From positions 682,001 to 746,000 of the forward strand of contig NZ_CP063356.1 of NCBI RefSeq assembly GCF_001866075.3: a stretch of DNA of 64,000 nucleotides. Reading direction: 5' to 3'. This document shows positions 1 through 64,000 of the stretch, piece after piece. Position numbers and translations under genes: made by a program. Source of the DNA: Anaerobacillus isosaccharinicus. Lineage in GTDB: Bacteria > Bacillota > Bacilli > Bacillales > Anaerobacillaceae. Positions within the stretch are counted from its first letter, which is position 1, and every line of letters starts with the position of its first letter. The notes under the pieces are model-generated. The model did not search any database and was not told the origin of the DNA. It worked only from the letters and a program-made list of their open reading frames with translations.

Positions 1-467
1 ATTGGCGACAATGGATAGCCATTTTCCGCGTATTCGATAGCTGGCTTTAGCACCTCTATTAACGGAAGCTTTCCAAACTTTTCCGACAATTCAACCCATG
101 CTGCTGGAACTCCTGGAACTGTAACTGGAATAAAGCCGAACTTCGGAATTTCCTCGTAGCCTCTTTCCTTTACTTTTTCAATCGAAATTGATTTTGGAGC
201 TGGGCCACTAGCGTTTAAGCCATGCAATTTACCCTTTGTCCAAACAAGGGCGAACGCATCGCCACCAATCCCATTTGAGGTTGGTTCGACAACCGTTAAG
301 CAGGCTGCAGTAGCAATAGCAGCATCAATGGCATTACCACCCTTTTTCAAAATATCTAAACCTGCTTGAGCAGCAAGCGGCTGTGACGTAGCCACCATAC
401 CATTTTGAGCATATGTAGTCATTCTTTGTGAAGGATAGGGATTATGTAGAGCATCATATTGTACCAT
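1..467 (-). CDS. Gamma-glutamyltransferase family protein, 5' part
   Basis: The first 155 codons are in the window; the rest runs off its left edge. The start follows a strong AGGAGG site seven bases upstream of the ATG at 467. The protein opens MVQYDALHNPYPSQRM and continues with GGNAIDAAIATAACL and PTSNGIGGDAF, the N-terminal signature of gamma-glutamyltranspeptidases. This family is made as a precursor that cleaves itself before a catalytic threonine, which would lie outside the window. No signal peptide is seen, as in the YwrD-like cytoplasmic branch and unlike secreted Ggt; that subgroup is an inference. The family transfers or hydrolyses gamma-glutamyl groups of glutathione and related peptides. 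An insertion sequence ends only 36 bp upstream of the start codon, so the native promoter has probably been displaced. Confidence 0.88.
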   Translation of the reverse strand, partial: MVQYDALHNPYPSQRMTTYAQNGMVATSQPLAAQAGLDILKKGGNAIDAAIATAACLTVVEPTSNGIGGDAFALVWTKGKLHGLNASGPAPKSISIEKVKERGYEEIPKFGFIPVTVPGVPAAWVELSEKFGKLPLIEVLKPAIEYAENGYPLSP

Positions 468-503
468 TAAAAATCAACCTCCTCTTATTTGTATATTAAG
501 TAT

Positions 504-1908
504 CACTAGTGTTGCATAAAATTTGACTGAATTTTCAGTCTTAAGGTTTTTCCTGTTTAGAGCCAAAAAAGTAAATACCTAAGCAAAGGTGGCTCCATCC
601 ATTTGGCATTTATTTACAATTAAACATTAGGGACGACGACAGTTTGTTTATTATGGAACGGCTTTTCCTTCAATTTTTCGAAGCCAGATATGTGCTGGCT
701 TCCACAAGGCCGCTTTTAAGTAGCGACTAATTTGTAAGGTTTTTCGCTTGCTTTTCGTTTCGTGCTGAGCTAGAACATGTAGGCAAAAAACAATTAATGC
801 GATAAACACTTGATTGTGGATTGCCCATTCGCTTTGACCGTAGAACTTTTTGATGCTGAGATGCTGTTTGATCCATTTGAAAAACAACTCAATCGCCCAA
901 CGTGACTTATACATCTCAGAAATTTCTTCAGCACTTAAATCAAACCGATTTGTGATTAAATGAAGTTCATTTCCTTTTGAATCAATTACTTTTAAAAGGC
1001 GAAAGTAGTTTTCAGCACGTTTTTGTGGTGTTCCAATTAAGATCATTTGATCCGATAAAACAGCCGAACTTTCTGGGAGTTTAAATTCGTAAACTTCCCG
1101 TATAACTGCGTTTTTACGTAGTCTAGAAAGAAAAAAGTAGCCTTCATCAGTCATGCGATCAAAGCGCTCATAATCAAGATAACCGCGGTCAAATACATAC
1201 ATGCATTCTCTGTCATCTACCATGATTTCTAGTTGACCACGATCATGTTCCTTTGCCGTTGTTATCACAGCCTTTTCAGGGTAGGAAATCCCTTTTTCCA
1301 TAAAAACAAGGCGCAAATGTAGCTTTACCCCCGCTTTTGTTTTGCGGAACTTTGCCCATTTGTGATTGGTTAAATTAAGTGGCAATGTGCTTGAATCAAT
1401 GATCTTTAGCGGCATGATTAGCTTGGTGTAGTGTGTTTTCGCATGGATTTTCGAGACTAAATCCAGAAAAAGCCTTTGAAATAGATCTGGATTCATGCCA
1501 TTCAAACGCCGTGAGAGCTGAGAGATACTGATCGAATCAAGGTTGACACCTTTTTGAAGCTGGTCATCAAAAAGACAGTCACTCAGCGCATGAAGACTTT
1601 CTACTTCTTCGAGCTGGGCGTAGAGTAATAATTTTAAAAATGATTCCGTCGTAAGTTTTTTCGTGTAGAAATCTAATTTCAATGTTTTCACCTGATCATC
1701 AAATAATTCGAGATTTATTGGTGAAAACCATTGTCCAAATGAAGTTTTTCGTGTAATCTTATCCATGTGATTGTTCCTTTATTATTGGATTTGGACGGGA
1801 TTACCACCTGACTTATCCATTATAAAGGACTTTTTTTATGCACGGAAGTAAATAATTGAACATTTTGAGTATTTTTAATAGTGGAATTTAATTAATGCAA
1901 CACTAGTG
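504..1908 (-). mobile_element. IS4-type insertion sequence (1405 bp), complete
   Basis: Both ends carry the inverted repeat CACTAGTGTTGCAT (14 bp perfect, then decaying). The element is bounded by a perfect 9-bp direct repeat, ATTAAGTAT, at 495-503 and 1909-1917. The single transposase gene is intact, so the insertion looks recent and possibly active. A 9-bp target duplication fits the 9-12 bp known for the IS4 family. It sits between the gamma-glutamyltransferase gene and a short-chain dehydrogenase gene. Confidence 0.92.
651..1766 (-). CDS. IS4-family DDE transposase
   Basis: A 371-residue transposase, the only gene of its element. The DDE residues can be placed: the first D in KIIDSSTLPL (about residue 124), the second in YVFDRGYLDYERF (about 193), and the E in the YREK-type block YKSRWAIELFFKWIKQHL (about 294). 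This is the IS4 arrangement, in which the catalytic domain is split by a beta-strand insertion before the E. The length is normal for compact IS4 elements. No frameshift or premature stop is seen. It cuts and rejoins the element's ends during transposition. Confidence 0.93.
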   Translation of the reverse strand: MDKITRKTSFGQWFSPINLELFDDQVKTLKLDFYTKKLTTESFLKLLLYAQLEEVESLHALSDCLFDDQLQKGVNLDSISISQLSRRLNGMNPDLFQRLFLDLVSKIHAKTHYTKLIMPLKIIDSSTLPLNLTNHKWAKFRKTKAGVKLHLRLVFMEKGISYPEKAVITTAKEHDRGQLEIMVDDRECMYVFDRGYLDYERFDRMTDEGYFFLSRLRKNAVIREVYEFKLPESSAVLSDQMILIGTPQKRAENYFRLLKVIDSKGNELHLITNRFDLSAEEISEMYKSRWAIELFFKWIKQHLSIKKFYGQSEWAIHNQVFIALIVFCLHVLAQHETKSKRKTLQISRYLKAALWKPAHIWLRKIEGKAVP

Positions 1909-1970
1909 ATTAAGTATAAATGAAAAAATGATCAATTTCACCGATTTTCATTCGGAAAGCGAAATATATT

Positions 1971-2073
1971 TTAATGTAAGATGTAAAATGTAGAACGTAA
2001 AATTGTTCGTGGCTAGTGCTACGAAGCATTTCCCCCACAATTATTCTACATTCTGAACTCTACATTATATTAA
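1971..2073. repeat. Dispersed inverted repeat of ATGTAGA type, copy 1
   Basis: The left arm consists of imperfect reiterations of ATGTAGA/ATGTAAA and the right arm of their complements (TTCTACATTCTGAACTCTAC), enclosing a centre of about 40 nt. It would fold into a long imperfect hairpin. The right arm runs into the stop codon of the dehydrogenase at 2070, so it may serve as the 3' end of that transcript. A second copy lies at 5423-5525 and a half copy near 36618. Confidence 0.65.
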
Positions 2074-2828
2074 AAATTCGACTTCGACTGGCCACCATCG
2101 ACGTTTAAGGTTGCACCGACTACCCACGACGATTTTTCGGATGCTAGAAAAAGAACTACATTGGCGATTTCTTCTACTGTTCCAAATCGTCCTGCCGGGA
2201 TCTCTTGTTCAACAAAAGCCTTAATCTTCTCTGGATTTTCATCTAGTCTCTTCTGCCAATTCCCTGTTGGATGGAGAATCGAGCCAGGTGCTACGCCGTT
2301 TACTCTTATCCCGTCCTTAATAACCTCATCAGCAAAAGATTTCGTAAATGAGATCATTGCCGCTTTTGCACCATTATACGTTGGCTTCCCGCCTGCTTCT
2401 CGACCAAACACAGATGATATATTAATAATGCTTCCTTCGCCATTCTCTTTCATGATTGGCGCAGCTAGTTTACTAAAATGAACAGCTGAGAAATAGTTAA
2501 GGTTCATTGCTTCTTCAAATAAGGACATGTCTGTTTCCATCGTTGTTGCCCCATTGCTACCGCCAACATTATTAACTAAAATATCAATTGTACCAAAATC
2601 ATTGATTAAATTCTGAAATACAGTATCACGACCTTCGAATGTCGATAAATCACCTTCATAGCTTGCATCTAACCTGTAATCAAATAATGTTTTTTCTAAA
2701 TCTTCTTTTGATCTTGCCGCAATAGCAACAATTGCACCTTCTTCTTTAAAAGCTTTAGCTATTGCCTTACCAATTCCTTTAGAACCACCTGTCACTAAGA
2801 CTACTTTCCCTTTTAATTGTAAATCCAT
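2070..2828 (-). CDS. Short-chain dehydrogenase/reductase (SDR), classical type
   Basis: A 252-residue NAD(P)-dependent oxidoreductase with a Rossmann fold. It has the glycine motif TGGSKGIG (residues 14-21), NNVGG in the position of NNAG, the catalytic Ser in NISSVFG, and Tyr/Lys in YNGAK. The C-terminal NVDGGQS is typical of the family. The substrate cannot be read from sequence. In B. subtilis the enoyl-ACP reductase gene fabL lies near mutY, but this protein lacks the FabL-type active-site region, so it should not be called FabL. It lies 22 bp downstream of mutY on the same strand and could be co-transcribed. Confidence 0.88.
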   Translation of the reverse strand: MDLQLKGKVVLVTGGSKGIGKAIAKAFKEEGAIVAIAARSKEDLEKTLFDYRLDASYEGDLSTFEGRDTVFQNLINDFGTIDILVNNVGGSNGATTMETDMSLFEEAMNLNYFSAVHFSKLAAPIMKENGEGSIINISSVFGREAGGKPTYNGAKAAMISFTKSFADEVIKDGIRVNGVAPGSILHPTGNWQKRLDENPEKIKAFVEQEIPAGRFGTVEEIANVVLFLASEKSSWVVGATLNVDGGQSKSNF

Positions 2829-2850
2829 CGATTAGTCTTCCCCTTTATAA

Positions 2851-3930
2851 CTAGATTTTCAAACAATGGCTCATTATTTTTTGATGTGAAACCGGAAACG
2901 GATATGCTTTTATGTCTAAGTCTGATATCCATACTGCTCGTTCATTAATTTTTTTCACACTACTTAAAAGCTCTACTTCGAATACTGTAACATCCCACTT
3001 TAAATGAGAAAATACATGCTCAACACGAAAGATTTCCTTACCAATACTCGTTTGAATGCCAAATTCATTTCGTAAAAAAACCTCTAGCTGCTTCTCTATA
3101 TGATCATCATTGTTCAATTCAACGTTAGGAAACTCCCACAAGCTAGCTAGCAGGCCTGTTGAATGACGTTGATGAATAAGTACTTGTCCTTCTGCATTTT
3201 TAATAAAAGCACATACAAGCTTTTTTTCTTTAGGTTTTTTCTTTTTAGCCTTAACGGGTAATTCTAGCTGAACTTTTTCTTCAAAAGCTTTACAATGCTT
3301 CTGTATAGGACATATGGAACAAGCTGGTGAGGTAGGAGTACATATTAAGGCTCCTAACTCCATTAGCCCTTGATTAAAGGACGAAGGGTCTTCCACACTT
3401 ATTAGTGTTGAAATAATTCCTTCTATTTTTACTCTTGTCTTTTGTTTACTTATATCATCGTAGCTAGCAACTATTCTTGAAATGACCCGCATAACATTTC
3501 CATCAACAGCAGGCTCTGGCTTTCCGTAGGCGATACTCAAAATTGCACCTGATGTATATGGTCCTACACCTCTAAGTTTTGATATCTCCGCTTTACTGTT
3601 AGGGACGACACCATTATATTGTTCATGAACCTCGCGGACAGCTGCCTGCAAATTCCTAGCTCTAGAGTAGTAACCAAGTCCTTCCCACGCCTTTAAAACA
3701 TCGCCTTCTTCAGCTATAGCTAATGCCTCAATTGTAGGGAATTTTTCTAAGAAGCGATTAAAAAAAGGAATGACCGTATCTACCCTTGTTTGTTGGAGCA
3801 TGATTTCTGATACCCAAACTTTATAAGGATCCTGATCTTGTCGCCATGGAAGGTCTCGCTGATTACCTTTAAACCACGTTAATAAATCATGTTGAAACTG
3901 CTTCACTGATGTCTTATTTTCTAGTTGCAT
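2851..3930 (-). CDS. mutY: A/G-specific adenine DNA glycosylase MutY
   Basis: 359 residues. The protein removes adenine mispaired with 8-oxoguanine and so prevents G:C to T:A mutations. The N-terminal helix-hairpin-helix glycosylase domain shows LRGVGPYTSGAILSIAYG with the catalytic Asp in the following AVDGNVMRV. A [4Fe-4S] cluster motif C-x6-C-x2-C-x5-C follows in CTPTSPACSICPIQKHCKAF. The C-terminal NUDIX-like domain, starting near residue 235 (VCAFIKNAEGQVLIHQR), recognises 8-oxoguanine. The start has AGAGGAG six bases upstream. The gene lies in a relative of the B. subtilis yfh block, where mutY is yfhQ. Confidence 0.96.
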   Translation of the reverse strand: MQLENKTSVKQFQHDLLTWFKGNQRDLPWRQDQDPYKVWVSEIMLQQTRVDTVIPFFNRFLEKFPTIEALAIAEEGDVLKAWEGLGYYSRARNLQAAVREVHEQYNGVVPNSKAEISKLRGVGPYTSGAILSIAYGKPEPAVDGNVMRVISRIVASYDDISKQKTRVKIEGIISTLISVEDPSSFNQGLMELGALICTPTSPACSICPIQKHCKAFEEKVQLELPVKAKKKKPKEKKLVCAFIKNAEGQVLIHQRHSTGLLASLWEFPNVELNNDDHIEKQLEVFLRNEFGIQTSIGKEIFRVEHVFSHLKWDVTVFEVELLSSVKKINERAVWISDLDIKAYPFPVSHQKIMSHCLKI

Positions 3931-3941
3931 CTAGTTCTCCT

Positions 3942-4262
3942 CTACTCTTCTGTTCGTTGTGTTTGAAATGCCCAGCAGTTTAATTTTTCTAAACCACCTT
4001 CTATATACGGGTCTAGTTTGCTGAATACTGGATGTTCATTAGATTTTCTTAATTTTTTCAAAGCCTGATAATGAGCTTTTGTCGGTACTTGAAACATTTC
4101 TACATAGAGAAACGGTTGGTCAGTTGCCACAAACCACTCAATTTTAGTTGCACTGAACTCCGGAAGGATATTAATAATTTCTTTCATAACCGATTCGTAT
4201 TTTTCAACATGATTTTCTTTTACCTTATATTCAATAAAAATTTGTAGAGAAGATATGTTCAT
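3942..4262 (-). CDS. Small conserved protein, possible dimeric alpha/beta-barrel fold
   Basis: A 106-residue soluble protein with no signal peptide or membrane segment. The pattern (IFIEYKVKENHVEKYESVMKEI, then WFVATDQPFLYVEMFQVP) resembles small ferredoxin-like dimeric alpha/beta-barrel proteins of the antibiotic-monooxygenase/NIPSNAP type; this is inferred from pattern alone. The ATG at 4262 follows AAGGGG. It ends 11 bp before mutY on the same strand, so the two are probably co-transcribed. I do not recognise a specific function. Confidence 0.7.
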   Translation of the reverse strand: MNISSLQIFIEYKVKENHVEKYESVMKEIINILPEFSATKIEWFVATDQPFLYVEMFQVPTKAHYQALKKLRKSNEHPVFSKLDPYIEGGLEKLNCWAFQTQRTEE

Positions 4263-4441
4263 CTTGCAAAACCCCTTTTTAATCTATATAATTTCGGGTA
4301 AAACTAATAATAGATAGAAAAATCGATCTCGTATCGAGCTATTTCTTCGTTAAACCTTTCTTCGCACTTAAAGAACAGCAAAGAACTCGAAGGAGTTAGC
4401 CAAATTTGAACTAATAGAAAAACCTGGAGGTGCTTATACTT

Positions 4442-5422
4442 TTGGATACTGGTACACACATTGTTATGGGGATCGCAATTGGATCCATTGCAACGTTAGA
4501 TCCTGTCGTAGCTAATGACCTGCTTTTAGCCCAAACAGTAATGTTAGGTGCTCTTATTGGCTCTCAAGCACCTGATTTTGATACGGTACTAAAACTGAGA
4601 AACAATGCGAAATACATTCGAAATCATCGAGGAATTACTCATTCCATACCAGCCGTTCTCCTATGGCCGATTTTAATTACTGCAGTGCTATCTTTATTTA
4701 TTCCCGGCGTAAATTTAGTACACTTATGGCTATGGACCTTTTTAGCCGTCTTTTTACATGTTTTTGTGGATATCTTTAATGCATATGGAACGCAAGCCCT
4801 TTATCCAATAAAAAAGAAGTGGATTGCCCTAGGAGTCATTTACATTTTTGATCCATTTATATTCTTAAGCCATATTGGAGCAATCGTAATTTGGCAACTA
4901 GGTACACATCAAGGCTATACGTTTTTAGCCTTGTACGGTATCCTCATATTTTATTACATTTGGCGCTTTTATGCTCGAAATGAAGTGTATAAAACTGCAA
5001 AACAAAAACATCCAGATGCAACCCATGTATTTATCTCACCTTCCTATAAATGGAGAAGGTGGCATGTTGTTATTCGGACGAAAAAAATGATGTATGTAGC
5101 ACAGGCAATGGATACTGAATTTAATTATTACGAGAGTTATCCTTTTGAACCAATACCAAACAATCCAATCATTAATGCAGCCCTTAAAGACGATAACCTA
5201 TCAGCGTTTTTATCTTTCTCTCCATCTTATCGTTGGGAAGTTGTATACGTCGAAGATCATCATGAAGTTCGTTTCGTTGACCTTCGTTACCGAAGCAAAG
5301 GACATTATCCTTTCGTGGCCATCGTTAAACTCGATGATGAACTAAACATCTTAAGTTCATACACTGGTTGGATTTTCAGCGAAGAAACTTTAAGGAAAAA
5401 ACTTGAGTTTGCAACTGATTAG
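4442..5422 (+). CDS. yfhP: Membrane-bound metal-dependent hydrolase, YfhP-like
   Basis: The start is the TTG at 4442, giving MDTGTHIVMG as in B. subtilis YfhP. GGAGG lies 11 bases upstream, and an earlier in-frame GTG overlaps that site. About 326 residues. The N-terminal domain has a histidine/aspartate pattern of the LexA-binding, inner-membrane-associated hydrolase family (THIVMG, GSQAPDFDT, HRGITHSIPA, HVFVDIFNAYGTQALYP) with about four or five membrane segments. A soluble C-terminal half follows. The product is an integral membrane protein; its substrate is unknown. In B. subtilis yfhP also lies beside mutY, so the neighbourhood supports the name. Confidence 0.88.
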   Translation: MDTGTHIVMGIAIGSIATLDPVVANDLLLAQTVMLGALIGSQAPDFDTVLKLRNNAKYIRNHRGITHSIPAVLLWPILITAVLSLFIPGVNLVHLWLWTFLAVFLHVFVDIFNAYGTQALYPIKKKWIALGVIYIFDPFIFLSHIGAIVIWQLGTHQGYTFLALYGILIFYYIWRFYARNEVYKTAKQKHPDATHVFISPSYKWRRWHVVIRTKKMMYVAQAMDTEFNYYESYPFEPIPNNPIINAALKDDNLSAFLSFSPSYRWEVVYVEDHHEVRFVDLRYRSKGHYPFVAIVKLDDELNILSSYTGWIFSEETLRKKLEFATD

Positions 5423-5525
5423 TTAATGTAGAATTCAGAATGTAGAATGTAGAATTGGTGTAAGAAGAGCTTCAAAGCTCCCTGCTTTCACCATTTTAAA
5501 TTCTACATTCTACATTTTACATTTC
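5423..5525. repeat. Dispersed inverted repeat of ATGTAGA type, copy 2
   Basis: The left arm has tandem AATGTAGAAT units and the right arm their complements (AAATTCTACATTCTACATTT). Between them lies a smaller AGCTTCAAAGCT hairpin. It fills the whole gap between the convergent yfhP and yfhJ stop codons, a position expected of a two-way terminator-like hairpin. It resembles the copy at 1971-2073. Confidence 0.7.
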
Positions 5526-5772
5526 ATTTAAGCAAATGTTTAAACTTCTCATTTTTTGAGGCAAATTCGTGGATTCTTACTCCATAGTTCTCAATAAATT
5601 GGGTAACAAATCTTTCTGTGACTGCTTGCCCTTCGTATTCCCTACCCGCTTTTGCACGTGTAGATTCGAAATCTTCCCAAATCGCTTCAACCCAACTACG
5701 AGCTAAATCATAATTTAGCTCGTTATTTTTTTCCATTAACATTTTTGTTAGACGTTCGAATTTTTCTTCCAT
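5524..5772 (-). CDS. yfhJ: YfhJ-like small protein (WVELL family)
   Basis: About 82 residues, acidic and soluble. FERLTKMLMEKNNELNYDLARSW followed by EAIWEDFESTRAKAGREYEG matches the pattern of B. subtilis YfhJ, although the family's WVELL motif reads WVEAI here. The start used is the second of two adjacent candidates, the ATG at 5772, with AGGAG about ten bases upstream. The family is sporulation-associated in B. subtilis by neighbourhood; no biochemical role is established. Confidence 0.85.
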   Translation of the reverse strand: MEEKFERLTKMLMEKNNELNYDLARSWVEAIWEDFESTRAKAGREYEGQAVTERFVTQFIENYGVRIHEFASKNEKFKHLLK

Positions 5773-5872
5773 CAAATATTTCTCCTATTCATTACATTAA
5801 TTTCTTCTTATAATCCTTCTCATAAAACTCATACTAGTTATGTACCACTGATGATTAAGGAGGTTTTCACCG

Positions 5873-6022
5873 ATGCGTAACAAAGAAAAAGGGTTTCCAA
5901 ACAGAATGTCTTTCGACGGCGAGCCACGAGCAAAAGAAGAATTTTCTTCAAAACGTGCTGATGGCACAATTAGAGATCATCCTCAGGAACGAATGATGAA
6001 TTCTAATCAAAAGCGAAAATAA
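5873..6022 (+). CDS. sspK: Small acid-soluble spore protein K
   Basis: 49 residues beginning [10 protein letters not shown], with the diagnostic SspK stretches [18 protein letters not shown] and HPQERM. The ATG follows AAGGAGG at normal spacing. SspK-type SASPs accumulate in the core of developing spores and are not related to the DNA-coating alpha/beta SASPs. In B. subtilis sspK lies next to yfhJ, as here. It is transcribed divergently from yfhJ. Expression late in the forespore is expected from family knowledge; I did not resolve a sporulation promoter. Confidence 0.9.
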
Positions 6023-6075
6023 CCTTAGTAAGAAGCCTATTTTTAGTTTGGATATAAAACTCGGAGGTGCTTATC

Positions 6076-6231
6076 TTGAAAAAATTTACGAGAGACCATC
6101 GTTCTGGTTATCAAGATCCGTTCCAATCTCCACGTGCAAATCCAAAACATGCTTATGCGCAAGTAAATGGTGAGACTGAACTTAGTCTTCACAACTACGT
6201 TCTTCAAGTACAAACAAGAAAAAGAGCGTAG
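6076..6231 (+). CDS. YpzG-like small spore-associated protein
   Basis: A 51-residue basic protein starting at TTG with GGAGG eight bases upstream. The stretch DPFQSPRANPKHAYAQVNG and the ending QTRKRA are the pattern I associate with the YpzG family, whose function is unknown. The gene follows sspK by 53 bp and is closed by a strong terminator, so the two probably form one short transcription unit. Confidence 0.75.
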   Translation: MKKFTRDHRSGYQDPFQSPRANPKHAYAQVNGETELSLHNYVLQVQTRKRA

Positions 6232-6240
6232 GGTACAACA

Positions 6241-6292
6241 AGCTGCCTAACGGAAAACCTTCACGGGTTGTCCGGACTAGGCAGCTTTTTTT
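6241..6292 (+). terminator. Intrinsic terminator after the sspK/ypzG-like unit
   Basis: AGCTGCCTA and TAGGCAGCT form the lower stem, CCGGA-type pairs extend it, and seven T residues follow at 6286-6292. Confidence 0.85.
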
Positions 6293-6310
6293 GCTAGCCA
6301 GTTAGTAAAT

Positions 6311-6625
6311 TTATTGTTTGAATAATAATGCAATCGGGAAAGCTTCTTCTTCTTTTTCGTTACCTTCTCGAAATCCCCAAGCAAAAACTCCATTCATATA
6401 AGAAATTTTAAACATTGTTCCTTCACCATCATTAATTTCATAGGTTTCCCCTGGGTGAAAGTCGTCGGGGTTAAGTAAATAAGACTTTGCCATAACAATT
6501 TTCCGTTCATAAACAGCCAATTCATTTACCATTCCCATTTGTTCTGCCTTTTTTGCTTTATCATTAAGAACCGCTATTTCTTGACGAATTTCATACTCAG
6601 TCATTTGACTATATCTTTTTTCCAT
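6311..6625 (-). CDS. yfhH: YfhH-like conserved protein
   Basis: 104 residues, matching the length and N-terminus of B. subtilis YfhH (MEKRYSQMT, then ELAVYERKIVMAKSYLLNP and NGVFAWG). It has an N-terminal helical part and a C-terminal SH3-like beta region. GGAGG precedes the ATG by seven bases. In B. subtilis it directly follows recX. Here it is separated from recX by a lactate permease gene and a repeat array, which marks an insertion into the conserved block. Its molecular role is unknown. Confidence 0.88.
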   Translation of the reverse strand: MEKRYSQMTEYEIRQEIAVLNDKAKKAEQMGMVNELAVYERKIVMAKSYLLNPDDFHPGETYEINDGEGTMFKISYMNGVFAWGFREGNEKEEEAFPIALLFKQ

Positions 6626-6700
6626 GATTGTTCCTCCATTTTTGCTGTAACTTCATTCATTATATCTAATTTCGCCGAATGAAAAAACTTTGAGCTTGTT

Positions 6701-7400
6701 TGATTAAAATAACGCTCAATTTTTACAGTTATTAGGAAATTACGGGCACCTTTGACCAAATTAGTGCCCGTCTTTTACAGTTATTAGGGAATCGCGGGCA
6801 TCTCCGTCCAAAATAGCGCCCGCTTTTTACAGTTATTAGGAAATCGCGGGCACCTTTGACCAAAATAACGCCCAATTTTTACAGTTATTAGGAAATCATG
6901 GGCAACCTTTGCTCAAAATAGCGCCCGACTTTTACAGTTATTAGGAAATCGCGGGCACCTTTGACCAAATTAGTGCCCGTCTTTTACAATTATTAGGAAA
7001 TCGCGGGCACCTTTGCTCAAAATAACGCCCGCTTTTTACAGTTATTAGGAAGTCGCGGGCATCTCCGTCCAAAATAGCGCCTATTTTTTACAGTTATTAG
7101 GGAATTACAGGCACCTTTGACCAAATTAGCGCCCGACTTTTACAGTTATTAGGAAATTACGGGCACCTTTGACCAAAATAACGCCCGCTTTTTACAGTTA
7201 TTAGGAAATCGCGGGCATCTCCGTCCAAAATTGCGCCCGAATTTTACAGTTATTAGGGAATCGCTGGCATCTCCGTCCAAAAGAGTGTCCGCTTTTTACA
7301 GTTATTAGGGAATCACGGGCACCTTTGCTCAAAATAACGCCCGTTTTTTACAGTTATTAGGAAATCTCGGGCGACCTTGACCAAGATTGCGCCTGACTTT
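6701..7400. repeat. Tandem array of about 13 degenerate 52-bp units (array 1)
   Basis: Thirteen copies of (T)TACAGTTATTAGG recur at a spacing of 51-54 bp (about 6724, 6776, 6830, 6881, 6934, 6986, 7037, 7090, 7142, 7193, 7245, 7297, 7349). A partial unit precedes the first. Each unit contains an inverted pair around GGGC...GCCC, as in CGGGCAC (6753-6759) with GTGCCCG (6764-6770), usually followed by a short T run. The units differ at many positions and contain no coding frame. The array fills the gap between yfhH and the lactate permease gene. A related array lies at 25966-26772. Confidence 0.9.
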
Positions 7401-7447
7401 TTTAAAAAGGAGTTTTCGAACTGTTTTTTTCAAAATCTGTTTGAGAT

Positions 7448-9133
7448 TTATAATAAATAGGCAAATATCATTCCGATAATACCAGAGAAGAGCGAGTAAT
7501 ATAACATCGGCCCGAGCGTCATTCTAATAATTGTCCCTTCTTTCCCTAACAAGCCAACGACGGAGGCGGCCGCCACTACATTTAGAACACAAATCATATT
7601 CCCCGCATTTGCCCCAAGTACTTGCATACTCAAAACGATTGTCGGATCGACACCAATTTGATCTGCAACACTAAACTGAAACAAGGAAAACATCATATTA
7701 CTGAAGGTGGCACTACCAGAAATAAACGAACCTAAGGCACCGATTAGCGGAGCAACCAGTGGCCATGAGCCCCCCATTAAAGCTGAGGCTGTATTAGCTA
7801 ACTCGATTGGCATACTTTGTAGGTTTGCATTATTTAAACCAGAATTAATAAAAATTCGAACCATTGGTACTGCTGTGAATAGGGCAATCGCACTGCCGAC
7901 GATCGCCCTCCCTGACATCGAAAATGTTTGCGCTAACTGTGAGCTAGACATTTTGTGAACAAAAAATGTAATTAAAACAACAAGGACAAACACTGTACCT
8001 GGTAAATATAGCGGTTGGAGTGATGTCCCAATTCCAGTTCCTAAAATATTATTCCATGAAATTCTAAAGCTTAATAACCATTGTTTTAATGGTAGGACTT
8101 CAAGTCGAGTTAGTACAAGAAAAAGACCAACTAATAAATATGGAATCCACGCAAGCAAAAGTGGCAATTCTTTTTTCATTCCTTTTTCTTTTACTTGAGA
8201 AGCTTCACTTGCATATTCTTGACCAATCCAAACTTGTAACCAATCAGCTCTTTTTGGGAAATCCCATGTTTCCTTTGGTAAAAGAAATCCCTTTTTAGCA
8301 GCTGGAACAACAATCATTAATCCTATCAAACCACCAAAAATTGATGGGAATTCTGGGCCTAAGAACGTGGCCACAAATAAGGCGGGAAGCGTGAAAGAAA
8401 GTCCTGCGAAAATAGCAAATTTCCAAATTTTCAAACCTTCTTTTAGTGAACGATTTTCCCCAAAAAACTTTGTTAGCAAAACCACTAAGATTAACGGCAA
8501 CAAAGTTCCTGTAAACACATCAACTGTCATCACTTGTGCCCCAATAACATGCATGTAATCAAGTATGGCCATATCACCTAAATATGTTTGAACAACTGGC
8601 GAAATTTCTGATCCTTCCTGAAGTCCTTGGTTTACTCCAACGATGATCGGTGTTCCTACTGCCCCGAAAGACACTGGACTACTATCAGCAATTAAGGCTA
8701 ACACAACTGCCGCTAGAGGTGGAAAACCTAAGGCTACTAATAAAGGCGCTGCTATCGCTGCCGGTGTCCCAAACCCTGCTGCCCCTTCGATAAACGCGCC
8801 AAATAACCAAGCGATAATGATTAATTGAACACGGCGATCAGCAGTAATTCCTAAAAAACTATTACGAATCGTATCGATCGCGCCACTTAGCTTTAAAGTA
8901 TTCAATAATAAAATTGCCCCGAAAACTATGTAAAGAATTGAAATTCCGATAATAATACCTTCAAGGGATGCCGCCAATACTTGAATGACTGGCACTTTCC
9001 AATATAGCACCGCCAAAAGTGCTGTTGCTAATAGACTGATCGGCATTGCCTTAACAGCTGGCATTCTAAGAACAACTAGGAAAAGTAAGACGGCTATAAT
9101 GGGTGTCAAAGCAACTAAAGAAGTAAAAAACAT
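7448..9133 (-). CDS. lctP: L-lactate permease (LctP/LutP family)
   Basis: 561 residues with about 13-14 membrane segments, the normal size for this family of proton-coupled lactate transporters. Recognisable family stretches are [40 protein letters not shown] and [25 protein letters not shown] lies upstream of the ATG at 9133. It stands alone between recX and yfhH, with no adjacent lactate dehydrogenase or lutABC genes, so it looks like a single-gene acquisition or rearrangement within the yfh block. Uptake of L-lactate, and possibly glycolate, across the cytoplasmic membrane is expected. Confidence 0.92.
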
Positions 9134-9289
9134 TGTTAGAATCCTTTCGCAACCAACAATACTGCTTAGTAGTATAACAGTAGCTGATAATATTATTGTT
9201 GAACCCCAAATTAAATTTCAGGTTATCAGATGAATTGAAGCATGCTTAATGGTGATATATGGATTTGATTTATGAAAATTCATTAATGG

Positions 9290-9323
9290 ACAAAAACAAA
9301 AAATCCTAAAAAAAACTAGGATT
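9290..9323 (-). terminator. Intrinsic terminator downstream of recX
   Basis: AATCCTA (9302-9308) pairs with TAGGATT (9317-9323). Read on the minus strand the hairpin is followed by a T-rich tail (complement of 9290-9301). Confidence 0.7.
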
Positions 9324-9339
9324 CTCCGTCCTTTTCTCA

Positions 9340-10155
9340 TTATTCCCCTTGCTCCTCATAATACTCGATGAACCTGTCGATCAAATCAATAGAAAAGCCT
9401 CTACGGTACAAAAATTGCTTAACCTTCTGTTTTTTTCCCCTGCCGCTTTCACTTCGGTATTTTCTTAAGGCTTTGTCGCCTTGATGAGTAATTGCTTCCC
9501 ATTCTTCGTCATTGGCATTGTCATCTTCATTTTCTTCACTATACAATTTGAACGCTTGTTGAATAACCCCTTGGGAAAATCCATTTGATACAAGGAGCGT
9601 ATATAATTTACGTTCCTGCTCTGCACGAGATGTCTTTAACTTTGTTGGGTATTTCTTTTTCAAAAAAATAATCGCTTTCTCCAATTGCAGTTCATCTGTG
9701 TACAATTGCATACTATTTAATATTTCCGCTTCACCAATTCCCTTTTCAATTAACTCCCGCTTTATTGACCCTGGACCTTTTAGTGATAGATTCAGGCGTG
9801 TTTGTACAAAGGCTCTTGCAAATTCCATATCGCTTAAATACTTTTCTCTTGTTAATCTCTCAATAATCGTAGTAACAACCTCAGCTTCCATTTCTTTTTT
9901 TAACAAGTAATCTTTTACCTCTTTTACCGAACGCATTCGGTACGATAAAAAATTAATCGCAGCTTGATACCCTTTGCGAATATGATCTTCCTCAACAATA
10001 TTAGCTAGAAATTCCTTTTCAACTTCTAAACCTTTTCTTAAATGATAATTAATTAAAATGGCTTCATCAATGCTAAACGCATATTCTTCATCTAGGAAAA
10101 TATTATAACGTTCTTTATTTTTTTTTTGAACTGTGATCTTCGTAATAATTGCCAT
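9340..10155 (-). CDS. recX: Recombination regulator RecX
   Basis: About 271 residues from the ATG at 10155 (MAIITKITVQKK); AAGGAAG lies upstream, and the 14 codons before it overlap that site. RecX binds RecA filaments and modulates recombination and the SOS response. It is made of repeated three-helix modules, recognisable in FLSYRMRSVKEVKDYLLKK, SDMEFARAFVQTRLNLSLKGPGSI and the closing LYRRGFSIDLIDRFIEYY. The length matches the long Bacillus RecX. It is transcribed divergently from yfhF, as in B. subtilis. A strongly acidic insert (SEENEDDNANDEEWE) near residue 210 is noticeable. Confidence 0.93.
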   Translation of the reverse strand: MAIITKITVQKKNKERYNIFLDEEYAFSIDEAILINYHLRKGLEVEKEFLANIVEEDHIRKGYQAAINFLSYRMRSVKEVKDYLLKKEMEAEVVTTIIERLTREKYLSDMEFARAFVQTRLNLSLKGPGSIKRELIEKGIGEAEILNSMQLYTDELQLEKAIIFLKKKYPTKLKTSRAEQERKLYTLLVSNGFSQGVIQQAFKLYSEENEDDNANDEEWEAITHQGDKALRKYRSESGRGKKQKVKQFLYRRGFSIDLIDRFIEYYEEQGE

Positions 10156-10247
10156 CTTCTTCACTTCCTTGCCGTGTGTGTTAGTAGCTTTTTCCATCTT
10201 AGTTTTGCATAATGAACTTATAGTAAAAATTTTATTGGAGGTGTTTC

Positions 10248-11150
10248 ATGAATATCGTTATATGTGGTGGAACTGGGTTAATAGGTTCTAAGCTCGTTGA
10301 AACCCTTGTCAAAGAAAAACATCATATTTACATTTTAACAAGAAATACTACTAATAAGGAAAAAACAGATTATATTACTTATCTTAGTTGGTTAAATCCT
10401 GGTGACCAACCAGAAAAACTGTTAGAAAACATCGATGTTTTCATTAATTTGGCTGGCGAAACGATTAATAGCCGCTGGACAACAAACCAAAAAGAACGGA
10501 TACTAAAGAGTCGACTCGAGGCCACAAGAAACTGTATTTCTTTAATGGAGAAATTAGAGAAAAAACCTTCAGTATACTTAAATGCATCTGCCGTAGGTTT
10601 TTACGGTACATCATTAACTTCTATTTTTACTGAACAAGAAACCCATGCTGGCAAAGACTTTTTAGCTTTAGTTGTAGAAGAATGGGAAGCTGAAGCAAAG
10701 AAAGCCGAACATTTAGGAATAAGAACCGTTTTCCTTCGCTTTGGGGTGGTATTAGCAGACAGCGGTGGGGCATTAGCAAAAATGATTCTTCCCTATAAGC
10801 TCTTTGCAGGTGGAACAGTTGGCAGTGGTCAGCAGTGGCTATCTTGGGTTCATATAGATGATGCAGTTGATTTAATTAGGTTTGCTATCACTAACAGTGA
10901 TATTCAAGGGCCCCTTAATATCACTTCACCAAATCCAATGCAAATGAAAGAATTCGGTAAAACCCTAGGTAATGTTCTCGGTAAACCTCATTGGATACCT
11001 GCTCCAAGTTTTGCACTAAAACTCATCTTGGGTGAAATGAGTATTCTAGTTTTAGAAGGTCAATATGTGATTCCTAAAAAAGCAATTGACCACGGCTTTC
11101 AATTTACGTATTCTAATCTAAACGAAGCATTAAAAAGTTTAAATCTATAA
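10248..11150 (+). CDS. yfhF: TIGR01777-type NAD-dependent epimerase, YfhF-like
   Basis: A 300-residue Rossmann-fold protein with the nucleotide-binding GGTGLIGSKL at residues 7-16 and the family signatures NLAGETI, SRLEATRNC and SAVGFYG. SWVHIDDAVDLIRF and the C-terminal DUF1731-like segment (VIPKKAIDHGFQF) complete the sugar-nucleotide epimerase family TIGR01777. The substrate is unknown. GGAGG lies eight bases before the ATG. A weak terminator-like hairpin separates it from the next gene. Confidence 0.9.
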   Translation: MNIVICGGTGLIGSKLVETLVKEKHHIYILTRNTTNKEKTDYITYLSWLNPGDQPEKLLENIDVFINLAGETINSRWTTNQKERILKSRLEATRNCISLMEKLEKKPSVYLNASAVGFYGTSLTSIFTEQETHAGKDFLALVVEEWEAEAKKAEHLGIRTVFLRFGVVLADSGGALAKMILPYKLFAGGTVGSGQQWLSWVHIDDAVDLIRFAITNSDIQGPLNITSPNPMQMKEFGKTLGNVLGKPHWIPAPSFALKLILGEMSILVLEGQYVIPKKAIDHGFQFTYSNLNEALKSLNL

Positions 11151-11160
11151 GTTTTAGTAT

Positions 11161-11192
11161 GCTTGGGGGACTACTCTCCAAGCTTTATTTTA
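11161..11192 (+). terminator. Possible weak terminator between yfhF and the amidohydrolase gene
   Basis: GCTTGG (11161-11166) and CCAAGC (11178-11183) can pair around an 11-nt loop, followed by TTTATTTTA. The stem is short, so read-through is likely. Confidence 0.5.
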
Positions 11193-11212
11193 CATTTAAA
11201 GGAGTATAACGA

Positions 11213-12337
11213 ATGGAAATCCTTATTCAAAATGCGACGATTTATCCCATTACCTCATCAAAACTTGAAAAAGCATCTTTATTAATTAGAAACGGAAAAA
11301 TAGCAGCTATTGAAGAAAAGATTGAAGCAACTGCTGAAATGACTGTTATTGATGGAGAAAATAAGTTTCTTCTCCCTGGATTTATCGATGCACATACACA
11401 TTTAGGTTTATATGATGAAGGAACAGGTTGGGCTGGAAATGATGCTAACGAAACGATAGAAGCGCTTACCCCCCATATTCGAGCGATTGATGGTGTCTAT
11501 CCACTCGACATAGGCTTTAATGACGCAGTGAAGTTTGGAGTTACAACTGTTCATGTTATGCCTGGAAGTGCCAATGTCATAGGTGGCACAACTTCTGTGA
11601 TAAAAACTGTTGGTAAAAATGTTCAAAAGATGATTATTAAAGATATCGCTGGATTAAAACTTGCATTGGGGGAAAATCCCAAACGAGTTCATAGTACTTC
11701 TACTAAAAACAATGATATTACTCGAATGGGAATTATGGGCATGCTTCGTGAAGCTTTCTACCAAGCAAAACGAAATCCTAATGAAGATGACCTTCGAATG
11801 GCACCTATCATCTTAGCTTTAAAACGAGAGATTCCCGTCAGAATTCATGCCCACCGCGCAGATGACATTTTAGCTGCTGTCCGTTTTGCCAAGGAGTTCA
11901 ACTTAGATTTACGAATCGAGCACTGTACAGAAGGACATCTAATTGCGGAAGAGTTAACAGAATATCCGGTTCAAGTAAGCGTAGGACCTACATTAACGAG
12001 ACGTTCAAAGATTGAACTAAAAAATAAAACGTGGAAGACCTACAGCATCTTAGCAGATCATGGGATTAGTGTATCGATTACCACTGATCATCCTTACACG
12101 CCTATTCAGTATTTGAATATTTGTGCAGCAATCGCTGTTCGAGAAGGATTATCGGAGCAAAATGCTCTCGAGGGAATTACAATTAATCCTGCGAAAAACT
12201 TAGGAGTAGATGACCGCGTTGGCAGTTTGGAAATTGGAAAAGATGCTGATGTTGTTCTTTGGAATCACCATCCGTTCCATTACATGGCTAGTCCTGATCT
12301 GACAATCATAAATGGGGAAATAATTTACAAAAAATAA
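11213..12337 (+). CDS. Amidohydrolase, imidazolonepropionase-like
   Basis: 374 residues. This is a metal-dependent TIM-barrel amidohydrolase, with the metal-binding DAHTHLG near residue 60, HAHRADD near 213, IEHCTEG near 235 and TTDHPYTP near 290. The C-terminal VGSLEIGKDADVVLW, the return to the beta-sandwich domain, is typical. GGAG lies upstream of the ATG. The family hydrolyses cyclic amides, imidazolones or peptides; the actual substrate cannot be inferred. It is 62 bp from yfhF on the same strand. Confidence 0.87.
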   Translation: MEILIQNATIYPITSSKLEKASLLIRNGKIAAIEEKIEATAEMTVIDGENKFLLPGFIDAHTHLGLYDEGTGWAGNDANETIEALTPHIRAIDGVYPLDIGFNDAVKFGVTTVHVMPGSANVIGGTTSVIKTVGKNVQKMIIKDIAGLKLALGENPKRVHSTSTKNNDITRMGIMGMLREAFYQAKRNPNEDDLRMAPIILALKREIPVRIHAHRADDILAAVRFAKEFNLDLRIEHCTEGHLIAEELTEYPVQVSVGPTLTRRSKIELKNKTWKTYSILADHGISVSITTDHPYTPIQYLNICAAIAVREGLSEQNALEGITINPAKNLGVDDRVGSLEIGKDADVVLWNHHPFHYMASPDLTIINGEIIYKK

Positions 12338-12600
12338 ATATAAAAAAGGGTTCCATTTTCATCTCAAATCGATTATGATGATAAAGGATTTTGAAGTAAA
12401 CAAACAAAACCATGAGGTATAAGAAGGTTTTCAGTCTTTAAAGCATTAAAATCAAAGAAAATGAACTTATTTCATGGAATAATGGAAAAAATGAGAATTT
12501 TTATGTTTCCTTTATGATTTTTGTGGGTATAGATATCCAATATCATATGAAAGGTCTTGAGTGCCTGCTTAGTGCTCAGAGCTAAACATCATAATAAATG

Positions 12601-12629
12601 TTGAGAACTATAAAACAGTTGTTTTATAA
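12601..12629 (+). promoter_or_regulatory. Candidate sigma-A promoter overlapped by a palindrome
   Basis: TTGAGA (12601-12606), a 17-bp spacer and TTATAA (12624-12629) resemble a vegetative promoter. The spacer and -10 region are covered by an inverted repeat, TATAAAACA-GT-TGTTTTATA (12609-12628), which could be an operator. A start near 12636 would fall at the edge of the tRNA-like fold, so a further upstream promoter is also possible. Confidence 0.4.
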
Positions 12630-12630
12630 G

Positions 12631-12700
12631 AAATGGGAAGGCAATTGGTTGCGCCACCAGTATAACTGGTCCTAGTGGGTTCGATTCCCACCCCGAATTT
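12631..12700 (+). ncRNA. tRNA-like fold in the leader of the acetyltransferase gene
   Basis: The 70 nt fold as a cloverleaf on paper. Acceptor: AAAT (12631-12634) with ATTT (12697-12700) and GGG (12635-12637) with CCC (12692-12694), leaving GA bulged. D-arm: GGC/GCC (12640-12642, 12653-12655) around AATTGGTTGC, which has the canonical GG. Anticodon-like arm: ACCA/TGGT (12656-12659, 12667-12670) around GTATAAC, with T at position 33. T-arm: GTGGG-TTCGATT-CCCAC (12675-12691), fully canonical. The bulged acceptor, short D stem and short anticodon stem argue against a normal charged tRNA. It is more likely a pseudo-tRNA or a tRNA-mimicking regulatory domain. The fold was read by eye. Confidence 0.5.
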
Positions 12701-12769
12701 GATATGCAATTTCATTAAATTCGAGGGGTGGTGAGCTAAGGCTTATTTTTCTGCCCCTATGTGGAGGGG
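12688..12769 (+). promoter_or_regulatory. Mutually exclusive leader hairpins ending on the ribosome binding site
   Basis: Segment A (12688-12700, the 3' end of the tRNA-like fold) can pair over 13 bp with segment B (12717-12731), with a 2-nt bulge. B can instead pair AGGGG (12724-12728) with CCCCT (segment C, 12754-12758). C can pair with AGGGG (12765-12769), which is the ribosome binding site of the gene at 12776. Folding of the tRNA-like domain would free B to bind C and expose the site; A:B pairing would let C block it. The complementarity is seen; switching is inferred. Confidence 0.45.
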
Positions 12770-12775
12770 TAAAAA

Positions 12776-13327
12776 ATGATTAAAAAGCGCGATTTAGCAG
12801 ATTGCCACAAATTATATGAGTTAATGATTGATCCAGCTGTTTTCCCATTTGTTCGTCAGAAAGCAAATTCTTATGACGAGTTTCTATTTTTAACAAAACA
12901 AACGATTGAAGCAGAAGAAAGAGGAGAACTTATTTCAAGAACAATTCTTGATGAATGGGGTAATCCAATTGGTACAATTAATTTATTCGATATCAATCAA
13001 CAAGCAGGCTTTTTAGGAACATGGCTTGGGAAACCTTATCATGGAAAAGGGTATAACAATCTTGCAAAAGATGCTTTTTTCAATGAATTATTTTATGAAC
13101 TTTCAATTGATGCAGTATTCATGAGAATTCGTACTGAAAATATTAGGTCAAGAAAAGCTGCTGAAAAATTGCCATATGTATCTTTAGCAAATGAAACACG
13201 AAAAGATTTGTTTAATGAAATTAACAAACAAACAGTTATCTATGATTTATTTCAAATTGAAAAAGATCAATTTACACTTTACCAATATAGACAACAACCT
13301 GAAGCTTTCGAGCTTAAAGAAGCTTAA
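12776..13327 (+). CDS. GNAT-family N-acetyltransferase (RimJ/RimL-like)
   Basis: 183 residues. The GNAT fold is recognisable from the opening IKKRDLADCHKLYELMIDP, the beta-4/acetyl-CoA loop region GTWLGKPYHGKGYNNLAKDAFF, and the following RIRTENIRSRKAAEKL, where the family usually has NxxSxRAxEKxGF. The acceptor could be a protein N-terminus or a small amine; it is not determinable here. GGAGGGG lies seven bases before the ATG and is embedded in a hairpin (CCCCT/AGGGG). The unusual 400-bp leader with a tRNA-like domain suggests control at translation. A terminator follows, so it is a single-gene unit. Confidence 0.85.
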   Translation: MIKKRDLADCHKLYELMIDPAVFPFVRQKANSYDEFLFLTKQTIEAEERGELISRTILDEWGNPIGTINLFDINQQAGFLGTWLGKPYHGKGYNNLAKDAFFNELFYELSIDAVFMRIRTENIRSRKAAEKLPYVSLANETRKDLFNEINKQTVIYDLFQIEKDQFTLYQYRQQPEAFELKEA

Positions 13328-13337
13328 AATAATAAAG

Positions 13338-13373
13338 TAGGAGCTAGCCCACAAGGACTGCTCCTATTTTTTT
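13338..13373 (+). terminator. Intrinsic terminator after the acetyltransferase gene
   Basis: TAGGAGC (13338-13344) pairs with GCTCCTA (13360-13366), followed by a run of seven T. Confidence 0.88.
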
Positions 13374-13495
13374 ATATAAATACATCATTTGATGATTATA
13401 CGAGTAATCAGGACAACACATTTTCGTTGCATAAAGTAATTATTATCTAAGCAAACTAAACGAGAAAAAATGCTTAATCAAAGGTGGTAAAGAAT

Positions 13496-13624
13496 ATGGA
13501 AAGTAAAAAACAACGAGCTAGAGATGAACGTAAAACGTTAAACAAAGCCCAAGAAGTTCATTACTTATCTGAGTTTAAAGCCGCTGACCGAGCAATGGCA
13601 CGTGCAAAGGGAAATAGACTTTAA
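13496..13624 (+). CDS. yfhE: YfhE-like small protein
   Basis: 42 residues, MESKKQRARDERKTLNKAQE, then VHYLSEFKAADRAMARAKG. The central TLNKAQEVHYLSEFKAADRA follows the pattern of B. subtilis YfhE. AAGGTGG lies about nine bases upstream. It is followed after 22 bp by the yfhD-like gene, the pair found next to yfhF in B. subtilis. It is very basic; its function is unknown. Confidence 0.72.
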   Translation: MESKKQRARDERKTLNKAQEVHYLSEFKAADRAMARAKGNRL

Positions 13625-13646
13625 TTTCAAAAAGGAGTGGTCAATC

Positions 13647-13799
13647 ATGGCTAAAAAGAGAGACAATAAACAAAATAATGACTTTGTTAGTGACGGAAGA
13701 GATATTGAATTTTCTCAAGAATTAGCGGATCAGGATGATTTAGAGGCACAAGAAAGAGCGAGAGAAGCTGACGCAAGAGCGAAAAAGGGAAACAAGTAA
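13647..13799 (+). CDS. yfhD: YfhD-like small protein
   Basis: 50 residues from the ATG at 13647, which follows AAGGAGTGG; upstream in-frame codons overlap the yfhE stop and are unlikely to be used. The stretch VSDGRDIEFSQELADQDDLEA is the YfhD hallmark, a strongly acidic centre followed by a basic tail. The role is unknown; the family is restricted to spore formers. It is co-directional with yfhE and closed by a strong terminator. Confidence 0.82.
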   Translation: MAKKRDNKQNNDFVSDGRDIEFSQELADQDDLEAQERAREADARAKKGNK

Positions 13800-13821
13800 A
13801 ATAAGTTGAAAAAATATCGGA

Positions 13822-13885
13822 GGGAATGCCTTCAAAAGAGGTTCAGCTTAAATAGCTGAAATTCTTAAAGCATTCCCTTATTTTT
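13822..13885 (+). terminator. Intrinsic terminator after yfhED
   Basis: GGGAATGC (13822-13829) pairs with GCATTCCC (13870-13877), enclosing an inner TTCAGCT/AGCTGAA hairpin. TTATTTTT follows. Confidence 0.85.
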
Positions 13886-13903
13886 GAGTCATTAAGTGCT
13901 TAT

Positions 13904-14086
13904 TTAATGTATTGAGATGCTATTTAACAAGTGCATAATTTGCCCATCAACTTTATTATAAACAAAGTTTATAAATGACAATTCACTATCAGTTAATGAA
14001 CTGCCCTTCATTTGTTTTTCAATAAGCTCGTAACCCAAGGCATAGACTGCTTCTAAATCGACCTCAGAAACAATATTTATCTCCAA
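13904..14086 (-). CDS. Small acidic protein of unknown function
   Basis: 60 residues from the TTG at 14086 (MEINIVSEVDLEAVYALGYELIEK). GGAGG lies eight bases upstream, and a longer frame would start inside that site. It is predicted to be mostly helical and acidic, without cysteines or membrane segments. I do not recognise the family. It sits alone between the yfhED terminator and the giant sensor kinase gene. Confidence 0.6.
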   Translation of the reverse strand: MEINIVSEVDLEAVYALGYELIEKQMKGSSLTDSELSFINFVYNKVDGQIMHLLNSISIH

Positions 14087-14285
14087 TTCTTTTACCTCCA
14101 ACTATTTTTAAACTTTATGTGATAAAAACTCTCTTTACTTTTCTATGGAGATTATAACACGATACGCAACTTTTGCACTAATATTTTTTGCTTGAAATAG
14201 GAAAAAAGTCTACTTTTATTTTAAATTTAATTTTTTTCTTCGTAGATTAATAAAATCGATAAAACGGCCTTTTTCATATTAATAA

Positions 14286-17200
14286 TTAATTATCATTTCC
14301 TAAAACTTCATACGGAAATACAATTTTGATACAAAAGCCTGTGCCCTTCTTTGATTGAATAAACAAAGAGCCGCGTAACTCCTCTACCCTTTCTTTCATT
14401 GCTGAAAGGCCCATCCCAAACTTTACATTTTCAGCACCTTTGCCATTATCCTCAAATATAAATGTAAGTCCGTCTTCACTAGTTTTTAAGAAACAATTAA
14501 ACTTAGTTGCTTCTCCATGGCGAATTCCATTAGTAATTCCCTCTTGTATAGCTCGATAAATAACATATTTTTGGTCAGGTGGTAATGTAATGTCGCTAAA
14601 GTCATGCTCAATTTCAATTTGTGTCTTATGATTTACCTCTTTAATAAACGTTCGTAATGAAGGAATTAGTTGGTTTGAATAATCACCATCACTAAGCGTT
14701 CGCAATGATGTTCGAATTTCATTTAACCCGGCTCGAACTTGGTGCTGGGACTGTTCTAAGTTTTGTATAGCTAAATGAACATCTTTTTTTGCTAAGCGCT
14801 TTCCAGCTTCAATTTGAACTAATATCGTTGTTAATGTGTGCCCAACTGTATCGTGAATTTCTCTGGCAATACGATTCCGTTCCGCGAGCTTTGCTTTTTC
14901 TGCTAATGCTTCAGCCATAGCTAGATGAGAGTTTTGTAGATGTTTTGTTCGTTCTTTCACCTTTTCTTCAAGGTTTGCATTTAGAATTTGCGATGTCTTG
15001 TATAAATTAGCATTTTCAATAGAGATGGCGAACTGTGTTGACAAAGTTTGAATAACCTCAATATAGTCAGCACTGAAACTACCGTCTAACACATAGTTCT
15101 CTAAGTAAACGATCCCAATAAATTTATGTTGGGTGATGATTGGTATACATAAGAGCGCTTTTGGTTTTGCCTCAAGGATATAAGGATCTCTTAAAAAATC
15201 TAATTGGTCCGCTTCCTTATCAAATAAAACGGGTTCTTGTGTTCTGTGAACATAATTAACAACTGCTTGAGAGATAGTCACATACCTATCTATTGGACAA
15301 GAATGGTAAAGTAACGTCTTAATTTCATGACCGACTAATCTACCCTCTGCCTCTACTACTAAAGTTTCTTCTTTTTTAAGGATGAGGACACAACGATTTG
15401 CACAAGCATATTCTAAAACAATTGACATGATTTTTTTTAATAGCTCTTCTAACACAATTTCACCAGAAATAACTTGTGATGCTTTAATAATGGCTGAAGT
15501 GTCTAACAGTTGATTGATTTGAATATTTCCTTCATCTGTGTATTTGAGTTGTTGGTTTTGTAAAAATTTATATTCTTTCTTTAATTGCGTGATTTTTGTT
15601 TGATAACCCATTTCATTGTACTTTTCATAAGCAGAAAGCAAATACATCTTTCCTGCTTCAGGTAACTCTAACTGAAAATAAAGTCGGGCAACACACTCAT
15701 TAGAAATGGCTTCATTTTGCAAAAACTCATTTGCTTTTGCACACTCAGCCGCCTGATTGTAATATCGAATAGCCTTATCTACTTGATTGTTAACTTTAGC
15801 AATCTCACCTTTAATAATAAAATATTTATCTTCGAAATTACTCGGGCAGTCTTTAACCCAACCCTTATACTTTTTCAAATTTCCCTTTAGCTGTTTAGTA
15901 TAAAAACGTTTTTCTTCTTTCGTAAAATGAGGTAGAGCATTCGTTATGAGTAAGGAATAGTAAAATGTATGCTCTGGAAGTGAAATTAACCCTAAAAATG
16001 ATCCAGTATACTTTTCTGCTTCTTTTGCAAACAAGACACCTTCTCGGTAGTTTCCAAGTAAGTAGTATATTTGTGCTTTACACAAATAATAATCAAAAAG
16101 TTTGCGGTCCCTCATTCCCGCTTCCTCTAATTCGGTTAAAAATTGCTCTTCATTAAAATTCCCATCAGAAAAAGAGAATATAGTATCCGTCTTACCTTCA
16201 AGTGCTAGAATATATTGTTTGTATGTTTTTATAAACTGCAAATAGTGTGTATCCTTAATCTCATTTTTCTGTTCGTCGTACTTTTTTATTACCTTTTTTA
16301 ACTTTGAAAGTGGAAATCCTCGTACATGGAAAGAAATAATGTAGTGAGCAATTGAAAATCCACCATATAATAAATCACCAGAAAGAAAACTATATTCAAT
16401 TGATTTCAAAAAATACTCTTCACTAGCTTTTATTGGTTGCTTCCAATGACTGATGAAAGCTGCGAAGAGAAAGTACGTAATATATTTATCTTTAATACTC
16501 CCTTCTTCTTCAGCAAGCTTTGTTGCAAAATTACCAATTTCAAACCCTTTTTTTCTACTAAAATAGGCTACTTCAATAATGGCATAGCCAGCAAAAACCC
16601 CGCTTGCATTAGAAGAGTTTCCATTTTTCAATGAAAAGTAACTACCCTTAATCGTCAATAACGCAAGCAAAGGAGGATTGATAACGTGGAGTGATGGCCC
16701 CATAAAAAGAAGAATATCATTTAGTAACTCTCTCGATTTGTTATGATATACAGGTTTTTGTAACAAACAATCATAACCATGTTTATCTAAATAAGAAGTG
16801 AGCTTTATCCTTTCTAGGAGTATTTGTAGTTTTCCAGGATGTAATTGTGCAGTAATACCATTTTCGTTAAGCATTTCTAATCCTAATCTGATTACGTCAT
16901 CGGCTCTGTCAACCTTCGTAAAAATCATTATCTTCAATAAAACTAGTTTTAACCGATGCTCTTTCTCTATTGTATGAACCATCGCTTCGTCGTACAATTC
17001 TTCTGCGAGTGAAAGTTTGTTTGTTAAGTACGCACATTCAAGACAACCTAGGTAAAGCTCAAATGTCAAATCGTACTGTCGTGACCAGCTTTCTTCTTCT
17101 AATAGTCTTAAACCATTTTGAAAAAATGTTAATGCCGAAATAAAAGCCGTCGTGGCAAGGGCTTTTTTTCCTGCCATCATATTTAATTTCGCAATCTCCA

Positions 17201-19121
17201 CCTTTTCTTCTTCATCAATTAAAAATTCAAAGCTCTCATTTAAATGACCGACAACTTCATACAAATGCTCTGATAAACACTGATTATCTGTATAATGTAT
17301 TAATAACAGTTTACCAATTTTGTAATGAGTTATATTTTTTTTCTCTTTATTCATCATACTGTATGCAGCCTGTTGAATTCGGTCATGGACAAACCTATAA
17401 CAATATTCATTTTCTTCGACAATTAAACCTAACTGTGAAATTTCGTTAAGGCAAAAGTGCATATCACTTATTTTATTTCTAATTATTTTAGACAAAATAG
17501 TCGGATCAAAAAAGCTTCCCATACAAGCCGCATATTGAATAACAAGTTGACTTTGTCCTTCCATTTGCTTCATTTTTTTTATTAAAAACTCAATCACATT
17601 TTCTGTGAATTCCAGGGCTTTTATTTCCTCTACTTCTAAAGTCCACGTACCATCCTTGAAATCATAGATGATTAGCTGTTTCTCAACTATTTCCCGAATC
17701 ATTTCTTCAAGAAAAAATGGATTACCATTTGTCTTTTGCCATAAATGTTTTGCCAAATAGTATAATTCATTTTTTTCATGTCCGATAAGGTCAAATAATA
17801 AGTCTTGGATATTAGCAATTGTTAGAGGTGATAAGGTAATTGTAGTAACTTTATGACCATTATCTAAAAAAGTATTTACCACAAAATGTTTATCTGTCGA
17901 AACGTTAAGATCCCGATAAGCACCGATAATTAAAAGCTTTTCGATTTTTTCTGCGATGATATGCTTCATTAGGCTAAGTGAAGCCTGGTCTGCCCAATGC
18001 AAATCATCTAAAAAGATCACTAATGGGTTACTTAATCTAGCTGCTACTGCAAGAAAACTACTAATAACTCCCTTAAATCGAGATTCCAACTCTACGGGTG
18101 GTGTTTCTTTAAGATCGATAGATTCACCAATAATTAATTTTATTTTCGGAATGAGCGCTGTTAAAACTGCCGCATTTTCTCCTATCGCTGGTAATAGTTC
18201 ATCTCTCCAGACTTTTATTTCACTTTCTTCTTTTGTTAAAACCGAAATAATTAGCTGCTCAAAAGCTTGAAAAAAGGTTGCATAAGGGATCTCATTTTTC
18301 ACTTGATCAAACTTTCCCGAAACAAAATGCCCTAAATTTTTCTTCACCTGTTTTTTTACTTCTTGAACTAATCTAGTCTTTCCAACTCCAGCAGAACCTG
18401 TAATAAAAACTACTCCATTTTTATTATCAACACTAACACGTTGCCACTGTTCCATTAACTTCCTATATTCTTGCTCTCGTCCATATAACTTTTTAGAGAA
18501 AATTAATCTAGGAGAAATATCTGCTTGGCCAAGCGGAAAATCGTCAATCTGTTTTTCGTTTAACCACTTTTTTTGACATTTGATTAAATCATTTTTCATA
18601 CCTGCCACAGTTTGGTAGCGTTCTTCTAAGTTTCTTTCGAGACATTTCATGACAATATTTGATAAGACAATGGGAATTTCTATGTTAAGTTCATGGGGAG
18701 GAATAATCTTTTGAGCTTTCTTTTGGTGAACCCATTCAGAGGTGCTACTAGCGTTTATTGGTAACTCTTTCGTTAATAATTCATATAGGATTACCCCGAC
18801 AGAATAAATATTTGTACGATAATCAACCTCAACGCTGTTATTTCTTCCTGTTAACTCAGGTGAAAGGTATGGAACTACATGAATGTCTGACAATTGACTC
18901 ATCGAAAAACTCTCATTAGCCACTAAAAAGCTATCATCAAGAAGTTCAAGCTCATACGTAACATTGTCAATCATGATTGAATGTGGACCTATAACTTTAA
19001 TGATCTTTTTTTGTTTATGTAAATAATAGACAGCTCTAGTTAATTTTAAAGCAATTAAAAAAAAGTCATCTATAGAAATAGGACTTTCTTTTAAGAAATC
19101 TATTAATTTTGTTCTCACCAT
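14286..19121 (-). CDS. Giant pseudokinase / AAA ATPase / GAF / histidine kinase sensor
   Basis: 1611 residues. Residues 1-190 are the C-lobe of a serine/threonine kinase fold without the N-lobe. The ATP-gripping loop and VAIK lysine are absent, the HRD and DFG positions are degenerate, and an in-frame TAA directly precedes the ATG. Next comes an AAA-type ATPase (GREQEY at 214; Walker A GSAGVGKT 242-249; Walker B LVIFLDDLHWAD about 367-378). A long helical-repeat region and a GAF domain (about 1190-1360) follow. Last is a NarL-type kinase with the phospho-acceptor His near 1423 (AREIHDTVGH) and ATPase motifs EDNGKGA and GMGLSAMKERVEEL. No membrane segment is seen, so it is cytosolic. It presumably phosphorylates the regulator encoded at 19197, which lies 75 bp upstream on the same strand. 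Confidence 0.9.
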   Translation of the reverse strand: MVRTKLIDFLKESPISIDDFFLIALKLTRAVYYLHKQKKIIKVIGPHSIMIDNVTYELELLDDSFLVANESFSMSQLSDIHVVPYLSPELTGRNNSVEVDYRTNIYSVGVILYELLTKELPINASSTSEWVHQKKAQKIIPPHELNIEIPIVLSNIVMKCLERNLEERYQTVAGMKNDLIKCQKKWLNEKQIDDFPLGQADISPRLIFSKKLYGREQEYRKLMEQWQRVSVDNKNGVVFITGSAGVGKTRLVQEVKKQVKKNLGHFVSGKFDQVKNEIPYATFFQAFEQLIISVLTKEESEIKVWRDELLPAIGENAAVLTALIPKIKLIIGESIDLKETPPVELESRFKGVISSFLAVAARLSNPLVIFLDDLHWADQASLSLMKHIIAEKIEKLLIIGAYRDLNVSTDKHFVVNTFLDNGHKVTTITLSPLTIANIQDLLFDLIGHEKNELYYLAKHLWQKTNGNPFFLEEMIREIVEKQLIIYDFKDGTWTLEVEEIKALEFTENVIEFLIKKMKQMEGQSQLVIQYAACMGSFFDPTILSKIIRNKISDMHFCLNEISQLGLIVEENEYCYRFVHDRIQQAAYSMMNKEKKNITHYKIGKLLLIHYTDNQCLSEHLYEVVGHLNESFEFLIDEEEKVEIAKLNMMAGKKALATTAFISALTFFQNGLRLLEEESWSRQYDLTFELYLGCLECAYLTNKLSLAEELYDEAMVHTIEKEHRLKLVLLKIMIFTKVDRADDVIRLGLEMLNENGITAQLHPGKLQILLERIKLTSYLDKHGYDCLLQKPVYHNKSRELLNDILLFMGPSLHVINPPLLALLTIKGSYFSLKNGNSSNASGVFAGYAIIEVAYFSRKKGFEIGNFATKLAEEEGSIKDKYITYFLFAAFISHWKQPIKASEEYFLKSIEYSFLSGDLLYGGFSIAHYIISFHVRGFPLSKLKKVIKKYDEQKNEIKDTHYLQFIKTYKQYILALEGKTDTIFSFSDGNFNEEQFLTELEEAGMRDRKLFDYYLCKAQIYYLLGNYREGVLFAKEAEKYTGSFLGLISLPEHTFYYSLLITNALPHFTKEEKRFYTKQLKGNLKKYKGWVKDCPSNFEDKYFIIKGEIAKVNNQVDKAIRYYNQAAECAKANEFLQNEAISNECVARLYFQLELPEAGKMYLLSAYEKYNEMGYQTKITQLKKEYKFLQNQQLKYTDEGNIQINQLLDTSAIIKASQVISGEIVLEELLKKIMSIVLEYACANRCVLILKKEETLVVEAEGRLVGHEIKTLLYHSCPIDRYVTISQAVVNYVHRTQEPVLFDKEADQLDFLRDPYILEAKPKALLCIPIITQHKFIGIVYLENYVLDGSFSADYIEVIQTLSTQFAISIENANLYKTSQILNANLEEKVKERTKHLQNSHLAMAEALAEKAKLAERNRIAREIHDTVGHTLTTILVQIEAGKRLAKKDVHLAIQNLEQSQHQVRAGLNEIRTSLRTLSDGDYSNQLIPSLRTFIKEVNHKTQIEIEHDFSDITLPPDQKYVIYRAIQEGITNGIRHGEATKFNCFLKTSEDGLTFIFEDNGKGAENVKFGMGLSAMKERVEELRGSLFIQSKKGTGFCIKIVFPYEVLGNDN

Positions 19122-19196
19122 TTATCACAACCTTAAAAAAAATTGTTGAATACATTAATTTTCCATTTATACTTCTCCAATCAAGCGCTCCTAAAA

Positions 19197-19862
19197 CTAC
19201 TCGATAAATAATTTTCTTAAATAAATAATTGCTTGTTGACGATTGTTAATACCGATCTTATTGTAGATTTCACTTATATAATTTTTGACAGTGCCTTCAC
19301 CTAAGAATAATGTTTCAGATATTTGCCGATTACTTAAACCTTCAATGATCAACAAGATAATATCCTTCTCCCGTTGTGAAAACTTAGGATAATCATTGTT
19401 TTCCTTAAAATTAATGTCACGTTTTAATAGATTAGAAACATCAGATAGTCTCGCAGCTAATTTGGCCCCAATAGATGCAGGAAGCATCATTTGACCATTA
19501 AAACCGCCTCTAATGGCGTCTATTAGTCTATCACCAGGAATATCCTTCAATAAAAAACCTTTTGCCCCACAAGCCAAGGCTTCGATAATGTAATCGTCTT
19601 CATCGAAAGTCGTTAAAATAATAACAACCGTTTTAGGAAATTGTTCCATGATCAATTTCGTGCTCGTAACCCCATCCATAATTGGCATCCGCACATCCAT
19701 TAACACAACACTTGGCGAAAGTTTTTTCACTAAATCAAAGGCTTCTTGACCATTATTTGCCATACCCACAACTTGCATATCATCCTCTAATTCAAGTATT
19801 GTTCTTAGCCCTTCTCTCATTAATGTTTGGTCGTCAGCAATAACAATATTTATTAAACCCAT
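19197..19862 (-). CDS. NarL/FixJ-type response regulator
   Basis: 221 residues. The receiver domain has acidic residues in VIADDQ, the phospho-accepting Asp in VVLMDVRMPIMDG (about residue 56) and the conserved Lys in FLLKDIPGD. The C-terminal LuxR-type helix-turn-helix is FSQREKDIILLIIEGLSNRQISETLFLGEGTVKNYI. It is the obvious partner of the giant histidine kinase encoded downstream. Its targets are unknown. Confidence 0.93.
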   Translation of the reverse strand: MGLINIVIADDQTLMREGLRTILELEDDMQVVGMANNGQEAFDLVKKLSPSVVLMDVRMPIMDGVTSTKLIMEQFPKTVVIILTTFDEDDYIIEALACGAKGFLLKDIPGDRLIDAIRGGFNGQMMLPASIGAKLAARLSDVSNLLKRDINFKENNDYPKFSQREKDIILLIIEGLSNRQISETLFLGEGTVKNYISEIYNKIGINNRQQAIIYLRKLFIE

Positions 19863-20081
19863 CCCGTTTGCCCCGTTCCATAATTTTTTTACTTGGTACT
19901 ATTATATTACAGAGGGAGGAAAATAAGTTTTGAATTTTCAAAAAGTGTAGTCATTCATACCTAATCTTCACAAATCTTTCATCATTGACGATAACCGCTT
20001 CTATAAAAACGAAAACACCTTTTCTTAAACTCATTCTTCTAAACTTTAATCTAATTCATAAAGATTAATGAGGTGGTTTTT

Positions 20082-20300
20082 ATGGGTAGAAAACTATTAG
20101 AACAAGTGGTTACTTTATTTACAGCTGCTACCGGTGTTATGGCTGCTCTTGCATGGAATGATGCTGTACAAGCTTTATTTAATTCTGTCTTTCCTAAAGG
20201 TGAAGGAATTAAAGAACGATTTATTTTTGCAATTATGATAACTGCTGTAGCCGTAATAATCACAACTATTTTTGCTAGCTTTTTAGATGAGGAATCGTAA
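20082..20300 (+). CDS. Small membrane protein, DUF5654-like
   Basis: About 72 residues from the ATG at 20082, with GAGGTGG upstream. Two membrane segments are visible (VVTLFTAATGVMAALAW and FIFAIMITAVAVIITTIFAS) around NDAVQALFNSVFP. This matches the pattern of the DUF5654 family of small membrane proteins of unknown function. It has no obvious operon partner; the ectoine genes start 350 bp downstream. Confidence 0.78.
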   Translation: MGRKLLEQVVTLFTAATGVMAALAWNDAVQALFNSVFPKGEGIKERFIFAIMITAVAVIITTIFASFLDEES

Positions 20301-20547
20301 TTTATGTAAAAAAAGTTTTACACAACTAAATATAGTATGCAAGTTCAGTTTATTTTCCTAAACCTATTCTATGTATGTGGAAATTAGTTTATATTGAAAA
20401 GTTAATGTAGATGTAGGCAAATTTCGCTTTTTTTTGAAAAATGATGGAAATGGAACAATTAGGTAGCAATAAAAGATAATCATAGGGCTCATTTTCCTTA
20501 ATCAAGGTTAAAGCTAAATAATCGCTGTTTATCGGAAAATAACAAGT

Positions 20548-20576
20548 TTGCTTATATATTGGGAACTTACTATCAT
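20548..20576 (+). promoter_or_regulatory. Candidate promoter of the ect genes
   Basis: TTGCTT (20548-20553), a 17-bp spacer and TATCAT (20571-20576) lie about 70 bp before ectA. The rest of the 348-bp gap (20301-20648) shows no gene and no clear operator. Confidence 0.4.
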
Positions 20577-20648
20577 TAAATATGTTAACCAATTACTTTA
20601 AAGGAGAGTGACATTTATTTTCATTCAAAGACATTTCGGTGATCTTCA

Positions 20649-21152
20649 ATGAAAAGCAAACATACAATGGATGATACTTTATGTATAGAAAAACCAAACG
20701 CAACTGACGGGTCATTAATGTGGCAGTTAGTAAAACAATCTACACTCGATTTAAATTCACCTTATAAATACATTATGATGTGTGAATATTTTAGTGAAAC
20801 ATGTGTAGTTGTTAAAAAAAATGAGCAATTATTAGGTTTTATAACCGCCTTTATTCCCCCCAAAAAACAAGATGTCATTTTCGTATGGCAAGTTGGAGTT
20901 GACCCATCTCAACACGGAAAAGGTATCGCTTCTAAAATGCTTGCTGAACTTTTAAAAAGAGACGCTTGTAAAAACGTTCGATACTTAGAAGCAACTGTTA
21001 CCCCATCTAATCAAGCATCACAGTCTTTATTTCGAGGGTTTGCAAGAAAAAAACAAACTGAATGTGTTGTTAAACCATGTTTTTCTGCTGATTTGTTTCC
21101 TGGTGAAAACCATGAAGAAGAGCTAACGTTTCGAGTCGGCCCATTTATCTGA
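20649..21152 (+). CDS. ectA: L-2,4-diaminobutyrate N-acetyltransferase EctA
   Basis: 167 residues, a GNAT-fold enzyme for the second step of ectoine synthesis: acetylation of diaminobutyrate to N-gamma-acetyl-diaminobutyrate. Family signatures are PNATDGSLMWQLVKQS, LDLNSPYKYIMMCEYF, WQVGVDPSQHGKGIASKML (acetyl-CoA loop) and TVTPSNQASQSLFRGFA. The ribosome site near this ATG (GGTGAT) is moderate; a stronger AAGGAG lies about 40 bp further up without a matching start. First gene of ectABC. Confidence 0.95.
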   Translation: MKSKHTMDDTLCIEKPNATDGSLMWQLVKQSTLDLNSPYKYIMMCEYFSETCVVVKKNEQLLGFITAFIPPKKQDVIFVWQVGVDPSQHGKGIASKMLAELLKRDACKNVRYLEATVTPSNQASQSLFRGFARKKQTECVVKPCFSADLFPGENHEEELTFRVGPFI

Positions 21153-21216
21153 GTAATTTGATATGTTAACTTTGTTTTCTGAAGTTTCCTATAAAACCGA
21201 GGAGGGATTTATTACA

Positions 21217-22500
21217 ATGGTAAATCATGATCTGAAAATTTTTGAGGAATTAGAATCAAATGTTCGAAGTTATGTAAGAAGTTTTCCAACAGTATTTAAA
21301 AAGGCAAAAGGCTATAAAATGTGGGACATAGACGGTAAAGAATACATTGACTTCTTTTCTGGTGCCGGAGCATTGAACTATGGTCATAACGATGAAAAAA
21401 TGAAGCAAAAGCTTGTAGAATACATTTTATCTGATGGCATTACTCATTCTCTCGACATGGCTTCAGAAGCAAAAGCGAGCTTTTTAAAGAAGTTCAATGA
21501 CGTTATTCTAAAGCCACGTGGCATGAACTATAAAGTCATGTTTCCTGGACCAACTGGCACAAACACTGTAGAAAGCGCGTTAAAGCTTGCTCGAAAAGTT
21601 ACAGGCCGGACAAATGTTATTTCATTTACAAACGGCTTTCATGGAATGACAATTGGTTCTTTATCAGTTACAGGAAATTCTTCAAAACGTAAAGGTGCAG
21701 GTATCCCGTTACAACATGTAGTAACGATGCCTTATGATAACTTTGTTAGTGAAAAACTCGACACCGTGGAGTATCTCGATCGCTTTTTAGAAGACAATGG
21801 TAGTGGCGTTGAAATTCCCGCCGCAATGATTCTCGAGACAGTCCAAGGTGAAGGTGGTATTAATGCCGCTAGCTTCGAGTGGCTAAGACGTATTGAAGCA
21901 ATCTGTCAGCGTTGGGGCATTATTCTTATTATTGACGATGTTCAAGCTGGTGTAGGACGCACAGGAACATTCTTCTCCTTTGAAAAAGCCGGAATTAAAC
22001 CCGATATAGTTTGTTTATCAAAGTCAATTAGTGGCTACGGTTTACCATTGGCTCTTACATTGATTAAGCCTGAATTAGATATCTGGAATCCAGGAGAACA
22101 TAACGGAACCTTCCGTGGAAACAATCCAGCCTTTATTACCGCTACAGAAGCTTTAACTTACTGGGAAGATGAATCTTTTGAAAAAAGTATTGCTGAAAAA
22201 TCAGAGAAAATCACAGAATTTCTTAATCAAATTGTAGATAAATATCCAGAATTAAACGGTGAAGTCAAAGGCCGCGGCTTTATGCAAGGAATTAGCACAC
22301 CTGTTGAAGGGTTGGCTAGTGATATTGCAGCAAAGGCCTTTGAAAGTGGACTTATTATGGAAACAGCTGGACCAGAAGATGAAGTATTTAAGCTCTTCCC
22401 TCCACTTACAATCAGTCATGAAGGCTTAGAAAAAGGCTTCAAAGTGATTGAAGAAAGCGTCCGTAGCTTAGTTTCTACAAAACAACCAATAGCCAACTAA
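21217..22500 (+). CDS. ectB: Diaminobutyrate--2-oxoglutarate transaminase EctB
   Basis: 427 residues from the ATG at 21217, chosen because GAGGAGGG lies immediately upstream; an earlier in-frame ATG at 21163 has no such site. A class III PLP aminotransferase that makes L-2,4-diaminobutyrate from aspartate semialdehyde and glutamate, the first step of ectoine synthesis. Signatures: [46 protein letters not shown] and the PLP lysine in [15 protein letters not shown]. It is about 60 bp from ectA. Confidence 0.96.
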
Positions 22501-22575
22501 TCTAGATGAAAACTTGGGAGTGCGATTGGACTAACTAGAGTGTTTAAATAAGAAATTCGAAAAATACAAAACCAT

Positions 22576-22780
22576 AGCGGAGGAAATATACGAAGAGATA
22601 CTGTCTCTTCCTCTACATGCTAACGCTGAGAAGCGTATCCGTCGAGACAACTCGAAGGATTAGCAGTGGAGTAGCGCTCGTTCCTGCGGGATTAGAGGCA
22701 AGGGTGAGACCCCACAGTGCGTAAGCACGAGGAGGCTCACCAGCCGCCCGCGGAAAGCGAAGTATATTTCCGAAGCGAAG
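22576..22780. repeat. Dispersed palindromic repeat between ectB and ectC
   Basis: A GC-rich block of about 205 bp within the 345-bp ectB-ectC gap. Its ends are inverted (GGAAATATAC near the left, GTATATTTCC near the right). The interior carries GTGAGACCCCACAG, GTGCGTAAGCAC and GAGGAGGCTCACC, a pattern I know from many Bacillus genomes as an intergenic repeat. It has no coding frame. It would fold strongly in the ect mRNA. Confidence 0.75.
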
Positions 22781-22845
22781 CACAAGGTGTTATTCATTAA
22801 TTACTTACCATCTAAAATTTCTAAAATTCAAGGAGGATTTTATAC

Positions 22846-23241
22846 ATGAAAGTCGTAAAACTAGAAGATATTATCGGAACAGACCAAGAAATAAAAGGTG
22901 AAAACTGGACTAGTCGCCGTTTATTATTAGCGAAAGATGGCATGGGCTACTCTGTTCATGACACAATTATTAAAGCAGGAACAGAAACTCATATTTGGTA
23001 TCAAAATCACCTTGAAGCTGTTTATTGCATTGAGGGTGAAGGTGAAGTTGAGACGTTAAGCGATAATAAAGTTCACCCTATTTCAGCTAATTCTATCTAT
23101 GCACTAGATAAACATGATGAGCATTTATTACGTGCAAAAACGAATATGCGCATGGTCTGTGTATTCAACCCTCCAATAACTGGTCGTGAAATCCATGATG
23201 AAAATGGTGTCTATCCGTTAGTGGAAGAAACAAAAAAATAA
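22846..23241 (+). CDS. ectC: L-ectoine synthase EctC
   Basis: 131 residues, a small cupin enzyme that cyclises N-gamma-acetyl-diaminobutyrate to ectoine. It shows [51 protein letters not shown] and [11 protein letters not shown], including the cupin metal and substrate residues. GGAGG precedes the ATG by nine bases. It is separated from ectB by a repeat of about 205 bp, so its expression may differ from that of ectAB. No ectD hydroxylase or ask gene is present nearby. Confidence 0.96.
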
Positions 23242-23278
23242 CAATGTCCTTGCTTGTTGCCTTGCGTGGATTCAAGAG

Positions 23279-23322
23279 AAAGGAGTTTGCCTATATGTTT
23301 AGGTCAAACTCCTTTCCTTTTG
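23279..23322. terminator. Bidirectional terminator between ectC and the DUF2325-like gene
   Basis: AAGGAGTTTG (23279-23288) pairs with CAAACTCCTT (about 23305-23314) and the tail is T-rich. It overlaps the last codons of the convergent gene ending at 23299. Confidence 0.8.
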
Positions 23323-24786
23323 GTTTATCGTTGTTAATATTTGGTTAAGAATGATTTCTACATTCGTATGTCTTGAATAAATCACGGGTAAATCATTTTG
23401 GTTAGCGAATTCTTTAATCGACCACATGCAGCTATGGGAAATGTGTTGCGTTAATACAACAAGAATATCACTCTCTCGTAAAATGCCAACTGCATTAGGG
23501 TTTTTTAACGATTCACACGATAAAATTTTACAAGGATAAGTATCCTCCTCAGTTTCATATCCTTGTATATCTCCAAAAATACCGACAGTTTTTCCATTAA
23601 GTAGTGAATAGTCAATTACCTCTTCTGCCTTTGGAATGGCACTAGCTTCTTCCTCTGGTAGGCTCACCCTTTGCTCTTTGGCTTCTACTAATGGCCGTAA
23701 CTCTTTTATTTCATCTTGTAACTCATTAACTAGCCCTTTTAATTCTTTTATTTTTTGAGATTGTCTAGCGATTAATAGCTCTTCTCCCGTTTCGTTTAAC
23801 TGGTCTTCTAAACGACTGTTTTGAAGTCGAAGCTTTTCATTTTTTGCTTCTAAATCTGCGATTGTTTTTTTCTGAGTTTCGATCGTTTGTTGCAGCTTGC
23901 TATTATTGTTTGCGACTGCCGCTAGCTCTTTTTGTGTTTTTTCAAGCAATTGGCGAAGTTCTTTTTGAAAATGTCCTTTGTTTGTTAAGTTTAAGATCGC
24001 TTCATCTTTTAAAAATGAAAAATAACTTGTTAACGGGAACGACACTAACAAATAGGTTAAAAGGCTTTCACCTATCATTTTTTCAAACTTTTGCGGATCC
24101 CACTTTAAGTAATGAATTTGTGGAATGAGCTTCAGTTGAACAAAGTAGTCAACAATTAAGAAAAATAAATACTTTTTAATTTCTTCAGATTCTGCTTGTG
24201 CAAGTGATTTTATTTCTTTTTTAATCCACTTCGTAATTAGCTTTCGTTCATTTTTTCCTTTATAAACAAAACGTCGTGGTATCTGTGGTGAGGTAAGTAC
24301 ATACCCATCTTCAAACGTCCTTAATATATCGAGAACTTCCTGATGATCCATTTCATCAATGATTTGTTCAAAATGAACAGTAAAGTAGGTGTATGTTTTA
24401 TGAAAAAATTCATCTTTTTGTCGTTCCCATAATTTTTTTTGCTTAGCTAGCTGTTTATCTAGCTCTAACTGTTCTTTGAAAGTTCTTGTGACGGCAAAAT
24501 CATTAGCCTCATCAATAATAACGGGTACTTCCTCGCTACCAACCTTGAATTTTGTTTTTCCTGAAAAAAGACTATCATCAATAGGGCTATGGCTTTTAAC
24601 GACAATATGCGAAGGTAAAAAGTTTGTGTCACAACATTTTAAGCGTGGCAACTCAAATAAGTGAGCATAAAACATAATCCATGGAGTCGTATCCTTTGTA
24701 TGCTTTTCAACTTCTTTTATTCTCGTTTCTACTGTTTGCCCACAATGTATACAATCCCTTGATGCAATTATCTCAATTTCAATCAT
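23299..24786 (-). CDS. Coiled-coil protein with CxxC and a DUF2325-like C-terminus
   Basis: 495 residues from the ATG at 24786; the GTG five codons earlier lies in the ribosome binding site. The N-terminus has C-I-H-C-G and a second pair LKCCDT, a likely metal site. A charged helical middle follows. A long coiled coil (about residues 280-375) is rich in leucine, glutamine and lysine heptads. The last 90 residues (GKTVGIFGDIQGYET to LTQHISHSCMWSIKEFANQ) look like the DUF2325 domain, a small Rossmann-like module. No signal peptide. The overall role is unknown. It stands alone, convergent with ectC. Confidence 0.75.
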   Translation of the reverse strand: MIEIEIIASRDCIHCGQTVETRIKEVEKHTKDTTPWIMFYAHLFELPRLKCCDTNFLPSHIVVKSHSPIDDSLFSGKTKFKVGSEEVPVIIDEANDFAVTRTFKEQLELDKQLAKQKKLWERQKDEFFHKTYTYFTVHFEQIIDEMDHQEVLDILRTFEDGYVLTSPQIPRRFVYKGKNERKLITKWIKKEIKSLAQAESEEIKKYLFFLIVDYFVQLKLIPQIHYLKWDPQKFEKMIGESLLTYLLVSFPLTSYFSFLKDEAILNLTNKGHFQKELRQLLEKTQKELAAVANNNSKLQQTIETQKKTIADLEAKNEKLRLQNSRLEDQLNETGEELLIARQSQKIKELKGLVNELQDEIKELRPLVEAKEQRVSLPEEEASAIPKAEEVIDYSLLNGKTVGIFGDIQGYETEEDTYPCKILSCESLKNPNAVGILRESDILVVLTQHISHSCMWSIKEFANQNDLPVIYSRHTNVEIILNQILTTINQKERSLT

Positions 24787-25072
24787 GATACTTAGCACCA
24801 CCTATATTAGTTTTACCATTTTTTTGATTAGGAAAGAAGTTTGGGCTGACATCATTATCGTATTCCTTATGAAAAATACGTATAGATCAAAGTTCATTCA
24901 AAGTCCCCTCCATCCCATTCCCATACATTTTTTGTAAAGGGATTGAAGCAGGATCACTTGTTAAACAGCTTGGCTAAAGTCTAATTATCATAGAACGACA
25001 TTAGTTCACCCACCTCACGGGTTTTCTTAATTATATAATAAATACTACAGTGAAAAATATGAATTTAATATT

Positions 25073-25090
25073 TAATTAAACGTTTGATTA
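25073..25090. promoter_or_regulatory. Palindrome TAATTAAACGTTTGATTA, possible operator
   Basis: A near-perfect palindrome centred on AACGTT. Almost the same sequence, but perfect over 20 bp, occurs at 55083-55102. The spacing and symmetry suit a TetR-type dimer. The surrounding 410-bp gap (24787-25196) otherwise holds only the hairpin at 25098. Confidence 0.4.
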
Positions 25091-25097
25091 ATTTTGA

Positions 25098-25133
25098 AAT
25101 CCCCTCTTTCAGGGGAGGTTCTTATTATATTTT
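25098..25133 (+). terminator. Terminator-like hairpin upstream of the phosphatase-fold gene
   Basis: CCCCT/AGGGG with an AAT/GTT extension, followed by CTTATTATATTTTTT. No upstream gene on this strand is seen nearby, so it could be an attenuator in the leader of the next gene. Confidence 0.5.
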
Positions 25134-25196
25134 TTCCATTTGTATGAACTTTTCATAGAGTGGAACGATAATGATATAGATTTTTAGAAAAAGTAG

Positions 25197-25895
25197 GTGG
25201 TTGTTTTCAAGCTAAATGTAATGACCTTTAACATCCGCCATGGGCGAGGTTTAGATGGAAAAGTAAATCTACAGCGAATCGTAGAAGTGATCAAGCAGGA
25301 ACATATTGATATTGTTACCTTAAATGAAGTAGATCGAATGTTTTCTATACGTAGCAATTTTGTCGATCAAAGCAGTTGGCTTGCTAATGAACTAAAGATG
25401 GACTTTGTATTTGGACCAGCTCTCTCCTTAAAAAGAGGCGATTATGGAAATGCAATTTTGAGCAAATTGCCAATCATCAAACATGAAAACTATATTTTTC
25501 GGCTAAAGCCACCTGTTGCTGAGCCAAGGGCGATATTAGAAGCAACCATTTCTGTAGATAATTCCTTTATAAGCCTTCTCACTAGCCACTTTAGTATTCA
25601 CCCAATCTTACATCGCAAACAATTACAGTTTTTTTTAGAATATTCCTCATACCCTTGCATTTTAATGGGCGATTTAAACCGAGGCCAAAACTCTCGTAGT
25701 TATCGAAAACTTACGGGGAAATACCACGACTGTAGCTTAAATAATCCTCTACCAACTTACCCTGCTAGAGGGCCTCGCTCTAGATTAGACTTTATCTTTG
25801 TCAGCAAACACTTTGATGTATTGCAAACAAGAGTAATCCAAAGTCATGCCTCAGACCACTTACCAGTAGTGGCTCAGTTAGCTAAAAAGTCATAA
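25197..25895 (+). CDS. Endonuclease/exonuclease/phosphatase family protein
   Basis: About 232 residues. MTFNIRHGRG near the N-terminus, IVTLNEVDR, LLTSHFSIHP, LMGDLNRG and SRLDFIFVS plus HASDHLPVVAQL give all the catalytic blocks of the Mg-dependent DNase I-like (EEP) fold. Substrate unknown; possibilities include phosphodiesters, inositol phosphates or nucleic acid ends. The GTG at 25197 is used because the first beta strand (VFKLNVMTFN) needs it, although its ribosome site is poor; an ATG at 25221 is the alternative. No signal peptide is seen. Confidence 0.85.
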   Translation: MVVFKLNVMTFNIRHGRGLDGKVNLQRIVEVIKQEHIDIVTLNEVDRMFSIRSNFVDQSSWLANELKMDFVFGPALSLKRGDYGNAILSKLPIIKHENYIFRLKPPVAEPRAILEATISVDNSFISLLTSHFSIHPILHRKQLQFFLEYSSYPCILMGDLNRGQNSRSYRKLTGKYHDCSLNNPLPTYPARGPRSRLDFIFVSKHFDVLQTRVIQSHASDHLPVVAQLAKKS

Positions 25896-25965
25896 TTTTA
25901 GGGGGGGAGTAGTGATTCGAGCTCCTTTTTTAATAAGCAGGAATGAGGACTGAAAAATGGCTTAC

Positions 25966-26772
25966 AATGAAAGTTGGGTCACTAATGCGCAGGATTGGTT
26001 ACCCAAAAACGTCTTTCGATGAAAGTTCGGGCACTAATGTGCACGAATGGTTACCTAAAAATAACTAACGACGAAAGTTCGGTCACTAATGCGGAGGTAT
26101 GATTACCCAAAAACTTCTTTCGATGAAAGTTGGGTTACTAATGCGGACGAATGGTTACCTAAAAATAACTTACGACGAAAGTTGGGTTACTAATGCGAAG
26201 GATTGATTACCCAAAAACGTCTTTCGATGTAAGTTGGGTTACTAATGCGGACGAATGGTTACCTAAAAATAACTTACGACGAAAGTTGGGTTACTAATGC
26301 GGACGATTGGTTACCCAAAAATAACTAACGATGAAAGTTCGGTCACTAATGAGCACGATTGATTACCCAAAAACGTCTTTCGATGTAAGTTCGGGCACTA
26401 ATAAGCTTCAATGGTGACCGAAAAAAGTCTTTCGATGAAAGTTCGGGCACTAATGTGCACGAATGGTTACCTAAAAATAACTTACGACGAAAGTTGGGTC
26501 ACTAATGCGGACGATTGGTTACCCAAAAATAACTAACGATGAAAGTTCGGTCACTAATGAGCACGATTGGTTACCCAAAAGCGACTTTCGATGTAAGTTC
26601 GGGCACTAATAAGCTTCAATGGTGACCGAAAAAAGTCTTTCGATGAAAGTTCGGGCACTAATGTGCACGAATGGTTACCTAAAAATAACTTACGACGAAA
26701 GTTGGGTCACTAATGCGGACGATTGATTACCCAAAAACGTCTTTCGATGAAAGTTCGGGCACTAATGTGCAC
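25966..26772. repeat. Tandem array of about 16 degenerate 52-bp units (array 2)
   Basis: AAAGTT(G/C)GG recurs about every 52 bp from 25969 to 26748, sixteen times. Each unit has an inverted pair such as TTGGGT...ACCCAA or TCGG.CAC...GTG.CCGA; the two arms vary together in several units. There is a higher-order period of 208 bp: AAGCTTCAATGGTGACCG occurs at 26403 and again at 26611. No open frame is meaningful. The core TTAGTGCCCG on the minus strand is shared with array 1. Confidence 0.9.
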
Positions 26773-26935
26773 CTGAACCCCCTAGATACTGCTAAGTTTC
26801 TTCATCTCCGTTCCCCCAATCCCCTAGAGAACGTAAAAGCGGGCACGTTTCTTTATCCCCCTTTCCAAAATCGCCTAAATAATGTAAAAATAGGACAGAT
26901 TTCTTTATTTTTGCCCCTGCCCCCTCTATTTTTTT
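26773..26935. repeat. Three degenerate copies of a C-rich unit of about 53 bp
   Basis: Directly after array 2, blocks beginning CCCCCTAGATACTG, CCCCTAGAGAACGTAAAA and CGCCTAAATAATGTAAAA recur, each followed by TTTCTTYAT and C- or T-rich sequence. The unit length is close to that of the neighbouring array but the sequence differs. The remaining gap to 27160 shows only a T-rich stretch. Confidence 0.55.
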
Positions 26936-27160
26936 GTGAAAATCTAACAAATTCCAGTTGACCTTAGTATAATTTAAAACCTATTGAAAAAAATTACACT
27001 GATATGTAAAAGGAGGTAATTTTGTTCTATGAAAGAAAAACAAAATGAAAATGGAACCTACTTGTTCTACGAACTTTCATTCACTTCACTTAGCATAAAT
27101 AGATGATATTACTGCCATCCTATACTATGATACAGCAACAAAATTTAAGGAGTGGTAATC

Positions 27161-27310
27161 ATGACTAATAATAAGAAACGTTCAAACAACACTAATGGTA
27201 GTCAAAAAGGCATGACAAATAATGAAGCGATGAATACAGACAATATTTTGGCAAAGGAAGAGCTTGAAAAAGCAATTTCGCCAACCGGACGTCAAAATTC
27301 AAAGCAATAA
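27161..27310 (+). CDS. Small hydrophilic protein, possibly spore-associated
   Basis: 49 residues, MTNNKKRSNNTNGSQKGMTN, ending ISPTGRQNSKQ. AAGGAGTGG lies at good spacing before the ATG. It is rich in Asn, Lys and Gln with no hydrophobic core, like several minor small acid-soluble spore proteins, but I cannot match it to one. A long perfect terminator follows directly. Confidence 0.62.
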   Translation: MTNNKKRSNNTNGSQKGMTNNEAMNTDNILAKEELEKAISPTGRQNSKQ

Positions 27311-27315
27311 TTCAA

Positions 27316-27366
27316 CTTAAAGAGGTTATCCTATTTCAACTATAGGATAACCTCTTTAAGTTTTTC
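27316..27366. terminator. Strong bidirectional terminator
   Basis: A perfect 19-bp stem (27316-27334 with 27342-27360) and a 7-nt loop, with TTTTTC on the plus side and AAAG-type pairs on the other. It separates two convergent genes. Confidence 0.9.
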
Positions 27367-27371
27367 TCAAT

Positions 27372-27914
27372 TCACTTAACTCTCATTTTAAGCTCCTCAG
27401 CCAATTTCAAGCCTAATTTCTCTAAACGCTCCTGGAGCTTTTCATCTTTCAACGATCCATCTAGGTTAAAAGCTTCATACGATGCTGGGATCGTCGGGCT
27501 TTGCGGTAGTGGCCAAGCATGAAGATTTCGGCAAATTTGGTGAAGTGTATTCACTGTGTTCGAAGCACCTAACTGGCTACCAGCCGTTCCAATGATGGCG
27601 GCAAGTTTGCCACTCATCTCCCTTGCACCAATGTAATCAAGGGCATTTTTCAGTACCCCTGAGACACTGCCGTGATATTCTGGTGAAGCTAAGATGATAC
27701 CATCTGCGGCAGCAACTGTTTTAATGAAGTCCTTTACGACTAACGGATAATCTTCTTTATCTAAGTCCCCTTCATAAATGGGTAGCTTTACTTCTGCAAA
27801 ATGAATGATCTCAACGGTAATCCCGTGTTTCTCTACTTCCTTTTTAACAATTTCTGCTGCTTTTCGTGTCGTCGAATTTCTTCTCGTACTCCCTACTAAT
27901 GCAACAATTTTCAT
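27372..27914 (-). CDS. NADPH-dependent FMN reductase
   Basis: 180 residues, flavodoxin-like fold. VALVGSTRRNSTTRK binds the FMN phosphate, and SPEYHGSVSGVLKNALDYI is the family signature. It belongs to the NADPH-dependent FMN/azo/quinone reductase group (SsuE/YieF/AzoR-like). It probably reduces FMN, quinones or azo compounds in the cytosol. It is transcribed alone, with terminators on both sides. Confidence 0.9.
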   Translation of the reverse strand: MKIVALVGSTRRNSTTRKAAEIVKKEVEKHGITVEIIHFAEVKLPIYEGDLDKEDYPLVVKDFIKTVAAADGIILASPEYHGSVSGVLKNALDYIGAREMSGKLAAIIGTAGSQLGASNTVNTLHQICRNLHAWPLPQSPTIPASYEAFNLDGSLKDEKLQERLEKLGLKLAEELKMRVK

Positions 27915-27991
27915 TATTAAACACCTCTTTGTAAATCAGAATACTTTCATTTTATCTAAGATCGTATGTTTAATACAAATAATATACATTG

Positions 27992-28026
27992 AAAAACACC
28001 CAATCCGTTACGGAATGAGTGTTTTT
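27992..28026 (-). terminator. Terminator downstream of the WG-repeat gene
   Basis: AAAAACAC and GTGTTTTT (27992-27999, 28019-28026) close a stem with TCCG/CGGA at its tip. The flanking A/T runs make it work in either direction. Confidence 0.8.
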
Positions 28027-28029
28027 CAG

Positions 28030-29742
28030 CTAATGGAACGAAAGCCAAAACTCACCTTTTGTGTCGATCATGTCAATAATCTTAGGAAATGGAATTTTAA
28101 AGGTAGGAAATCCAGCTGCGTAAGGACCAATTTCATAAGGCGCGAAAAAAATGTAGAGGTTCATCTCATCAACGTAAAAAGGTTGATCTTTAGCTATACC
28201 TTTAAATGCCCCTGGAAAAATATAATCGTACTGCGAGTCTGTATGAATCATTTCTTCGATAATAGCACTCAAATCTATTACATAATCAACATCTTTCTTA
28301 AATAAATCGCCTATCTCATAAAAGCGACCATTAATCATGTTAAGGTTTACATAGTTCTTCGTTGGCATTCCATGAGCCGCACCAAAATAATACTCATAAC
28401 CGTATAGCTCCATCACTAGCAAATTATTTTTAAAGAAGGTCACATTAAAATCACCTGTATAGGTATAATCTAACTGTTCGTTAGGATCTACTTTCTTTAA
28501 ATTTGATCGTTGTTTTAACTGCTCATTAACATTTACCTGAGCTTTTTCGTTCTTTAAGCCATCTACTTGTGGATAAAATACAAGGAAATCTTTATTAGGT
28601 TCGTACTTCTTTTCTAGAACCCGGTAGCGGCTTGTTAGTGGGATAATTGTATTTTGCCGCCACACTAATCTTCCTTTTCTGTCGAAGTAGGCAATTCTCG
28701 TATTTTTCATCGCTCTAACTAATCTTCCTACTAATGCAACACTTTCGGCTCCTTGAACAATTGGAAGTCCTCTTGCTCGATTTCCAGAACGATCAATAAA
28801 GTAAGCTTTGTTCGATTCATTAACAGAAGCAATCCCATGGTCAAATTGTGAAACATGGTTATACATAAAATCGGTTAAAAGCTGGCCTTTCCAATTAGTG
28901 ATAGCAAACCTAGAACCGATATACGGTTTTTGGGGATCAATAGCCTTGCCAACTGCTACCCGATTTTCACCCAAAATTGTCACATCATTATACACTGGTT
29001 TAATGATAAACTGCCCCTTCTTATCAATAAGACCATACTTATTTTCAACTTCATCAGCTTCATTTACAACCGCCAGTCCGCCCTCAAAAGCCTGAGCACT
29101 AGTAAACCTTGGTTGTATAACGACGTTTCCATTTAAATCGATATAACCAACTTTTTCATTTAACCCCATTTTGAATGTTAAGAGACCATCTCCATAGTTG
29201 CCAACGAAAAAGTAATGATATTGACTCATTAAATTACCACTTCTATCTATTAAAGCAAAATAATTCTCTGCTATTTTCACAATTGCTAAACCGTCTTTAA
29301 AATCACTTGCTGTTTCAAATTGTAAGGGAATTACTATTTCCCCAGCTAAATTTAAGTACCCATAGCGAAAATTTCCATCCTCATCTATATCAGAAAACAT
29401 CGCACGGCCTTCTTGGTACATACTTATAAAGTTATAAGATTTTTTTGTTAAAATTTGACCTTGTTCATCTATAACGTGGAAGGCACTTTGAAAAACAACC
29501 GCTGCCCTACCTTCAGAAAAATCGATGAGTGACTCAAACTTAATAGGAACTATGACATTTCCAACACGATCAATGCAGCCATACCTTCCGTCTTTTTCCA
29601 CTGTTGCTAAATCATTTTTTTGAAAATCAAGGGCGAAATCAAAATCAGGCTGAATTTCGAATTCCCCCTTTTTATTAATAAATCCCCACTTCGTACCATC
29701 CTTTGTTTTGAGTGAAGCTGGATATAAAAAGTCATTCTCCAT
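28030..29742 (-). CDS. WG-repeat protein with C-terminal DUF3298-like domain
   Basis: 570 residues. At least six repeats of the WG/beta-hairpin type fill residues 10-390 (KWGFINKKGEFEIQPDF, YGCIDRVGNVIVPIKF, YGYLNLAGEIVIPLQF, VGYIDLNGNVVIQPRF, YGLIDKKGQFIIKPVY, KAYFIDRSGNRA). The last 160 residues (YTYTGDFNVTFFKNNLLVMELYGYEYYFGAAHG to FFAPYEIGPYAAGFPTFKIP) resemble DUF3298, the extracellular domain also found in RsiV. No signal peptide or anchor is visible, which is unexpected if it acts outside. It may bind peptides or wall components. Confidence 0.85.
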   Translation of the reverse strand: MENDFLYPASLKTKDGTKWGFINKKGEFEIQPDFDFALDFQKNDLATVEKDGRYGCIDRVGNVIVPIKFESLIDFSEGRAAVVFQSAFHVIDEQGQILTKKSYNFISMYQEGRAMFSDIDEDGNFRYGYLNLAGEIVIPLQFETASDFKDGLAIVKIAENYFALIDRSGNLMSQYHYFFVGNYGDGLLTFKMGLNEKVGYIDLNGNVVIQPRFTSAQAFEGGLAVVNEADEVENKYGLIDKKGQFIIKPVYNDVTILGENRVAVGKAIDPQKPYIGSRFAITNWKGQLLTDFMYNHVSQFDHGIASVNESNKAYFIDRSGNRARGLPIVQGAESVALVGRLVRAMKNTRIAYFDRKGRLVWRQNTIIPLTSRYRVLEKKYEPNKDFLVFYPQVDGLKNEKAQVNVNEQLKQRSNLKKVDPNEQLDYTYTGDFNVTFFKNNLLVMELYGYEYYFGAAHGMPTKNYVNLNMINGRFYEIGDLFKKDVDYVIDLSAIIEEMIHTDSQYDYIFPGAFKGIAKDQPFYVDEMNLYIFFAPYEIGPYAAGFPTFKIPFPKIIDMIDTKGEFWLSFH

Positions 29743-29886
29743 AGATATATCTCCTAAAATTAGTTTTCTGTAGTATATGAGAACTTTTTTAGGTTGGTGC
29801 CTTAATTATTTTCAAGTTTCCTAGTTTAATAGATAACAATTTTGGAAACAATAGTAGTAACACAAACTTTAAGGGAGATGAAAATA

Positions 29887-30003
29887 ATGAGTTTATACGA
29901 ATATATTAATAAAATTAATGTAATGTTAGAGGAATCAAAAGAGGAAACTTGTGAAATGAATTTATATGTTAATGAATTAGAGGAACTCTTTTTTACTGAA
30001 TAA
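29887..30003 (+). CDS. Small acidic peptide of unknown function
   Basis: 38 residues (MSLYEYINKINVMLEE, ending ELEELFFTE). AAGGGAGATG lies upstream of the ATG at normal spacing. Predicted to be one or two amphipathic helices, net negative. I do not recognise it; with so short a frame the call rests on the ribosome site and sensible composition. Confidence 0.5.
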   Translation: MSLYEYINKINVMLEESKEETCEMNLYVNELEELFFTE

Positions 30004-30120
30004 CCTTTGCATCGTTTGACCATATCGATTTCCTATAAAAAACTTAATAGACAAAGTCCTAATTCTGACGTTCGGGCATACCTTATTGTTGTGTGGTTAT
30101 GAACGAAAGGAGAGGGAACT

Positions 30121-30894
30121 ATGTACCAACATTTACAACCTGTAAACAAAGTTGCTCAAGACGCTGCAATGTATGATCTACTTGCTAACTATTATAAGTA
30201 TCTAGATCCGCAAAAACATATTTACTATTATCATTTGCACTTTATGTGTATGCAACAGCTTTGCCAAATGCAAGAATACGGGTTTAGAAATTCCGTAAAT
30301 CCAACACAAGGGAGGGCACCAGCCAAGGTTCGTGTACTTCATGCTTCACCAGATGCGCCTAAAGTAGATATTTACGTTAACGGTAACAAGACATTTGAAA
30401 ATATCACTTATTATCAAATCAGCCCTTATTTAGATGTACCTGCTGGATCTTACAGAGTAGAGGTATATCCTACAGGACAAACGACGAATCCTGTTTTAAG
30501 TGAAAATGTTGAAGTACGACCAGGTCGAAACTATACTGTTGCAGCAGCCGGTCAACTCGCAGATCTACAATTGGTCTCGATTATGGACACTACAAATATT
30601 CCTAGAAACAAAGCAAAAGTGCGTTTTTGGCACTTATCTCCAAATGCACCTGCTGTAGATATTGCCGTACAAGGTGGCGATGTACTATTTAGTAATGTTT
30701 CCTTTACAGAAGCAGTAAAATACCTTGAAGTTGACCCAGGACGTGTAACTCTTGAAGTTCGTGTTGCGGGAACAAATGATGTTGTTTTAACACTACGTGA
30801 CATTAATCTAGCCGCAAATGAAGCTTATACAATTACAGCATTCGGACTTGTTGATGGCACACCACGTTTAGAAGCTCTAATTTTACAACCATAA
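30121..30894 (+). CDS. DUF4397 domain protein
   Basis: 257 residues. Two DUF4397 units are visible: VRVLHASPDAPKVDIYVNG (about 72-90) with VEVYPTGQT, and VRFWHLSPNAPAVDIAVQG (about 167-185) with VEVRVAGTND. Each unit is an immunoglobulin-like beta sandwich usually found on surface proteins. Here a 60-residue tyrosine- and histidine-rich N-terminus replaces a signal peptide, so the product is probably cytosolic or a spore-surface component. AAAGGAGAGGG lies directly upstream. The terminator region after the stop has been cut by an insertion sequence. Confidence 0.88.
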   Translation: MYQHLQPVNKVAQDAAMYDLLANYYKYLDPQKHIYYYHLHFMCMQQLCQMQEYGFRNSVNPTQGRAPAKVRVLHASPDAPKVDIYVNGNKTFENITYYQISPYLDVPAGSYRVEVYPTGQTTNPVLSENVEVRPGRNYTVAAAGQLADLQLVSIMDTTNIPRNKAKVRFWHLSPNAPAVDIAVQGGDVLFSNVSFTEAVKYLEVDPGRVTLEVRVAGTNDVVLTLRDINLAANEAYTITAFGLVDGTPRLEALILQP

Positions 30895-30989
30895 TAAGAA
30901 AAACGCAGAGCACCCGTCTAGCGGACCTCATGAAAAAAGGCTACCAACGGAGAGTCCTGCAAAATGGGGACTTTTAAAAGGAAAAAAAG

Positions 30990-31029
30990 AAGTTGCCAGT
31001 TTCAATTTGAAGAAACTGGCAACTTTTTC
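30990..31029. terminator. Terminator hairpin inside the left end of the IS1182-type element
   Basis: A perfect 14-bp stem, AAGTTGCCAGTTTC with GAAACTGGCAACTT, followed by TTTTCA on the plus strand. It ends the transposase message and shields the element. Confidence 0.85.
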
Positions 31030-31052
31030 ATTATGTAATAGAGATGCACCTC

Positions 31053-32537
31053 TTACGAGTGCATATGTAGTTGTTCTAGCTTTATCATTCTCTTGATATT
31101 AACTGTAAAAGCGGCGAGATAGACTTGTATTTTCACGCCAAATAGACCACGGTATTTGGCCGTAGTCAGACCATGAAACCTTTTTAACTCGGCATTTTTG
31201 TGCTCGATAATCGGTCTTATTTTACTTCTCTTTTTGTATTCTTCCGTCTCTAGATATTTCATTTGTTGTTCATGTTCTTTCGATAGTACAGAAATAGAAT
31301 ATGTTTTTGTTTTACTACCTTCTTTATAACAACCTTCCCGTAAAGGGCATGATTGACAAGTAGTTACGTCAAAGTAAAATGTATCTGTTTGATTTGTTCC
31401 TACGTTCTTTTTCCCTTGCCGAGCTTTACGGAAACTCCAATGCCCAGCAGGACACATTACTTGGTCCGTCTCTTTGTCGTAACGAAATAAGTCTTCTTCT
31501 CTATTTCCATAAACGGATGGATTTAAAGGGATAGATGCCTTTATGTCGTGTTCTTGTAAGTAGGATAGATTTCCTTTTGATGAATAAGCGGTATCTCCTA
31601 GAACTTCCTCAAGCTCAATCCCTTGTTCTTTTGTTTGATCAACCAATTCTCTTAGTTGTTTTCCATCATCACTTGTTCCAGTTGTTACTTTTATACTTGT
31701 GATAATTTCTTCTTCAGTCATGGCAATATGAGTTTTATAGCCAAAAAAAGAGCGTGATTTCGACTTCCATCCAAACCTTGCCTCTGGGTCAACCGCTGAA
31801 GCAATGCCCTTTTTTGATAGTAATCGTTCATCTTCTACGATCTGCTTAGCGACATGTAATTTTTCTTTTATTGATCCTTCTGCGTCAGGGAGAGCTTCTT
31901 CTACCTCTTCTCCAAGTTGAGCCAGATAATGTAGCCATCGTTTCCCTTGTTCTTCTTCAGGTATATCTTTGACATTAGGATAGGAAGGTAATTTATGATA
32001 CAAAGCACTATGCTGCTTCTTAACAGATCTTCGGAGTCTCGAAGCGGCCTTTCGAAGGACTTCTAATGGCTGTCTTTTAGACGCATTTGCTTGCATGTGT
32101 GTAGAATCAATCAGAAGTGATTTTGATTTGATTATCCCTTTTTCTTGACACTGTTTCACAATTTCAATAAGAACTTTGTCCACATGTTGAGCACCCAAAC
32201 GATGTTTGCGAAAGCGACTAAGCTGAGACGGGTCAGGTAAAGAATCTTCAGGGTTAATTCCAATAAACCATTTGTAAGCTAAATTCACCTGAGCTTCTTT
32301 TATCATTCGTTCGTCAGAGAGATCATACAAAGTTTGAAGAAACAATAATCGAAATAATAGTTCAGGTTCGTTGGCTGGGCGACCGTAATGTTCACAATAG
32401 GACTTCTTTACAATTTCATGGATAAAACTAAAGTCAACTTTATTATGTATAATTCGTAATTGGTGGTCTTCAGGTATGAGGAGATTATAAAGCTCTGAGT
32501 GGAAGGATAAGTTCATTTGTCTTGAATGATGAAGCAT
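31053..32537 (-). CDS. IS1182-family transposase
   Basis: 494 residues from the ATG at 32537 (MLHHSRQMNLSF), with AAAGGT upstream. It has the N-terminal DUF772 region (FLIRLL-like block EPELLFRLLFLQTLYDLSDERMI), the DDE domain with first D in KSLLIDSTHMQANA, second D in EVLGDTAYSS, and E near ETEEYKKRSKIRPIIEHKNAELKR. A zinc-ribbon-like insert C-x10-15-C-x2-C precedes the last part (CPAGHWS, CQSCPLREGC). Complete and apparently functional. Confidence 0.93.
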   Translation of the reverse strand: MLHHSRQMNLSFHSELYNLLIPEDHQLRIIHNKVDFSFIHEIVKKSYCEHYGRPANEPELLFRLLFLQTLYDLSDERMIKEAQVNLAYKWFIGINPEDSLPDPSQLSRFRKHRLGAQHVDKVLIEIVKQCQEKGIIKSKSLLIDSTHMQANASKRQPLEVLRKAASRLRRSVKKQHSALYHKLPSYPNVKDIPEEEQGKRWLHYLAQLGEEVEEALPDAEGSIKEKLHVAKQIVEDERLLSKKGIASAVDPEARFGWKSKSRSFFGYKTHIAMTEEEIITSIKVTTGTSDDGKQLRELVDQTKEQGIELEEVLGDTAYSSKGNLSYLQEHDIKASIPLNPSVYGNREEDLFRYDKETDQVMCPAGHWSFRKARQGKKNVGTNQTDTFYFDVTTCQSCPLREGCYKEGSKTKTYSISVLSKEHEQQMKYLETEEYKKRSKIRPIIEHKNAELKRFHGLTTAKYRGLFGVKIQVYLAAFTVNIKRMIKLEQLHMHS

Positions 32538-32791
32538 GATTAACACGACCTTTGTTCTCTAATAAACTCAGAATAACAAAAAAAGAGAAAAAACGCTTCT
32601 AAACGCTTTTTCCCTTTTTCTGTATTCGTTTTGCAGTGTTCTCCAACGCTGGTAGCCTTTTTTCGTAATTTTATTTTTTACTAAGAAAATCATGAATGAG
32701 AAGTTTATCCTTTTTAAAAAGTAGCTGTTATTCCGTGTTTTTTCTGAATAAAACGATTTGTCCACTCATAATATTAGTTGAGGTGATAATC

Positions 32792-32917
32792 ATGAAAAGC
32801 TATAAAACAACTGTTTGTGTTATTTGTAGGAAAGTGCATGATACTGCGGCAAACTGCCCAGATCATCAGGCAATTTGTAGGGAGTGTAGGGAGGAGGTTG
32901 TTGTAGAAAAACACTAA
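32792..32917 (+). CDS. Small zinc-ribbon-like protein
   Basis: 41 residues, MKSYKTTVCVICRKVHDTAA, then NCPDHQAICRECREEVVVEK. The cysteine pairs CVIC and CREC with an intervening Cys/His suggest one zinc site. GAGGTG lies upstream of the ATG at 32792; codons before it lack a ribosome site. The stop codon abuts a bidirectional terminator shared with the lia operon. Function unknown. Confidence 0.65.
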   Translation: MKSYKTTVCVICRKVHDTAANCPDHQAICRECREEVVVEKH

Positions 32918-32950
32918 AAACACAGAGCCGACATTGACTCTGTGTTTTTC
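32916..32950. terminator. Bidirectional terminator at the end of the lia operon
   Basis: AAAAACACAGAG (32916-32927) pairs with CTCTGTGTTTTT (32938-32949). Confidence 0.87.
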
Positions 32951-32951
32951 A

Positions 32952-33584
32952 CTATTTTACTAATCCATGTTTGAAGGCGTAGATAACGGCTTGGGTACGG
33001 TCGTGAACCTCTAGCTTGCCTAAGATATTGCTCACGTGGACTTTCACCGTTTTTAAGGCAATAAAAACTTCATCGGCAATTTCTTGATTTGTTTTTCCTT
33101 CTGCTAAAAGAAGCAGAATTTCCATTTCGCGCTCTGTCAGTTGTTCGTGGGGTAAAGTTGTTTTCTTTTGACGCATTTTTGTCATCATTTTCCCTGTCAC
33201 TTCGGGCTCGAGGATTGTTTGCCCCTCGTAGGTTGCCCTGACAGCATTGGCGATCTCACTAGCTTTTGAAGTTTTGAGCATATAGCTTGTTGCGCCTGCT
33301 TCTAGGGCAGGATAGACTTTTTCATCATCAAGAAAGCTTGTTACAATGATCACTTTTGCTTCTGGCCAAGCTTCGACAATTCTTCTAGTCGCTTCGATTC
33401 CGTCCATTTCCTTCATAACTAAATCCATTAAAATAATGTCTGGGCGAAGTTCTAATGCAAGCTCAACGCCACGGGCGCCGTCATCAGCCTCACCAACCAC
33501 TTCAATATCAGGCTGAGCTGATAAATATGAAGTGACACCAATCCTTACCATTTCATGATCATCTACAAAAACTACCTTTATCAC
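32952..33584 (-). CDS. liaR: Response regulator LiaR
   Basis: 210 residues. Receiver domain with VDDHEMVR, the phospho-Asp in [13 protein letters not shown] (about residue 54) and YMLKTS; LuxR-type helix-turn-helix in [40 protein letters not shown]. This is the LiaR/VraR pattern. It lies 3 bp after liaS and completes liaIH-liaFSR. In B. subtilis LiaR activates liaIH when lipid II cycle antibiotics or alkaline shock disturb the envelope. Confidence 0.93.
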
Positions 33585-33587
33585 TGT

Positions 33588-34619
33588 CTAGTCACCCACC
33601 ATTAATGGAACTTTAACTTCTAGCCTAGTTCCTTTATTTTTAAGGCTTACTACCTTTAATGCACCACCAATTTCTTTCGCTCGCTCATGCATATTTTGCA
33701 AACCATAGGATCCAGCTTTTTCTACACTTACATCGAAACCTACGCCATCATCTGCAATTCGTAAAATAATTAAGTCGTCACGATTGATGAGAAGAACTTC
33801 GAGGCTAGTAGCTTTTGAGTGACGTAATGTATTAGAAACTGATTCTTGAAGAATTCGAAAAAGATGATCTTCTACACCTTTCTCTAGAGGTACGGCTTCA
33901 ATTTTCCACGATATTTCCATCGGAACTTTTTGTGCCAATTCGTTTAGTAGTTCTTGCATTCCTTCTTGAAGCGATTTGCCCTTTAAAGGTACCGGGCGCA
34001 GGTGTAACAGGAGCGCCCTCATCTCAAGCTGGGATTGATGGATCATATCTTCAACAAGCTTTAATTGCTTCGCTTCCCCGCCATCTTCCTCACGCTTTGT
34101 TTCAGTAATCGCAGACATCAGCATTGATGCGGCGAATAATTGCTGACTTACCGAATCATGAAGTTCCCGAGCTAATCGATTCCGCTCTTGGGAGACAATT
34201 TTTTGGACGATTTTCTCCTGATCAATGGCTTTTTCACTAGCTAGTTTTTGGGCTGTTTTCACTTGATCCGCCATTTGTTTTTGAACATTCTTCACTTTTT
34301 GAAAAACTGGTTTTAACTCTTCAGGGTACGTTGTTTTATCCTCATCAAACACCCGGCCTTGCTCTAATTGCTGCAAAGCTTCTTCAACCATTTCTAGTTG
34401 TTTTTTATAAGTTAGACTATTAGAAAGTCCAAAAACAACTCCTAGAGCAATAGCTACACCAGGAACAAATAAAAATATCGGAAAATCGTATATTTTTGCA
34501 TCTAATAAAAGACTCCAATTTTCAACTGGAAAAATCGTAATATATATAACGGTAAACACAGCAAAAAGAATAAGTGAAAACAGGACACTCCAGATCATCT
34601 GCCTCTGAACGAACCTCAT
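33588..34619 (-). CDS. liaS: Sensor histidine kinase LiaS
   Basis: 343 residues. Two N-terminal membrane segments (about 10-32 and 45-68) enclose a short outside loop, the intramembrane-sensing layout. A coiled linker leads to the dimerisation/His motif RNRLARELHDSVSQQL (His about 158), then ATPase blocks ILQESVSNTLRHSKAT, ADDGVGFD and GSYGLQNMHERAKEIGG. It shares a 4-bp overlap with liaF, indicating coupled translation. LiaF normally holds LiaS inactive. Confidence 0.94.
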   Translation of the reverse strand: MRFVQRQMIWSVLFSLILFAVFTVIYITIFPVENWSLLLDAKIYDFPIFLFVPGVAIALGVVFGLSNSLTYKKQLEMVEEALQQLEQGRVFDEDKTTYPEELKPVFQKVKNVQKQMADQVKTAQKLASEKAIDQEKIVQKIVSQERNRLARELHDSVSQQLFAASMLMSAITETKREEDGGEAKQLKLVEDMIHQSQLEMRALLLHLRPVPLKGKSLQEGMQELLNELAQKVPMEISWKIEAVPLEKGVEDHLFRILQESVSNTLRHSKATSLEVLLINRDDLIILRIADDGVGFDVSVEKAGSYGLQNMHERAKEIGGALKVVSLKNKGTRLEVKVPLMVGD

Positions 34620-35344
34620 ATTCTTTTCACCTCTAATCTACCAATTCCCATCGAAGTGACTATTTTTATTTTTTGTAATGCTTGATCGTAATGATCTGTT
34701 CGGTACACCAATGTTTGATTAAAAAGCTTTTCATTAGCTTCTTCAAAAATGATGGTCGTCCCAGTCAAAACGGAATGAGATACATTTACTTCTATATCAT
34801 ATGGCACAAGAATTTGTATATTGCCAATAAAATTTCGAATGATAATAACGGCTTCACCTTTTGGCAATACCGTATTGCTTAAATCAATTCGGGTATCACC
34901 AATCCCCGTTTGAATATTGACATCATGCCATTCATAGATTTCTTCAGGAGTAATTTGGCGACCATAAAATAAGTTTTTAAACAAATGCTGCGGTCTGATA
35001 ATTTTTGGCCCGCTCCTATTTGTTTCTGTAATCACCGGTTGAATTAATAAAGGACGATTTTTTGATTTATAAAAGTAGAAAAGTACATAGGCGATAACTG
35101 CAAAAATGAAAAATTTGAATACCATCATATCAATCGCTGTAAAAAATAAAACTAAACACCCTAAACCGAAAATTAACTTACCAATGGAACTATGAAGCCT
35201 CTTTCCACCAAAATAAAGCAAAACACCCGAGAAAATAATCGAAAAAACTAACCCCTTATTAAAAAAGGTAATTTCTACGACGAGAAGAAGTAGTCCTATT
35301 AAAATGGTCCAGCTAATATAATCTGTTTTATTATGATTATCCAT
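34616..35344 (-). CDS. liaF: LiaF, inhibitor of the LiaRS system
   Basis: 242 residues. Four closely packed membrane segments in the first 95 residues and a soluble C-terminal beta domain (DVNIQTGIGDTRIDLSNTVLP to VTSMGIGRLEVKR), the LiaF/YvqF architecture. It overlaps liaS by four bases. It is a negative regulator of LiaS at the membrane. No liaG is present between liaH and liaF, unlike in B. subtilis. Confidence 0.93.
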   Translation of the reverse strand: MDNHNKTDYISWTILIGLLLLVVEITFFNKGLVFSIIFSGVLLYFGGKRLHSSIGKLIFGLGCLVLFFTAIDMMVFKFFIFAVIAYVLFYFYKSKNRPLLIQPVITETNRSGPKIIRPQHLFKNLFYGRQITPEEIYEWHDVNIQTGIGDTRIDLSNTVLPKGEAVIIIRNFIGNIQILVPYDIEVNVSHSVLTGTTIIFEEANEKLFNQTLVYRTDHYDQALQKIKIVTSMGIGRLEVKRI

Positions 35345-35427
35345 AAAGGTCTCTCCTCGTTTAATGTATAAGGGGTTGACAGTTATGCCAACCCTACTAG
35401 TTTCCTAATTATGACTATATCATGTTT

Positions 35428-36084
35428 TTACTGAGAAATAGAATGACTTTCTTGATTTTTTATTTGTTTCTCAAGCTGAGCAATTCTACTATCTATTGTA
35501 TTTCTGTGATACTGTGAATTAGCCTGATGTTCAAGTCTATCAAGGTAACGATCCATCTCTTCAAAACGCGAGTCAATTTTCCCTGTATAACTATTACCTT
35601 CTAGCATTTGATTCATACGGTGGTTAGCACGGGTCAGATTTTCACGCCCCATTAATTCCATCCGTTTAATATGCATATCTTTAAGCTTATGTTTCATTTC
35701 TTCGTACTTTTGCTCTAGTTCGTATAGGTGTGAAGTCGCTTGATCTAATGACAGTTTTAAACGACTAGCACGCTCTTCGTAATGGGTTTGCTCTTGGATA
35801 GCAAAGTTCATTAACTCAGTTTCACCAGCTTTTGCTGCAATATCGACTTGATATCTACGTTTATCAGCTAATTGGCGAGCTTCTGTAAACTCACGTGTGA
35901 ATTCTTCCTTCAATAAATATTGTCGTTCTACTAATTTCCTAACCTTTTCAACCTCTTTTTCACAATCTCGTAAATACTGGTTCAAAACTGAAAGTGGATT
36001 TTTTTGTTCTTTTTCGTCTAACATTTCATGAACATCTGCTGCAATTGTGTTTTTAATTCTCGTAAATATGTTGCTCATTTTCAT
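35428..36084 (-). CDS. liaH: LiaH, PspA/IM30-family phage-shock protein
   Basis: 218 residues, nearly all helical coiled coil, beginning MKMSNIFTRIKNTIAADVHEMLDEKEQKNP. This is the PspA/IM30 pattern, with an amphipathic N-terminal helix that binds membranes. It assembles into large rings that protect the membrane under envelope stress. The ORF starts directly after a GGAG-type site. It lies 62 bp after liaI and 83 bp before liaF. Confidence 0.93.
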   Translation of the reverse strand: MKMSNIFTRIKNTIAADVHEMLDEKEQKNPLSVLNQYLRDCEKEVEKVRKLVERQYLLKEEFTREFTEARQLADKRRYQVDIAAKAGETELMNFAIQEQTHYEERASRLKLSLDQATSHLYELEQKYEEMKHKLKDMHIKRMELMGRENLTRANHRMNQMLEGNSYTGKIDSRFEEMDRYLDRLEHQANSQYHRNTIDSRIAQLEKQIKNQESHSISQ

Positions 36085-36146
36085 TCGCTCCTTTAAGATA
36101 AGTTATTTTATTTAATGTTGTTAATTAGATAATCTAGTTGCCTTCC

Positions 36147-36506
36147 TTAGAAGTTTCTTTTTAATTCAGCCCATTCTTTTTCGAAGTTTACAAATGGATC
36201 TTTTGTTTCTTGTTTACTTTCTACAATGATGTCTTTTTCTTCATTCCACTTTTTGTAGACGAAGTAAAGGACGATCGCTGCCATTATGCCGGCGAGTGCT
36301 GGAACATTCGAAGCTGTAATTGAAAACAAGATAAGCCCTAGAATTGCCCAACCAATTTTACTTGATGACGAGTCTGCTTTCATAAAACCTTTGAATGCGT
36401 AGTACAGAATTGCAATACTGATAGCAAACATCGCGATCGGTCCTAAGTTAGCAATTAAGATGATGGCTGCGATACCACCTAATATAAATAATCCAAATTT
36501 TTTCAT
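36147..36506 (-). CDS. liaI: LiaI-like membrane protein
   Basis: 119 residues with three or four membrane segments (FGLFILGGIAAIILIANLG, MFAISIAILYYAF, GWAILGLILFSITASNV, IMAAIVLYFVY) and a charged tail. By position and topology it is the LiaI counterpart that recruits LiaH to the membrane, though it is longer at the C-terminus. GGGAGGAG precedes the ATG. First gene of the lia operon. Confidence 0.82.
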   Translation of the reverse strand: MKKFGLFILGGIAAIILIANLGPIAMFAISIAILYYAFKGFMKADSSSSKIGWAILGLILFSITASNVPALAGIMAAIVLYFVYKKWNEEKDIIVESKQETKDPFVNFEKEWAELKRNF

Positions 36507-36564
36507 GTTAACTCCTCCCTTCTTATGACTCTATCTTACCTAGATTTGAAACTTCTCATAATGA

Positions 36565-36596
36565 GCCTCAGGTGTATTTTTAATAAGACTTGAGGC
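36565..36596 (-). promoter_or_regulatory. Inverted repeat upstream of liaI, possible LiaR site
   Basis: GCCTCA (36565-36570) and TGAGGC (36591-36596) flank further matching bases GT/AC, giving two half-sites of the form GCCTCARGTSTTATT about 60 bp before liaI. The position suits an activator site of the operon. That LiaR binds it is an inference. The rest of the 337-bp gap (36507-36843) holds a half copy of the ATGTAGA repeat near 36618-36645 and nothing else I can name. Confidence 0.45.
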
Positions 36597-36843
36597 GTAG
36601 TAGTTTCTAAGAAGTTTAAAATGTAGAGTGTAGAGTTTAGAGTTATCTTAGTAGCGCTCCGAGGATTATAAAACAGAAGCTAGCGTATAGGGATAGCGGT
36701 ATGACGAGATGTTCTAAACTAGATATTAAATAACAAAAAAAACAGCCACCGATAAACAGTGACTACTCTTGTTCAACTCTGTAGAGTTTTATTACATAAA
36801 ATAAAAAATGAAGCGCATTCTCCAGGAGAGAATGGCTCCATTA

Positions 36844-37329
36844 TCATAGTGTTTTTTCAAAGATATCAATTAAGAGTTGTTTCTTATCCCAAGTGGTACT
36901 CACTTTTTTATATCCATTTCTTTCCCAAAATTGTATACCTCGCTTGTTCTCCACTTGAGCACAAAGTTTAATTCTTTCTATAGAATATTGAGTTTTTAAT
37001 GTGTCCTCTAATAATTGATAGCTCTTAAAGCCAAGACCATTTTTTTGAAATCTTTTATCAATAATAAACAAACTTAACCAACAATAATGTTCATGAGGTT
37101 GGTCAAGAATATAATAGACTAAGCCTAGATAATCGTCCCCATTCTTAATAAAAGCAAATTTAGCATTATATGCCATGTTTTCAATAATCTCTTCTATAAT
37201 CGCTTCACTTGTTAGTACTGTTTTCCCTTCGGCTTTTTGAAGAAAATATTGATCAGAATTTAAGATAGCTTCCTGAATAACTAGGCTTTCTTCCGATAGC
37301 GGATTATTGATTTCCTCGAAAACTAACAT
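36844..37329 (-). CDS. GNAT-family N-acetyltransferase
   Basis: 161 residues from the ATG at 37329 (MLVFEEINNP). GAGG lies upstream, and the GTG three codons earlier touches that site. The acetyl-CoA-binding block is LFIIDKRFQKNGLGFKSYQLLED, followed by KLCAQVENKRGIQFWERNGYKKVS, the classic GNAT C-terminus. Acceptor substrate unknown. It is a single gene between the lia operon and tryptophanase. Confidence 0.85.
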   Translation of the reverse strand: MLVFEEINNPLSEESLVIQEAILNSDQYFLQKAEGKTVLTSEAIIEEIIENMAYNAKFAFIKNGDDYLGLVYYILDQPHEHYCWLSLFIIDKRFQKNGLGFKSYQLLEDTLKTQYSIERIKLCAQVENKRGIQFWERNGYKKVSTTWDKKQLLIDIFEKTL

Positions 37330-37475
37330 TCCCTTCACCCTCTTTGGATAGAGTCATTCTTAACAGACTATGCTTTTAGGTGAAAGGGTGTCACAATCCT
37401 ACTTTTCTCTTAAATCGTATTCAAGTTGAATATCGCGTTGGTCACTTTCAAATAATTTTAAACAGCTCTCAGTTC

Positions 37476-37511
37476 AATAGGAGGACACCAGTTCTTTGGT
37501 GTCCCCCTATT
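37476..37511. terminator. GGACACC/GGTGTCC hairpin
   Basis: AATAGGAGGACACC (37476-37489) pairs with GGTGTCCCCCTATT (37498-37511), one mismatch, 8-nt loop. It may end the tnaA transcript, which reads towards it, or belong to the dispersed repeat beside it. Confidence 0.55.
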
Positions 37512-37518
37512 TCCATTG

Positions 37519-37680
37519 GTGTCAGACACCGATGAAAGTTCACTTTCACCAACACGGATGTAAATATGATTGGCACGAATTTTCTAATCGAAGAAAGTGA
37601 ACTTTCCTGTAGTTACTAATTACAGGGTAGACACCCGAAAAAGACAAATCCCTCAAAAAGTCTATCCTGTGTGGACATTT
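37519..37680. repeat. Dispersed GGTGTCAGACACC element, copy 1
   Basis: The 352-bp gap 37330-37681 contains the palindrome GGTGTCAGACACC (37519-37531), two GAAAGTxxACTTTC palindromes, and a block GACAAATC...AAAAAGTCTATC...GTGGACA (about 37638-37676). The palindrome and block recur at 43163-43227, so this is an interspersed repeat. Confidence 0.6.
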
Positions 37681-37681
37681 T

Positions 37682-39082
37682 TTATTTTTCTTCAACCATC
37701 TGCTTTGCAAGGGTAAATCTTGCTGTGAAGTGGCGGAGGATTTTCGGTTCGTACGTGAAGGAAACACCGTTAATTTCATTTCGCTTTTGATATAACTGAA
37801 TTAACGAATCTGCAATATAGCGGATATGGTTATCCGTATACGTTCGGCGAGGAATCGTCAGCCTCAGTAGTTCTAGCTCAGACTGTCCATCTTCCTGTGT
37901 CTCAACATCACGTCCGAATAATAATGATCCAATTTCTACTCCCCTAACGCCACCTTCTATATAAAGAGCTATTGCCAATGCATGGGCTGGAAATTGCTGT
38001 TTTGGTATATGTGGTAAAAATTTAGCCGCGTCAACAAAAACGGCGTGACCCCCAATTGGTTCTTGAACAGGAACTCCACCTTCTTTTAACAAGTCTCCTA
38101 ATAGGCGGACTTGACTAATACGATGATGAAGATAGTCGTATTGAACAACTTCCTTTAAACCTATTGCAAGCGCTTCCAAATCTCTCCCTGCTAAACCACC
38201 ATATGTAGGAAACCCCTCCATAGGTACAATCATTGAACGACATTTCTCAAATAGTTCCTCATCTTCTTTGATAGAAAGGATACCACCAATATTAACAAGC
38301 CCATCTTTTTTGGCACTCATCGTTAAACCATCACCATAAGTAAACATTTCCTTAATGATCTCTACAATCTCTTTGTTCTCGTAACCTTCCTCACGCTGTT
38401 TAATGAAGTAGGCATTCTCTGCAAAACGTGCTGCATCGAAAAAAACAGGTATTCCATTTTCTTTACCAATTCGATAAACCTCTTTAATATTTGCCATTGA
38501 AACAGGTTGCCCACCAGCACTATTACAAGTAATCGTATTAACGATAAAAGCGATTGTTTCTTTCCCATTATTCAAAATAAACTCTTCTAACCTACTAGTG
38601 TCAAAATTGCCCTTGTACGGATGATCAATAGACGTATCATAAGCTTCTTCAATAACCAAATTCACAGGTTTTGCTTTATTCATTTCAATATGAGCTTTCG
38701 TTGTGTCAAAGTGCATATTCCCTAATACGTACTGCCCTTCGTTTTCAATTAGTAATGGAAATAGAACTTGTTCAGCACCACGGCCCTGATGTGCTGGAAG
38801 AACGTATTGATAACCCGTCAACTCTTGAACCGTTTCTTCTAAATGATAGAAATTTCGACTTCCTGCATATGACTCATCACCAAGCATCAAACCTGCCCAT
38901 TGGCGATCACTCATCGCTCCGGTGCCACTATCGGTTAGTAAGTCAATGTAGACTTCCTCACTTCTTAGCGAAAACGGGTTATACCCTGCTCGTTCAATGG
39001 CTTTTTTTCGTTTTTCTTCTGAAATTAATTGAATTGGTTCCACCATCTTAATTTTGTACGGTTCTGGTAAATATGACCTCAT
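37682..39082 (-). CDS. tnaA: Tryptophanase
   Basis: 466 residues of the beta-eliminating PLP lyase family (tryptophanase and tyrosine phenol-lyase). The PLP lysine is in [13 protein letters not shown]. Discriminating positions favour tryptophanase: HFDTTKAH has the Asp of TnaA where tyrosine phenol-lyase has Thr, [14 protein letters not shown] lacks the Arg (MERG) that binds the tyrosine hydroxyl, and [13 protein letters not shown] and [10 protein letters not shown] are TnaA-like. The enzyme splits tryptophan into indole, pyruvate and ammonia. No tnaC-like leader peptide or TnaB permease is evident nearby. Confidence 0.88.
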
Positions 39083-39169
39083 AATTATTCCTCCTCATAA
39101 CTATATCGGGGTACATCCCCCTTACTATACTATTAGTGTTAAATCACTATTTTCCTGCTTTTTTAAGCG

Positions 39170-39211
39170 AAAAAAAAGAGGGTGACTCAAAAACAAAGTG
39201 TCAGTCACCAC
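39170..39211 (-). terminator. Terminator of the TRAP transporter operon
   Basis: Read on the minus strand, GGTGACT pairs with a GTCACC-type arm (39181-39187 with 39203-39209) and the hairpin is followed by CTCTTTTTTTT. It lies between the permease stop and tnaA. Confidence 0.7.
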
Positions 39212-39295
39212 AAGTGCTAGATATTCAAGTAAGAAGGCATTCTTCTATTTGTATATAGCTAGGTGAGCAGACACCCACCTTTGACCTTATTGTCT

Positions 39296-41515
39296 TTAGC
39301 CAACTACCGTACTCTTCGACTTCGCCCCGCCTATCTTCCCCTCTTTTTTACCACGAATATACTGAGAGATAAATAAAACAGCTAGTATTGTAACCCCTGT
39401 AAGATCAGTAATCCAATGCCCATGAATTAGAACAAGGGCAGCAACTAAGGCAGCTAATCTTTCAAACCAGAAGTACTTAACAATCAACCATTTTTGGATA
39501 AAAGATGCAAAGGCGACCATTCCAATTAAGGCAGTAAAAATGGTGACACTGACATCAACCCAGGTCGCATCTGGGTTTAACAATAAAATTGTTGGATTTG
39601 TTGCAAACGCAAAAGGCAATAATAGCGCTGCTGAATCAAACTTAAAGCCTTGGATACCAGTTCGTATTGGTTCAGCTCTGGCAATGCCAGCCGTAGCGTA
39701 AGCTGGTAAATTAATTGGTGGCGTGTCATCTGCTAAAACGCCATAATACAACACAAATAAATGAGCAGCGAGAAGCGGAACACCAAGCCCAACTAAAGCA
39801 GGGGCAATCATTGCAGCTAGAATTACATACGTTGCCGTCGTAGGCAAACCTAACCCTAAAATTAAGCAAGCAAAGACTGTCAGAATTAAAGCGAAATACA
39901 ATTGCGTATTTTCAAAAACTAAAAATGCTGGTAGCACCGAAGTAATATTTCCAGAGAAGGAGATAATCATATTTGATAATTTAAGAGATAACCCAGTTAA
40001 ATTAACAACTCCAATTAAAATACCAGCTGTTGCACAGGCTACGATAACGGCTAATGAGTTTCTGGCCGCTAATTCAAAACCGTGAATTAGCTGGGTTAGT
40101 CCGTAACGAACTGGTGCCGATTCTATCTTCAACTTTTTTTGACTTACAGCAAAGAGAACCGCAATGACTAAGCTAAGCACAATCAATAACGGGATTTCAT
40201 CTCTCCATAAAATATCACGACTTATAAATTGGTTTACAAAAGTAATGATATATTTAAGACTAAAAGCAAATGCAATCAGTATCCCAGCATATAGTAAGCT
40301 TCTTCCGATTCGCTCTTTAAAGCGATGGGCAAAAAATGCGAGAACTAAAATTACAAGGATCGAGAAAAACGCTGAATTCGGAACAGTAAATCCTTTGATT
40401 AAAAAATAGAGCAAAACAATGATCGGTAAGATTAGGTATCCTTGTTGTACCAATGTTTTCCTTGCAGAAACGAGCTCACTTTTTTTCAGTCCACTAATAT
40501 TGTTCTTAGAGGCTTCAAAATGAACCATTAATAAAATCCCTACATAACAGAGGATCGCTGGAATAAACGCACTTTTAATAATTTCTACATACGGAATATT
40601 CGTATATTCAATCATTAGAAAGGCAGCAGCACCCATAACTGGTGGCAAAAATTGTCCACTTGATGACGCGGCTACTTCAATTCCTCCTGCAACATGAGGT
40701 TTAAACCCTACTTTTTTCATTAACGGAATTGTAAAAGTACCCGTTGTAACGGCGTTGGCTGTCGAACTTCCAGAAATACTACCTAACATTCCACTTGCTA
40801 GTACAGCTGCTTTAGCCGGACCACCCTTGTAACGACCAAAGACTCTAAGTGCCAAATCGATAAACATTTTGCCTGCACCTGTAGATTCCAAAATGGCCCC
40901 AAATAAAATAAAAATAAAAACATACGTAGCCGAAACACTAATTGGTGTTCCAAAAATCCCTGCAGTCGTATACGTCATTTCATAAAAGAAGCGTTCGAAG
41001 TCAGCTCGCACATGCCTAAATGCACCTGGCATATACTCGCCTAAAAAATAATAAGCAATAAAAGTACTAGCAATTATAACTAGCGGTTTCCCTACAACTC
41101 GCCTGGTTGCTTCTAATACTAAAAGAATTAGAGCAACACCTACCGCAACATCCAATGTCGTCGGTCTGGCACTTAAGATGGATGGCGATTGCTGATTTTG
41201 AATAATATAAAAACCAACAAAAGCAACGATTAAGGCAATTAACAAGTCATACCAAGGAACAGTTCTTTGACTTAATCCTTTTTTTATTGGATACATTAAA
41301 AAAACTAATCCTAAACCCATAGTTAGGTGAAATATTAAATGTGTTCTCGTTGAAACTTGGAGACCAAAGCCAGCGGTATAAAAATGATATCCGGACAAGA
41401 TTAAACTTACAGCTAAAATAATGATCGCCCATTTACCAGTAAGGAGACGGTCACTTCCTTCCAACTCTAACGCTTTGTTAACTTCTAATTTTTCTTTGCT
41501 CATTTCTTTGTTCAT
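39296..41515 (-). CDS. TRAP transporter fused permease, TAXI type
   Basis: About 739 residues from the ATG at 41515, which has AAAGGAG eight bases upstream; an ATG seven codons earlier does not. The small (4-TM) and large (12-TM, DctM) subunits are fused in one chain of about 17-18 membrane segments. Signatures include GSISGSSTANAVTTGTFTIP, GGIEVAASSSGQFLPPVMG and GLGLPTTATYVILAAMIAP. It forms a sodium- or proton-driven importer with the TAXI-type binding protein encoded upstream. Substrate unknown; C4-dicarboxylates or glutamate are typical guesses for the group. Confidence 0.93.
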   Translation of the reverse strand: MNKEMSKEKLEVNKALELEGSDRLLTGKWAIIILAVSLILSGYHFYTAGFGLQVSTRTHLIFHLTMGLGLVFLMYPIKKGLSQRTVPWYDLLIALIVAFVGFYIIQNQQSPSILSARPTTLDVAVGVALILLVLEATRRVVGKPLVIIASTFIAYYFLGEYMPGAFRHVRADFERFFYEMTYTTAGIFGTPISVSATYVFIFILFGAILESTGAGKMFIDLALRVFGRYKGGPAKAAVLASGMLGSISGSSTANAVTTGTFTIPLMKKVGFKPHVAGGIEVAASSSGQFLPPVMGAAAFLMIEYTNIPYVEIIKSAFIPAILCYVGILLMVHFEASKNNISGLKKSELVSARKTLVQQGYLILPIIVLLYFLIKGFTVPNSAFFSILVILVLAFFAHRFKERIGRSLLYAGILIAFAFSLKYIITFVNQFISRDILWRDEIPLLIVLSLVIAVLFAVSQKKLKIESAPVRYGLTQLIHGFELAARNSLAVIVACATAGILIGVVNLTGLSLKLSNMIISFSGNITSVLPAFLVFENTQLYFALILTVFACLILGLGLPTTATYVILAAMIAPALVGLGVPLLAAHLFVLYYGVLADDTPPINLPAYATAGIARAEPIRTGIQGFKFDSAALLLPFAFATNPTILLLNPDATWVDVSVTIFTALIGMVAFASFIQKWLIVKYFWFERLAALVAALVLIHGHWITDLTGVTILAVLFISQYIRGKKEGKIGGAKSKSTVVG

Positions 41516-41539
41516 CTCTTCGCTCCTTTCTTTCATTTT

Positions 41540-42097
41540 TTACGTCCAAAAAATGAACTCAAGCCAGTTCAATTTTTTTATATAAAATTTGAGGTGAGTT
41601 CTTGTAAAAGGTGCTTCTGATAAAACGACTACATCACCCCGTAAGTGAAATGTATGCAAATGTAAATGAGAAGGTTGCATATGAAGGACATCAATTGGTT
41701 CATACAGTTCTTTAGAGATGTAGTAACCATCAGCGATCTCTACAGTTCCTTTCAACTCATAAGGTAAACCGGCCCCAAATGATCTTGTCCAGCTTTCCAT
41801 AGCAAAAATTTGACCAGTTTGATCAATTTTAAATTTCTCAATGACTAACGACTTCTCAACAGAATGAATATATTCATGATGAAACCAATCTTCTGCGGAA
41901 ATCTCACTTTTCCATAAAACCTTTCCCGTCTTTGCTTCTTCGATCACTAGAAATTTATGAGGACTTGAGATGTTCAAAAGTACGATGATGAAGAAGAAAA
42001 GAAAAAAAACGAAGAATAGTAGTTTTCTTTGTTTGAAAAGGACATTGCAGACACGCAATGCCCTTTCTTTTACTCGTGCTCTCTTACTTAGCTTCAT
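41540..42097 (-). CDS. DUF1850 protein of the TAXI-TRAP operon
   Basis: About 185 residues. One N-terminal membrane anchor (LLFFVFFLFFFIIVLL) then an outside beta domain with LVIEEAKTGKVLWKSEIS, WFHHEYIHSVEKSLVIEKF and EMRSFGAGLP-like WTRSFGAGLPYEL, the DUF1850 pattern. The ATG at 42097 overlaps the end of the binding-protein gene by 14 bp, and no clear ribosome site is seen, so translational coupling is likely. DUF1850 genes lie between TAXI binding proteins and permeases in many genomes; the role is unknown. Confidence 0.82.
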   Translation of the reverse strand: MKLSKRARVKERALRVCNVLFKQRKLLFFVFFLFFFIIVLLNISSPHKFLVIEEAKTGKVLWKSEISAEDWFHHEYIHSVEKSLVIEKFKIDQTGQIFAMESWTRSFGAGLPYELKGTVEIADGYYISKELYEPIDVLHMQPSHLHLHTFHLRGDVVVLSEAPFTRTHLKFYIKKLNWLEFIFWT

Positions 42098-43046
42098 CGA
42101 AATAACGCTTTGCTCCTGGGTGAAGTTCAATAGACATACCATCTAAAGCAGTCGCTAATGTAATATCTTTACCGCGGGCATGAGTTGCTTCAATGACATC
42201 TAAATTTTCAAAGATAGCCTTCGTCATTTCATAAACTTGATCTTCTGATAATGACTTGCTGACAATAATCATCGCTTGTACAGCGACTGTAGTTGCATCA
42301 CTACTCGTGCCATAGACACTGCTTGGAAGATCAAAATGTGTATAGTATGGATATTTATCAGTTAATTCCTTAATTTTATCTGGATTAATACTTACAATCC
42401 TAACTTCTCTACTTGCTTTAAGTGCTTCAATGGCACCAGTTGGCGTACCGGCGGTAATAAATGCAGCATCAATGTTTCCATCTTGAATTCCACCTGCAGC
42501 ATCACCAAAACTCATAAACTCAATATTTAAATCATCATATGTGATACCATGAGCATCAAGAATTTGTTTAGCGTTTGCTTCCGAACCAGAACCTTGGTCA
42601 CCAACAGCAACACGCTTGCCTTTTAAATCTTCCACTGTTTGGATACCACTATCAGCAGATGTTACAATTTGGACAACTTCAGGATAAAGAGTAGCGATCC
42701 CGTAAAAATTGTTTGTCACATTTTCGAACATGTTAGTTCCTTCGTGAGCATAGAAAGCAATATCATTTTGAACTAAACCTAGTTCAGCCTTGCCATCATT
42801 GATATCGTTACTATTAACAACAGACGCACCGCTAGTAACTCCGGTTGCAGTTACACCATCAACATTCTCACTAATAATACGGGCCATCGCCCCACCTAAT
42901 GGGAAATAAACTCCTTGCTCCCCACCAGTTAAGACCGTGACATCCTTCACCCACTCACCATCACCACCTGAATCTGAACTACCACACGCAGCAAGAACCG
43001 TACCGACTGCTAGCAGTAAAACCAACAATAAACTATACTTTTTCAA
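42084..43046 (-). CDS. TAXI-family TRAP solute-binding lipoprotein
   Basis: About 320 residues from a TTG at 43046 with GGGGG upstream; 18 earlier in-frame codons lack a ribosome site. The signal peptide KKYSLLLVLLLAVGTVLAAC ends in a lipobox with Cys21. Family stretches: TVLTGGEQGVYFPLGGAMA, LGLVQNDIAFYAHEG, LKGKRVAVGDQGSGSEANAKQIL, IDAAFITAGTPTGAI. It captures the substrate outside the membrane for the fused permease encoded downstream. First gene of a three-gene operon. Confidence 0.93.
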   Translation of the reverse strand: MKKYSLLLVLLLAVGTVLAACGSSDSGGDGEWVKDVTVLTGGEQGVYFPLGGAMARIISENVDGVTATGVTSGASVVNSNDINDGKAELGLVQNDIAFYAHEGTNMFENVTNNFYGIATLYPEVVQIVTSADSGIQTVEDLKGKRVAVGDQGSGSEANAKQILDAHGITYDDLNIEFMSFGDAAGGIQDGNIDAAFITAGTPTGAIEALKASREVRIVSINPDKIKELTDKYPYYTHFDLPSSVYGTSSDATTVAVQAMIIVSKSLSEDQVYEMTKAIFENLDVIEATHARGKDITLATALDGMSIELHPGAKRYFDEAK

Positions 43047-43149
43047 GCCATTACCCCCTACTATTTTGTTTTTTATACAATTTTTCCTGGAATTATCCAA
43101 GTTGTTAAATTATATGTTGCCTTTCCAAAAATATTAGTATTTTTATAGA

Positions 43150-43240
43150 ATTGGGGTGTCAAAAATCGGGTGTCAGACACCACAAATGGACAAATTCAAC
43201 AAAAAGTCTATGTCGAGTGGACAAAATTTGGTTTTGGCAA
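43150..43240. repeat. Dispersed GGTGTCAGACACC element, copy 2
   Basis: GGGTGTCAGACACC (43162-43175) is followed by a block GGACAAATTCAACAAAAAG then TCTAT and GTGGACA (about 43185-43227), matching the copy at 37519-37680. It fills part of the 380-bp gap 43047-43426 upstream of the TRAP operon. The gap shows no other gene. Confidence 0.6.
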
Positions 43241-43426
43241 AGAAACTCAGCAAATCCGCGCACAAATTAAAATAATCGATTTCTCGGCTTGCAAATCTAA
43301 CGTCCTATTAAAATAAGACCTGTCGATCGTTCAATTGTTACAACTTTCTTGAATTTACTAGAATTGGCCACTTTTTTAGGCAGTTTCGGGTAAAATGTAC
43401 GTAAGATGATAAAAGGATGTGACACG

Positions 43427-43861
43427 ATGGAACAGCAACAAATCAAAGAGGAAATTTTACGGATCGTCAGTGAGAATAAGGTCGGAACACTTTCGACAAT
43501 GAAAGGTGACCAACCGTTTGCTAGGTATATGATCTTTCGTAACGAGGAATTTACACTATATACAATTTCAAGTAAAGCAACTGAAAAAGTTCAAGACATT
43601 TTAACTAATGATAAAGTGCATATTTTATTAGGTTTTGAAGGTAGTGGTGGGTACGGCAAACCGTACATTGATATGACGGCTCAAGCCACAGTTCATGATG
43701 ATAAAGAACTTAAAGACCGTTTTTGGCATGAAAATTTCCGCAAATACTTAACAGGTCCAGATGACCCCAACTATATTGTCATTAGTTGTCAGCCAAAAAC
43801 GATCAGACTTATTAGCCACCCCGACCTAGACGGACCAGCAACGATTAGATTTGATGAATAA
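43427..43861 (+). CDS. Pyridoxamine 5'-phosphate oxidase-like flavoprotein (general stress type)
   Basis: 144 residues from the ATG at 43427 (MEQQQIKEEILRIV) with AAGGATG upstream; seven earlier codons lack a site. It has the split-barrel FMN-binding fold of the general stress protein 26 group: KVGTLSTMKGDQPFARYM, LYTISSKATEKVQDI, FWHENFRKYLTGPDDPNYIVI. It probably binds FMN or a related cofactor and is not the vitamin B6 biosynthetic enzyme. Single gene closed by a terminator. Confidence 0.88.
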   Translation: MEQQQIKEEILRIVSENKVGTLSTMKGDQPFARYMIFRNEEFTLYTISSKATEKVQDILTNDKVHILLGFEGSGGYGKPYIDMTAQATVHDDKELKDRFWHENFRKYLTGPDDPNYIVISCQPKTIRLISHPDLDGPATIRFDE

Positions 43862-43913
43862 CTTTTTTGGACCTAGTAGGCATCAATAGTAAAGAAATTT
43901 ACCTTACAAATAA

Positions 43914-43953
43914 AAAAGGTTATTCTCTCAATTATAGGAGAATAACCCTTTCA
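43914..43953. terminator. Bidirectional terminator
   Basis: AAAGGTTATTCTC pairs with GAGAATAACCCTTT around a 10-nt loop, with A and T runs outside. It lies between convergent genes. Confidence 0.87.
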
Positions 43954-43954
43954 T

Positions 43955-44554
43955 TCATTTAAACCAACCTTTTTCTTTAAAGCGAGTAATTGCCTCGATG
44001 CGATTACTAACATCAAGCTTATCTAGTATAGAGGAGATATAATTACGGACAGTTCCTGTTGTAATAAAAAGCTGGCCTGCAATCTCCTTTGTGCTTTTCC
44101 CCTCAGACATTAAAACGAGAACTTCACTCTCACGTTCTGTTAACGGATTTTCCTCACTATAAACCTCGTCAACTAGTTCGGATGCATAGATACGCTTTCC
44201 TTCCATAACGCTACGTATGGCGCTAGCTAATTCGTCGCTAGGACTATCTTTCAACATATAACCGTCTACACCGGCTTTTACGGCTCTTTCAAAATAACCC
44301 GATCTTGCAAAGGTTGTTAAAATGATTACCTTACAACCGAAATCTTTTAATTCCTCCGCTGCCTCTAACCCACTTTTTATTGGCATTTCAATGTCCATAA
44401 TACAAATATCAGGGTCATGAAGGTAAACTAATTTGACTGCATCCTCACCATTGCTTGCTTTTCCTACAACTGACAAGTCATCCTCTAAATCTAAAAGGGC
44501 AGATAAAGCTCCTAAAAGCATTTTCTGATCCTCGGCAATGACAATTTTAATCAT
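43955..44554 (-). CDS. desR: Cold-shock response regulator DesR
   Basis: 199 residues from the ATG at 44554 (MIKIVIAEDQKMLLGALSAL). It follows B. subtilis DesR nearly throughout: phospho-Asp in CIMDIEMPIKSGLEAAEELKD (about residue 54), ILTTFARSGYF, and the helix-turn-helix block ending NRIEAITRFKEKGWFK. It overlaps desK by 8 bp. Phosphorylated DesR activates des when membrane lipids become too ordered. Confidence 0.95.
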   Translation of the reverse strand: MIKIVIAEDQKMLLGALSALLDLEDDLSVVGKASNGEDAVKLVYLHDPDICIMDIEMPIKSGLEAAEELKDFGCKVIILTTFARSGYFERAVKAGVDGYMLKDSPSDELASAIRSVMEGKRIYASELVDEVYSEENPLTERESEVLVLMSEGKSTKEIAGQLFITTGTVRNYISSILDKLDVSNRIEAITRFKEKGWFK

Positions 44555-45689
44555 AATCAACCTTCCCCTCCATTTGTTTAAAGACATTTGGCACGCGAAT
44601 AATTATCTTTGTTCCTTCCTCTGAGACAATTTCTAAACCACCGTTAACAAATTCAAGTCGTTCTTTCATTCCTTGGAGTCCATTGCCGGTGAAGTTTAAA
44701 TGAGAATTGCCTAATCCAATTCCATTATCTATTACTTTTGCGATTAATTCTGACTCTGATTGTTCTATGGCAATCGTACACGATGACGCGTTACTGTGCT
44801 TTACTACGTTTGTGACCGCCTCTTTTATACACATACTCACTACGTTCTCAGCAATGAGCGATGTATTTGCCAATTTCAAATTTCCCTCTATGCTAAAGCT
44901 AATTCCTGCTGCTTTTAAGATTTGCTCAACTCGATAAATTTCATCTTCTAGCTTTGTTCCACGCATTTTTGTAACCATTTCTCGAACTTCTTTTAGTGCA
45001 ATCCTTGCAGTAGCTTGAACATCTTTGATTTCTATACGGGCTTGGTTCGGATTTTTAATAATAAGTTTACTTGCTAAATCACTCTTTAAGCCAATTAACG
45101 AGAGCTTTTGCCCTAACGTATCATGTAAATCTCGTGATATCCGTTGTCTTTCTTCAAGCTTAACCAGTTCAGAAATCCGTTTATTTGCATCCTCTAACTG
45201 CCCCTGAAGCTTATCTTCTCTCGTCTTATTATACGTGCTTACAGGTAGCAAAATGACGGCAATTAAACTTAGCAAAACAAATGGCCACTGGGTAATTAAA
45301 ACTTGGTAGTGGATCGAAATAAAACCATAGTAAATGGTTGTAAATGTACTTGCAAGTAATATCCCATATAAAATAAAGAATGTAATTCTATTCTTAAGGT
45401 TACCTATAAAAAACGCCAAAAATAGAAAAAAGTAGATATATCCAAACAATAAACTCATTGCAGTGGCAATAGCTATTTGAATACTCGTCCAAAAGTAGAC
45501 AAGCCATCCTTTGGAGATGAAGGATAGCACGTAACATATAAAAAATCCGATAATCATACCAATTCCAAAAGCTACTTGGGACGTTGATGAAGATTGAAAA
45601 ATAAAGTAAAAAGGAAGGATGTAAAAAACAATCCAGACATAAGGACTAAGACCGGTACTCTTACGAAATCTTTCTTTTAAATTCTTCAT
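44547..45689 (-). CDS. desK: Membrane thermosensor histidine kinase DesK
   Basis: 380 residues from the ATG at 45689, with AGGTAGGGAAG upstream. Four or five membrane segments in the first 150 residues form the thickness-sensing bundle. A coiled linker leads to the phospho-acceptor His (about 189) in RQRISRDLHDTLGQKLSL, near the His188 of the B. subtilis protein. ATPase blocks are KEAVTNVVKHSNAS, DNGIGLG and GNGLQGMKERLEFVNGG. It acts as kinase in cold or rigid membranes and as phosphatase in fluid ones, by family knowledge. Confidence 0.94.
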   Translation of the reverse strand: MKNLKERFRKSTGLSPYVWIVFYILPFYFIFQSSSTSQVAFGIGMIIGFFICYVLSFISKGWLVYFWTSIQIAIATAMSLLFGYIYFFLFLAFFIGNLKNRITFFILYGILLASTFTTIYYGFISIHYQVLITQWPFVLLSLIAVILLPVSTYNKTREDKLQGQLEDANKRISELVKLEERQRISRDLHDTLGQKLSLIGLKSDLASKLIIKNPNQARIEIKDVQATARIALKEVREMVTKMRGTKLEDEIYRVEQILKAAGISFSIEGNLKLANTSLIAENVVSMCIKEAVTNVVKHSNASSCTIAIEQSESELIAKVIDNGIGLGNSHLNFTGNGLQGMKERLEFVNGGLEIVSEEGTKIIIRVPNVFKQMEGKVDYD

Positions 45690-45812
45690 CTCTTCCCTAC
45701 CTTCTCTCTCAAAATACAAAATAGTAAGAAAAACAAAGTTCCCGCAATAAATTTAACGGTAACCATGTTTCCCTTACCAAATCATTCCTTTTATTTTAGC
45801 ATAACGTTTTGC

Positions 45813-46880
45813 TTATTTTCTTGCAAGTTGGACCTTCTGTTTTTCTCCTTGACCCTCAAGAAAGTTCTTAACGGTTTCACGATTGTTTGCATAATTCTTT
45901 AGATCTTTAAAGCTGATGAATTTCTTACCTTTTTCATCCCAAAGGCGATAATTCAATGACTTAAAGCTTGTAGATAGCGTAATCGTTGTTGCTTTTTGAA
46001 GATCAACCGTTTCATTATGCACTTTTTCCAAATTATAGTTCGGCACTCTTGGACTAAGGTGATGAACGTGATGGAAACCAATATTACCAGTAATCCATTG
46101 AAGAACCTTTGGTAACTTATAATATGAGCTACCTTCTACAGCCGCTTGAATGTAACTCCACTCTTCTTCATTCTCAAAATATGAGTCTTCGAACTGATGT
46201 TGTACGTAAAACAACCAAATCCCTAGTAATCCAGCTACGAAAAAAATCGGTCCTTGGATCATTACAAATGCTTGCCAACCAATTAACCATGAAAGGAACG
46301 CATAAAGACCAATAATTGACACGTTTGTTACGTACGTATTGATTTTTTCCTTTGGTCTTGCGTCTTTACGATTAAAACGATATTCAATTAGAAAGACCGC
46401 AACCGGTCCTACAATTAGCATAATGAATGGATTACGATAAACACGATATGCAATGCGACGCCAAACAGGCGAAGCCGTATACTCTTCTACAGTTAGTAAC
46501 CACATATCACCAGTACCACGTTTATCAAGGTTTCCACTTGTTGCGTGGTGAACAGTATGAGTATGCTTCCATTGTTGATATGGAACTAACGTTAATACAC
46601 CTGTAATTGTACCTAAGATATCATTAGCTTTGCGACTCTTAAAAAACGATTGATGACAGCAGTCATGAAATAAGATAAATGTTCGCACCATGAAACCGGC
46701 TGCCATAATTAAAATTGGAAGTGTTAGCAAGTAAGATACTGAAAGACTTAAATATGCCACGTACCATAACAGTAGTAAAGGTCCTAACGTATTTATAATT
46801 TGGATGATACTCGCCTTCGTATCAATCTTTTCAAAAGGCGCTACATCTTTTTTTAGTTTTGAAATTTTAGATGCACTCAT
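45813..46880 (-). CDS. des: Membrane acyl-lipid desaturase Des
   Basis: 355 residues from the ATG at 46880 (MSASKISKLKKDV), preceded by AAGGAGGAG; an ORF extension upstream has none. The three histidine boxes are HDCCHQ, HTHTVHH and HHVHH, the di-iron site of membrane fatty-acid desaturases. Membrane segments flank the boxes. The whole protein follows B. subtilis Des, the delta-5 desaturase that inserts double bonds into existing phospholipid chains after cold shift. It is followed by its regulators desK and desR after 123 bp. Confidence 0.95.
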   Translation of the reverse strand: MSASKISKLKKDVAPFEKIDTKASIIQIINTLGPLLLLWYVAYLSLSVSYLLTLPILIMAAGFMVRTFILFHDCCHQSFFKSRKANDILGTITGVLTLVPYQQWKHTHTVHHATSGNLDKRGTGDMWLLTVEEYTASPVWRRIAYRVYRNPFIMLIVGPVAVFLIEYRFNRKDARPKEKINTYVTNVSIIGLYAFLSWLIGWQAFVMIQGPIFFVAGLLGIWLFYVQHQFEDSYFENEEEWSYIQAAVEGSSYYKLPKVLQWITGNIGFHHVHHLSPRVPNYNLEKVHNETVDLQKATTITLSTSFKSLNYRLWDEKGKKFISFKDLKNYANNRETVKNFLEGQGEKQKVQLARK

Positions 46881-46947
46881 TGATAAACTCCTCCTTAGTA
46901 ATTCCTTGTGGACTTCTGTGTCCTTTAATAACATTTTCACTATACTT

Positions 46948-47013
46948 ATTATAGAAAATAGCAGCCAATTCTATAAGGCATAAACGTCAGTTTATTGGGA
47001 TGACATTTGTCAT
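46948..47013 (-). promoter_or_regulatory. des promoter with DesR-type operator
   Basis: On the minus strand a TATAAT (complement of 46948-46953) lies about 70 bp before des without a good -35 box. A palindrome ATGACA-TT-TGTCAT (47000-47013) lies about 60-73 bp before the presumed start of transcription. B. subtilis DesR binds TCATGACAAATGTCAT-like sites in the same place. A weak -35 plus an upstream activator site fits the known control. Confidence 0.65.
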
Positions 47014-47115
47014 ATAGGACACACCTCTATTAGAAAAATCGCTTACCTCCAATCTATTACATTGATGGTATTTATTAGTAATAAAATATATTTTTATGTA
47101 TAGATAAGGAATTAG

Positions 47116-47220
47116 CAGAGTTCAAAAATAAAAGATGAATTCATTTCAAAACGTGCACAATTTGCCGTTATCGCTTCTCGCCTCCTTGCATTACAAGCAC
47201 AAGAGATTTTAGCTCAATAA
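47116..47220 (+). pseudogene. Start-less remnant of a small protein gene
   Basis: A frame reading DEFISKRAQFAVIASRLLAL, then QAQEILAQ and a stop at 47218-47220, is protein-like and ends right at a strong terminator. Upstream it meets a TAG (47113-47115) with no ATG, GTG or TTG between. It may be the end of a lost small gene, or start at an unusual codon. I do not recognise the family. Confidence 0.35.
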
Positions 47221-47221
47221 A

Positions 47222-47262
47222 AAAAGAAGTGTGTCTCTTTATAGAAGAGACACACTTCTTTT
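47222..47262. terminator. Perfect terminator hairpin, left copy of a 41-bp target duplication
   Basis: An 18-bp perfect stem with loop TATAG and T-rich ends. It directly follows the remnant at 47116-47220. The identical 41 bp occur at 48972-49012, on the other side of the insertion sequence. Confidence 0.93.
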
Positions 47263-47379
47263 CAGGCTGTTGAGAAAGTCTCAACAGCCTGTTTTCATGA
47301 TTAAACTATGTAAATTTTTCCAGTAGCCGAGCGTTGCTTGGCTCTTCACAAACAAAAGGTGGCGTTTAGGAGATAACAA

Positions 47380-47423
47380 GAGCCGTGAGACAATTTATAT
47401 TGTCTCACGGCTCTCTCTTTTTA
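47380..47423 (+). terminator. Internal terminator shielding the IS transposase gene
   Basis: GAGCCGTGAGACAAT pairs perfectly with ATTGTCTCACGGCTC (47399-47413), 4-nt loop, then TCTCTTTTT. It would stop transcription entering the element from the left. Confidence 0.88.
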
Positions 47424-47514
47424 TTTTATAAAACGGTCTAAAATCAATAATTATAACTGACTATTCAGATAAGTGTAGTATAATATTTGTATAGACTAAT
47501 TTGAGGTGATATTC

Positions 47515-48867
47515 ATGCTAAAGCCTAGAAAAGAAAAACAAATTGAGTTTGAAATGGTAACCATTGATCAGCTAGTCCCTGAAGATCATGAACTAAGAAT
47601 TATTGATAAATACATAGATTTCTCTTTTATCTACGATAAAGTAAAGGGTTACTATTGTGCAGATAATGGACGACCACCAATTGATCCTGTCATGCTATTT
47701 AAGATGATGTTTATTGGTTATTTATACGGAATTCGGTCGGAACGCAGATTAGAAAAAGAAATTCAAACCAATATGGCTTACCGATGGTTCCTTGGCCTTG
47801 GAATAACAGAACGTGTTCCTCATCATTCTACGATTAGTTTTAATCGACATAAACGGTTTGATGGGACCAGTGCTTTTCAGGATATCTTTGATGAAGTAGT
47901 AGAATTGGCGATGAAACATCGAATGGTTGGTGGCCGGGTTTTATTTACTGATTCCACACATTTAAAAGCGAACGCAAATAAAAAAAAGTTTGTGAAAAAA
48001 ACTGTTCAATCCCCTACTAGAACTTATATAAAAGAGCTAGATGCAGCTATTGAAGAAAGCCGTCGTGAGCATGGAAAAAAGCCTTTAAAAGCTAGGGAGG
48101 AAGTGAGTGAAGAAAAAGAAATAAAAGAAAGTACAACAGACCCTGAGAGCGGGTATATGTACCGAGAGGGGAAACCTGAGGGATTTTTTTACCTTGATCA
48201 CCGTACAACCGATATGAAATTTAACATCATCACGGATGTTCATGTAACTCCAGGAAATGTCCACGATTCACAACCTTATATTGAAAGATTAGAACGTCAA
48301 ATTGAGCGATTTGGTTTTAAAGTTGAAGCAGCTGCCACTGATTCTGGTTACTATACAGCATGGATTTGTAAGAAACTCGAAGAGATGAAAATTATGGGTG
48401 TCATTGGTTATCGTCGTTTTCATCCAACACGAGGGCTATTTCCTAAGTGGAAATTCAAATTTGATAAAGAAACTGATACTTACGCATGTCCAAATAACCA
48501 AAATTTATATTACAAGACTACCTCAAGAGAAGGGTATCAAGAATACCATTCCGATCCAAAGCAATGTAAGGACTGTCCGCTACTCTCGGAATGTACAAGG
48601 AGCCGAAATCAGAAAAAGGTAGTGACTAGACATGTTTGGGAAGAAAGTAAAGAACTGATTAGAAAAAACCGTCTTTCTGATACAGGAAAGATGCTTTATA
48701 AAAAAAGAAAAGAAACAGTTGAGCGAAGCTTTGCGGATTCAAAAGAACTCCACGGGCTTCGCTACTGCCGGTTACGAGGCAGAGAACATGTTCAAGAGCA
48801 AGCGCTAATGACAGCAGCTGCTCAGAACATCAAAAAGATCGCAAACCACCTAGCCAAGATGGCATAG
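47515..48867 (+). CDS. IS1182-family transposase
   Basis: 450 residues from the ATG at 47515, with GAGGTG upstream. The N-terminal DUF772 block reads [30 protein letters not shown] residues: D in [15 protein letters not shown] in [13 protein letters not shown] in [23 protein letters not shown] zinc-ribbon insert ([19 protein letters not shown]) precedes the last block. It differs clearly from the transposase at 31053, so the two elements are not recent copies of each other. The stop codon lies within a hairpin (AAACCACCTA/TAGGTGGTTT). Confidence 0.94.
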
Positions 48868-48971
48868 GTGGTTTGCGAACTGCTTTTTTTCTGTTTTTAT
48901 AAAACCAACTATACAAAAATAAAGAAACCCAATGTAAAAATGAATTTTACATTGGGTTTCTCGACACTCTG

Positions 48972-49012
48972 AAAAGAAGTGTGTCTCTTTATAGAAGAGA
49001 CACACTTCTTTT
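48972..49012. terminator. Perfect terminator hairpin, right copy of the 41-bp duplication
   Basis: Identical to 47222-47262. It now serves as the terminator of the methyltransferase gene that reads towards it from the right. Confidence 0.93.
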
Positions 49013-49017
49013 ATTCT

Positions 49018-49626
49018 TCAGTAATCTAATCGATAGATTAAAAACCTCTCGTTAGGATTTTTCTCATATGCGCCTGGCAAAGTAACTTCCTTTCTTAACC
49101 TAAAAGAAGAGTAGTTTTCTAAATAAAAGATATAGTCTTCTGATGGATAATAAAGAATGATCTCTACTTCCCGTGCTGATGTCTCTACTGAAACTAAAAT
49201 GTTCTTAACGACATTCATAAACACTTGAACAGAAAACGGATTGAAAAAATAAAAGTGGTTATCTAAAGGATCAATTTCATATTCTTCTGCTAAGCTACAG
49301 TGAAAATGGATTTTCTCAATGCTTTTATTCGTTTTCTTCAAATAACTATCCAGATTAGCGACTGCCTCTTGGTAAAAAGTGTCGTTCATCTCTACCCCTA
49401 CGACAGTAGCACTGCATAGATAATTAACATAGAAATTTAATCGACCTTTACCACAGCCAAAGTCAACAACACGATCACTGCTCTTCAATTCATAATTAAC
49501 AAACAATACTTCTAGGGCACTATATGGCGTTGCCTCATAACGATGATAATGGAAAGACGGATGGTTTCCCTTTTGATCTCCTCCCGTCTTTATACTGAGT
49601 CGTTCATCATAATCCGGTTCTTTCAT
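49018..49626 (-). CDS. SAM-dependent methyltransferase
   Basis: 202 residues from the ATG at 49626; AGGAG lies seven bases upstream, and the TTG six codons earlier is inside that region. Motif I is VVDFGCGKGRLNF (about residue 54), motif II VVGVEMND, and the acidic/aromatic HFYFFNPFS follows at motif IV. This is the small class I methyltransferase fold. Substrate unknown. It is closed by the duplicated terminator. Confidence 0.85.
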   Translation of the reverse strand: MKEPDYDERLSIKTGGDQKGNHPSFHYHRYEATPYSALEVLFVNYELKSSDRVVDFGCGKGRLNFYVNYLCSATVVGVEMNDTFYQEAVANLDSYLKKTNKSIEKIHFHCSLAEEYEIDPLDNHFYFFNPFSVQVFMNVVKNILVSVETSAREVEIILYYPSEDYIFYLENYSSFRLRKEVTLPGAYEKNPNERFLIYRLDY

Positions 49627-49710
49627 TCGTTCACTCCTAATCAAGCAAGAGTATTTTACCTAATAATAACATATTACTCTTGATCAATAGGAGTATAACA
49701 AGGTTTAGTA

Positions 49711-51105
49711 TTAGGCATGTTTTTGAAGATTAATACACTGCTGACGATAAGCATCTGACTCGTAATTCATGCCCAGTTCACGGTAAACTTTCGCTAACCA
49801 TTGGAGAGGTTTTGGATTACTACCGTCAAGTTCCATCTCCCAACTGAAACATTCAATCGCTTTATCAAACTGTTTAAATTCATAGTATAGCTCTCCGAGA
49901 ATTTGCATTTCATCTAAATCTTCACTAAGTTTTTGCATTAAATCGATCTTTTCAAAAAGCACAAGAGTATTTTTGTTTTTCTTAAAAGGCATTAGCCCTG
50001 TTTTGATATCGGCCAATTCTTTAGTCTTAAATAAAGTAATAATGTATTTAGTAAGTAACTTTTCAGCCTTTTCTGGGAACATGGCTATCACTGGGCTCAA
50101 CAATGTATAGAACGTTTTTTCATCTATAGCTTGAGCAGCTAAATCTGAATTGCTCAAAATCTCTCCCATTGTAAGAACTTGATTGTTGCTAAGCTTAAAT
50201 TCATTATTTTTCATTAAGTTAAAAATTTTATCGATTTCTCTCGTTTCTATATATTTATTGAATAGATCTTCTTGTAAAGGTAGGAAGGTGGGAATTTTAG
50301 TGGCTAGTTCAGCTAAAATAATATCAATTTCAGTTTTATTAAAATGCTTTTCAAGTAGTGTTTTCAAAGGGAGATAGTAGTCGTTTAAAGGGGTTTTCGT
50401 TAATTTATAACAATACAAAGCAATCAAATCCATCCAGCGGTTTTCTTTCTCCATACTAGAAACTAATTGCTGAAAACATCGATTTTCATCTTTTTTTCCA
50501 TACAGTGTTTTTTCGGCAAAAATAATGTCTTTTGTAAATAGTGCTTCCGATTTCTCATTGTATTGAACAGACAATTTACTAAAGCTTCGATCACTAGCAA
50601 GATTTTTCACCCAACTATTTTTTGGAGCGAAGTCCATTAAAATACGGACAATTTGATAACCTAGTAACATCTGTCCATTACGACGGAATTCATAAAATGT
50701 AGTTTGAATTTCAGTAAACAATTGCTTTTTTGGAATAAACGATTCAAAGAAGGTTAGAATGAATGTTTTTTCTTGGGGAGTATATTGCTTTTCTAGTTTT
50801 TTTAGAAGTGGTTTTAGACTGGTCATTTGGAAAGGTTGCTTGGCGGAAAGTAATGCATAAATTAACGGATGGTCGTTGTCAAACACCATGCCTTTTTTAA
50901 AAGCATACTCAATATATGATTTACGGCGGAGTTTCGTTGGTTTGAATGCAGTCAGGAAATTGTACTTATAAAAAAACAGATAATAAACCTCGTTTGTTTC
51001 ACTAAACGCCTCAATGATTTGCCCTCTCAAATAGAAGGAGACCCGCTTTGCTCTTAGTGGAATTGGCTTTTTATGATCAAATAGTAAGATTTGGTCTTCA
51101 TTCAT
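49711..51105 (-). CDS. Large helical protein with C-terminal TPR-like repeats
   Basis: 464 residues from the ATG at 51105 (MNEDQILLFDHKKPIPL); GGGGGT lies upstream, and 20 earlier codons overlap that site. The N-terminus looks beta-rich, the rest is helical. The last 70 residues (LGELYYEFKQFDKAIECFSWEMELDGSNPKPLQWLAKVYRELG) form about two tetratricopeptide repeats. No signal or membrane segment. I do not recognise the family; the TPRs suggest a protein-protein contact role. Confidence 0.7.
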   Translation of the reverse strand: MNEDQILLFDHKKPIPLRAKRVSFYLRGQIIEAFSETNEVYYLFFYKYNFLTAFKPTKLRRKSYIEYAFKKGMVFDNDHPLIYALLSAKQPFQMTSLKPLLKKLEKQYTPQEKTFILTFFESFIPKKQLFTEIQTTFYEFRRNGQMLLGYQIVRILMDFAPKNSWVKNLASDRSFSKLSVQYNEKSEALFTKDIIFAEKTLYGKKDENRCFQQLVSSMEKENRWMDLIALYCYKLTKTPLNDYYLPLKTLLEKHFNKTEIDIILAELATKIPTFLPLQEDLFNKYIETREIDKIFNLMKNNEFKLSNNQVLTMGEILSNSDLAAQAIDEKTFYTLLSPVIAMFPEKAEKLLTKYIITLFKTKELADIKTGLMPFKKNKNTLVLFEKIDLMQKLSEDLDEMQILGELYYEFKQFDKAIECFSWEMELDGSNPKPLQWLAKVYRELGMNYESDAYRQQCINLQKHA

Positions 51106-51271
51106 ATCATATACCCCCTGTCTTTGAATATAAGTATACCATATTTTTAAAAGAAACTCTTCCACTGTAGTTGATTGCTTAATCAGCCTTTCACCCGTTC
51201 TTTTTTTAGTTCATCCGTCATACCTTGATAAAAATTGATTTTTTACGATAAACCTAAGGAGTGTGGGCTTC

Positions 51272-51568
51272 ATGAATACACAAGATAGGGACAATCAATT
51301 AACAGTTCAGGAGAAAAAAATGTATTTGACTGGTGCTTTTATATTTATAGTAGGTTTTACATGCACAATTTTTTTTGGAGATTTCTTCTCACCACTCAAA
51401 CTGTTACAACTCCGTTTATCAATTGTTGGTACGGGCCTCCTCTATAATCTAGCAGTTTACATTTATCACGACCGAACTCAAAAGCAGCTTCAAGAAAAAC
51501 GAGGCCAAATAGAACATGGTATTATCATTTTATTTAATGGTAAAGAGCTAGAAGAAAAGAAACACTAG
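51272..51568 (+). CDS. Small two-TM membrane protein
   Basis: 98 residues from the ATG at 51272, ten bases after AAGGAG; a GTG three codons earlier touches that site. Two membrane segments (MYLTGAFIFIVGFTCTIFFG and LQLRLSIVGTGLLYNLAVYIY) are followed by a charged tail. Function unknown and no family recognised. It is divergent from the TPR-like gene. Confidence 0.65.
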   Translation: MNTQDRDNQLTVQEKKMYLTGAFIFIVGFTCTIFFGDFFSPLKLLQLRLSIVGTGLLYNLAVYIYHDRTQKQLQEKRGQIEHGIIILFNGKELEEKKH

Positions 51569-51671
51569 CTCTTTACTTTTTTGTAACTAAGCCTTTCACA
51601 GTTTGTTCACCATTTCACAATACAATGTTCACAAGTAGGACGGTCGCAACTATCCCTTTGATTATATACTA

Positions 51672-51698
51672 TTAGTGAAGATAGTTAGTGATCACTAA
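51672..51698. promoter_or_regulatory. TTAGTGATCACTAA palindrome with an extra half-site
   Basis: A perfect 14-bp palindrome at 51685-51698 is preceded by a half-site TTAGTGA at 51672-51678, 13 bp apart, just after a TATACT that could be a -10 box. This is a repressor-like position in front of the DoxX gene. The binding protein is unknown; the TetR encoded at 52406 is one candidate. Confidence 0.45.
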
Positions 51699-51792
51699 AC
51701 CACCCGATCGAGAAAGCAATCGATCAACCACATGAAGTACGACTAGACCGATCATTCACTATCAATCAAATACGATGAGGAGATGATCCATT

Positions 51793-52302
51793 ATGGTCAT
51801 GAATTTCTTAAGAAACAATCAAATTGCAGCAGGTTTATTAGCAGTATTACGTGTATATTTAGGTTGGAGCTGGCTGAAGGCTGGTTGGGGCAAAGTAACA
51901 GGTGACCCTTTCAATGCTGGAGGTTACTTGAATGGGGCAGTTAATAACCCAGTCGTAAGTAACGGGGAAGTGGTTTATCCAACTTATCTAGCATTCTTAG
52001 AAAAATTTGCCATTCCAAATGCAGAAATATTTAGTTTTATGGTTGCATGGGGGGAAGTGCTTGTAGGTCTTGGACTAATTCTTGGTGTTTTAACAACTTA
52101 TGCAGCATTCTTCGGTGTCGTCATGAACTTTGCGTTTATGTTTGCTGGAACTGTATCATCAAATCCTTGGATGATTTTACTATCAATCTTTATCTTAGTA
52201 GCCGGTTACAATGCAGGGCGCTTCGGTGGTGACCGTTGGGTAATGCCTTATTTAAAAAATCTAATTTTTAAAAATAAATCTAATAAAAATATTTCAGTTT
52301 AA
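51793..52302 (+). CDS. DoxX/DoxD-family membrane protein
   Basis: 169 residues with four membrane segments. LLAVLRVYLGWSWLKAGWGKV is the DoxX signature, followed by a hydrophilic loop (GGYLNGAVNNPVVSNGEVVYP) like that of the DoxD subunit of thiosulfate:quinone oxidoreductase. FSFMVAWGEVLVGLGLILGVLTTYAAFFG completes the pattern. In Bacillus, DoxX-like proteins are often tied to thiol or quinone stress. GAGGAG lies before the ATG. Closed by a terminator. Confidence 0.87.
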   Translation: MVMNFLRNNQIAAGLLAVLRVYLGWSWLKAGWGKVTGDPFNAGGYLNGAVNNPVVSNGEVVYPTYLAFLEKFAIPNAEIFSFMVAWGEVLVGLGLILGVLTTYAAFFGVVMNFAFMFAGTVSSNPWMILLSIFILVAGYNAGRFGGDRWVMPYLKNLIFKNKSNKNISV

Positions 52303-52310
52303 TACTATGA

Positions 52311-52337
52311 AAAAGCACGGTTGCCCGTGCTTTTCGT
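52311..52337 (+). terminator. Terminator after the DoxX gene
   Basis: AAAAGCACGG pairs with CCGTGCTTTT around a TTGC loop (52311-52334). Confidence 0.8.
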
Positions 52338-52405
52338 GTGAAAAGTCACAGAGTATTCTCCTAAAATACACTATTATTACTTTAAGTTAATTAGGAGGAA
52401 AAATC

Positions 52406-52999
52406 ATGGTTGAAAATCAAGATGCACTAACATCGACAGACGACAAAATTTTATCGGCAGCCATTACCTTAATGGAGAAAAAAGGGTATAAAGCTGCAAC
52501 AATGAAAGATATTGCTGAATTTGCTGGCTTTAGCGACATGACTTTATTTCGTCGTTTTGGGAGCAAAAAAGCAATACTAGATGCTGCAGTAGAAAGATAC
52601 TCTTACACTGTTTCGATGAAGAAAATATTTGAAGAAGAAATCGTCTATGATATTGAACATGATTTAGCGTTAATTGCCAAAACCTATCAAAAATATATGA
52701 AGAAAAACCAAAAAATTGTCATGCTTGCTTTTCAAGAACGTCATAATCATCCAGAAATTGCTCATAAAACTGCGGAAAACCCTAAACAATTAAAAGAAAA
52801 CTTAATGATATATTTAAATAAGATGGTTCAAAAAGGTAAGATTAAAAGTAGTAATATTGAAGCTGTCGCCATGTCTTTTTTATGGATGAACCTCGGATTT
52901 TTTATGGCGCAATTCGTAGCAGGAGATCAAGTTTCTCCAATTGGAGAAGACGAGTTTATTAAAAGCAGTTGTACACTCTTTAAATCGGGAATTAATTGA
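52406..52999 (+). CDS. TetR-family transcriptional regulator
   Basis: 197 residues. The N-terminal helix-turn-helix is KILSAAITLMEKKGYKAATMKDIAEFAGFSDMTLFRRFGSKKAILDA, the standard TetR pattern. The C-terminal ligand domain is helical and not assignable. GGAGG precedes the ATG. It lies on the same strand after the DoxX gene but beyond a terminator. Two kinds of palindrome in the window (51685 and 25073/55083) are possible targets. Confidence 0.9.
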   Translation: MVENQDALTSTDDKILSAAITLMEKKGYKAATMKDIAEFAGFSDMTLFRRFGSKKAILDAAVERYSYTVSMKKIFEEEIVYDIEHDLALIAKTYQKYMKKNQKIVMLAFQERHNHPEIAHKTAENPKQLKENLMIYLNKMVQKGKIKSSNIEAVAMSFLWMNLGFFMAQFVAGDQVSPIGEDEFIKSSCTLFKSGIN

Positions 53000-53028
53000 C
53001 CACCCACTTTTCAATACAAAAATACAAG

Positions 53029-53063
53029 AAACAGCGGATATGCCATGCAGATCCGCTGTTTTT
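53029..53063. terminator. Bidirectional terminator
   Basis: AACAGCGGAT pairs with ATCCGCTGTT around an 11-nt loop, T run on the plus side. It lies between the convergent TetR and ZIP genes and touches the ZIP stop codon. Confidence 0.87.
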
Positions 53064-53796
53064 ATATATGATGCAACCATAAGGCAATGAAGACCCCTAT
53101 TGACGTGACAAATCCAACAGTTGGTCCACCCTCTTTATAAGCCTCAGGCATCATCGTTGATGCAACCATGGCGATAATTGCCCCACCAGCAAAACAACTG
53201 ACAATTGCTTTAATACTATCTGATGCATCATCTAACAAAGTCGCTCCCGCCAATGCACTTAATGCTGAGAAAAAGACAACCAATGCCCACATAATTAAAA
53301 TTTTCTTTTTTGAAAAACCACTTTTTCGTAAACCAACAGTGCTTGAAAGACCTTCAGGAATATTACTGATAAAAACAGATACAACTAGAGCTAGACTAAC
53401 TGTTCCTCCACCAATTAAACTCATTCCGATCATCGCAGTTTCAGGAATTGTATCCATTACACTTCCAATAAAAATCCCCATACCCGAATTTTCCCTATCT
53501 TCTTCCTCATTACGGTCAGTCCCTTTTCGTTGTTGGCCCCCTTTGTGTGAAATTAAATAGTCTAAAATCGTGAAAGTTAATGCACCACCTAAAAAACCAA
53601 TGGCTACTTCCTTAAAACCACTAATTTCCAATGACCCTTCTAATAACTCATAAGTTGTTGCACCAATTAAGGCACCGGTTCCTAGTGCCATAATATAACC
53701 AATGATCCTTTTTGGTATGGAAATCTTTAGAGCTACTATTGCTCCAAACATCGTAGCTGAAGCAGCAAACGTCCCCCAAAAAAGGGCATTCCACAT
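53062..53796 (-). CDS. ZIP-family divalent metal transporter
   Basis: 244 residues with seven or eight membrane segments. Segment IV carries VVSVFISNIPEGLSSTVGLRKSG (the N-x-P-E-G metal motif of ZIP proteins); the following FFSALSALAGATLL and ATTMMPEA-like ASTMMPEAYKEGG also fit. A hydrophilic loop (SHKGGQQRKGTDRNEEEDRE) between segments III and IV is typical. It probably imports zinc or iron. Confidence 0.9.
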   Translation of the reverse strand: MWNALFWGTFAASATMFGAIVALKISIPKRIIGYIMALGTGALIGATTYELLEGSLEISGFKEVAIGFLGGALTFTILDYLISHKGGQQRKGTDRNEEEDRENSGMGIFIGSVMDTIPETAMIGMSLIGGGTVSLALVVSVFISNIPEGLSSTVGLRKSGFSKKKILIMWALVVFFSALSALAGATLLDDASDSIKAIVSCFAGGAIIAMVASTMMPEAYKEGGPTVGFVTSIGVFIALWLHHI

Positions 53797-53968
53797 ACGG
53801 AAACGCCTCCTAACAAAATCTGATAGTACTTTTCAACTTATACCAAAGAAAAGTGTTCATTCGATACGTATAAACAACGAATACGGACGAAATTCAGGCT
53901 AAATACAATTCTTGATCTCATACTTATCATTTAATAACTTCTTATAAAATATACTAATTCCACGGCCA

Positions 53969-54010
53969 TAAAAAAGAGCGTAAATCATTAACATCATGAA
54001 TTACGCCCTT
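53969..54010 (-). terminator. Terminator of the small membrane-protein gene at 54038
   Basis: GCGTAAATCAT (53978 onward) pairs with ATGAATTACGC with one mismatch; on the minus strand TCTTTTTT follows. Confidence 0.75.
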
Positions 54011-54037
54011 CATACTATAAATTAAATTCGCAAACGC

Positions 54038-54310
54038 TTACAAACGAGGATGTCCTAAATTGTTTATTTTATTTAAATCCTTCTCCATTACAAAAAGTTG
54101 CAGACCCGCGCCTTCTATCGATAAAGGATGTTCAACTCTTACTACTTTACAGCGGATATCTTGATTTTTTAAGTGTTGATAGTGTTCATATATTTCTTTT
54201 TCATCGATATGCTTCTTTCCCTCAAGGACGATTTCCCATTTGTCATTAATTAAGATCATAAAAACGATTAGCGCAATAATTGGTCCGATAATAAAAGAAA
54301 GAGTCATCAT
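54038..54310 (-). CDS. Small membrane-anchored protein
   Basis: 90 residues. One N-terminal membrane segment (LSFIIGPIIALIVFMILI), then a soluble part, HIDEKEIYEHYQHLKNQDIRCKVVRVEHPLSIEGAGLQLFVMEKD, that reads like a small alpha/beta DUF2007-type module; this is weak. AGGAGG lies upstream, and the second of the two initial ATGs (54307) has the better spacing. Function unknown. Confidence 0.68.
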   Translation of the reverse strand: MMTLSFIIGPIIALIVFMILINDKWEIVLEGKKHIDEKEIYEHYQHLKNQDIRCKVVRVEHPLSIEGAGLQLFVMEKDLNKINNLGHPRL

Positions 54311-54532
54311 ATAGCCTCCTAAAAGTATTTAACAGTACATTTATTATACTAAAAGTTCATAAAATTGTTAATATTTAATGTTGACTTTTCGATATTTTTA
54401 GATCGCTTCCCAACCATCTACTTTTTTTCAAAATACGTTGGCTTTTGTAGCGTTTGTTAGTTATGAAACAGAAACGATATTCATACTATCATAATGGATT
54501 AGCTGTAAATTTTAATGGAGGTGTAATCCTTT

Positions 54533-54973
54533 ATGAAGACGATTGAATATAGTGTTGTCATTAACAAGCCTATAACAGAAGTTTTTCGTTACCTTGAAGA
54601 TTTAAATAATCGCCCGAATTGGGAACCAGGGGTAGTTAGCGTAGAGATACTTAACGGTAAATATGAAGAACCTGGTTCGACTATTCAAATAACGAACCAA
54701 GCTTTAGGAAAAAAAATGGAGACAATCGCCGAGGTAATTGAGTACAAGGAAAATGAACACGTCATATGTCGCGCCCAAAAACCTTTTTTTCACGAGGTCA
54801 GCAATCTTTACGAAGACCTAAACGGGCAAACCAAGTTCACTCGTAAGGCAACAGCAGATTTTGACCGACAAGGTGGAGTAACGAAACTAGCTTCCTCCTT
54901 AATTGTAAAAAAATTAGAAAAGTCGTTTCAGAAAACTGTCCTAACGGCTAAAGAAGTACTTGAAAAAAATTAG
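54533..54973 (+). CDS. SRPBCC-family protein
   Basis: 146 residues. The START/Bet v 1-like helix-grip fold is recognisable from IEYSVVINKPITEVFRYLEDLNNRPNWEPGV at the start and the long C-terminal helix VKKLEKSFQKTVLTAKEVLEK. The family binds hydrophobic ligands; some members act as cyclases or in lipid transport. Ligand unknown. GGAGGTG lies upstream. A strong terminator follows. Confidence 0.85.
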   Translation: MKTIEYSVVINKPITEVFRYLEDLNNRPNWEPGVVSVEILNGKYEEPGSTIQITNQALGKKMETIAEVIEYKENEHVICRAQKPFFHEVSNLYEDLNGQTKFTRKATADFDRQGGVTKLASSLIVKKLEKSFQKTVLTAKEVLEKN

Positions 54974-55032
54974 CTTAAATCGTAAAACAGTACTAGTAAT
55001 ACCCCTGGAACAAATAAATTTTTCATTTAAGA

Positions 55033-55061
55033 GGAGCACGGTGAACTCAGCACCGTGCTCC
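55033..55061. terminator. Strong hairpin after the SRPBCC gene
   Basis: GGAGCACGGTG pairs perfectly with CACCGTGCTCC around a 7-nt loop. The T run is delayed (ATTTATGCTCTGTTTTT). Confidence 0.75.
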
Positions 55062-55082
55062 ATTTATGCTCTGTTTTTAAAA

Positions 55083-55102
55083 TTAATCAAACGTTTGATT
55101 AA
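55083..55102. promoter_or_regulatory. Perfect palindrome TTAATCAAACGTTTGATTAA
   Basis: A perfect 20-bp palindrome between the hairpin at 55033 and another at 55101-55132, in the gap between convergent genes. It is nearly identical to the site at 25073. The place, between stop codons, is odd for an operator. Confidence 0.45.
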
Positions 55103-55136
55103 AGCCTATCACGGGGAAACTCAATAGGCTTTATTT
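55101..55136 (-). terminator. Hairpin downstream of the NAD(P)-binding protein gene
   Basis: AAAGCCTAT (55101-55109) pairs with ATAGGCTTT (55124-55132). The T tail on the minus strand is short. Confidence 0.5.
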
Positions 55137-55143
55137 AAATTAA

Positions 55144-55869
55144 CTACTCATCGATTTTATTGTAAACTACCGGAGTTTTAAACTGCCAATCCTTCCACGT
55201 TTTATCAACGGTTACTAGCTCAGTCATAAAATGACTTACATTAATTCTGCTCGTTTTACCCGCATTGAATATTGGGCTTCTTGTAGGTAATTCGCATATT
55301 TCATAAGAACTAACTTCATCATGGTTAACTAACGTATCAGGTCGTACTAATACCCATTCTATCGTCTCGTCCTTTTCACCAATTTCGGTAATCAGATAGT
55401 TTGCAGCCTTGAGGTTATCTCGGTGGGGAGGGAGCAAGAGCTTCAGGAAGGAATCGATGATTTTCTCTCCGATAGATTTTGTCTCACCAGATAAAATATT
55501 CGTATAACCTGTTGTACTCATAAGAATCAGCTTTATTTTTTCGTCAGCCTTGTTTTTGGCAAGCTCACTTACTCTTTTTATTGTATCAAACACTAAATAA
55601 CGAGGTTTACCAAACATACCTTTTGGGGTAACATTGTGACCAAGACAAGAGATAATGACATTGCATTCACGTAGAAGGTGTTTCATCTCATAATCATCTA
55701 ATTCGTTGATATTTCCCTTTAAGATTTCCACCAATGGATTTTCTTCGACATCTTTAGGAAGAACTGCAGTTTTTCTAATGAGAACCCGGGTATTGATTTG
55801 CTTTTTGATTAATTGCCTGACAACTTGTTTACCGGTAGCTCCGCTAGCCCCAAGAACTAGTACTCTCAT
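55144..55869 (-). CDS. NAD(P)-binding oxidoreductase (atypical SDR, NmrA-like)
   Basis: 241 residues with the nucleotide-binding GASGATGKQVVRQL at residues 7-20, and VIISCLGHNV and STTGYTN further on. This is the atypical SDR-a5/NmrA-like group, often redox sensors or flavin reductases. The catalytic Tyr-x3-Lys of classical SDRs is not evident. Its start overlaps the end of the DUF4386 gene by 4 bp, so the two are translationally coupled. Confidence 0.85.
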   Translation of the reverse strand: MRVLVLGASGATGKQVVRQLIKKQINTRVLIRKTAVLPKDVEENPLVEILKGNINELDDYEMKHLLRECNVIISCLGHNVTPKGMFGKPRYLVFDTIKRVSELAKNKADEKIKLILMSTTGYTNILSGETKSIGEKIIDSFLKLLLPPHRDNLKAANYLITEIGEKDETIEWVLVRPDTLVNHDEVSSYEICELPTRSPIFNAGKTSRINVSHFMTELVTVDKTWKDWQFKTPVVYNKIDE

Positions 55870-56564
55870 ATTCTACTTCCTTTCTCATTTTGATTTTTTT
55901 CAATAGGATTGAAACCTCTAACCAGCAGATAGAATGCTAAAATTAATTCGCATAAAGCTAATGGAGCATTGAAAATAAAGTAGGCTAGGCTTACTATTTT
56001 TATGATGTTAAACATCAACAATAACGTAGCAAGGAGAGTAAATGTAGAACCAATAATACCCCATATCGATAACCATCTTGGGATAAGTCTAATTTTATAT
56101 AGGCAATAATAGAGTATTAAGCCACCAATACTCCATGGCAATATCATTCCTATATGATTTAGAATATCTCTGCCTTGTCTAAGCAATTCAGCAGTTATTT
56201 CAAAATGCGATAAGTCGGCTTGGCCGACCGCAATATAACTCTGACTCAGCCACAATAAAAGAAGAAAAGGGACTATAGCAACAAAGAGAAATCCCGCTCC
56301 AATAATCCTTAAGCCGAAATAGCCCAACGCTAGATTTTTGTTGTATTTTTTAATTATTGGATATAATATCACTGCTATGCTTACATATACTACTGCCATT
56401 GCTGCTTGGGAAAAGGTTGCTATCATAACTTGTATTTCGATCTCTGCTAATTTCACAAGGTAATCAGGATATTCTAACGCTGGAACTGAACTTAATATTC
56501 CAAATACAAAACTGAATAGTAACAGTAGTCCAAGAACGGTAGCAGTTCTTCTGTTTGATTTCAT
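55866..56564 (-). CDS. DUF4386-family membrane protein
   Basis: 232 residues from the ATG at 56564 (MKSNRRTATVLG), which follows GAGGAGCG; the extension upstream lacks a site. Six membrane segments are visible, with the DUF4386 stretches LGYFGLRIIGAGFLFVAIVP, LNHIGMILPWSIGGLILYY and LIPRWLSIWGIIGSTFTLLA. Function unknown; it is paired with an NAD(P)-binding protein here. Confidence 0.85.
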   Translation of the reverse strand: MKSNRRTATVLGLLLLFSFVFGILSSVPALEYPDYLVKLAEIEIQVMIATFSQAAMAVVYVSIAVILYPIIKKYNKNLALGYFGLRIIGAGFLFVAIVPFLLLLWLSQSYIAVGQADLSHFEITAELLRQGRDILNHIGMILPWSIGGLILYYCLYKIRLIPRWLSIWGIIGSTFTLLATLLLMFNIIKIVSLAYFIFNAPLALCELILAFYLLVRGFNPIEKNQNEKGSRI

Positions 56565-56714
56565 GATTATTCGCTCCTCTAAAACAAGTAAATCGACTTC
56601 CTTGTTTACTAATATATAAAGCCACGTCACTAATTATTAGATACTTAAGTACTAATATAGGTATTTTTCAAGAACACCTATTACAAATGAAATAAAAATT
56701 ACTTCTAGGGAATT

Positions 56715-56745
56715 AAAAAAGGGCCCTCAGATAATTGAGGCACCC
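56715..56745 (-). terminator. Terminator of the disrupted luxR-type gene
   Basis: On the minus strand GGGTGCCTCA pairs with TGAGGGCCC and is followed by TTTTTTAA. Confidence 0.8.
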
Positions 56746-56765
56746 ATATTAAAACAACATATATT

Positions 56766-57432
56766 TTATAATAGTCCCAACTCACGAGCTCTCTTAACAG
56801 CTTCTGTCCTTCTTTTCACTTCAAGTTTTCCGAATATATTTTGATTATACCCCTTCACAGTACTTAATGCTAAAAACAACTTTTTACCAATTTCTTGATT
56901 AGAGAGTCCTTCAGCAATTAACCTTAATACATCTAGTTCACGTTCACTTAACGGTTCCATTAATTCATGAATTACCTTAGAAGAAGCTTCTATTGCCGAA
57001 CGTAAACGCAATACAAAATCTGGACTTGATTCATATACCAATGGTTCAGATAATAATCTGTAAATTGGTAGCCCTTCATCCACAAAAACCTGAAAATACC
57101 CTTCACGCTCTGCTAAAAGGATTGCTTTTTTAAGAGATTTCCTCGCTAACACTAAATCATTATTAACCTCATGAGCTAAAGCCTCTAAGATAAGAATTTC
57201 CACTATACTTCCTATTCTATTACCTTTGTTAGCTTCTATTAATAAAGTGTCTAGAAGTTTTACAGCTTTACTTAGTGATTTTCTATGTCCATATTTTCTA
57301 AAGGATGCGATTTTAATTCTTACCAAGGTGATAAGCATAAACTCTTGAAGATAGCACGGATCTCCTTCTATAGCTTGATTATGCTCTCTTATGCATTCCT
57401 TTGCTTCATATATTTTCCCCTGTTTTATTAAC
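56766..57432 (-). pseudogene. MalT/LuxR-type activator gene, 3' fragment (cut by IS)
   Basis: Encodes the last part of a large LuxR-family activator: helical repeats (RLIKQGKIYEAKECIREHNQ, LVLARKSLKKAILLAEREGYFQVFVDEG) and the DNA-binding domain LSERELDVLRLIAEGLSNQEIGKKLFLALSTVKGYNQNIFGKL. The open frame continues about 36 codons into the insertion sequence, but these are not native. The 5' fragment is at 59260-61294. Removing the element and one 8-bp repeat gives one frame of 897 codons plus stop. It could only be made as a truncated protein from a chance start. Confidence 0.88.
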
Positions 57433-57577
57433 CGTATTGTCAAAACTTTATATAGAAATAGGCTATTAAATCCTAGTTTAAAGGGCTTTATAAGCAAAAA
57501 ACTTGCCACCCCCTGAATTTTGTAGATAATTGAGGTTACCACACACCCAACATCCCAAAAGAAAGGAAAGTGACAAG

Positions 57578-59011
57578 TTGTTACCTCAAATTATAACCTA
57601 TTTACTTACTTTTATAAACTACCAAGAACAAGTAATTCGAACGCTCCTTACCCTTTTAATCGGGAAGAGCATGTTTGATAAACCGACTGAGGCTCCAGTT
57701 AATAAACCTTATCGCAAGCTTCAAGTTGATGATCTACCGATCATTGAAGTTCCAAAAAAACTAGATTTTCAAGTTTTATTAACCGAGCATCTTGAGTCTA
57801 AAGGTAAACCTCTCAAACCAGTACAAAGACGGTCGAATTCAACACCCGTTCCTTCATCAATGAAATGTCCTACGTGTGGTGCTCCAGCTGAGTATTTATA
57901 TGCGAACAATGGAGCGAAAGGACAATATCAATGTAAGGTGTGTTCGTGCCTTTTCAGTGAGAAAAATCGTTATCTCAAGGAAGCAATCCTGAAATGCCCT
58001 CACTGTTCAAAAACACTCGAAAAAGTGAAAGAAAGAAAAGACTTCCATGTGTACAAGTGTAAAAACGACGCTTGTTCTTATTACCAACAGAAACGTAATG
58101 CGATGACTCAAAAAGAGAAAAATCGGTTCAAAGAAGATCCTCAAGCCTTTAAACTTCGCTATATTTACCGCCAGTTTCACATTGATTTTCAACCATTAGC
58201 GAAGCATTCACCAAAGAGACCGAGAGTTGATCTATCAAGAATTTATGTGTCTCCACATACGCTTGGACTGATTTTGACTTATCACGTCAATTATGGACTT
58301 TCAGCCCGTAAAACAGCAGCGTTGATGAAAGATGTACACGGTGTTTCAATTTCTCATCAAAGCATTTTAAACTACGAAAACAGTGTGGCATTGTGGTTGA
58401 AACCGTATATTGATCACTATCCTTACGAACTCTCAGATCAATTTTGTGGTGACGAAACATACATCCGCGTAAATGGCCGTTGGCATTACCTGTTTTTCTT
58501 TTTTGATGCCGTGAAGAAAGTCATTCTCTCTTATCCTGTGTCACCTAATCGAGATACAGCTACAGCTATTAAAGCGATAGACGAAGTGTTGTTAAAGCTT
58601 AGGAAAATCCCAGAAAACCTAACTTTCGTTGTCGATGGCAATCCCATTTACTTATTAGCACAACACTTTTATGCCCAGCACCAAATCCCGTTTGAGGTCA
58701 TTCAGGTAATTGGCTTAACGAACGAAGACGAGGTGTCAAAAGAATATCGACCTCTCAAACAAATTATCGAGCGGCTAAATCGTACCTTTAAAGGAAACTA
58801 TCGATCCACTCATGGTTTCGGTTCAGAACATGGTTCTGTTTCTTTTGTGACCTTGTTCGTTGCTTACTTTAACTTTTTAAGACCACATTCAGCTTTGGAA
58901 GGAAAAGTACCAGTAACAATTCCTGAGTTAGAGAAGCTTCCAAACATGCCTGCTAGATGGACAACTCTTATTGGTCTTGCCCAGGATTGGATAAGTAAGC
59001 AAACTGCCTAA
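57578..59011 (+). CDS. Zinc-ribbon DDE transposase, IS6-like core
   Basis: About 477 residues from the TTG at 57578 (MLPQIITYLLTF), with AAAGGA ten bases upstream; the frame is open for 16 more codons. Two zinc ribbons come first (MKCPTCGAPAEYLY...CKVC and CPHCSKTL...CKNDAC). The DDE core follows: D in QFCGDETYIRVNGRWHYLFF, D in LTFVVDGNPIYLLAQHF, E in PLKQIIERLNRTFKGNYRSTHGF. The DETYI/WHYL block is that of IS6 transposases; the N-terminal ribbons make it longer than the usual 220-240 residues. Confidence 0.9.
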   Translation: MLPQIITYLLTFINYQEQVIRTLLTLLIGKSMFDKPTEAPVNKPYRKLQVDDLPIIEVPKKLDFQVLLTEHLESKGKPLKPVQRRSNSTPVPSSMKCPTCGAPAEYLYANNGAKGQYQCKVCSCLFSEKNRYLKEAILKCPHCSKTLEKVKERKDFHVYKCKNDACSYYQQKRNAMTQKEKNRFKEDPQAFKLRYIYRQFHIDFQPLAKHSPKRPRVDLSRIYVSPHTLGLILTYHVNYGLSARKTAALMKDVHGVSISHQSILNYENSVALWLKPYIDHYPYELSDQFCGDETYIRVNGRWHYLFFFFDAVKKVILSYPVSPNRDTATAIKAIDEVLLKLRKIPENLTFVVDGNPIYLLAQHFYAQHQIPFEVIQVIGLTNEDEVSKEYRPLKQIIERLNRTFKGNYRSTHGFGSEHGSVSFVTLFVAYFNFLRPHSALEGKVPVTIPELEKLPNMPARWTTLIGLAQDWISKQTA

Positions 59012-59036
59012 CTTTTGTTTAGCTGAGCCCTTCCTA

Positions 59037-59215
59037 GCCATCGGCGGAGCGCACTCTTGACAAACCGAACTTGCCAATGGTTTAAAATGGAAGTACCAAG
59101 GGCTTATTTAGCTATGCCTTCTTTTGTCCTCTTCGCCCTTGTTAAACCTCTCGCTAAACCATTGGCGTGTTTGTCAAGAGCGATGGCGGGAGCTACCACC
59201 AGATTAATTGGTAGA
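59037..59215. repeat. Long imperfect inverted repeat in the right end of the IS6-like element
   Basis: CCATCGGCGGAGCGC, then CTCTTGACAAAC and GCCAATGGTTTA on the left (59037-59092) face TAAACCATTGGC, GTTTGTCAAGAG and CGATGGC on the right (59153-59190). The arms are about 50 nt and the centre about 60 nt. No gene is evident in this 250-bp stretch. Confidence 0.7.
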
Positions 59216-59259
59216 AAGTGTCATCAGCCTTTAGTTTTCATAGAACTTTTGACACTACC

Positions 59260-61294
59260 TTATTAACGTCCTAGCCTTTAATGCATAAAGTGGCTGTATA
59301 ACAGGCAAAGGACTCTTTATATAATGTTTTCCAGCTTCGTTAAAGTAATCAATGGCTCTGTCCAAATCACCATTGCTATCCATTAACTTTGCTTGTTGAA
59401 TATACCAATGGTATCGCCAATCTAGTAAGGATCTTTTCTCACCCTCCTCTAAGCTCTGTTGAAGATACCTCTCAGATTCATGAAAATCACCCATTATTAA
59501 CTTTAATTTACTCAGACCTAAGTAATGACTTGCCGTTGCAATCTTAACCGTTCCCTCTCCCTTAATGGAAGACCGTAATCCTTTCTCATATAGCCTCATT
59601 GCCTCATAAAGCTTACCTTCTTCCATTTTAATTTCTGCTAAAAGAACTTCCAACGTCAAATCAGACACAGAACTATTGGATATAGTAGTATACGCTTCCT
59701 CCAATTCACCCTTTGCCCATTTTGCTAAACCTAGCAATATCTGAACAATTCCTTTCCTATTATTATCTATTTTAGGAATGTGACCCATTGCAACTTTTGC
59801 ATATTTTAATGTAGAATCCATATCACCCTGAACTATGGCATAGTATGCCCGTGCAGTAGCAATTGTAGCGGGCAGAAGTCTATATTCATCATGGTCTACA
59901 ACAACAATATCCAGAAGATCTCCTTCATTAGCAGAAATTCTATCCATACAACTTTCTGCATCTTGAAGTCTATCCTCGAACTCCTCAATTTCTCCTGTAT
60001 CAAGGAGTGCCCAGGCATAACCCACACTAAGGACTGGTCTATTATAGATCATTTCATTAGGAAGCATTTTCACCCACTTAAGCCAGGTGGCTGCCTGTAG
60101 GCTTTTGTCCATACTTGACCATGATAACTCGATTAAGGCAGCAGCTCTTTCATAATCGTTTGCAGCCAGTGCATGATGAATAGCTTCACTTGTCAGTCCA
60201 TTACTTTCAAACCAGCAGCTGGCACGAATATGTAATACAGCAACACTCTCACCTTCCTTAAGATTATTTTCAGAGTACTCCTTTAATAGCCTTTGTCTTA
60301 GCAAATCAGCGAATAGATGGTGATAGCGATACCACTCCTGTTCACCATCCAAAGGAATAATAAATAAATTAGACTTTTGAAGATACTCTAGATATTCTTG
60401 TCCAGAAATACTAGAGTCAAGGATTATCGCATCACACAGGGAATCACATAAACGTTCGAGTATTGAGGTTTGTAATAAAAAAGACTGTATCTTCGGACCT
60501 AGTTGTTTTAGAACCTCTTCTAACAGATAATCAGCTATAAAATTATGGTTACCGGTAAAGGATTTAATAAAACCTTCCGTATCGCTCCTACCTTTCATTG
60601 AAATAGCGGCCAATTGCAACCCAGCAATCCACCCTTCGGTACGAGCCCCCAATGTAGAAATATCCTTATCAGCAATGTTTAGACTCATTACTTCATTAAG
60701 GAACTCTGCGGCTTCTGAATAAGTAAAACGTAAATCCTTGGCACGTATTTCTATTAATTGATTTTTAGCTCTCAAACTTGCTAAGGGAAAAGTGGGATCT
60801 TCTCGGGTAGTCATAACTAAATGCATAGTGACTGGCATATGATTGAGTATATAAATAAGCGACTGATTCACCAAGCTATTTTCGATAACATGATAATCAT
60901 CAAATATAAGCATGAAACTCTTTTGTATAGTTGCTATTTCATTGATTAATAAAGTTAAAACTGATTCTATTCCTAATGTTTTCAGATTCTGAAGCACTTC
61001 TGAACACTCTTCCCAGAGGTCCCCCTTAACAGTTCTTAATGCTGCAACTAAATAAATTATAAATTGTGTTATCTCATTGTCTTTTTTATCTAAAGATAAC
61101 CATGCAACAGATACTCTACTATTGGTGATCCATTCTGTTACAAGAGTTGTTTTACCAAAACCAGCAGGTGCAGATATGAGAGTCATTTTTCTGTTTAATC
61201 CCTCATCCATCAATTCTAACAGCCTGGAACGTAGTACAAGCTTTGTTGGATTGTGTGGCATATTAAGCTTAGTATTTAGAATTGGAGTAGACAT
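59260..61294 (-). pseudogene. MalT/LuxR-type activator gene, 5' fragment (cut by IS)
   Basis: Starts at the ATG at 61294 (MSTPILNTKLNMPHNP) with GGGGG seven bases upstream. The N-terminal ATPase has Walker A SAPAGFGKTTLVTEW near residue 40 and Walker B LIFDDYHVIE near 135. GYR-like winged helix and tetratricopeptide-type repeats follow, as in MalT and other LAL regulators. The frame now ends in TAG formed at the insertion junction (ALKARTLIR, stop), so the DNA-binding domain is lost. The intact protein would have 897 residues, normal for this family. No regulated neighbour is evident. Confidence 0.9.
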
Positions 61295-61617
61295 TCCCTT
61301 TCCCCCTTTCATGGCTATATTAATAGCTACATATTCATTTATACTTGATGAACCGTTTCTGTATACTTGCAGATACATTTTGAGAAAAATACCGATGAAT
61401 ATTAGTTAATAGGAAACAGTAAAACAGTATTCTTTATTCTCGATTAACTATCCTGCATAATTTAATTCCATACTTTTTAGCGGAATCCCTTTATTACTCC
61501 TCCTTAAATAAAACTCCCTCAAACAATAAGCCCGAGGGAATATACAATACACTTCAATATTCTTTAATTAAATCCTCAACTTTCGCACCAATAAAGTAGG
61601 TGATCCACGTTGATTGT

Positions 61618-61640
61618 TAAAGGCCTGCGGCCTTTTCATT
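61618..61640 (+). terminator. Hairpin in the left end of the IS4-type element
   Basis: AAAGGCC-TGC-GGCCTTTT, a short GC stem with a T run, which would stop transcription entering the element. Confidence 0.65.
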
Positions 61641-61741
61641 ATGTTACTTGACAATGTTAATGAAAAATGAAAAACACCTCGTTCTTTTGGTATAGTGTAA
61701 TTGACTAGAAAACACTACCATACAGAAGAGGTGCTCCCTAT

Positions 61742-63103
61742 ATGATAGACCAAAATAGCCAATACAATCAACTGCCAAATGAACTTGATTCTGTTTTTTC
61801 TGAGCTGGAAATGTCTAAACATCTACGCAAGGCTGGAATTAAAAAGTCCTTTGGTTTCAGCTGTTCTTACTTATTTCAACTCATTTTTTGTTTGATATTT
61901 CAACATAAAAATTGGTACACCCTTCTTGATTCAAAGAAGGCAGATAAGTTTCCTGCCAAGGATTCTGTCTATCGTTTTTTAAATCAATCAACATTTAATT
62001 GGCGCCGTTTCTTACTGCTATTAAGCACCTTTACAATTAAGAAAGTGAGTCGCCTTACTGACAAAAGTCGTCCAAAAGTGTTCGTTTTTGATGATTCTGC
62101 TTATGATCGAAATCGTAGTAAAAAGGTTGAATTACTTGCACGTTGTTTTGACCATGCCTCTCTTAAAATGCGTTTCTATAAGGGGTTCCGTATGTTGACT
62201 ATGGGGTGGTCTGACGGGCATACATTTATGCCGATTGACTTTTCCTTGGTCAGTTCCAAAACGTCACAAATCAATGGAATCTCCGAACATATAGACAAAC
62301 GCACATGCGGTTATAAACGTCGGGAAAATGCCCTACAAACTTTGCCTGAACAAATCCCAGACATGATCAGACGTGCGTTAGATAGTGGAATAGAAGCCAG
62401 TTATGTCCTCATGGATTCTTGGTTTACTTTGCCACCACTTGTCAAAAACATTGTTGATCAAGGATTAGACGTGATTGGCATGGTCAAAGAAACAAAACAG
62501 CGTTACAACGTAAGCGGAGAAATGGTTTCATTAAAACAGCTTTACCGCCTAGCTGGACCCGTTCAATCAAGGAAAGGAATACTTCGTTCCATTCATACAA
62601 CTATGGCTAATGGAACACCAATTAAAGTTGTATTTATTCGAAATAGAAACAAGAAAAGCGAATGGCTAGCCATCCTCAGCACCGATCGCACTCTTTCCGA
62701 ACAAGAAATCGTTCGAATCTATGGAATGCGTTGGGATATTGAGGTTTTCTTTAAGACGGCCAAATCACTCTTAAAACTTGAAAAAGAGTTTCAAAGCCGT
62801 TCATATGATGCGCTTATAAGCCATACAACTATTGTCTTTGCTCGTTTTATCGTGCTATCTTGGCAAAACCGCTGTAACACCGACCAACGTACGATTGGAG
62901 GTCTTTTTTACGAGCTATGTGACGAAGTCAATGAACTTGATTGGGCTGTTGCTTTACAGCAGCTAATCGAGCTTCTTCAAGATGCGCTTGAACAAACAAA
63001 TAAGAAAATCAAAAAGTTAATACAAAGTCAACTGGAGCAGTGGATCTCAGGCCTACCTAATTATATCAAGGCTTATTTGCCGATTTCACTCTGCGAAAGT
63101 TGA
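61742..63103 (+). CDS. IS4-family DDE transposase
   Basis: 453 residues. DDE residues: D in KVFVFDDSAYDRNRSKK (about 119), D in SYVLMDSWFTLPPL (about 223), E in IYGMRWDIEVFFKTAKSLL (about 336) within the IS4-type YREK-like block. AGAGGTG lies about nine bases before the ATG. The stop codon TGA lies within the right terminal inverted repeat, so the gene and the element end together. Complete and unshifted. Confidence 0.94.
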   Translation: MIDQNSQYNQLPNELDSVFSELEMSKHLRKAGIKKSFGFSCSYLFQLIFCLIFQHKNWYTLLDSKKADKFPAKDSVYRFLNQSTFNWRRFLLLLSTFTIKKVSRLTDKSRPKVFVFDDSAYDRNRSKKVELLARCFDHASLKMRFYKGFRMLTMGWSDGHTFMPIDFSLVSSKTSQINGISEHIDKRTCGYKRRENALQTLPEQIPDMIRRALDSGIEASYVLMDSWFTLPPLVKNIVDQGLDVIGMVKETKQRYNVSGEMVSLKQLYRLAGPVQSRKGILRSIHTTMANGTPIKVVFIRNRNKKSEWLAILSTDRTLSEQEIVRIYGMRWDIEVFFKTAKSLLKLEKEFQSRSYDALISHTTIVFARFIVLSWQNRCNTDQRTIGGLFYELCDEVNELDWAVALQQLIELLQDALEQTNKKIKKLIQSQLEQWISGLPNYIKAYLPISLCES

Positions 63104-63292
63104 GTTAAATCAAAAAACATTTATACCAAGTTATTTTAACTTCACAGTTCGTTTTCACTTGTAGGGGATTTCAAAATTCCAAGATTTTAACATTGAAGGT
63201 AAGGTTTTTATTTTCTTCAAAAAAAAGCTATAATAGATAGATCGATACAAATCAACATAGGAACTCTTATTCATAAAGAAGGTGTGAGAAAC

Positions 63293-63973
63293 ATGTACTT
63301 AAGACGATCTCTCCCTAACATACTAACGTTAGGTAATATTTACTGCGGCTTTTTATCGATTGGCTATGCTGCATCCGGACAATTTCGCAATGCCGCTATT
63401 TTAATTATTATCGGCATGATGCTTGATGCCATGGATGGCCGTGTGGCAAGGATGCTAGGGGTCGAAAGTGAACTAGGTAAGGAACTTGATTCATTAGCAG
63501 ACGTTGTCACCTTTGGTGTGGCACCATCATTTTTAGTTTATTACACAACATTCATGAACTTAGGAGTTTTAGGTTTTGCCATTGCTGGGCTATTCCCTCT
63601 CTTTGGTGCTTACCGATTAGCGCGCTTTAACGTAAGTAAAGATAAATCCTCTCTGCAATACTTTATTGGTGTCCCAATAACCGCAGCAGGAGGAATACTA
63701 GCCATACTTACATTGTTCGGAAATTTAATCCCTAGTGTTATCATTACGGTTATTTTTACTGGCCTTTGTTTTCTGATGGTAAGCAGGGTACGAATACCAA
63801 GCCTTAAAAGTGTTCCTCTGCCTAAATACGGAACCATTGTGTCCTTGTTTTTAGGGGTTATGTTGTTCATTATTTACAGGGAGTCATATGCGAGCTTCCC
63901 TTACCTAATCTATATTGCAACACCAATTTATATCGCTTACCTAACCTATCGCTTTGTAAAAATTAAGCGGTGA
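63293..63973 (+). CDS. pssA: CDP-diacylglycerol--serine O-phosphatidyltransferase
   Basis: 226 residues from the ATG at 63293 (MYLRRSLPNILTLGN), with GAAGG ten bases upstream; a GTG three codons earlier is too close. The CDP-alcohol phosphotransferase motif D-x2-D-G-x2-A-R-x8-G-x3-D-x3-D reads DAMDGRVARMLGVESELGKELDSLAD here (residues about 43-68). Six or so membrane segments. It condenses CDP-diacylglycerol with serine to give phosphatidylserine, the precursor of phosphatidylethanolamine. No psd gene is in the window; the insertion sequence ends about 190 bp upstream. Confidence 0.95.
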   Translation: MYLRRSLPNILTLGNIYCGFLSIGYAASGQFRNAAILIIIGMMLDAMDGRVARMLGVESELGKELDSLADVVTFGVAPSFLVYYTTFMNLGVLGFAIAGLFPLFGAYRLARFNVSKDKSSLQYFIGVPITAAGGILAILTLFGNLIPSVIITVIFTGLCFLMVSRVRIPSLKSVPLPKYGTIVSLFLGVMLFIIYRESYASFPYLIYIATPIYIAYLTYRFVKIKR

Positions 63974-64000
63974 CTATGACTATCAAACCAATAAGGGTAG

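Follow-up and report, generated by a model that had tools for sequence, protein, structure and literature searches.

A shortened tRNA-like cloverleaf ahead of a GNAT acetyltransferase gene in Bacillales: a candidate cis-acting RNA switch

Why should the leader of an acetyltransferase gene contain what looks like a shortened tRNA? The question is raised by a window, by which we mean the whole 64,000-nucleotide stretch of Anaerobacillus isosaccharinicus DNA analysed here (NZ_CP063356.1, positions 682,001 to 746,000 of the forward strand), where a first-pass annotation, made from the letters alone, described positions 12631 to 12700 as a tRNA mimic or pseudo-tRNA placed before a GNAT gene. The sequence features that it listed (the T arm, AATTGG, an abnormal acceptor and D stem, both in fact shortened, and the missing CCA) are as described. 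The element extends beyond 12700, up to the start codon at 12776. On our reading of the alignment, the parts of the cloverleaf appear to sit at the places expected from tRNA numbering: the linker at 8-9, the D arm, the 26-44 pair, a 4-base variable region, the T arm, and an acceptor at 5-7/66-68. This acceptor has 3 bp, GGG at 12635-12637 with CCC at 12692-12694, and no CCA follows. The features of the locus, all on the forward strand, are as follows.

12374..12379 (+), possible -10 box TATGAT of a leader promoter, weak, a resemblance seen by eye
12635-12694 (+), shortened tRNA-like cloverleaf, upstream of the GNAT gene at 12776-13327
12635..12637 (+), GGG, 5' strand of the acceptor-like stem, partner 12692-12694
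12638..12639 (+), AA linker, tRNA positions 8-9, invariant in the first alignment (28 sequences); AAA in a few members
12640..12655 (+), D arm with stem GGC/GCC and loop AATTGGTTGC, which has the GG of the tRNA elbow
12640-12642 and 12653-12655 (+), the D stem strands GGC and GCC; AATTGG of the D loop is at 12643-12648
12656..12670 (+), anticodon-like arm, 5-bp stem ACCAG/CTGGT, variable loop
12671..12674 (+), variable region CCTA, YCTA in most members, near-invariant
12675..12691 (+), T arm GTGGG-TTCGATT-CCCAC, the same as in a fetched tRNA-His; tRNA-Gly differs at the last base
12692..12694 (+), CCC, acceptor 3' strand and putative switching strand, pairing with 12635-12637 or with A1 (complementarity read from sequence, modelled)
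12695..12722 (+), second hairpin P4, GAATTTGAT...ATTAAATTC, with covariation
12723..12731 (+), A1, the proposed anti-anti-SD strand, GAGGGGTGG; A1:anti-SD within the best 5% of shuffles, the window's own leader included
12751..12758 (+), anti-SD CTGCCCCT, complementary to A1 and to the Shine-Dalgarno sequence (SD)
12763..12769 (+), SD GGAGGGG, which changes together with the anti-SD between clades
12776..13327 (+), GNAT acetyltransferase gene, 183 aa (PF13302, E 4.8e-14)

The possible promoter hexamer ATCGATTATGAT (12374..12379) resembles, by eye, motifs found at varying distances upstream of the element elsewhere, for example at L016, L022 and L125. A consensus promoter scan did not list this site, and promoter-like sites were no commoner than in shuffles.

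A real tRNA gene can be rejected. A tRNA scan with ARAGORN gave no call in the window, the 64-kb sequence has no Rfam match at gathering cut-offs, and the acceptor is 3 bp, not 7 bp, in 75 aligned sequences. When the 471 nt around the element (12330-12800) were searched against Rfam at E<=10, a search in which lower-scoring clan matches are hidden, the tRNA clan gave just a 17-nt T-arm match to tmRNA. T-box riboswitches are a tRNA-related form of control in Bacillota leaders, but a T-box binds a tRNA, whereas here the leader itself resembles one, and no T-box match was found in the window at gathering or in 12330-12800 at E<=10; no other Rfam family matches the element. An anticodon reading fails as well: across the 75 sequences the length of the anticodon-like loop lies anywhere between 2 and 14 nt, and its sequence differs among species, so the 'T33' assigned to it carries no meaning. 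An 86-nt stretch folds no better than its own shuffles (z -0.46; -0.75 was also obtained), and at minimum energy it is predicted to adopt a fold other than the cloverleaf. Since the folding energy of this short stretch is ordinary, one sequence alone would not have decided the question.

Conservation of the fold ahead of orthologous genes, which had been named together with a covariance search as the test of the mimic, is extensive. A BLAST search with a 191-nt query matched 78 of 101 relatives, or 77 once G074 was dropped, its 21-nt match lying outside the cloverleaf and being taken as chance. The GNAT protein is present in 79 of these 101 relatives (E<=1e-20); with the G074 match dropped, the element occurs in 77 of the 79 GNAT-bearing relatives vs 0 of the 22 GNAT-less ones. 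A covariance model, R1, built on 28 sequences and giving rough E-values, matches 304 of 397 genomes of the order (E<=1e-6). In the class it matches 34 of 398 genomes at >=79 bits, the next scores beginning only from 38 bits down, and in the phylum 6 of 398 (E<=1e-5), all of the same order or of class family f49. A pattern scan of named genomes returned at least 120 loci, and the genera named among the matches listed include Priestia, Anoxybacillus, Parageobacillus, Halobacillus, Oceanobacillus, Neobacillus, Cytobacillus, Jeotgalibacillus, Kurthia and others. The same GNAT, at 43-83% identity, lies downstream in 120 of 120 among these at least 120 named loci, its start being 74-197 nt downstream of the pattern start (120 loci among the matches listed). 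The description as a tRNA mimic before a GNAT gene is borne out by these counts, and sequence comparison lets chance be set aside as the source of the element.

The association is that of the element with the gene and not always the reverse. G034 and G076 have a GNAT that is 46-48% identical and no element, and three genomes of family f50 (G126, G173, G186) carry GNAT orthologs without it; the enzyme is therefore not dependent on the element. G077 has three copies of the element, two of them ahead of GNAT copies. Its third copy, L225:1144-1244 (-) (G077:C23), has no GNAT match on its own contig and may possibly be an orphan or act in trans.

The surroundings of the gene are also shared. An amidohydrolase gene (window 11213-12337) adjoins the GNAT locus upstream and is found directly upstream in 43 of the 92 named loci with enough DNA, which suggests that the locus is old and vertically inherited; matches to the window's recX and epimerase also occur among the named loci. 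We regard the GNAT locus as probably an old conserved gene block that is inherited vertically. A mobile element was considered and rejected: there is no phage match and a single plasmid record, a 690-kb Cytobacillus replicon with an amidohydrolase upstream and the GNAT downstream of the element. Further along the window, 14286-19121 (-) encodes a protein of 1611 aa that combines kinase domains of the Ser/Thr and histidine types with AAA and GAF domains.

Is the cloverleaf itself maintained? Covariation was scored on 75 loci that were not selected by pattern and were aligned to R1, the 28 model sequences among them; the duplicates L001, L032-L035 and L055 were left out together with the pattern-selected loci. 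Standard pairs fill 98.2% of 1788 pair cells, slid control structures being just 31-65% paired; of the 25 pairs, 14 have changed on both sides. For covariation the alignment scores 0.190 vs 0.065 in shuffles, with 0 of 500 shuffles as high. Two-sided changes are found at 1 pair of the D stem, 3 of the 5 pairs of the anticodon-like stem, 2 pairs of the T stem and 8 of the 9 pairs of P4. The D stem goes from G-C to A-U in L007 and has one mismatch in L243. In the acceptor, 2 of the 3 pairs are constant in 72 distinct sequences and the third differs just in L252 and L254, two sequences that are probably aligned out of register; being invariant, these pairs give covariation nothing to test. RNAalifold recovers the same cloverleaf and hairpin from an alignment that had been fitted to the structure. 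Outside the helices, the AA linker, AAWTGG and CTA form a near-invariant core, and the D-loop GG and T-loop residues are invariant in the 75 sequences. The alignment argues for a tRNA-like RNA in which the three arms (D, anticodon-like and T) and an invariant acceptor meet at a four-way junction. Comparison demonstrates this predicted cloverleaf, the P4 hairpin and their strict association with the GNAT gene.

Genuine tRNAs indicate where such a fold might come from. The weaker R1 matches in the class scan are real tRNA genes in 11 of 11 cases fetched from near the top of the list (by position 7 tRNA-Gly, 3 tRNA-His and 1 tRNA-Trp). Gly-CCC and Gly-UCC head these, and the best tRNA matches of R1, at 37.7 and 34.4 bits, are tRNA-Gly. 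The element shares with tRNA-Gly (UCC/CCC) the T-arm sequence GTGGGTTCGATTCCCA, and the D arm of tRNA-Gly has the length found in most members, 15 nt, with AATGGT in the loop. Unlike tRNA-Gly, the element has a 3-bp acceptor, no CCA and a variable loop without an anticodon, lies inside an mRNA leader and is not called by ARAGORN. Descent of the cloverleaf from tRNA-Gly is plausible, convergence being the alternative. Resemblance to tRNA-Gly could also be the mark of a functionless decayed tRNA gene or an integration scar, as the label 'pseudo-tRNA' had implied. We give this reading practically no weight, since covariation and gene association rule it out: the conserved fold carries compensatory changes, it is present in most sampled genomes of the order, it is strictly associated with one gene, and a switch region at the SD accompanies it.

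That switch region was studied in a set of leaders comprising 158 distinct ones out of 181 (L176 has no start call) and 19 divergent ones, 177 in all; L128, L251, L253 and L255 were dropped for having no second hairpin, which left 173. L122, also without a second hairpin and assigned a wrong A1, is still in the counts. In these five, L122 and the four dropped, P4 is absent or the switch region near the SD is of another kind. A1 reads GAGGGTGG in 116 of the 173 leaders and GAGGGGTGG in that of the window; the anti-SD is CTGCCCTC in many leaders and CTGCCCCT in the window's, and the SD is GGAGGG in many and GGAGGGG in the window's.

Pairing between these strands was compared, in 172 of the 173 leaders (L209 was skipped), with 100 shuffles each of the A1-to-SD region. 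For 118 of the 172 leaders, A1:anti-SD is among the best 5%, with a median rank of 2%. The anti-SD:SD pairing is weaker, reaching the best 5% in 43 of 172 leaders, and is weak in the f49 members L050, L058, L060, L240, L244 and L249. In 153 of the 172 leaders, against 117 expected, the two duplexes have 4 nt or more in common. A cruder test for overlapping duplexes found them in 127 of 173 leaders, with a high null of 1430 of 3460 for shuffled regions and with fixed windows that cut the anti-SD. A1 and the anti-SD also change jointly from clade to clade, as in GAGGACAG with CTGTCC and GTGGGGCAG with CTGCCCC. Their complementarity is thus demonstrated at the level of predicted pairing by comparison. 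By a pattern count, a U tract directly follows the SD in 27 of 173 leaders, and in these the anti-SD/SD hairpin may therefore also be a terminator.

On balance, we favor a leader that works as a cis-acting RNA switch in which the tRNA-like fold is the ON state. The sensor domain would be the shortened cloverleaf, which probably descends from tRNA-Gly or has come to resemble it by convergence. In the OFF state, CCC (66-68) would pair with the G-rich A1 downstream of P4, leaving the anti-SD free to pair with the SD. In the ON state, CCC would pair with GGG (5-7) and the D loop would dock on the T loop, so that A1 is released; the released A1 would then capture the anti-SD and the ribosome-binding site would open. 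In part of the order, the anti-SD/SD hairpin with its U tract may also terminate transcription. Something would have to stabilize the tRNA-like fold: the likeliest candidate is a small molecule bound in the junction, by analogy with the yjdF riboswitch, and the alternative is a factor that recognizes tRNA elbows. We infer the docking of the D loop on the T loop, as well as a ligand and what that ligand might be.

The ON/OFF logic was modeled by forcing folds. CCC (66-68) is complementary to GGG (5-7) or to the G-N-GG that starts A1 in most members. Of the 158 leaders, 115 fitted the strict pattern needed and were modeled, and 43 did not fit. Mean SD openness in the 115 is 0.48 with the cloverleaf forced vs 0.19 with the alternative forced. 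Forcing the cloverleaf opens the SD by more than 0.1 in 79 leaders and closes it by more than 0.1 in 0; the response is not above 0.1 in the other 36. In the control, with the A1-to-SD region shuffled, 55 of 230 open and 54 close, with a mean of -0.005. Opening in 79 of 115 leaders against a symmetric control indicates that the cloverleaf as ON state is built into most of the tested sequences. The models thus support the cloverleaf as ON for most tested leaders, that of the window excepted: its own leader barely responds (SD openness 0.418 vs 0.411), and among its genus-mates L003, L004 and L005 change little while L006 responds. An alternative pairing that would control the SD or a terminator, the general hallmark of riboswitches, is predicted across the leader set and not for the window's leader taken alone. 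The OFF fold is lower in secondary-structure energy in 115 of 115 leaders, by a median of 8.2 kcal/mol, which implies that the ON state would need tertiary contacts or a partner or ligand.

The flat response of the window's leader is what one would predict if the tRNA-like fold were a constitutive translation enhancer that aids ribosomes directly and involves no switch. Authentic tRNAs grafted into leaders have this effect: in PMC9142559, such grafts raise in vitro translation 2- to 6.3-fold. However, an enhancer needs none of the conserved and co-varying A1:anti-SD pairing, the change in SD exposure (79/115) or the U tract (27/173), and we consider it improbable. A still less probable reading is that the element is a processing signal, at which RNase P or RNase Z would cleave the mRNA and so affect its stability or release a small RNA. 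The T arm and elbow residues are kept, and these are residues that tRNA-processing enzymes recognize, but cleavage would leave the SD-coupled pairing unexplained. By the known rules, moreover, an acceptor of 3 bp that lacks CCA makes a poor substrate for RNase P or RNase Z.

What the switch might respond to may be approached through the enzyme. The GNAT has no defence-system match. Its AlphaFold model, made with an alignment of 58 orthologs (from 90 picked at less than about 80% identity among 153 complete ones), has a mean pLDDT of 92. By profile, the nearest solved sequence is MccE (3r95, E 7e-7), followed by RimJ/RimL-type and SpeG entries; the similarity to MccE, the acetyltransferase of an aminoacyl-nucleotide antibiotic, is distant and low over about 127 residues, and a Ser in an N..S..A stretch is common to both. 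The enzyme may act on aminoacyl groups, an activity that the first annotation had mentioned for the class. In a Foldseek search by structure, the top entries are SpeG polyamine acetyltransferases (14-16% identity). In a hand alignment, Ala occupies the site of the catalytic Tyr of SpeG in the GNAT. A polyamine sensor coupled to a SpeG-like enzyme was set aside because of this low identity and the nearer sequence match to MccE, and is kept solely as a possibility. According to PMC4964394, MccE acetylates the antibiotic microcin C and thereby detoxifies it, and RimL has MccE activity as well. The GNAT ends in Glu-Ala (window 13319-13324), a conserved tail found in at least 126 of the 153 orthologs.

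An enzyme nearest by profile to MccE, which acts on an aminoacyl-nucleotide antibiotic, might itself be the partner of the mimic. In this scheme of autoregulation, or of control by another protein, the mimic would be bound by the GNAT or by a protein with affinity for tRNA (RNase P, TruB/TrmFO or a ribosomal factor) that sets translation, and no small molecule would take part. The tie of the element to one gene in all 120 of those named loci would suit autoregulation, although GNAT relatives without the element exist. Similarly, real tRNAs have the same T loop, TTCGATT, but the near-invariant AA linker, AAWTGG and CTA seem more than a generic elbow binder needs. We judge protein control unlikely, though less so than the enhancer, and prefer a switch stabilized by a small molecule.

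A precedent for this preferred reading exists, and the initial remark that no element of this kind had been described was too strong. PMC9142559 describes the yjdF (azaaromatic) riboswitch, a leader RNA of tRNA-like form through which translation is regulated; it is related to tRNA-Lys and adopts its tRNA-like fold on binding activating drugs. As described there, the ligand-stabilized fold is the translation ON state and competes with an SD-pairing OFF state, the ribosome is bound, and the authors note acetyltransferases among the genes that yjdF riboswitches control. Going by the same source, yjdF (RF01764) and our element are alike in being four-way-junction tRNA-like leader RNAs of Bacillota with a D-loop/T-loop elbow, a putative one in our element, and yjdF likewise has a purine linker between P1 and P2, a dispensable anticodon-like arm and translation turned ON by competition between the fold and SD pairing. 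They differ in that the nearest tRNA of our element is tRNA-Gly, not tRNA-Lys, that its linker is only AA, that it precedes one GNAT gene throughout the 120 named loci, and that it has a separate P4 with A1 and anti-SD strands, whereas yjdF uses direct pairing between the T loop and the SD.

The family model separates the two. RF01764 was searched in 41 genomes at E<=10, under tightened filters through which weak matches may be missed, and none came up at or near the element; nor did the E<=10 search of 12330-12800 show one. Its 8 matches, in 7 of the 41 genomes, are all elsewhere, with none in G000. The element likely works like yjdF, and by the family model it is not yjdF. A yjdF riboswitch does occur at L256 (G022:C29:6186-6294), with 91.7 bits, above the cut-off, in a genome of the order without detected GNAT or element. 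Translational leader switches of tRNA-like form are thus already known through yjdF, and the element itself matches no Rfam family. Searches of the open-access literature gave no paper describing it.

It is tempting to speculate further, and we do so tentatively. The element may be a second, independent tRNA-like riboswitch class, derived from tRNA-Gly, in which a translation-related toxin or antibiotic would complete the fold, open the ribosome-binding site, maybe touch the ribosome, and induce the GNAT that inactivates the compound. If the switch works as proposed, tRNA has been recruited at least 2 times as a bacterial leader sensor, and the tRNA fold would be a switch module that recurs, not an isolated case. 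The element occurs widely, from Priestia to Parageobacillus among the named genera of the order, with a near-invariant core, a single associated gene and no Rfam family of its own. The GNAT is highly conserved too, and the role of this enzyme may become approachable through whatever triggers the element.
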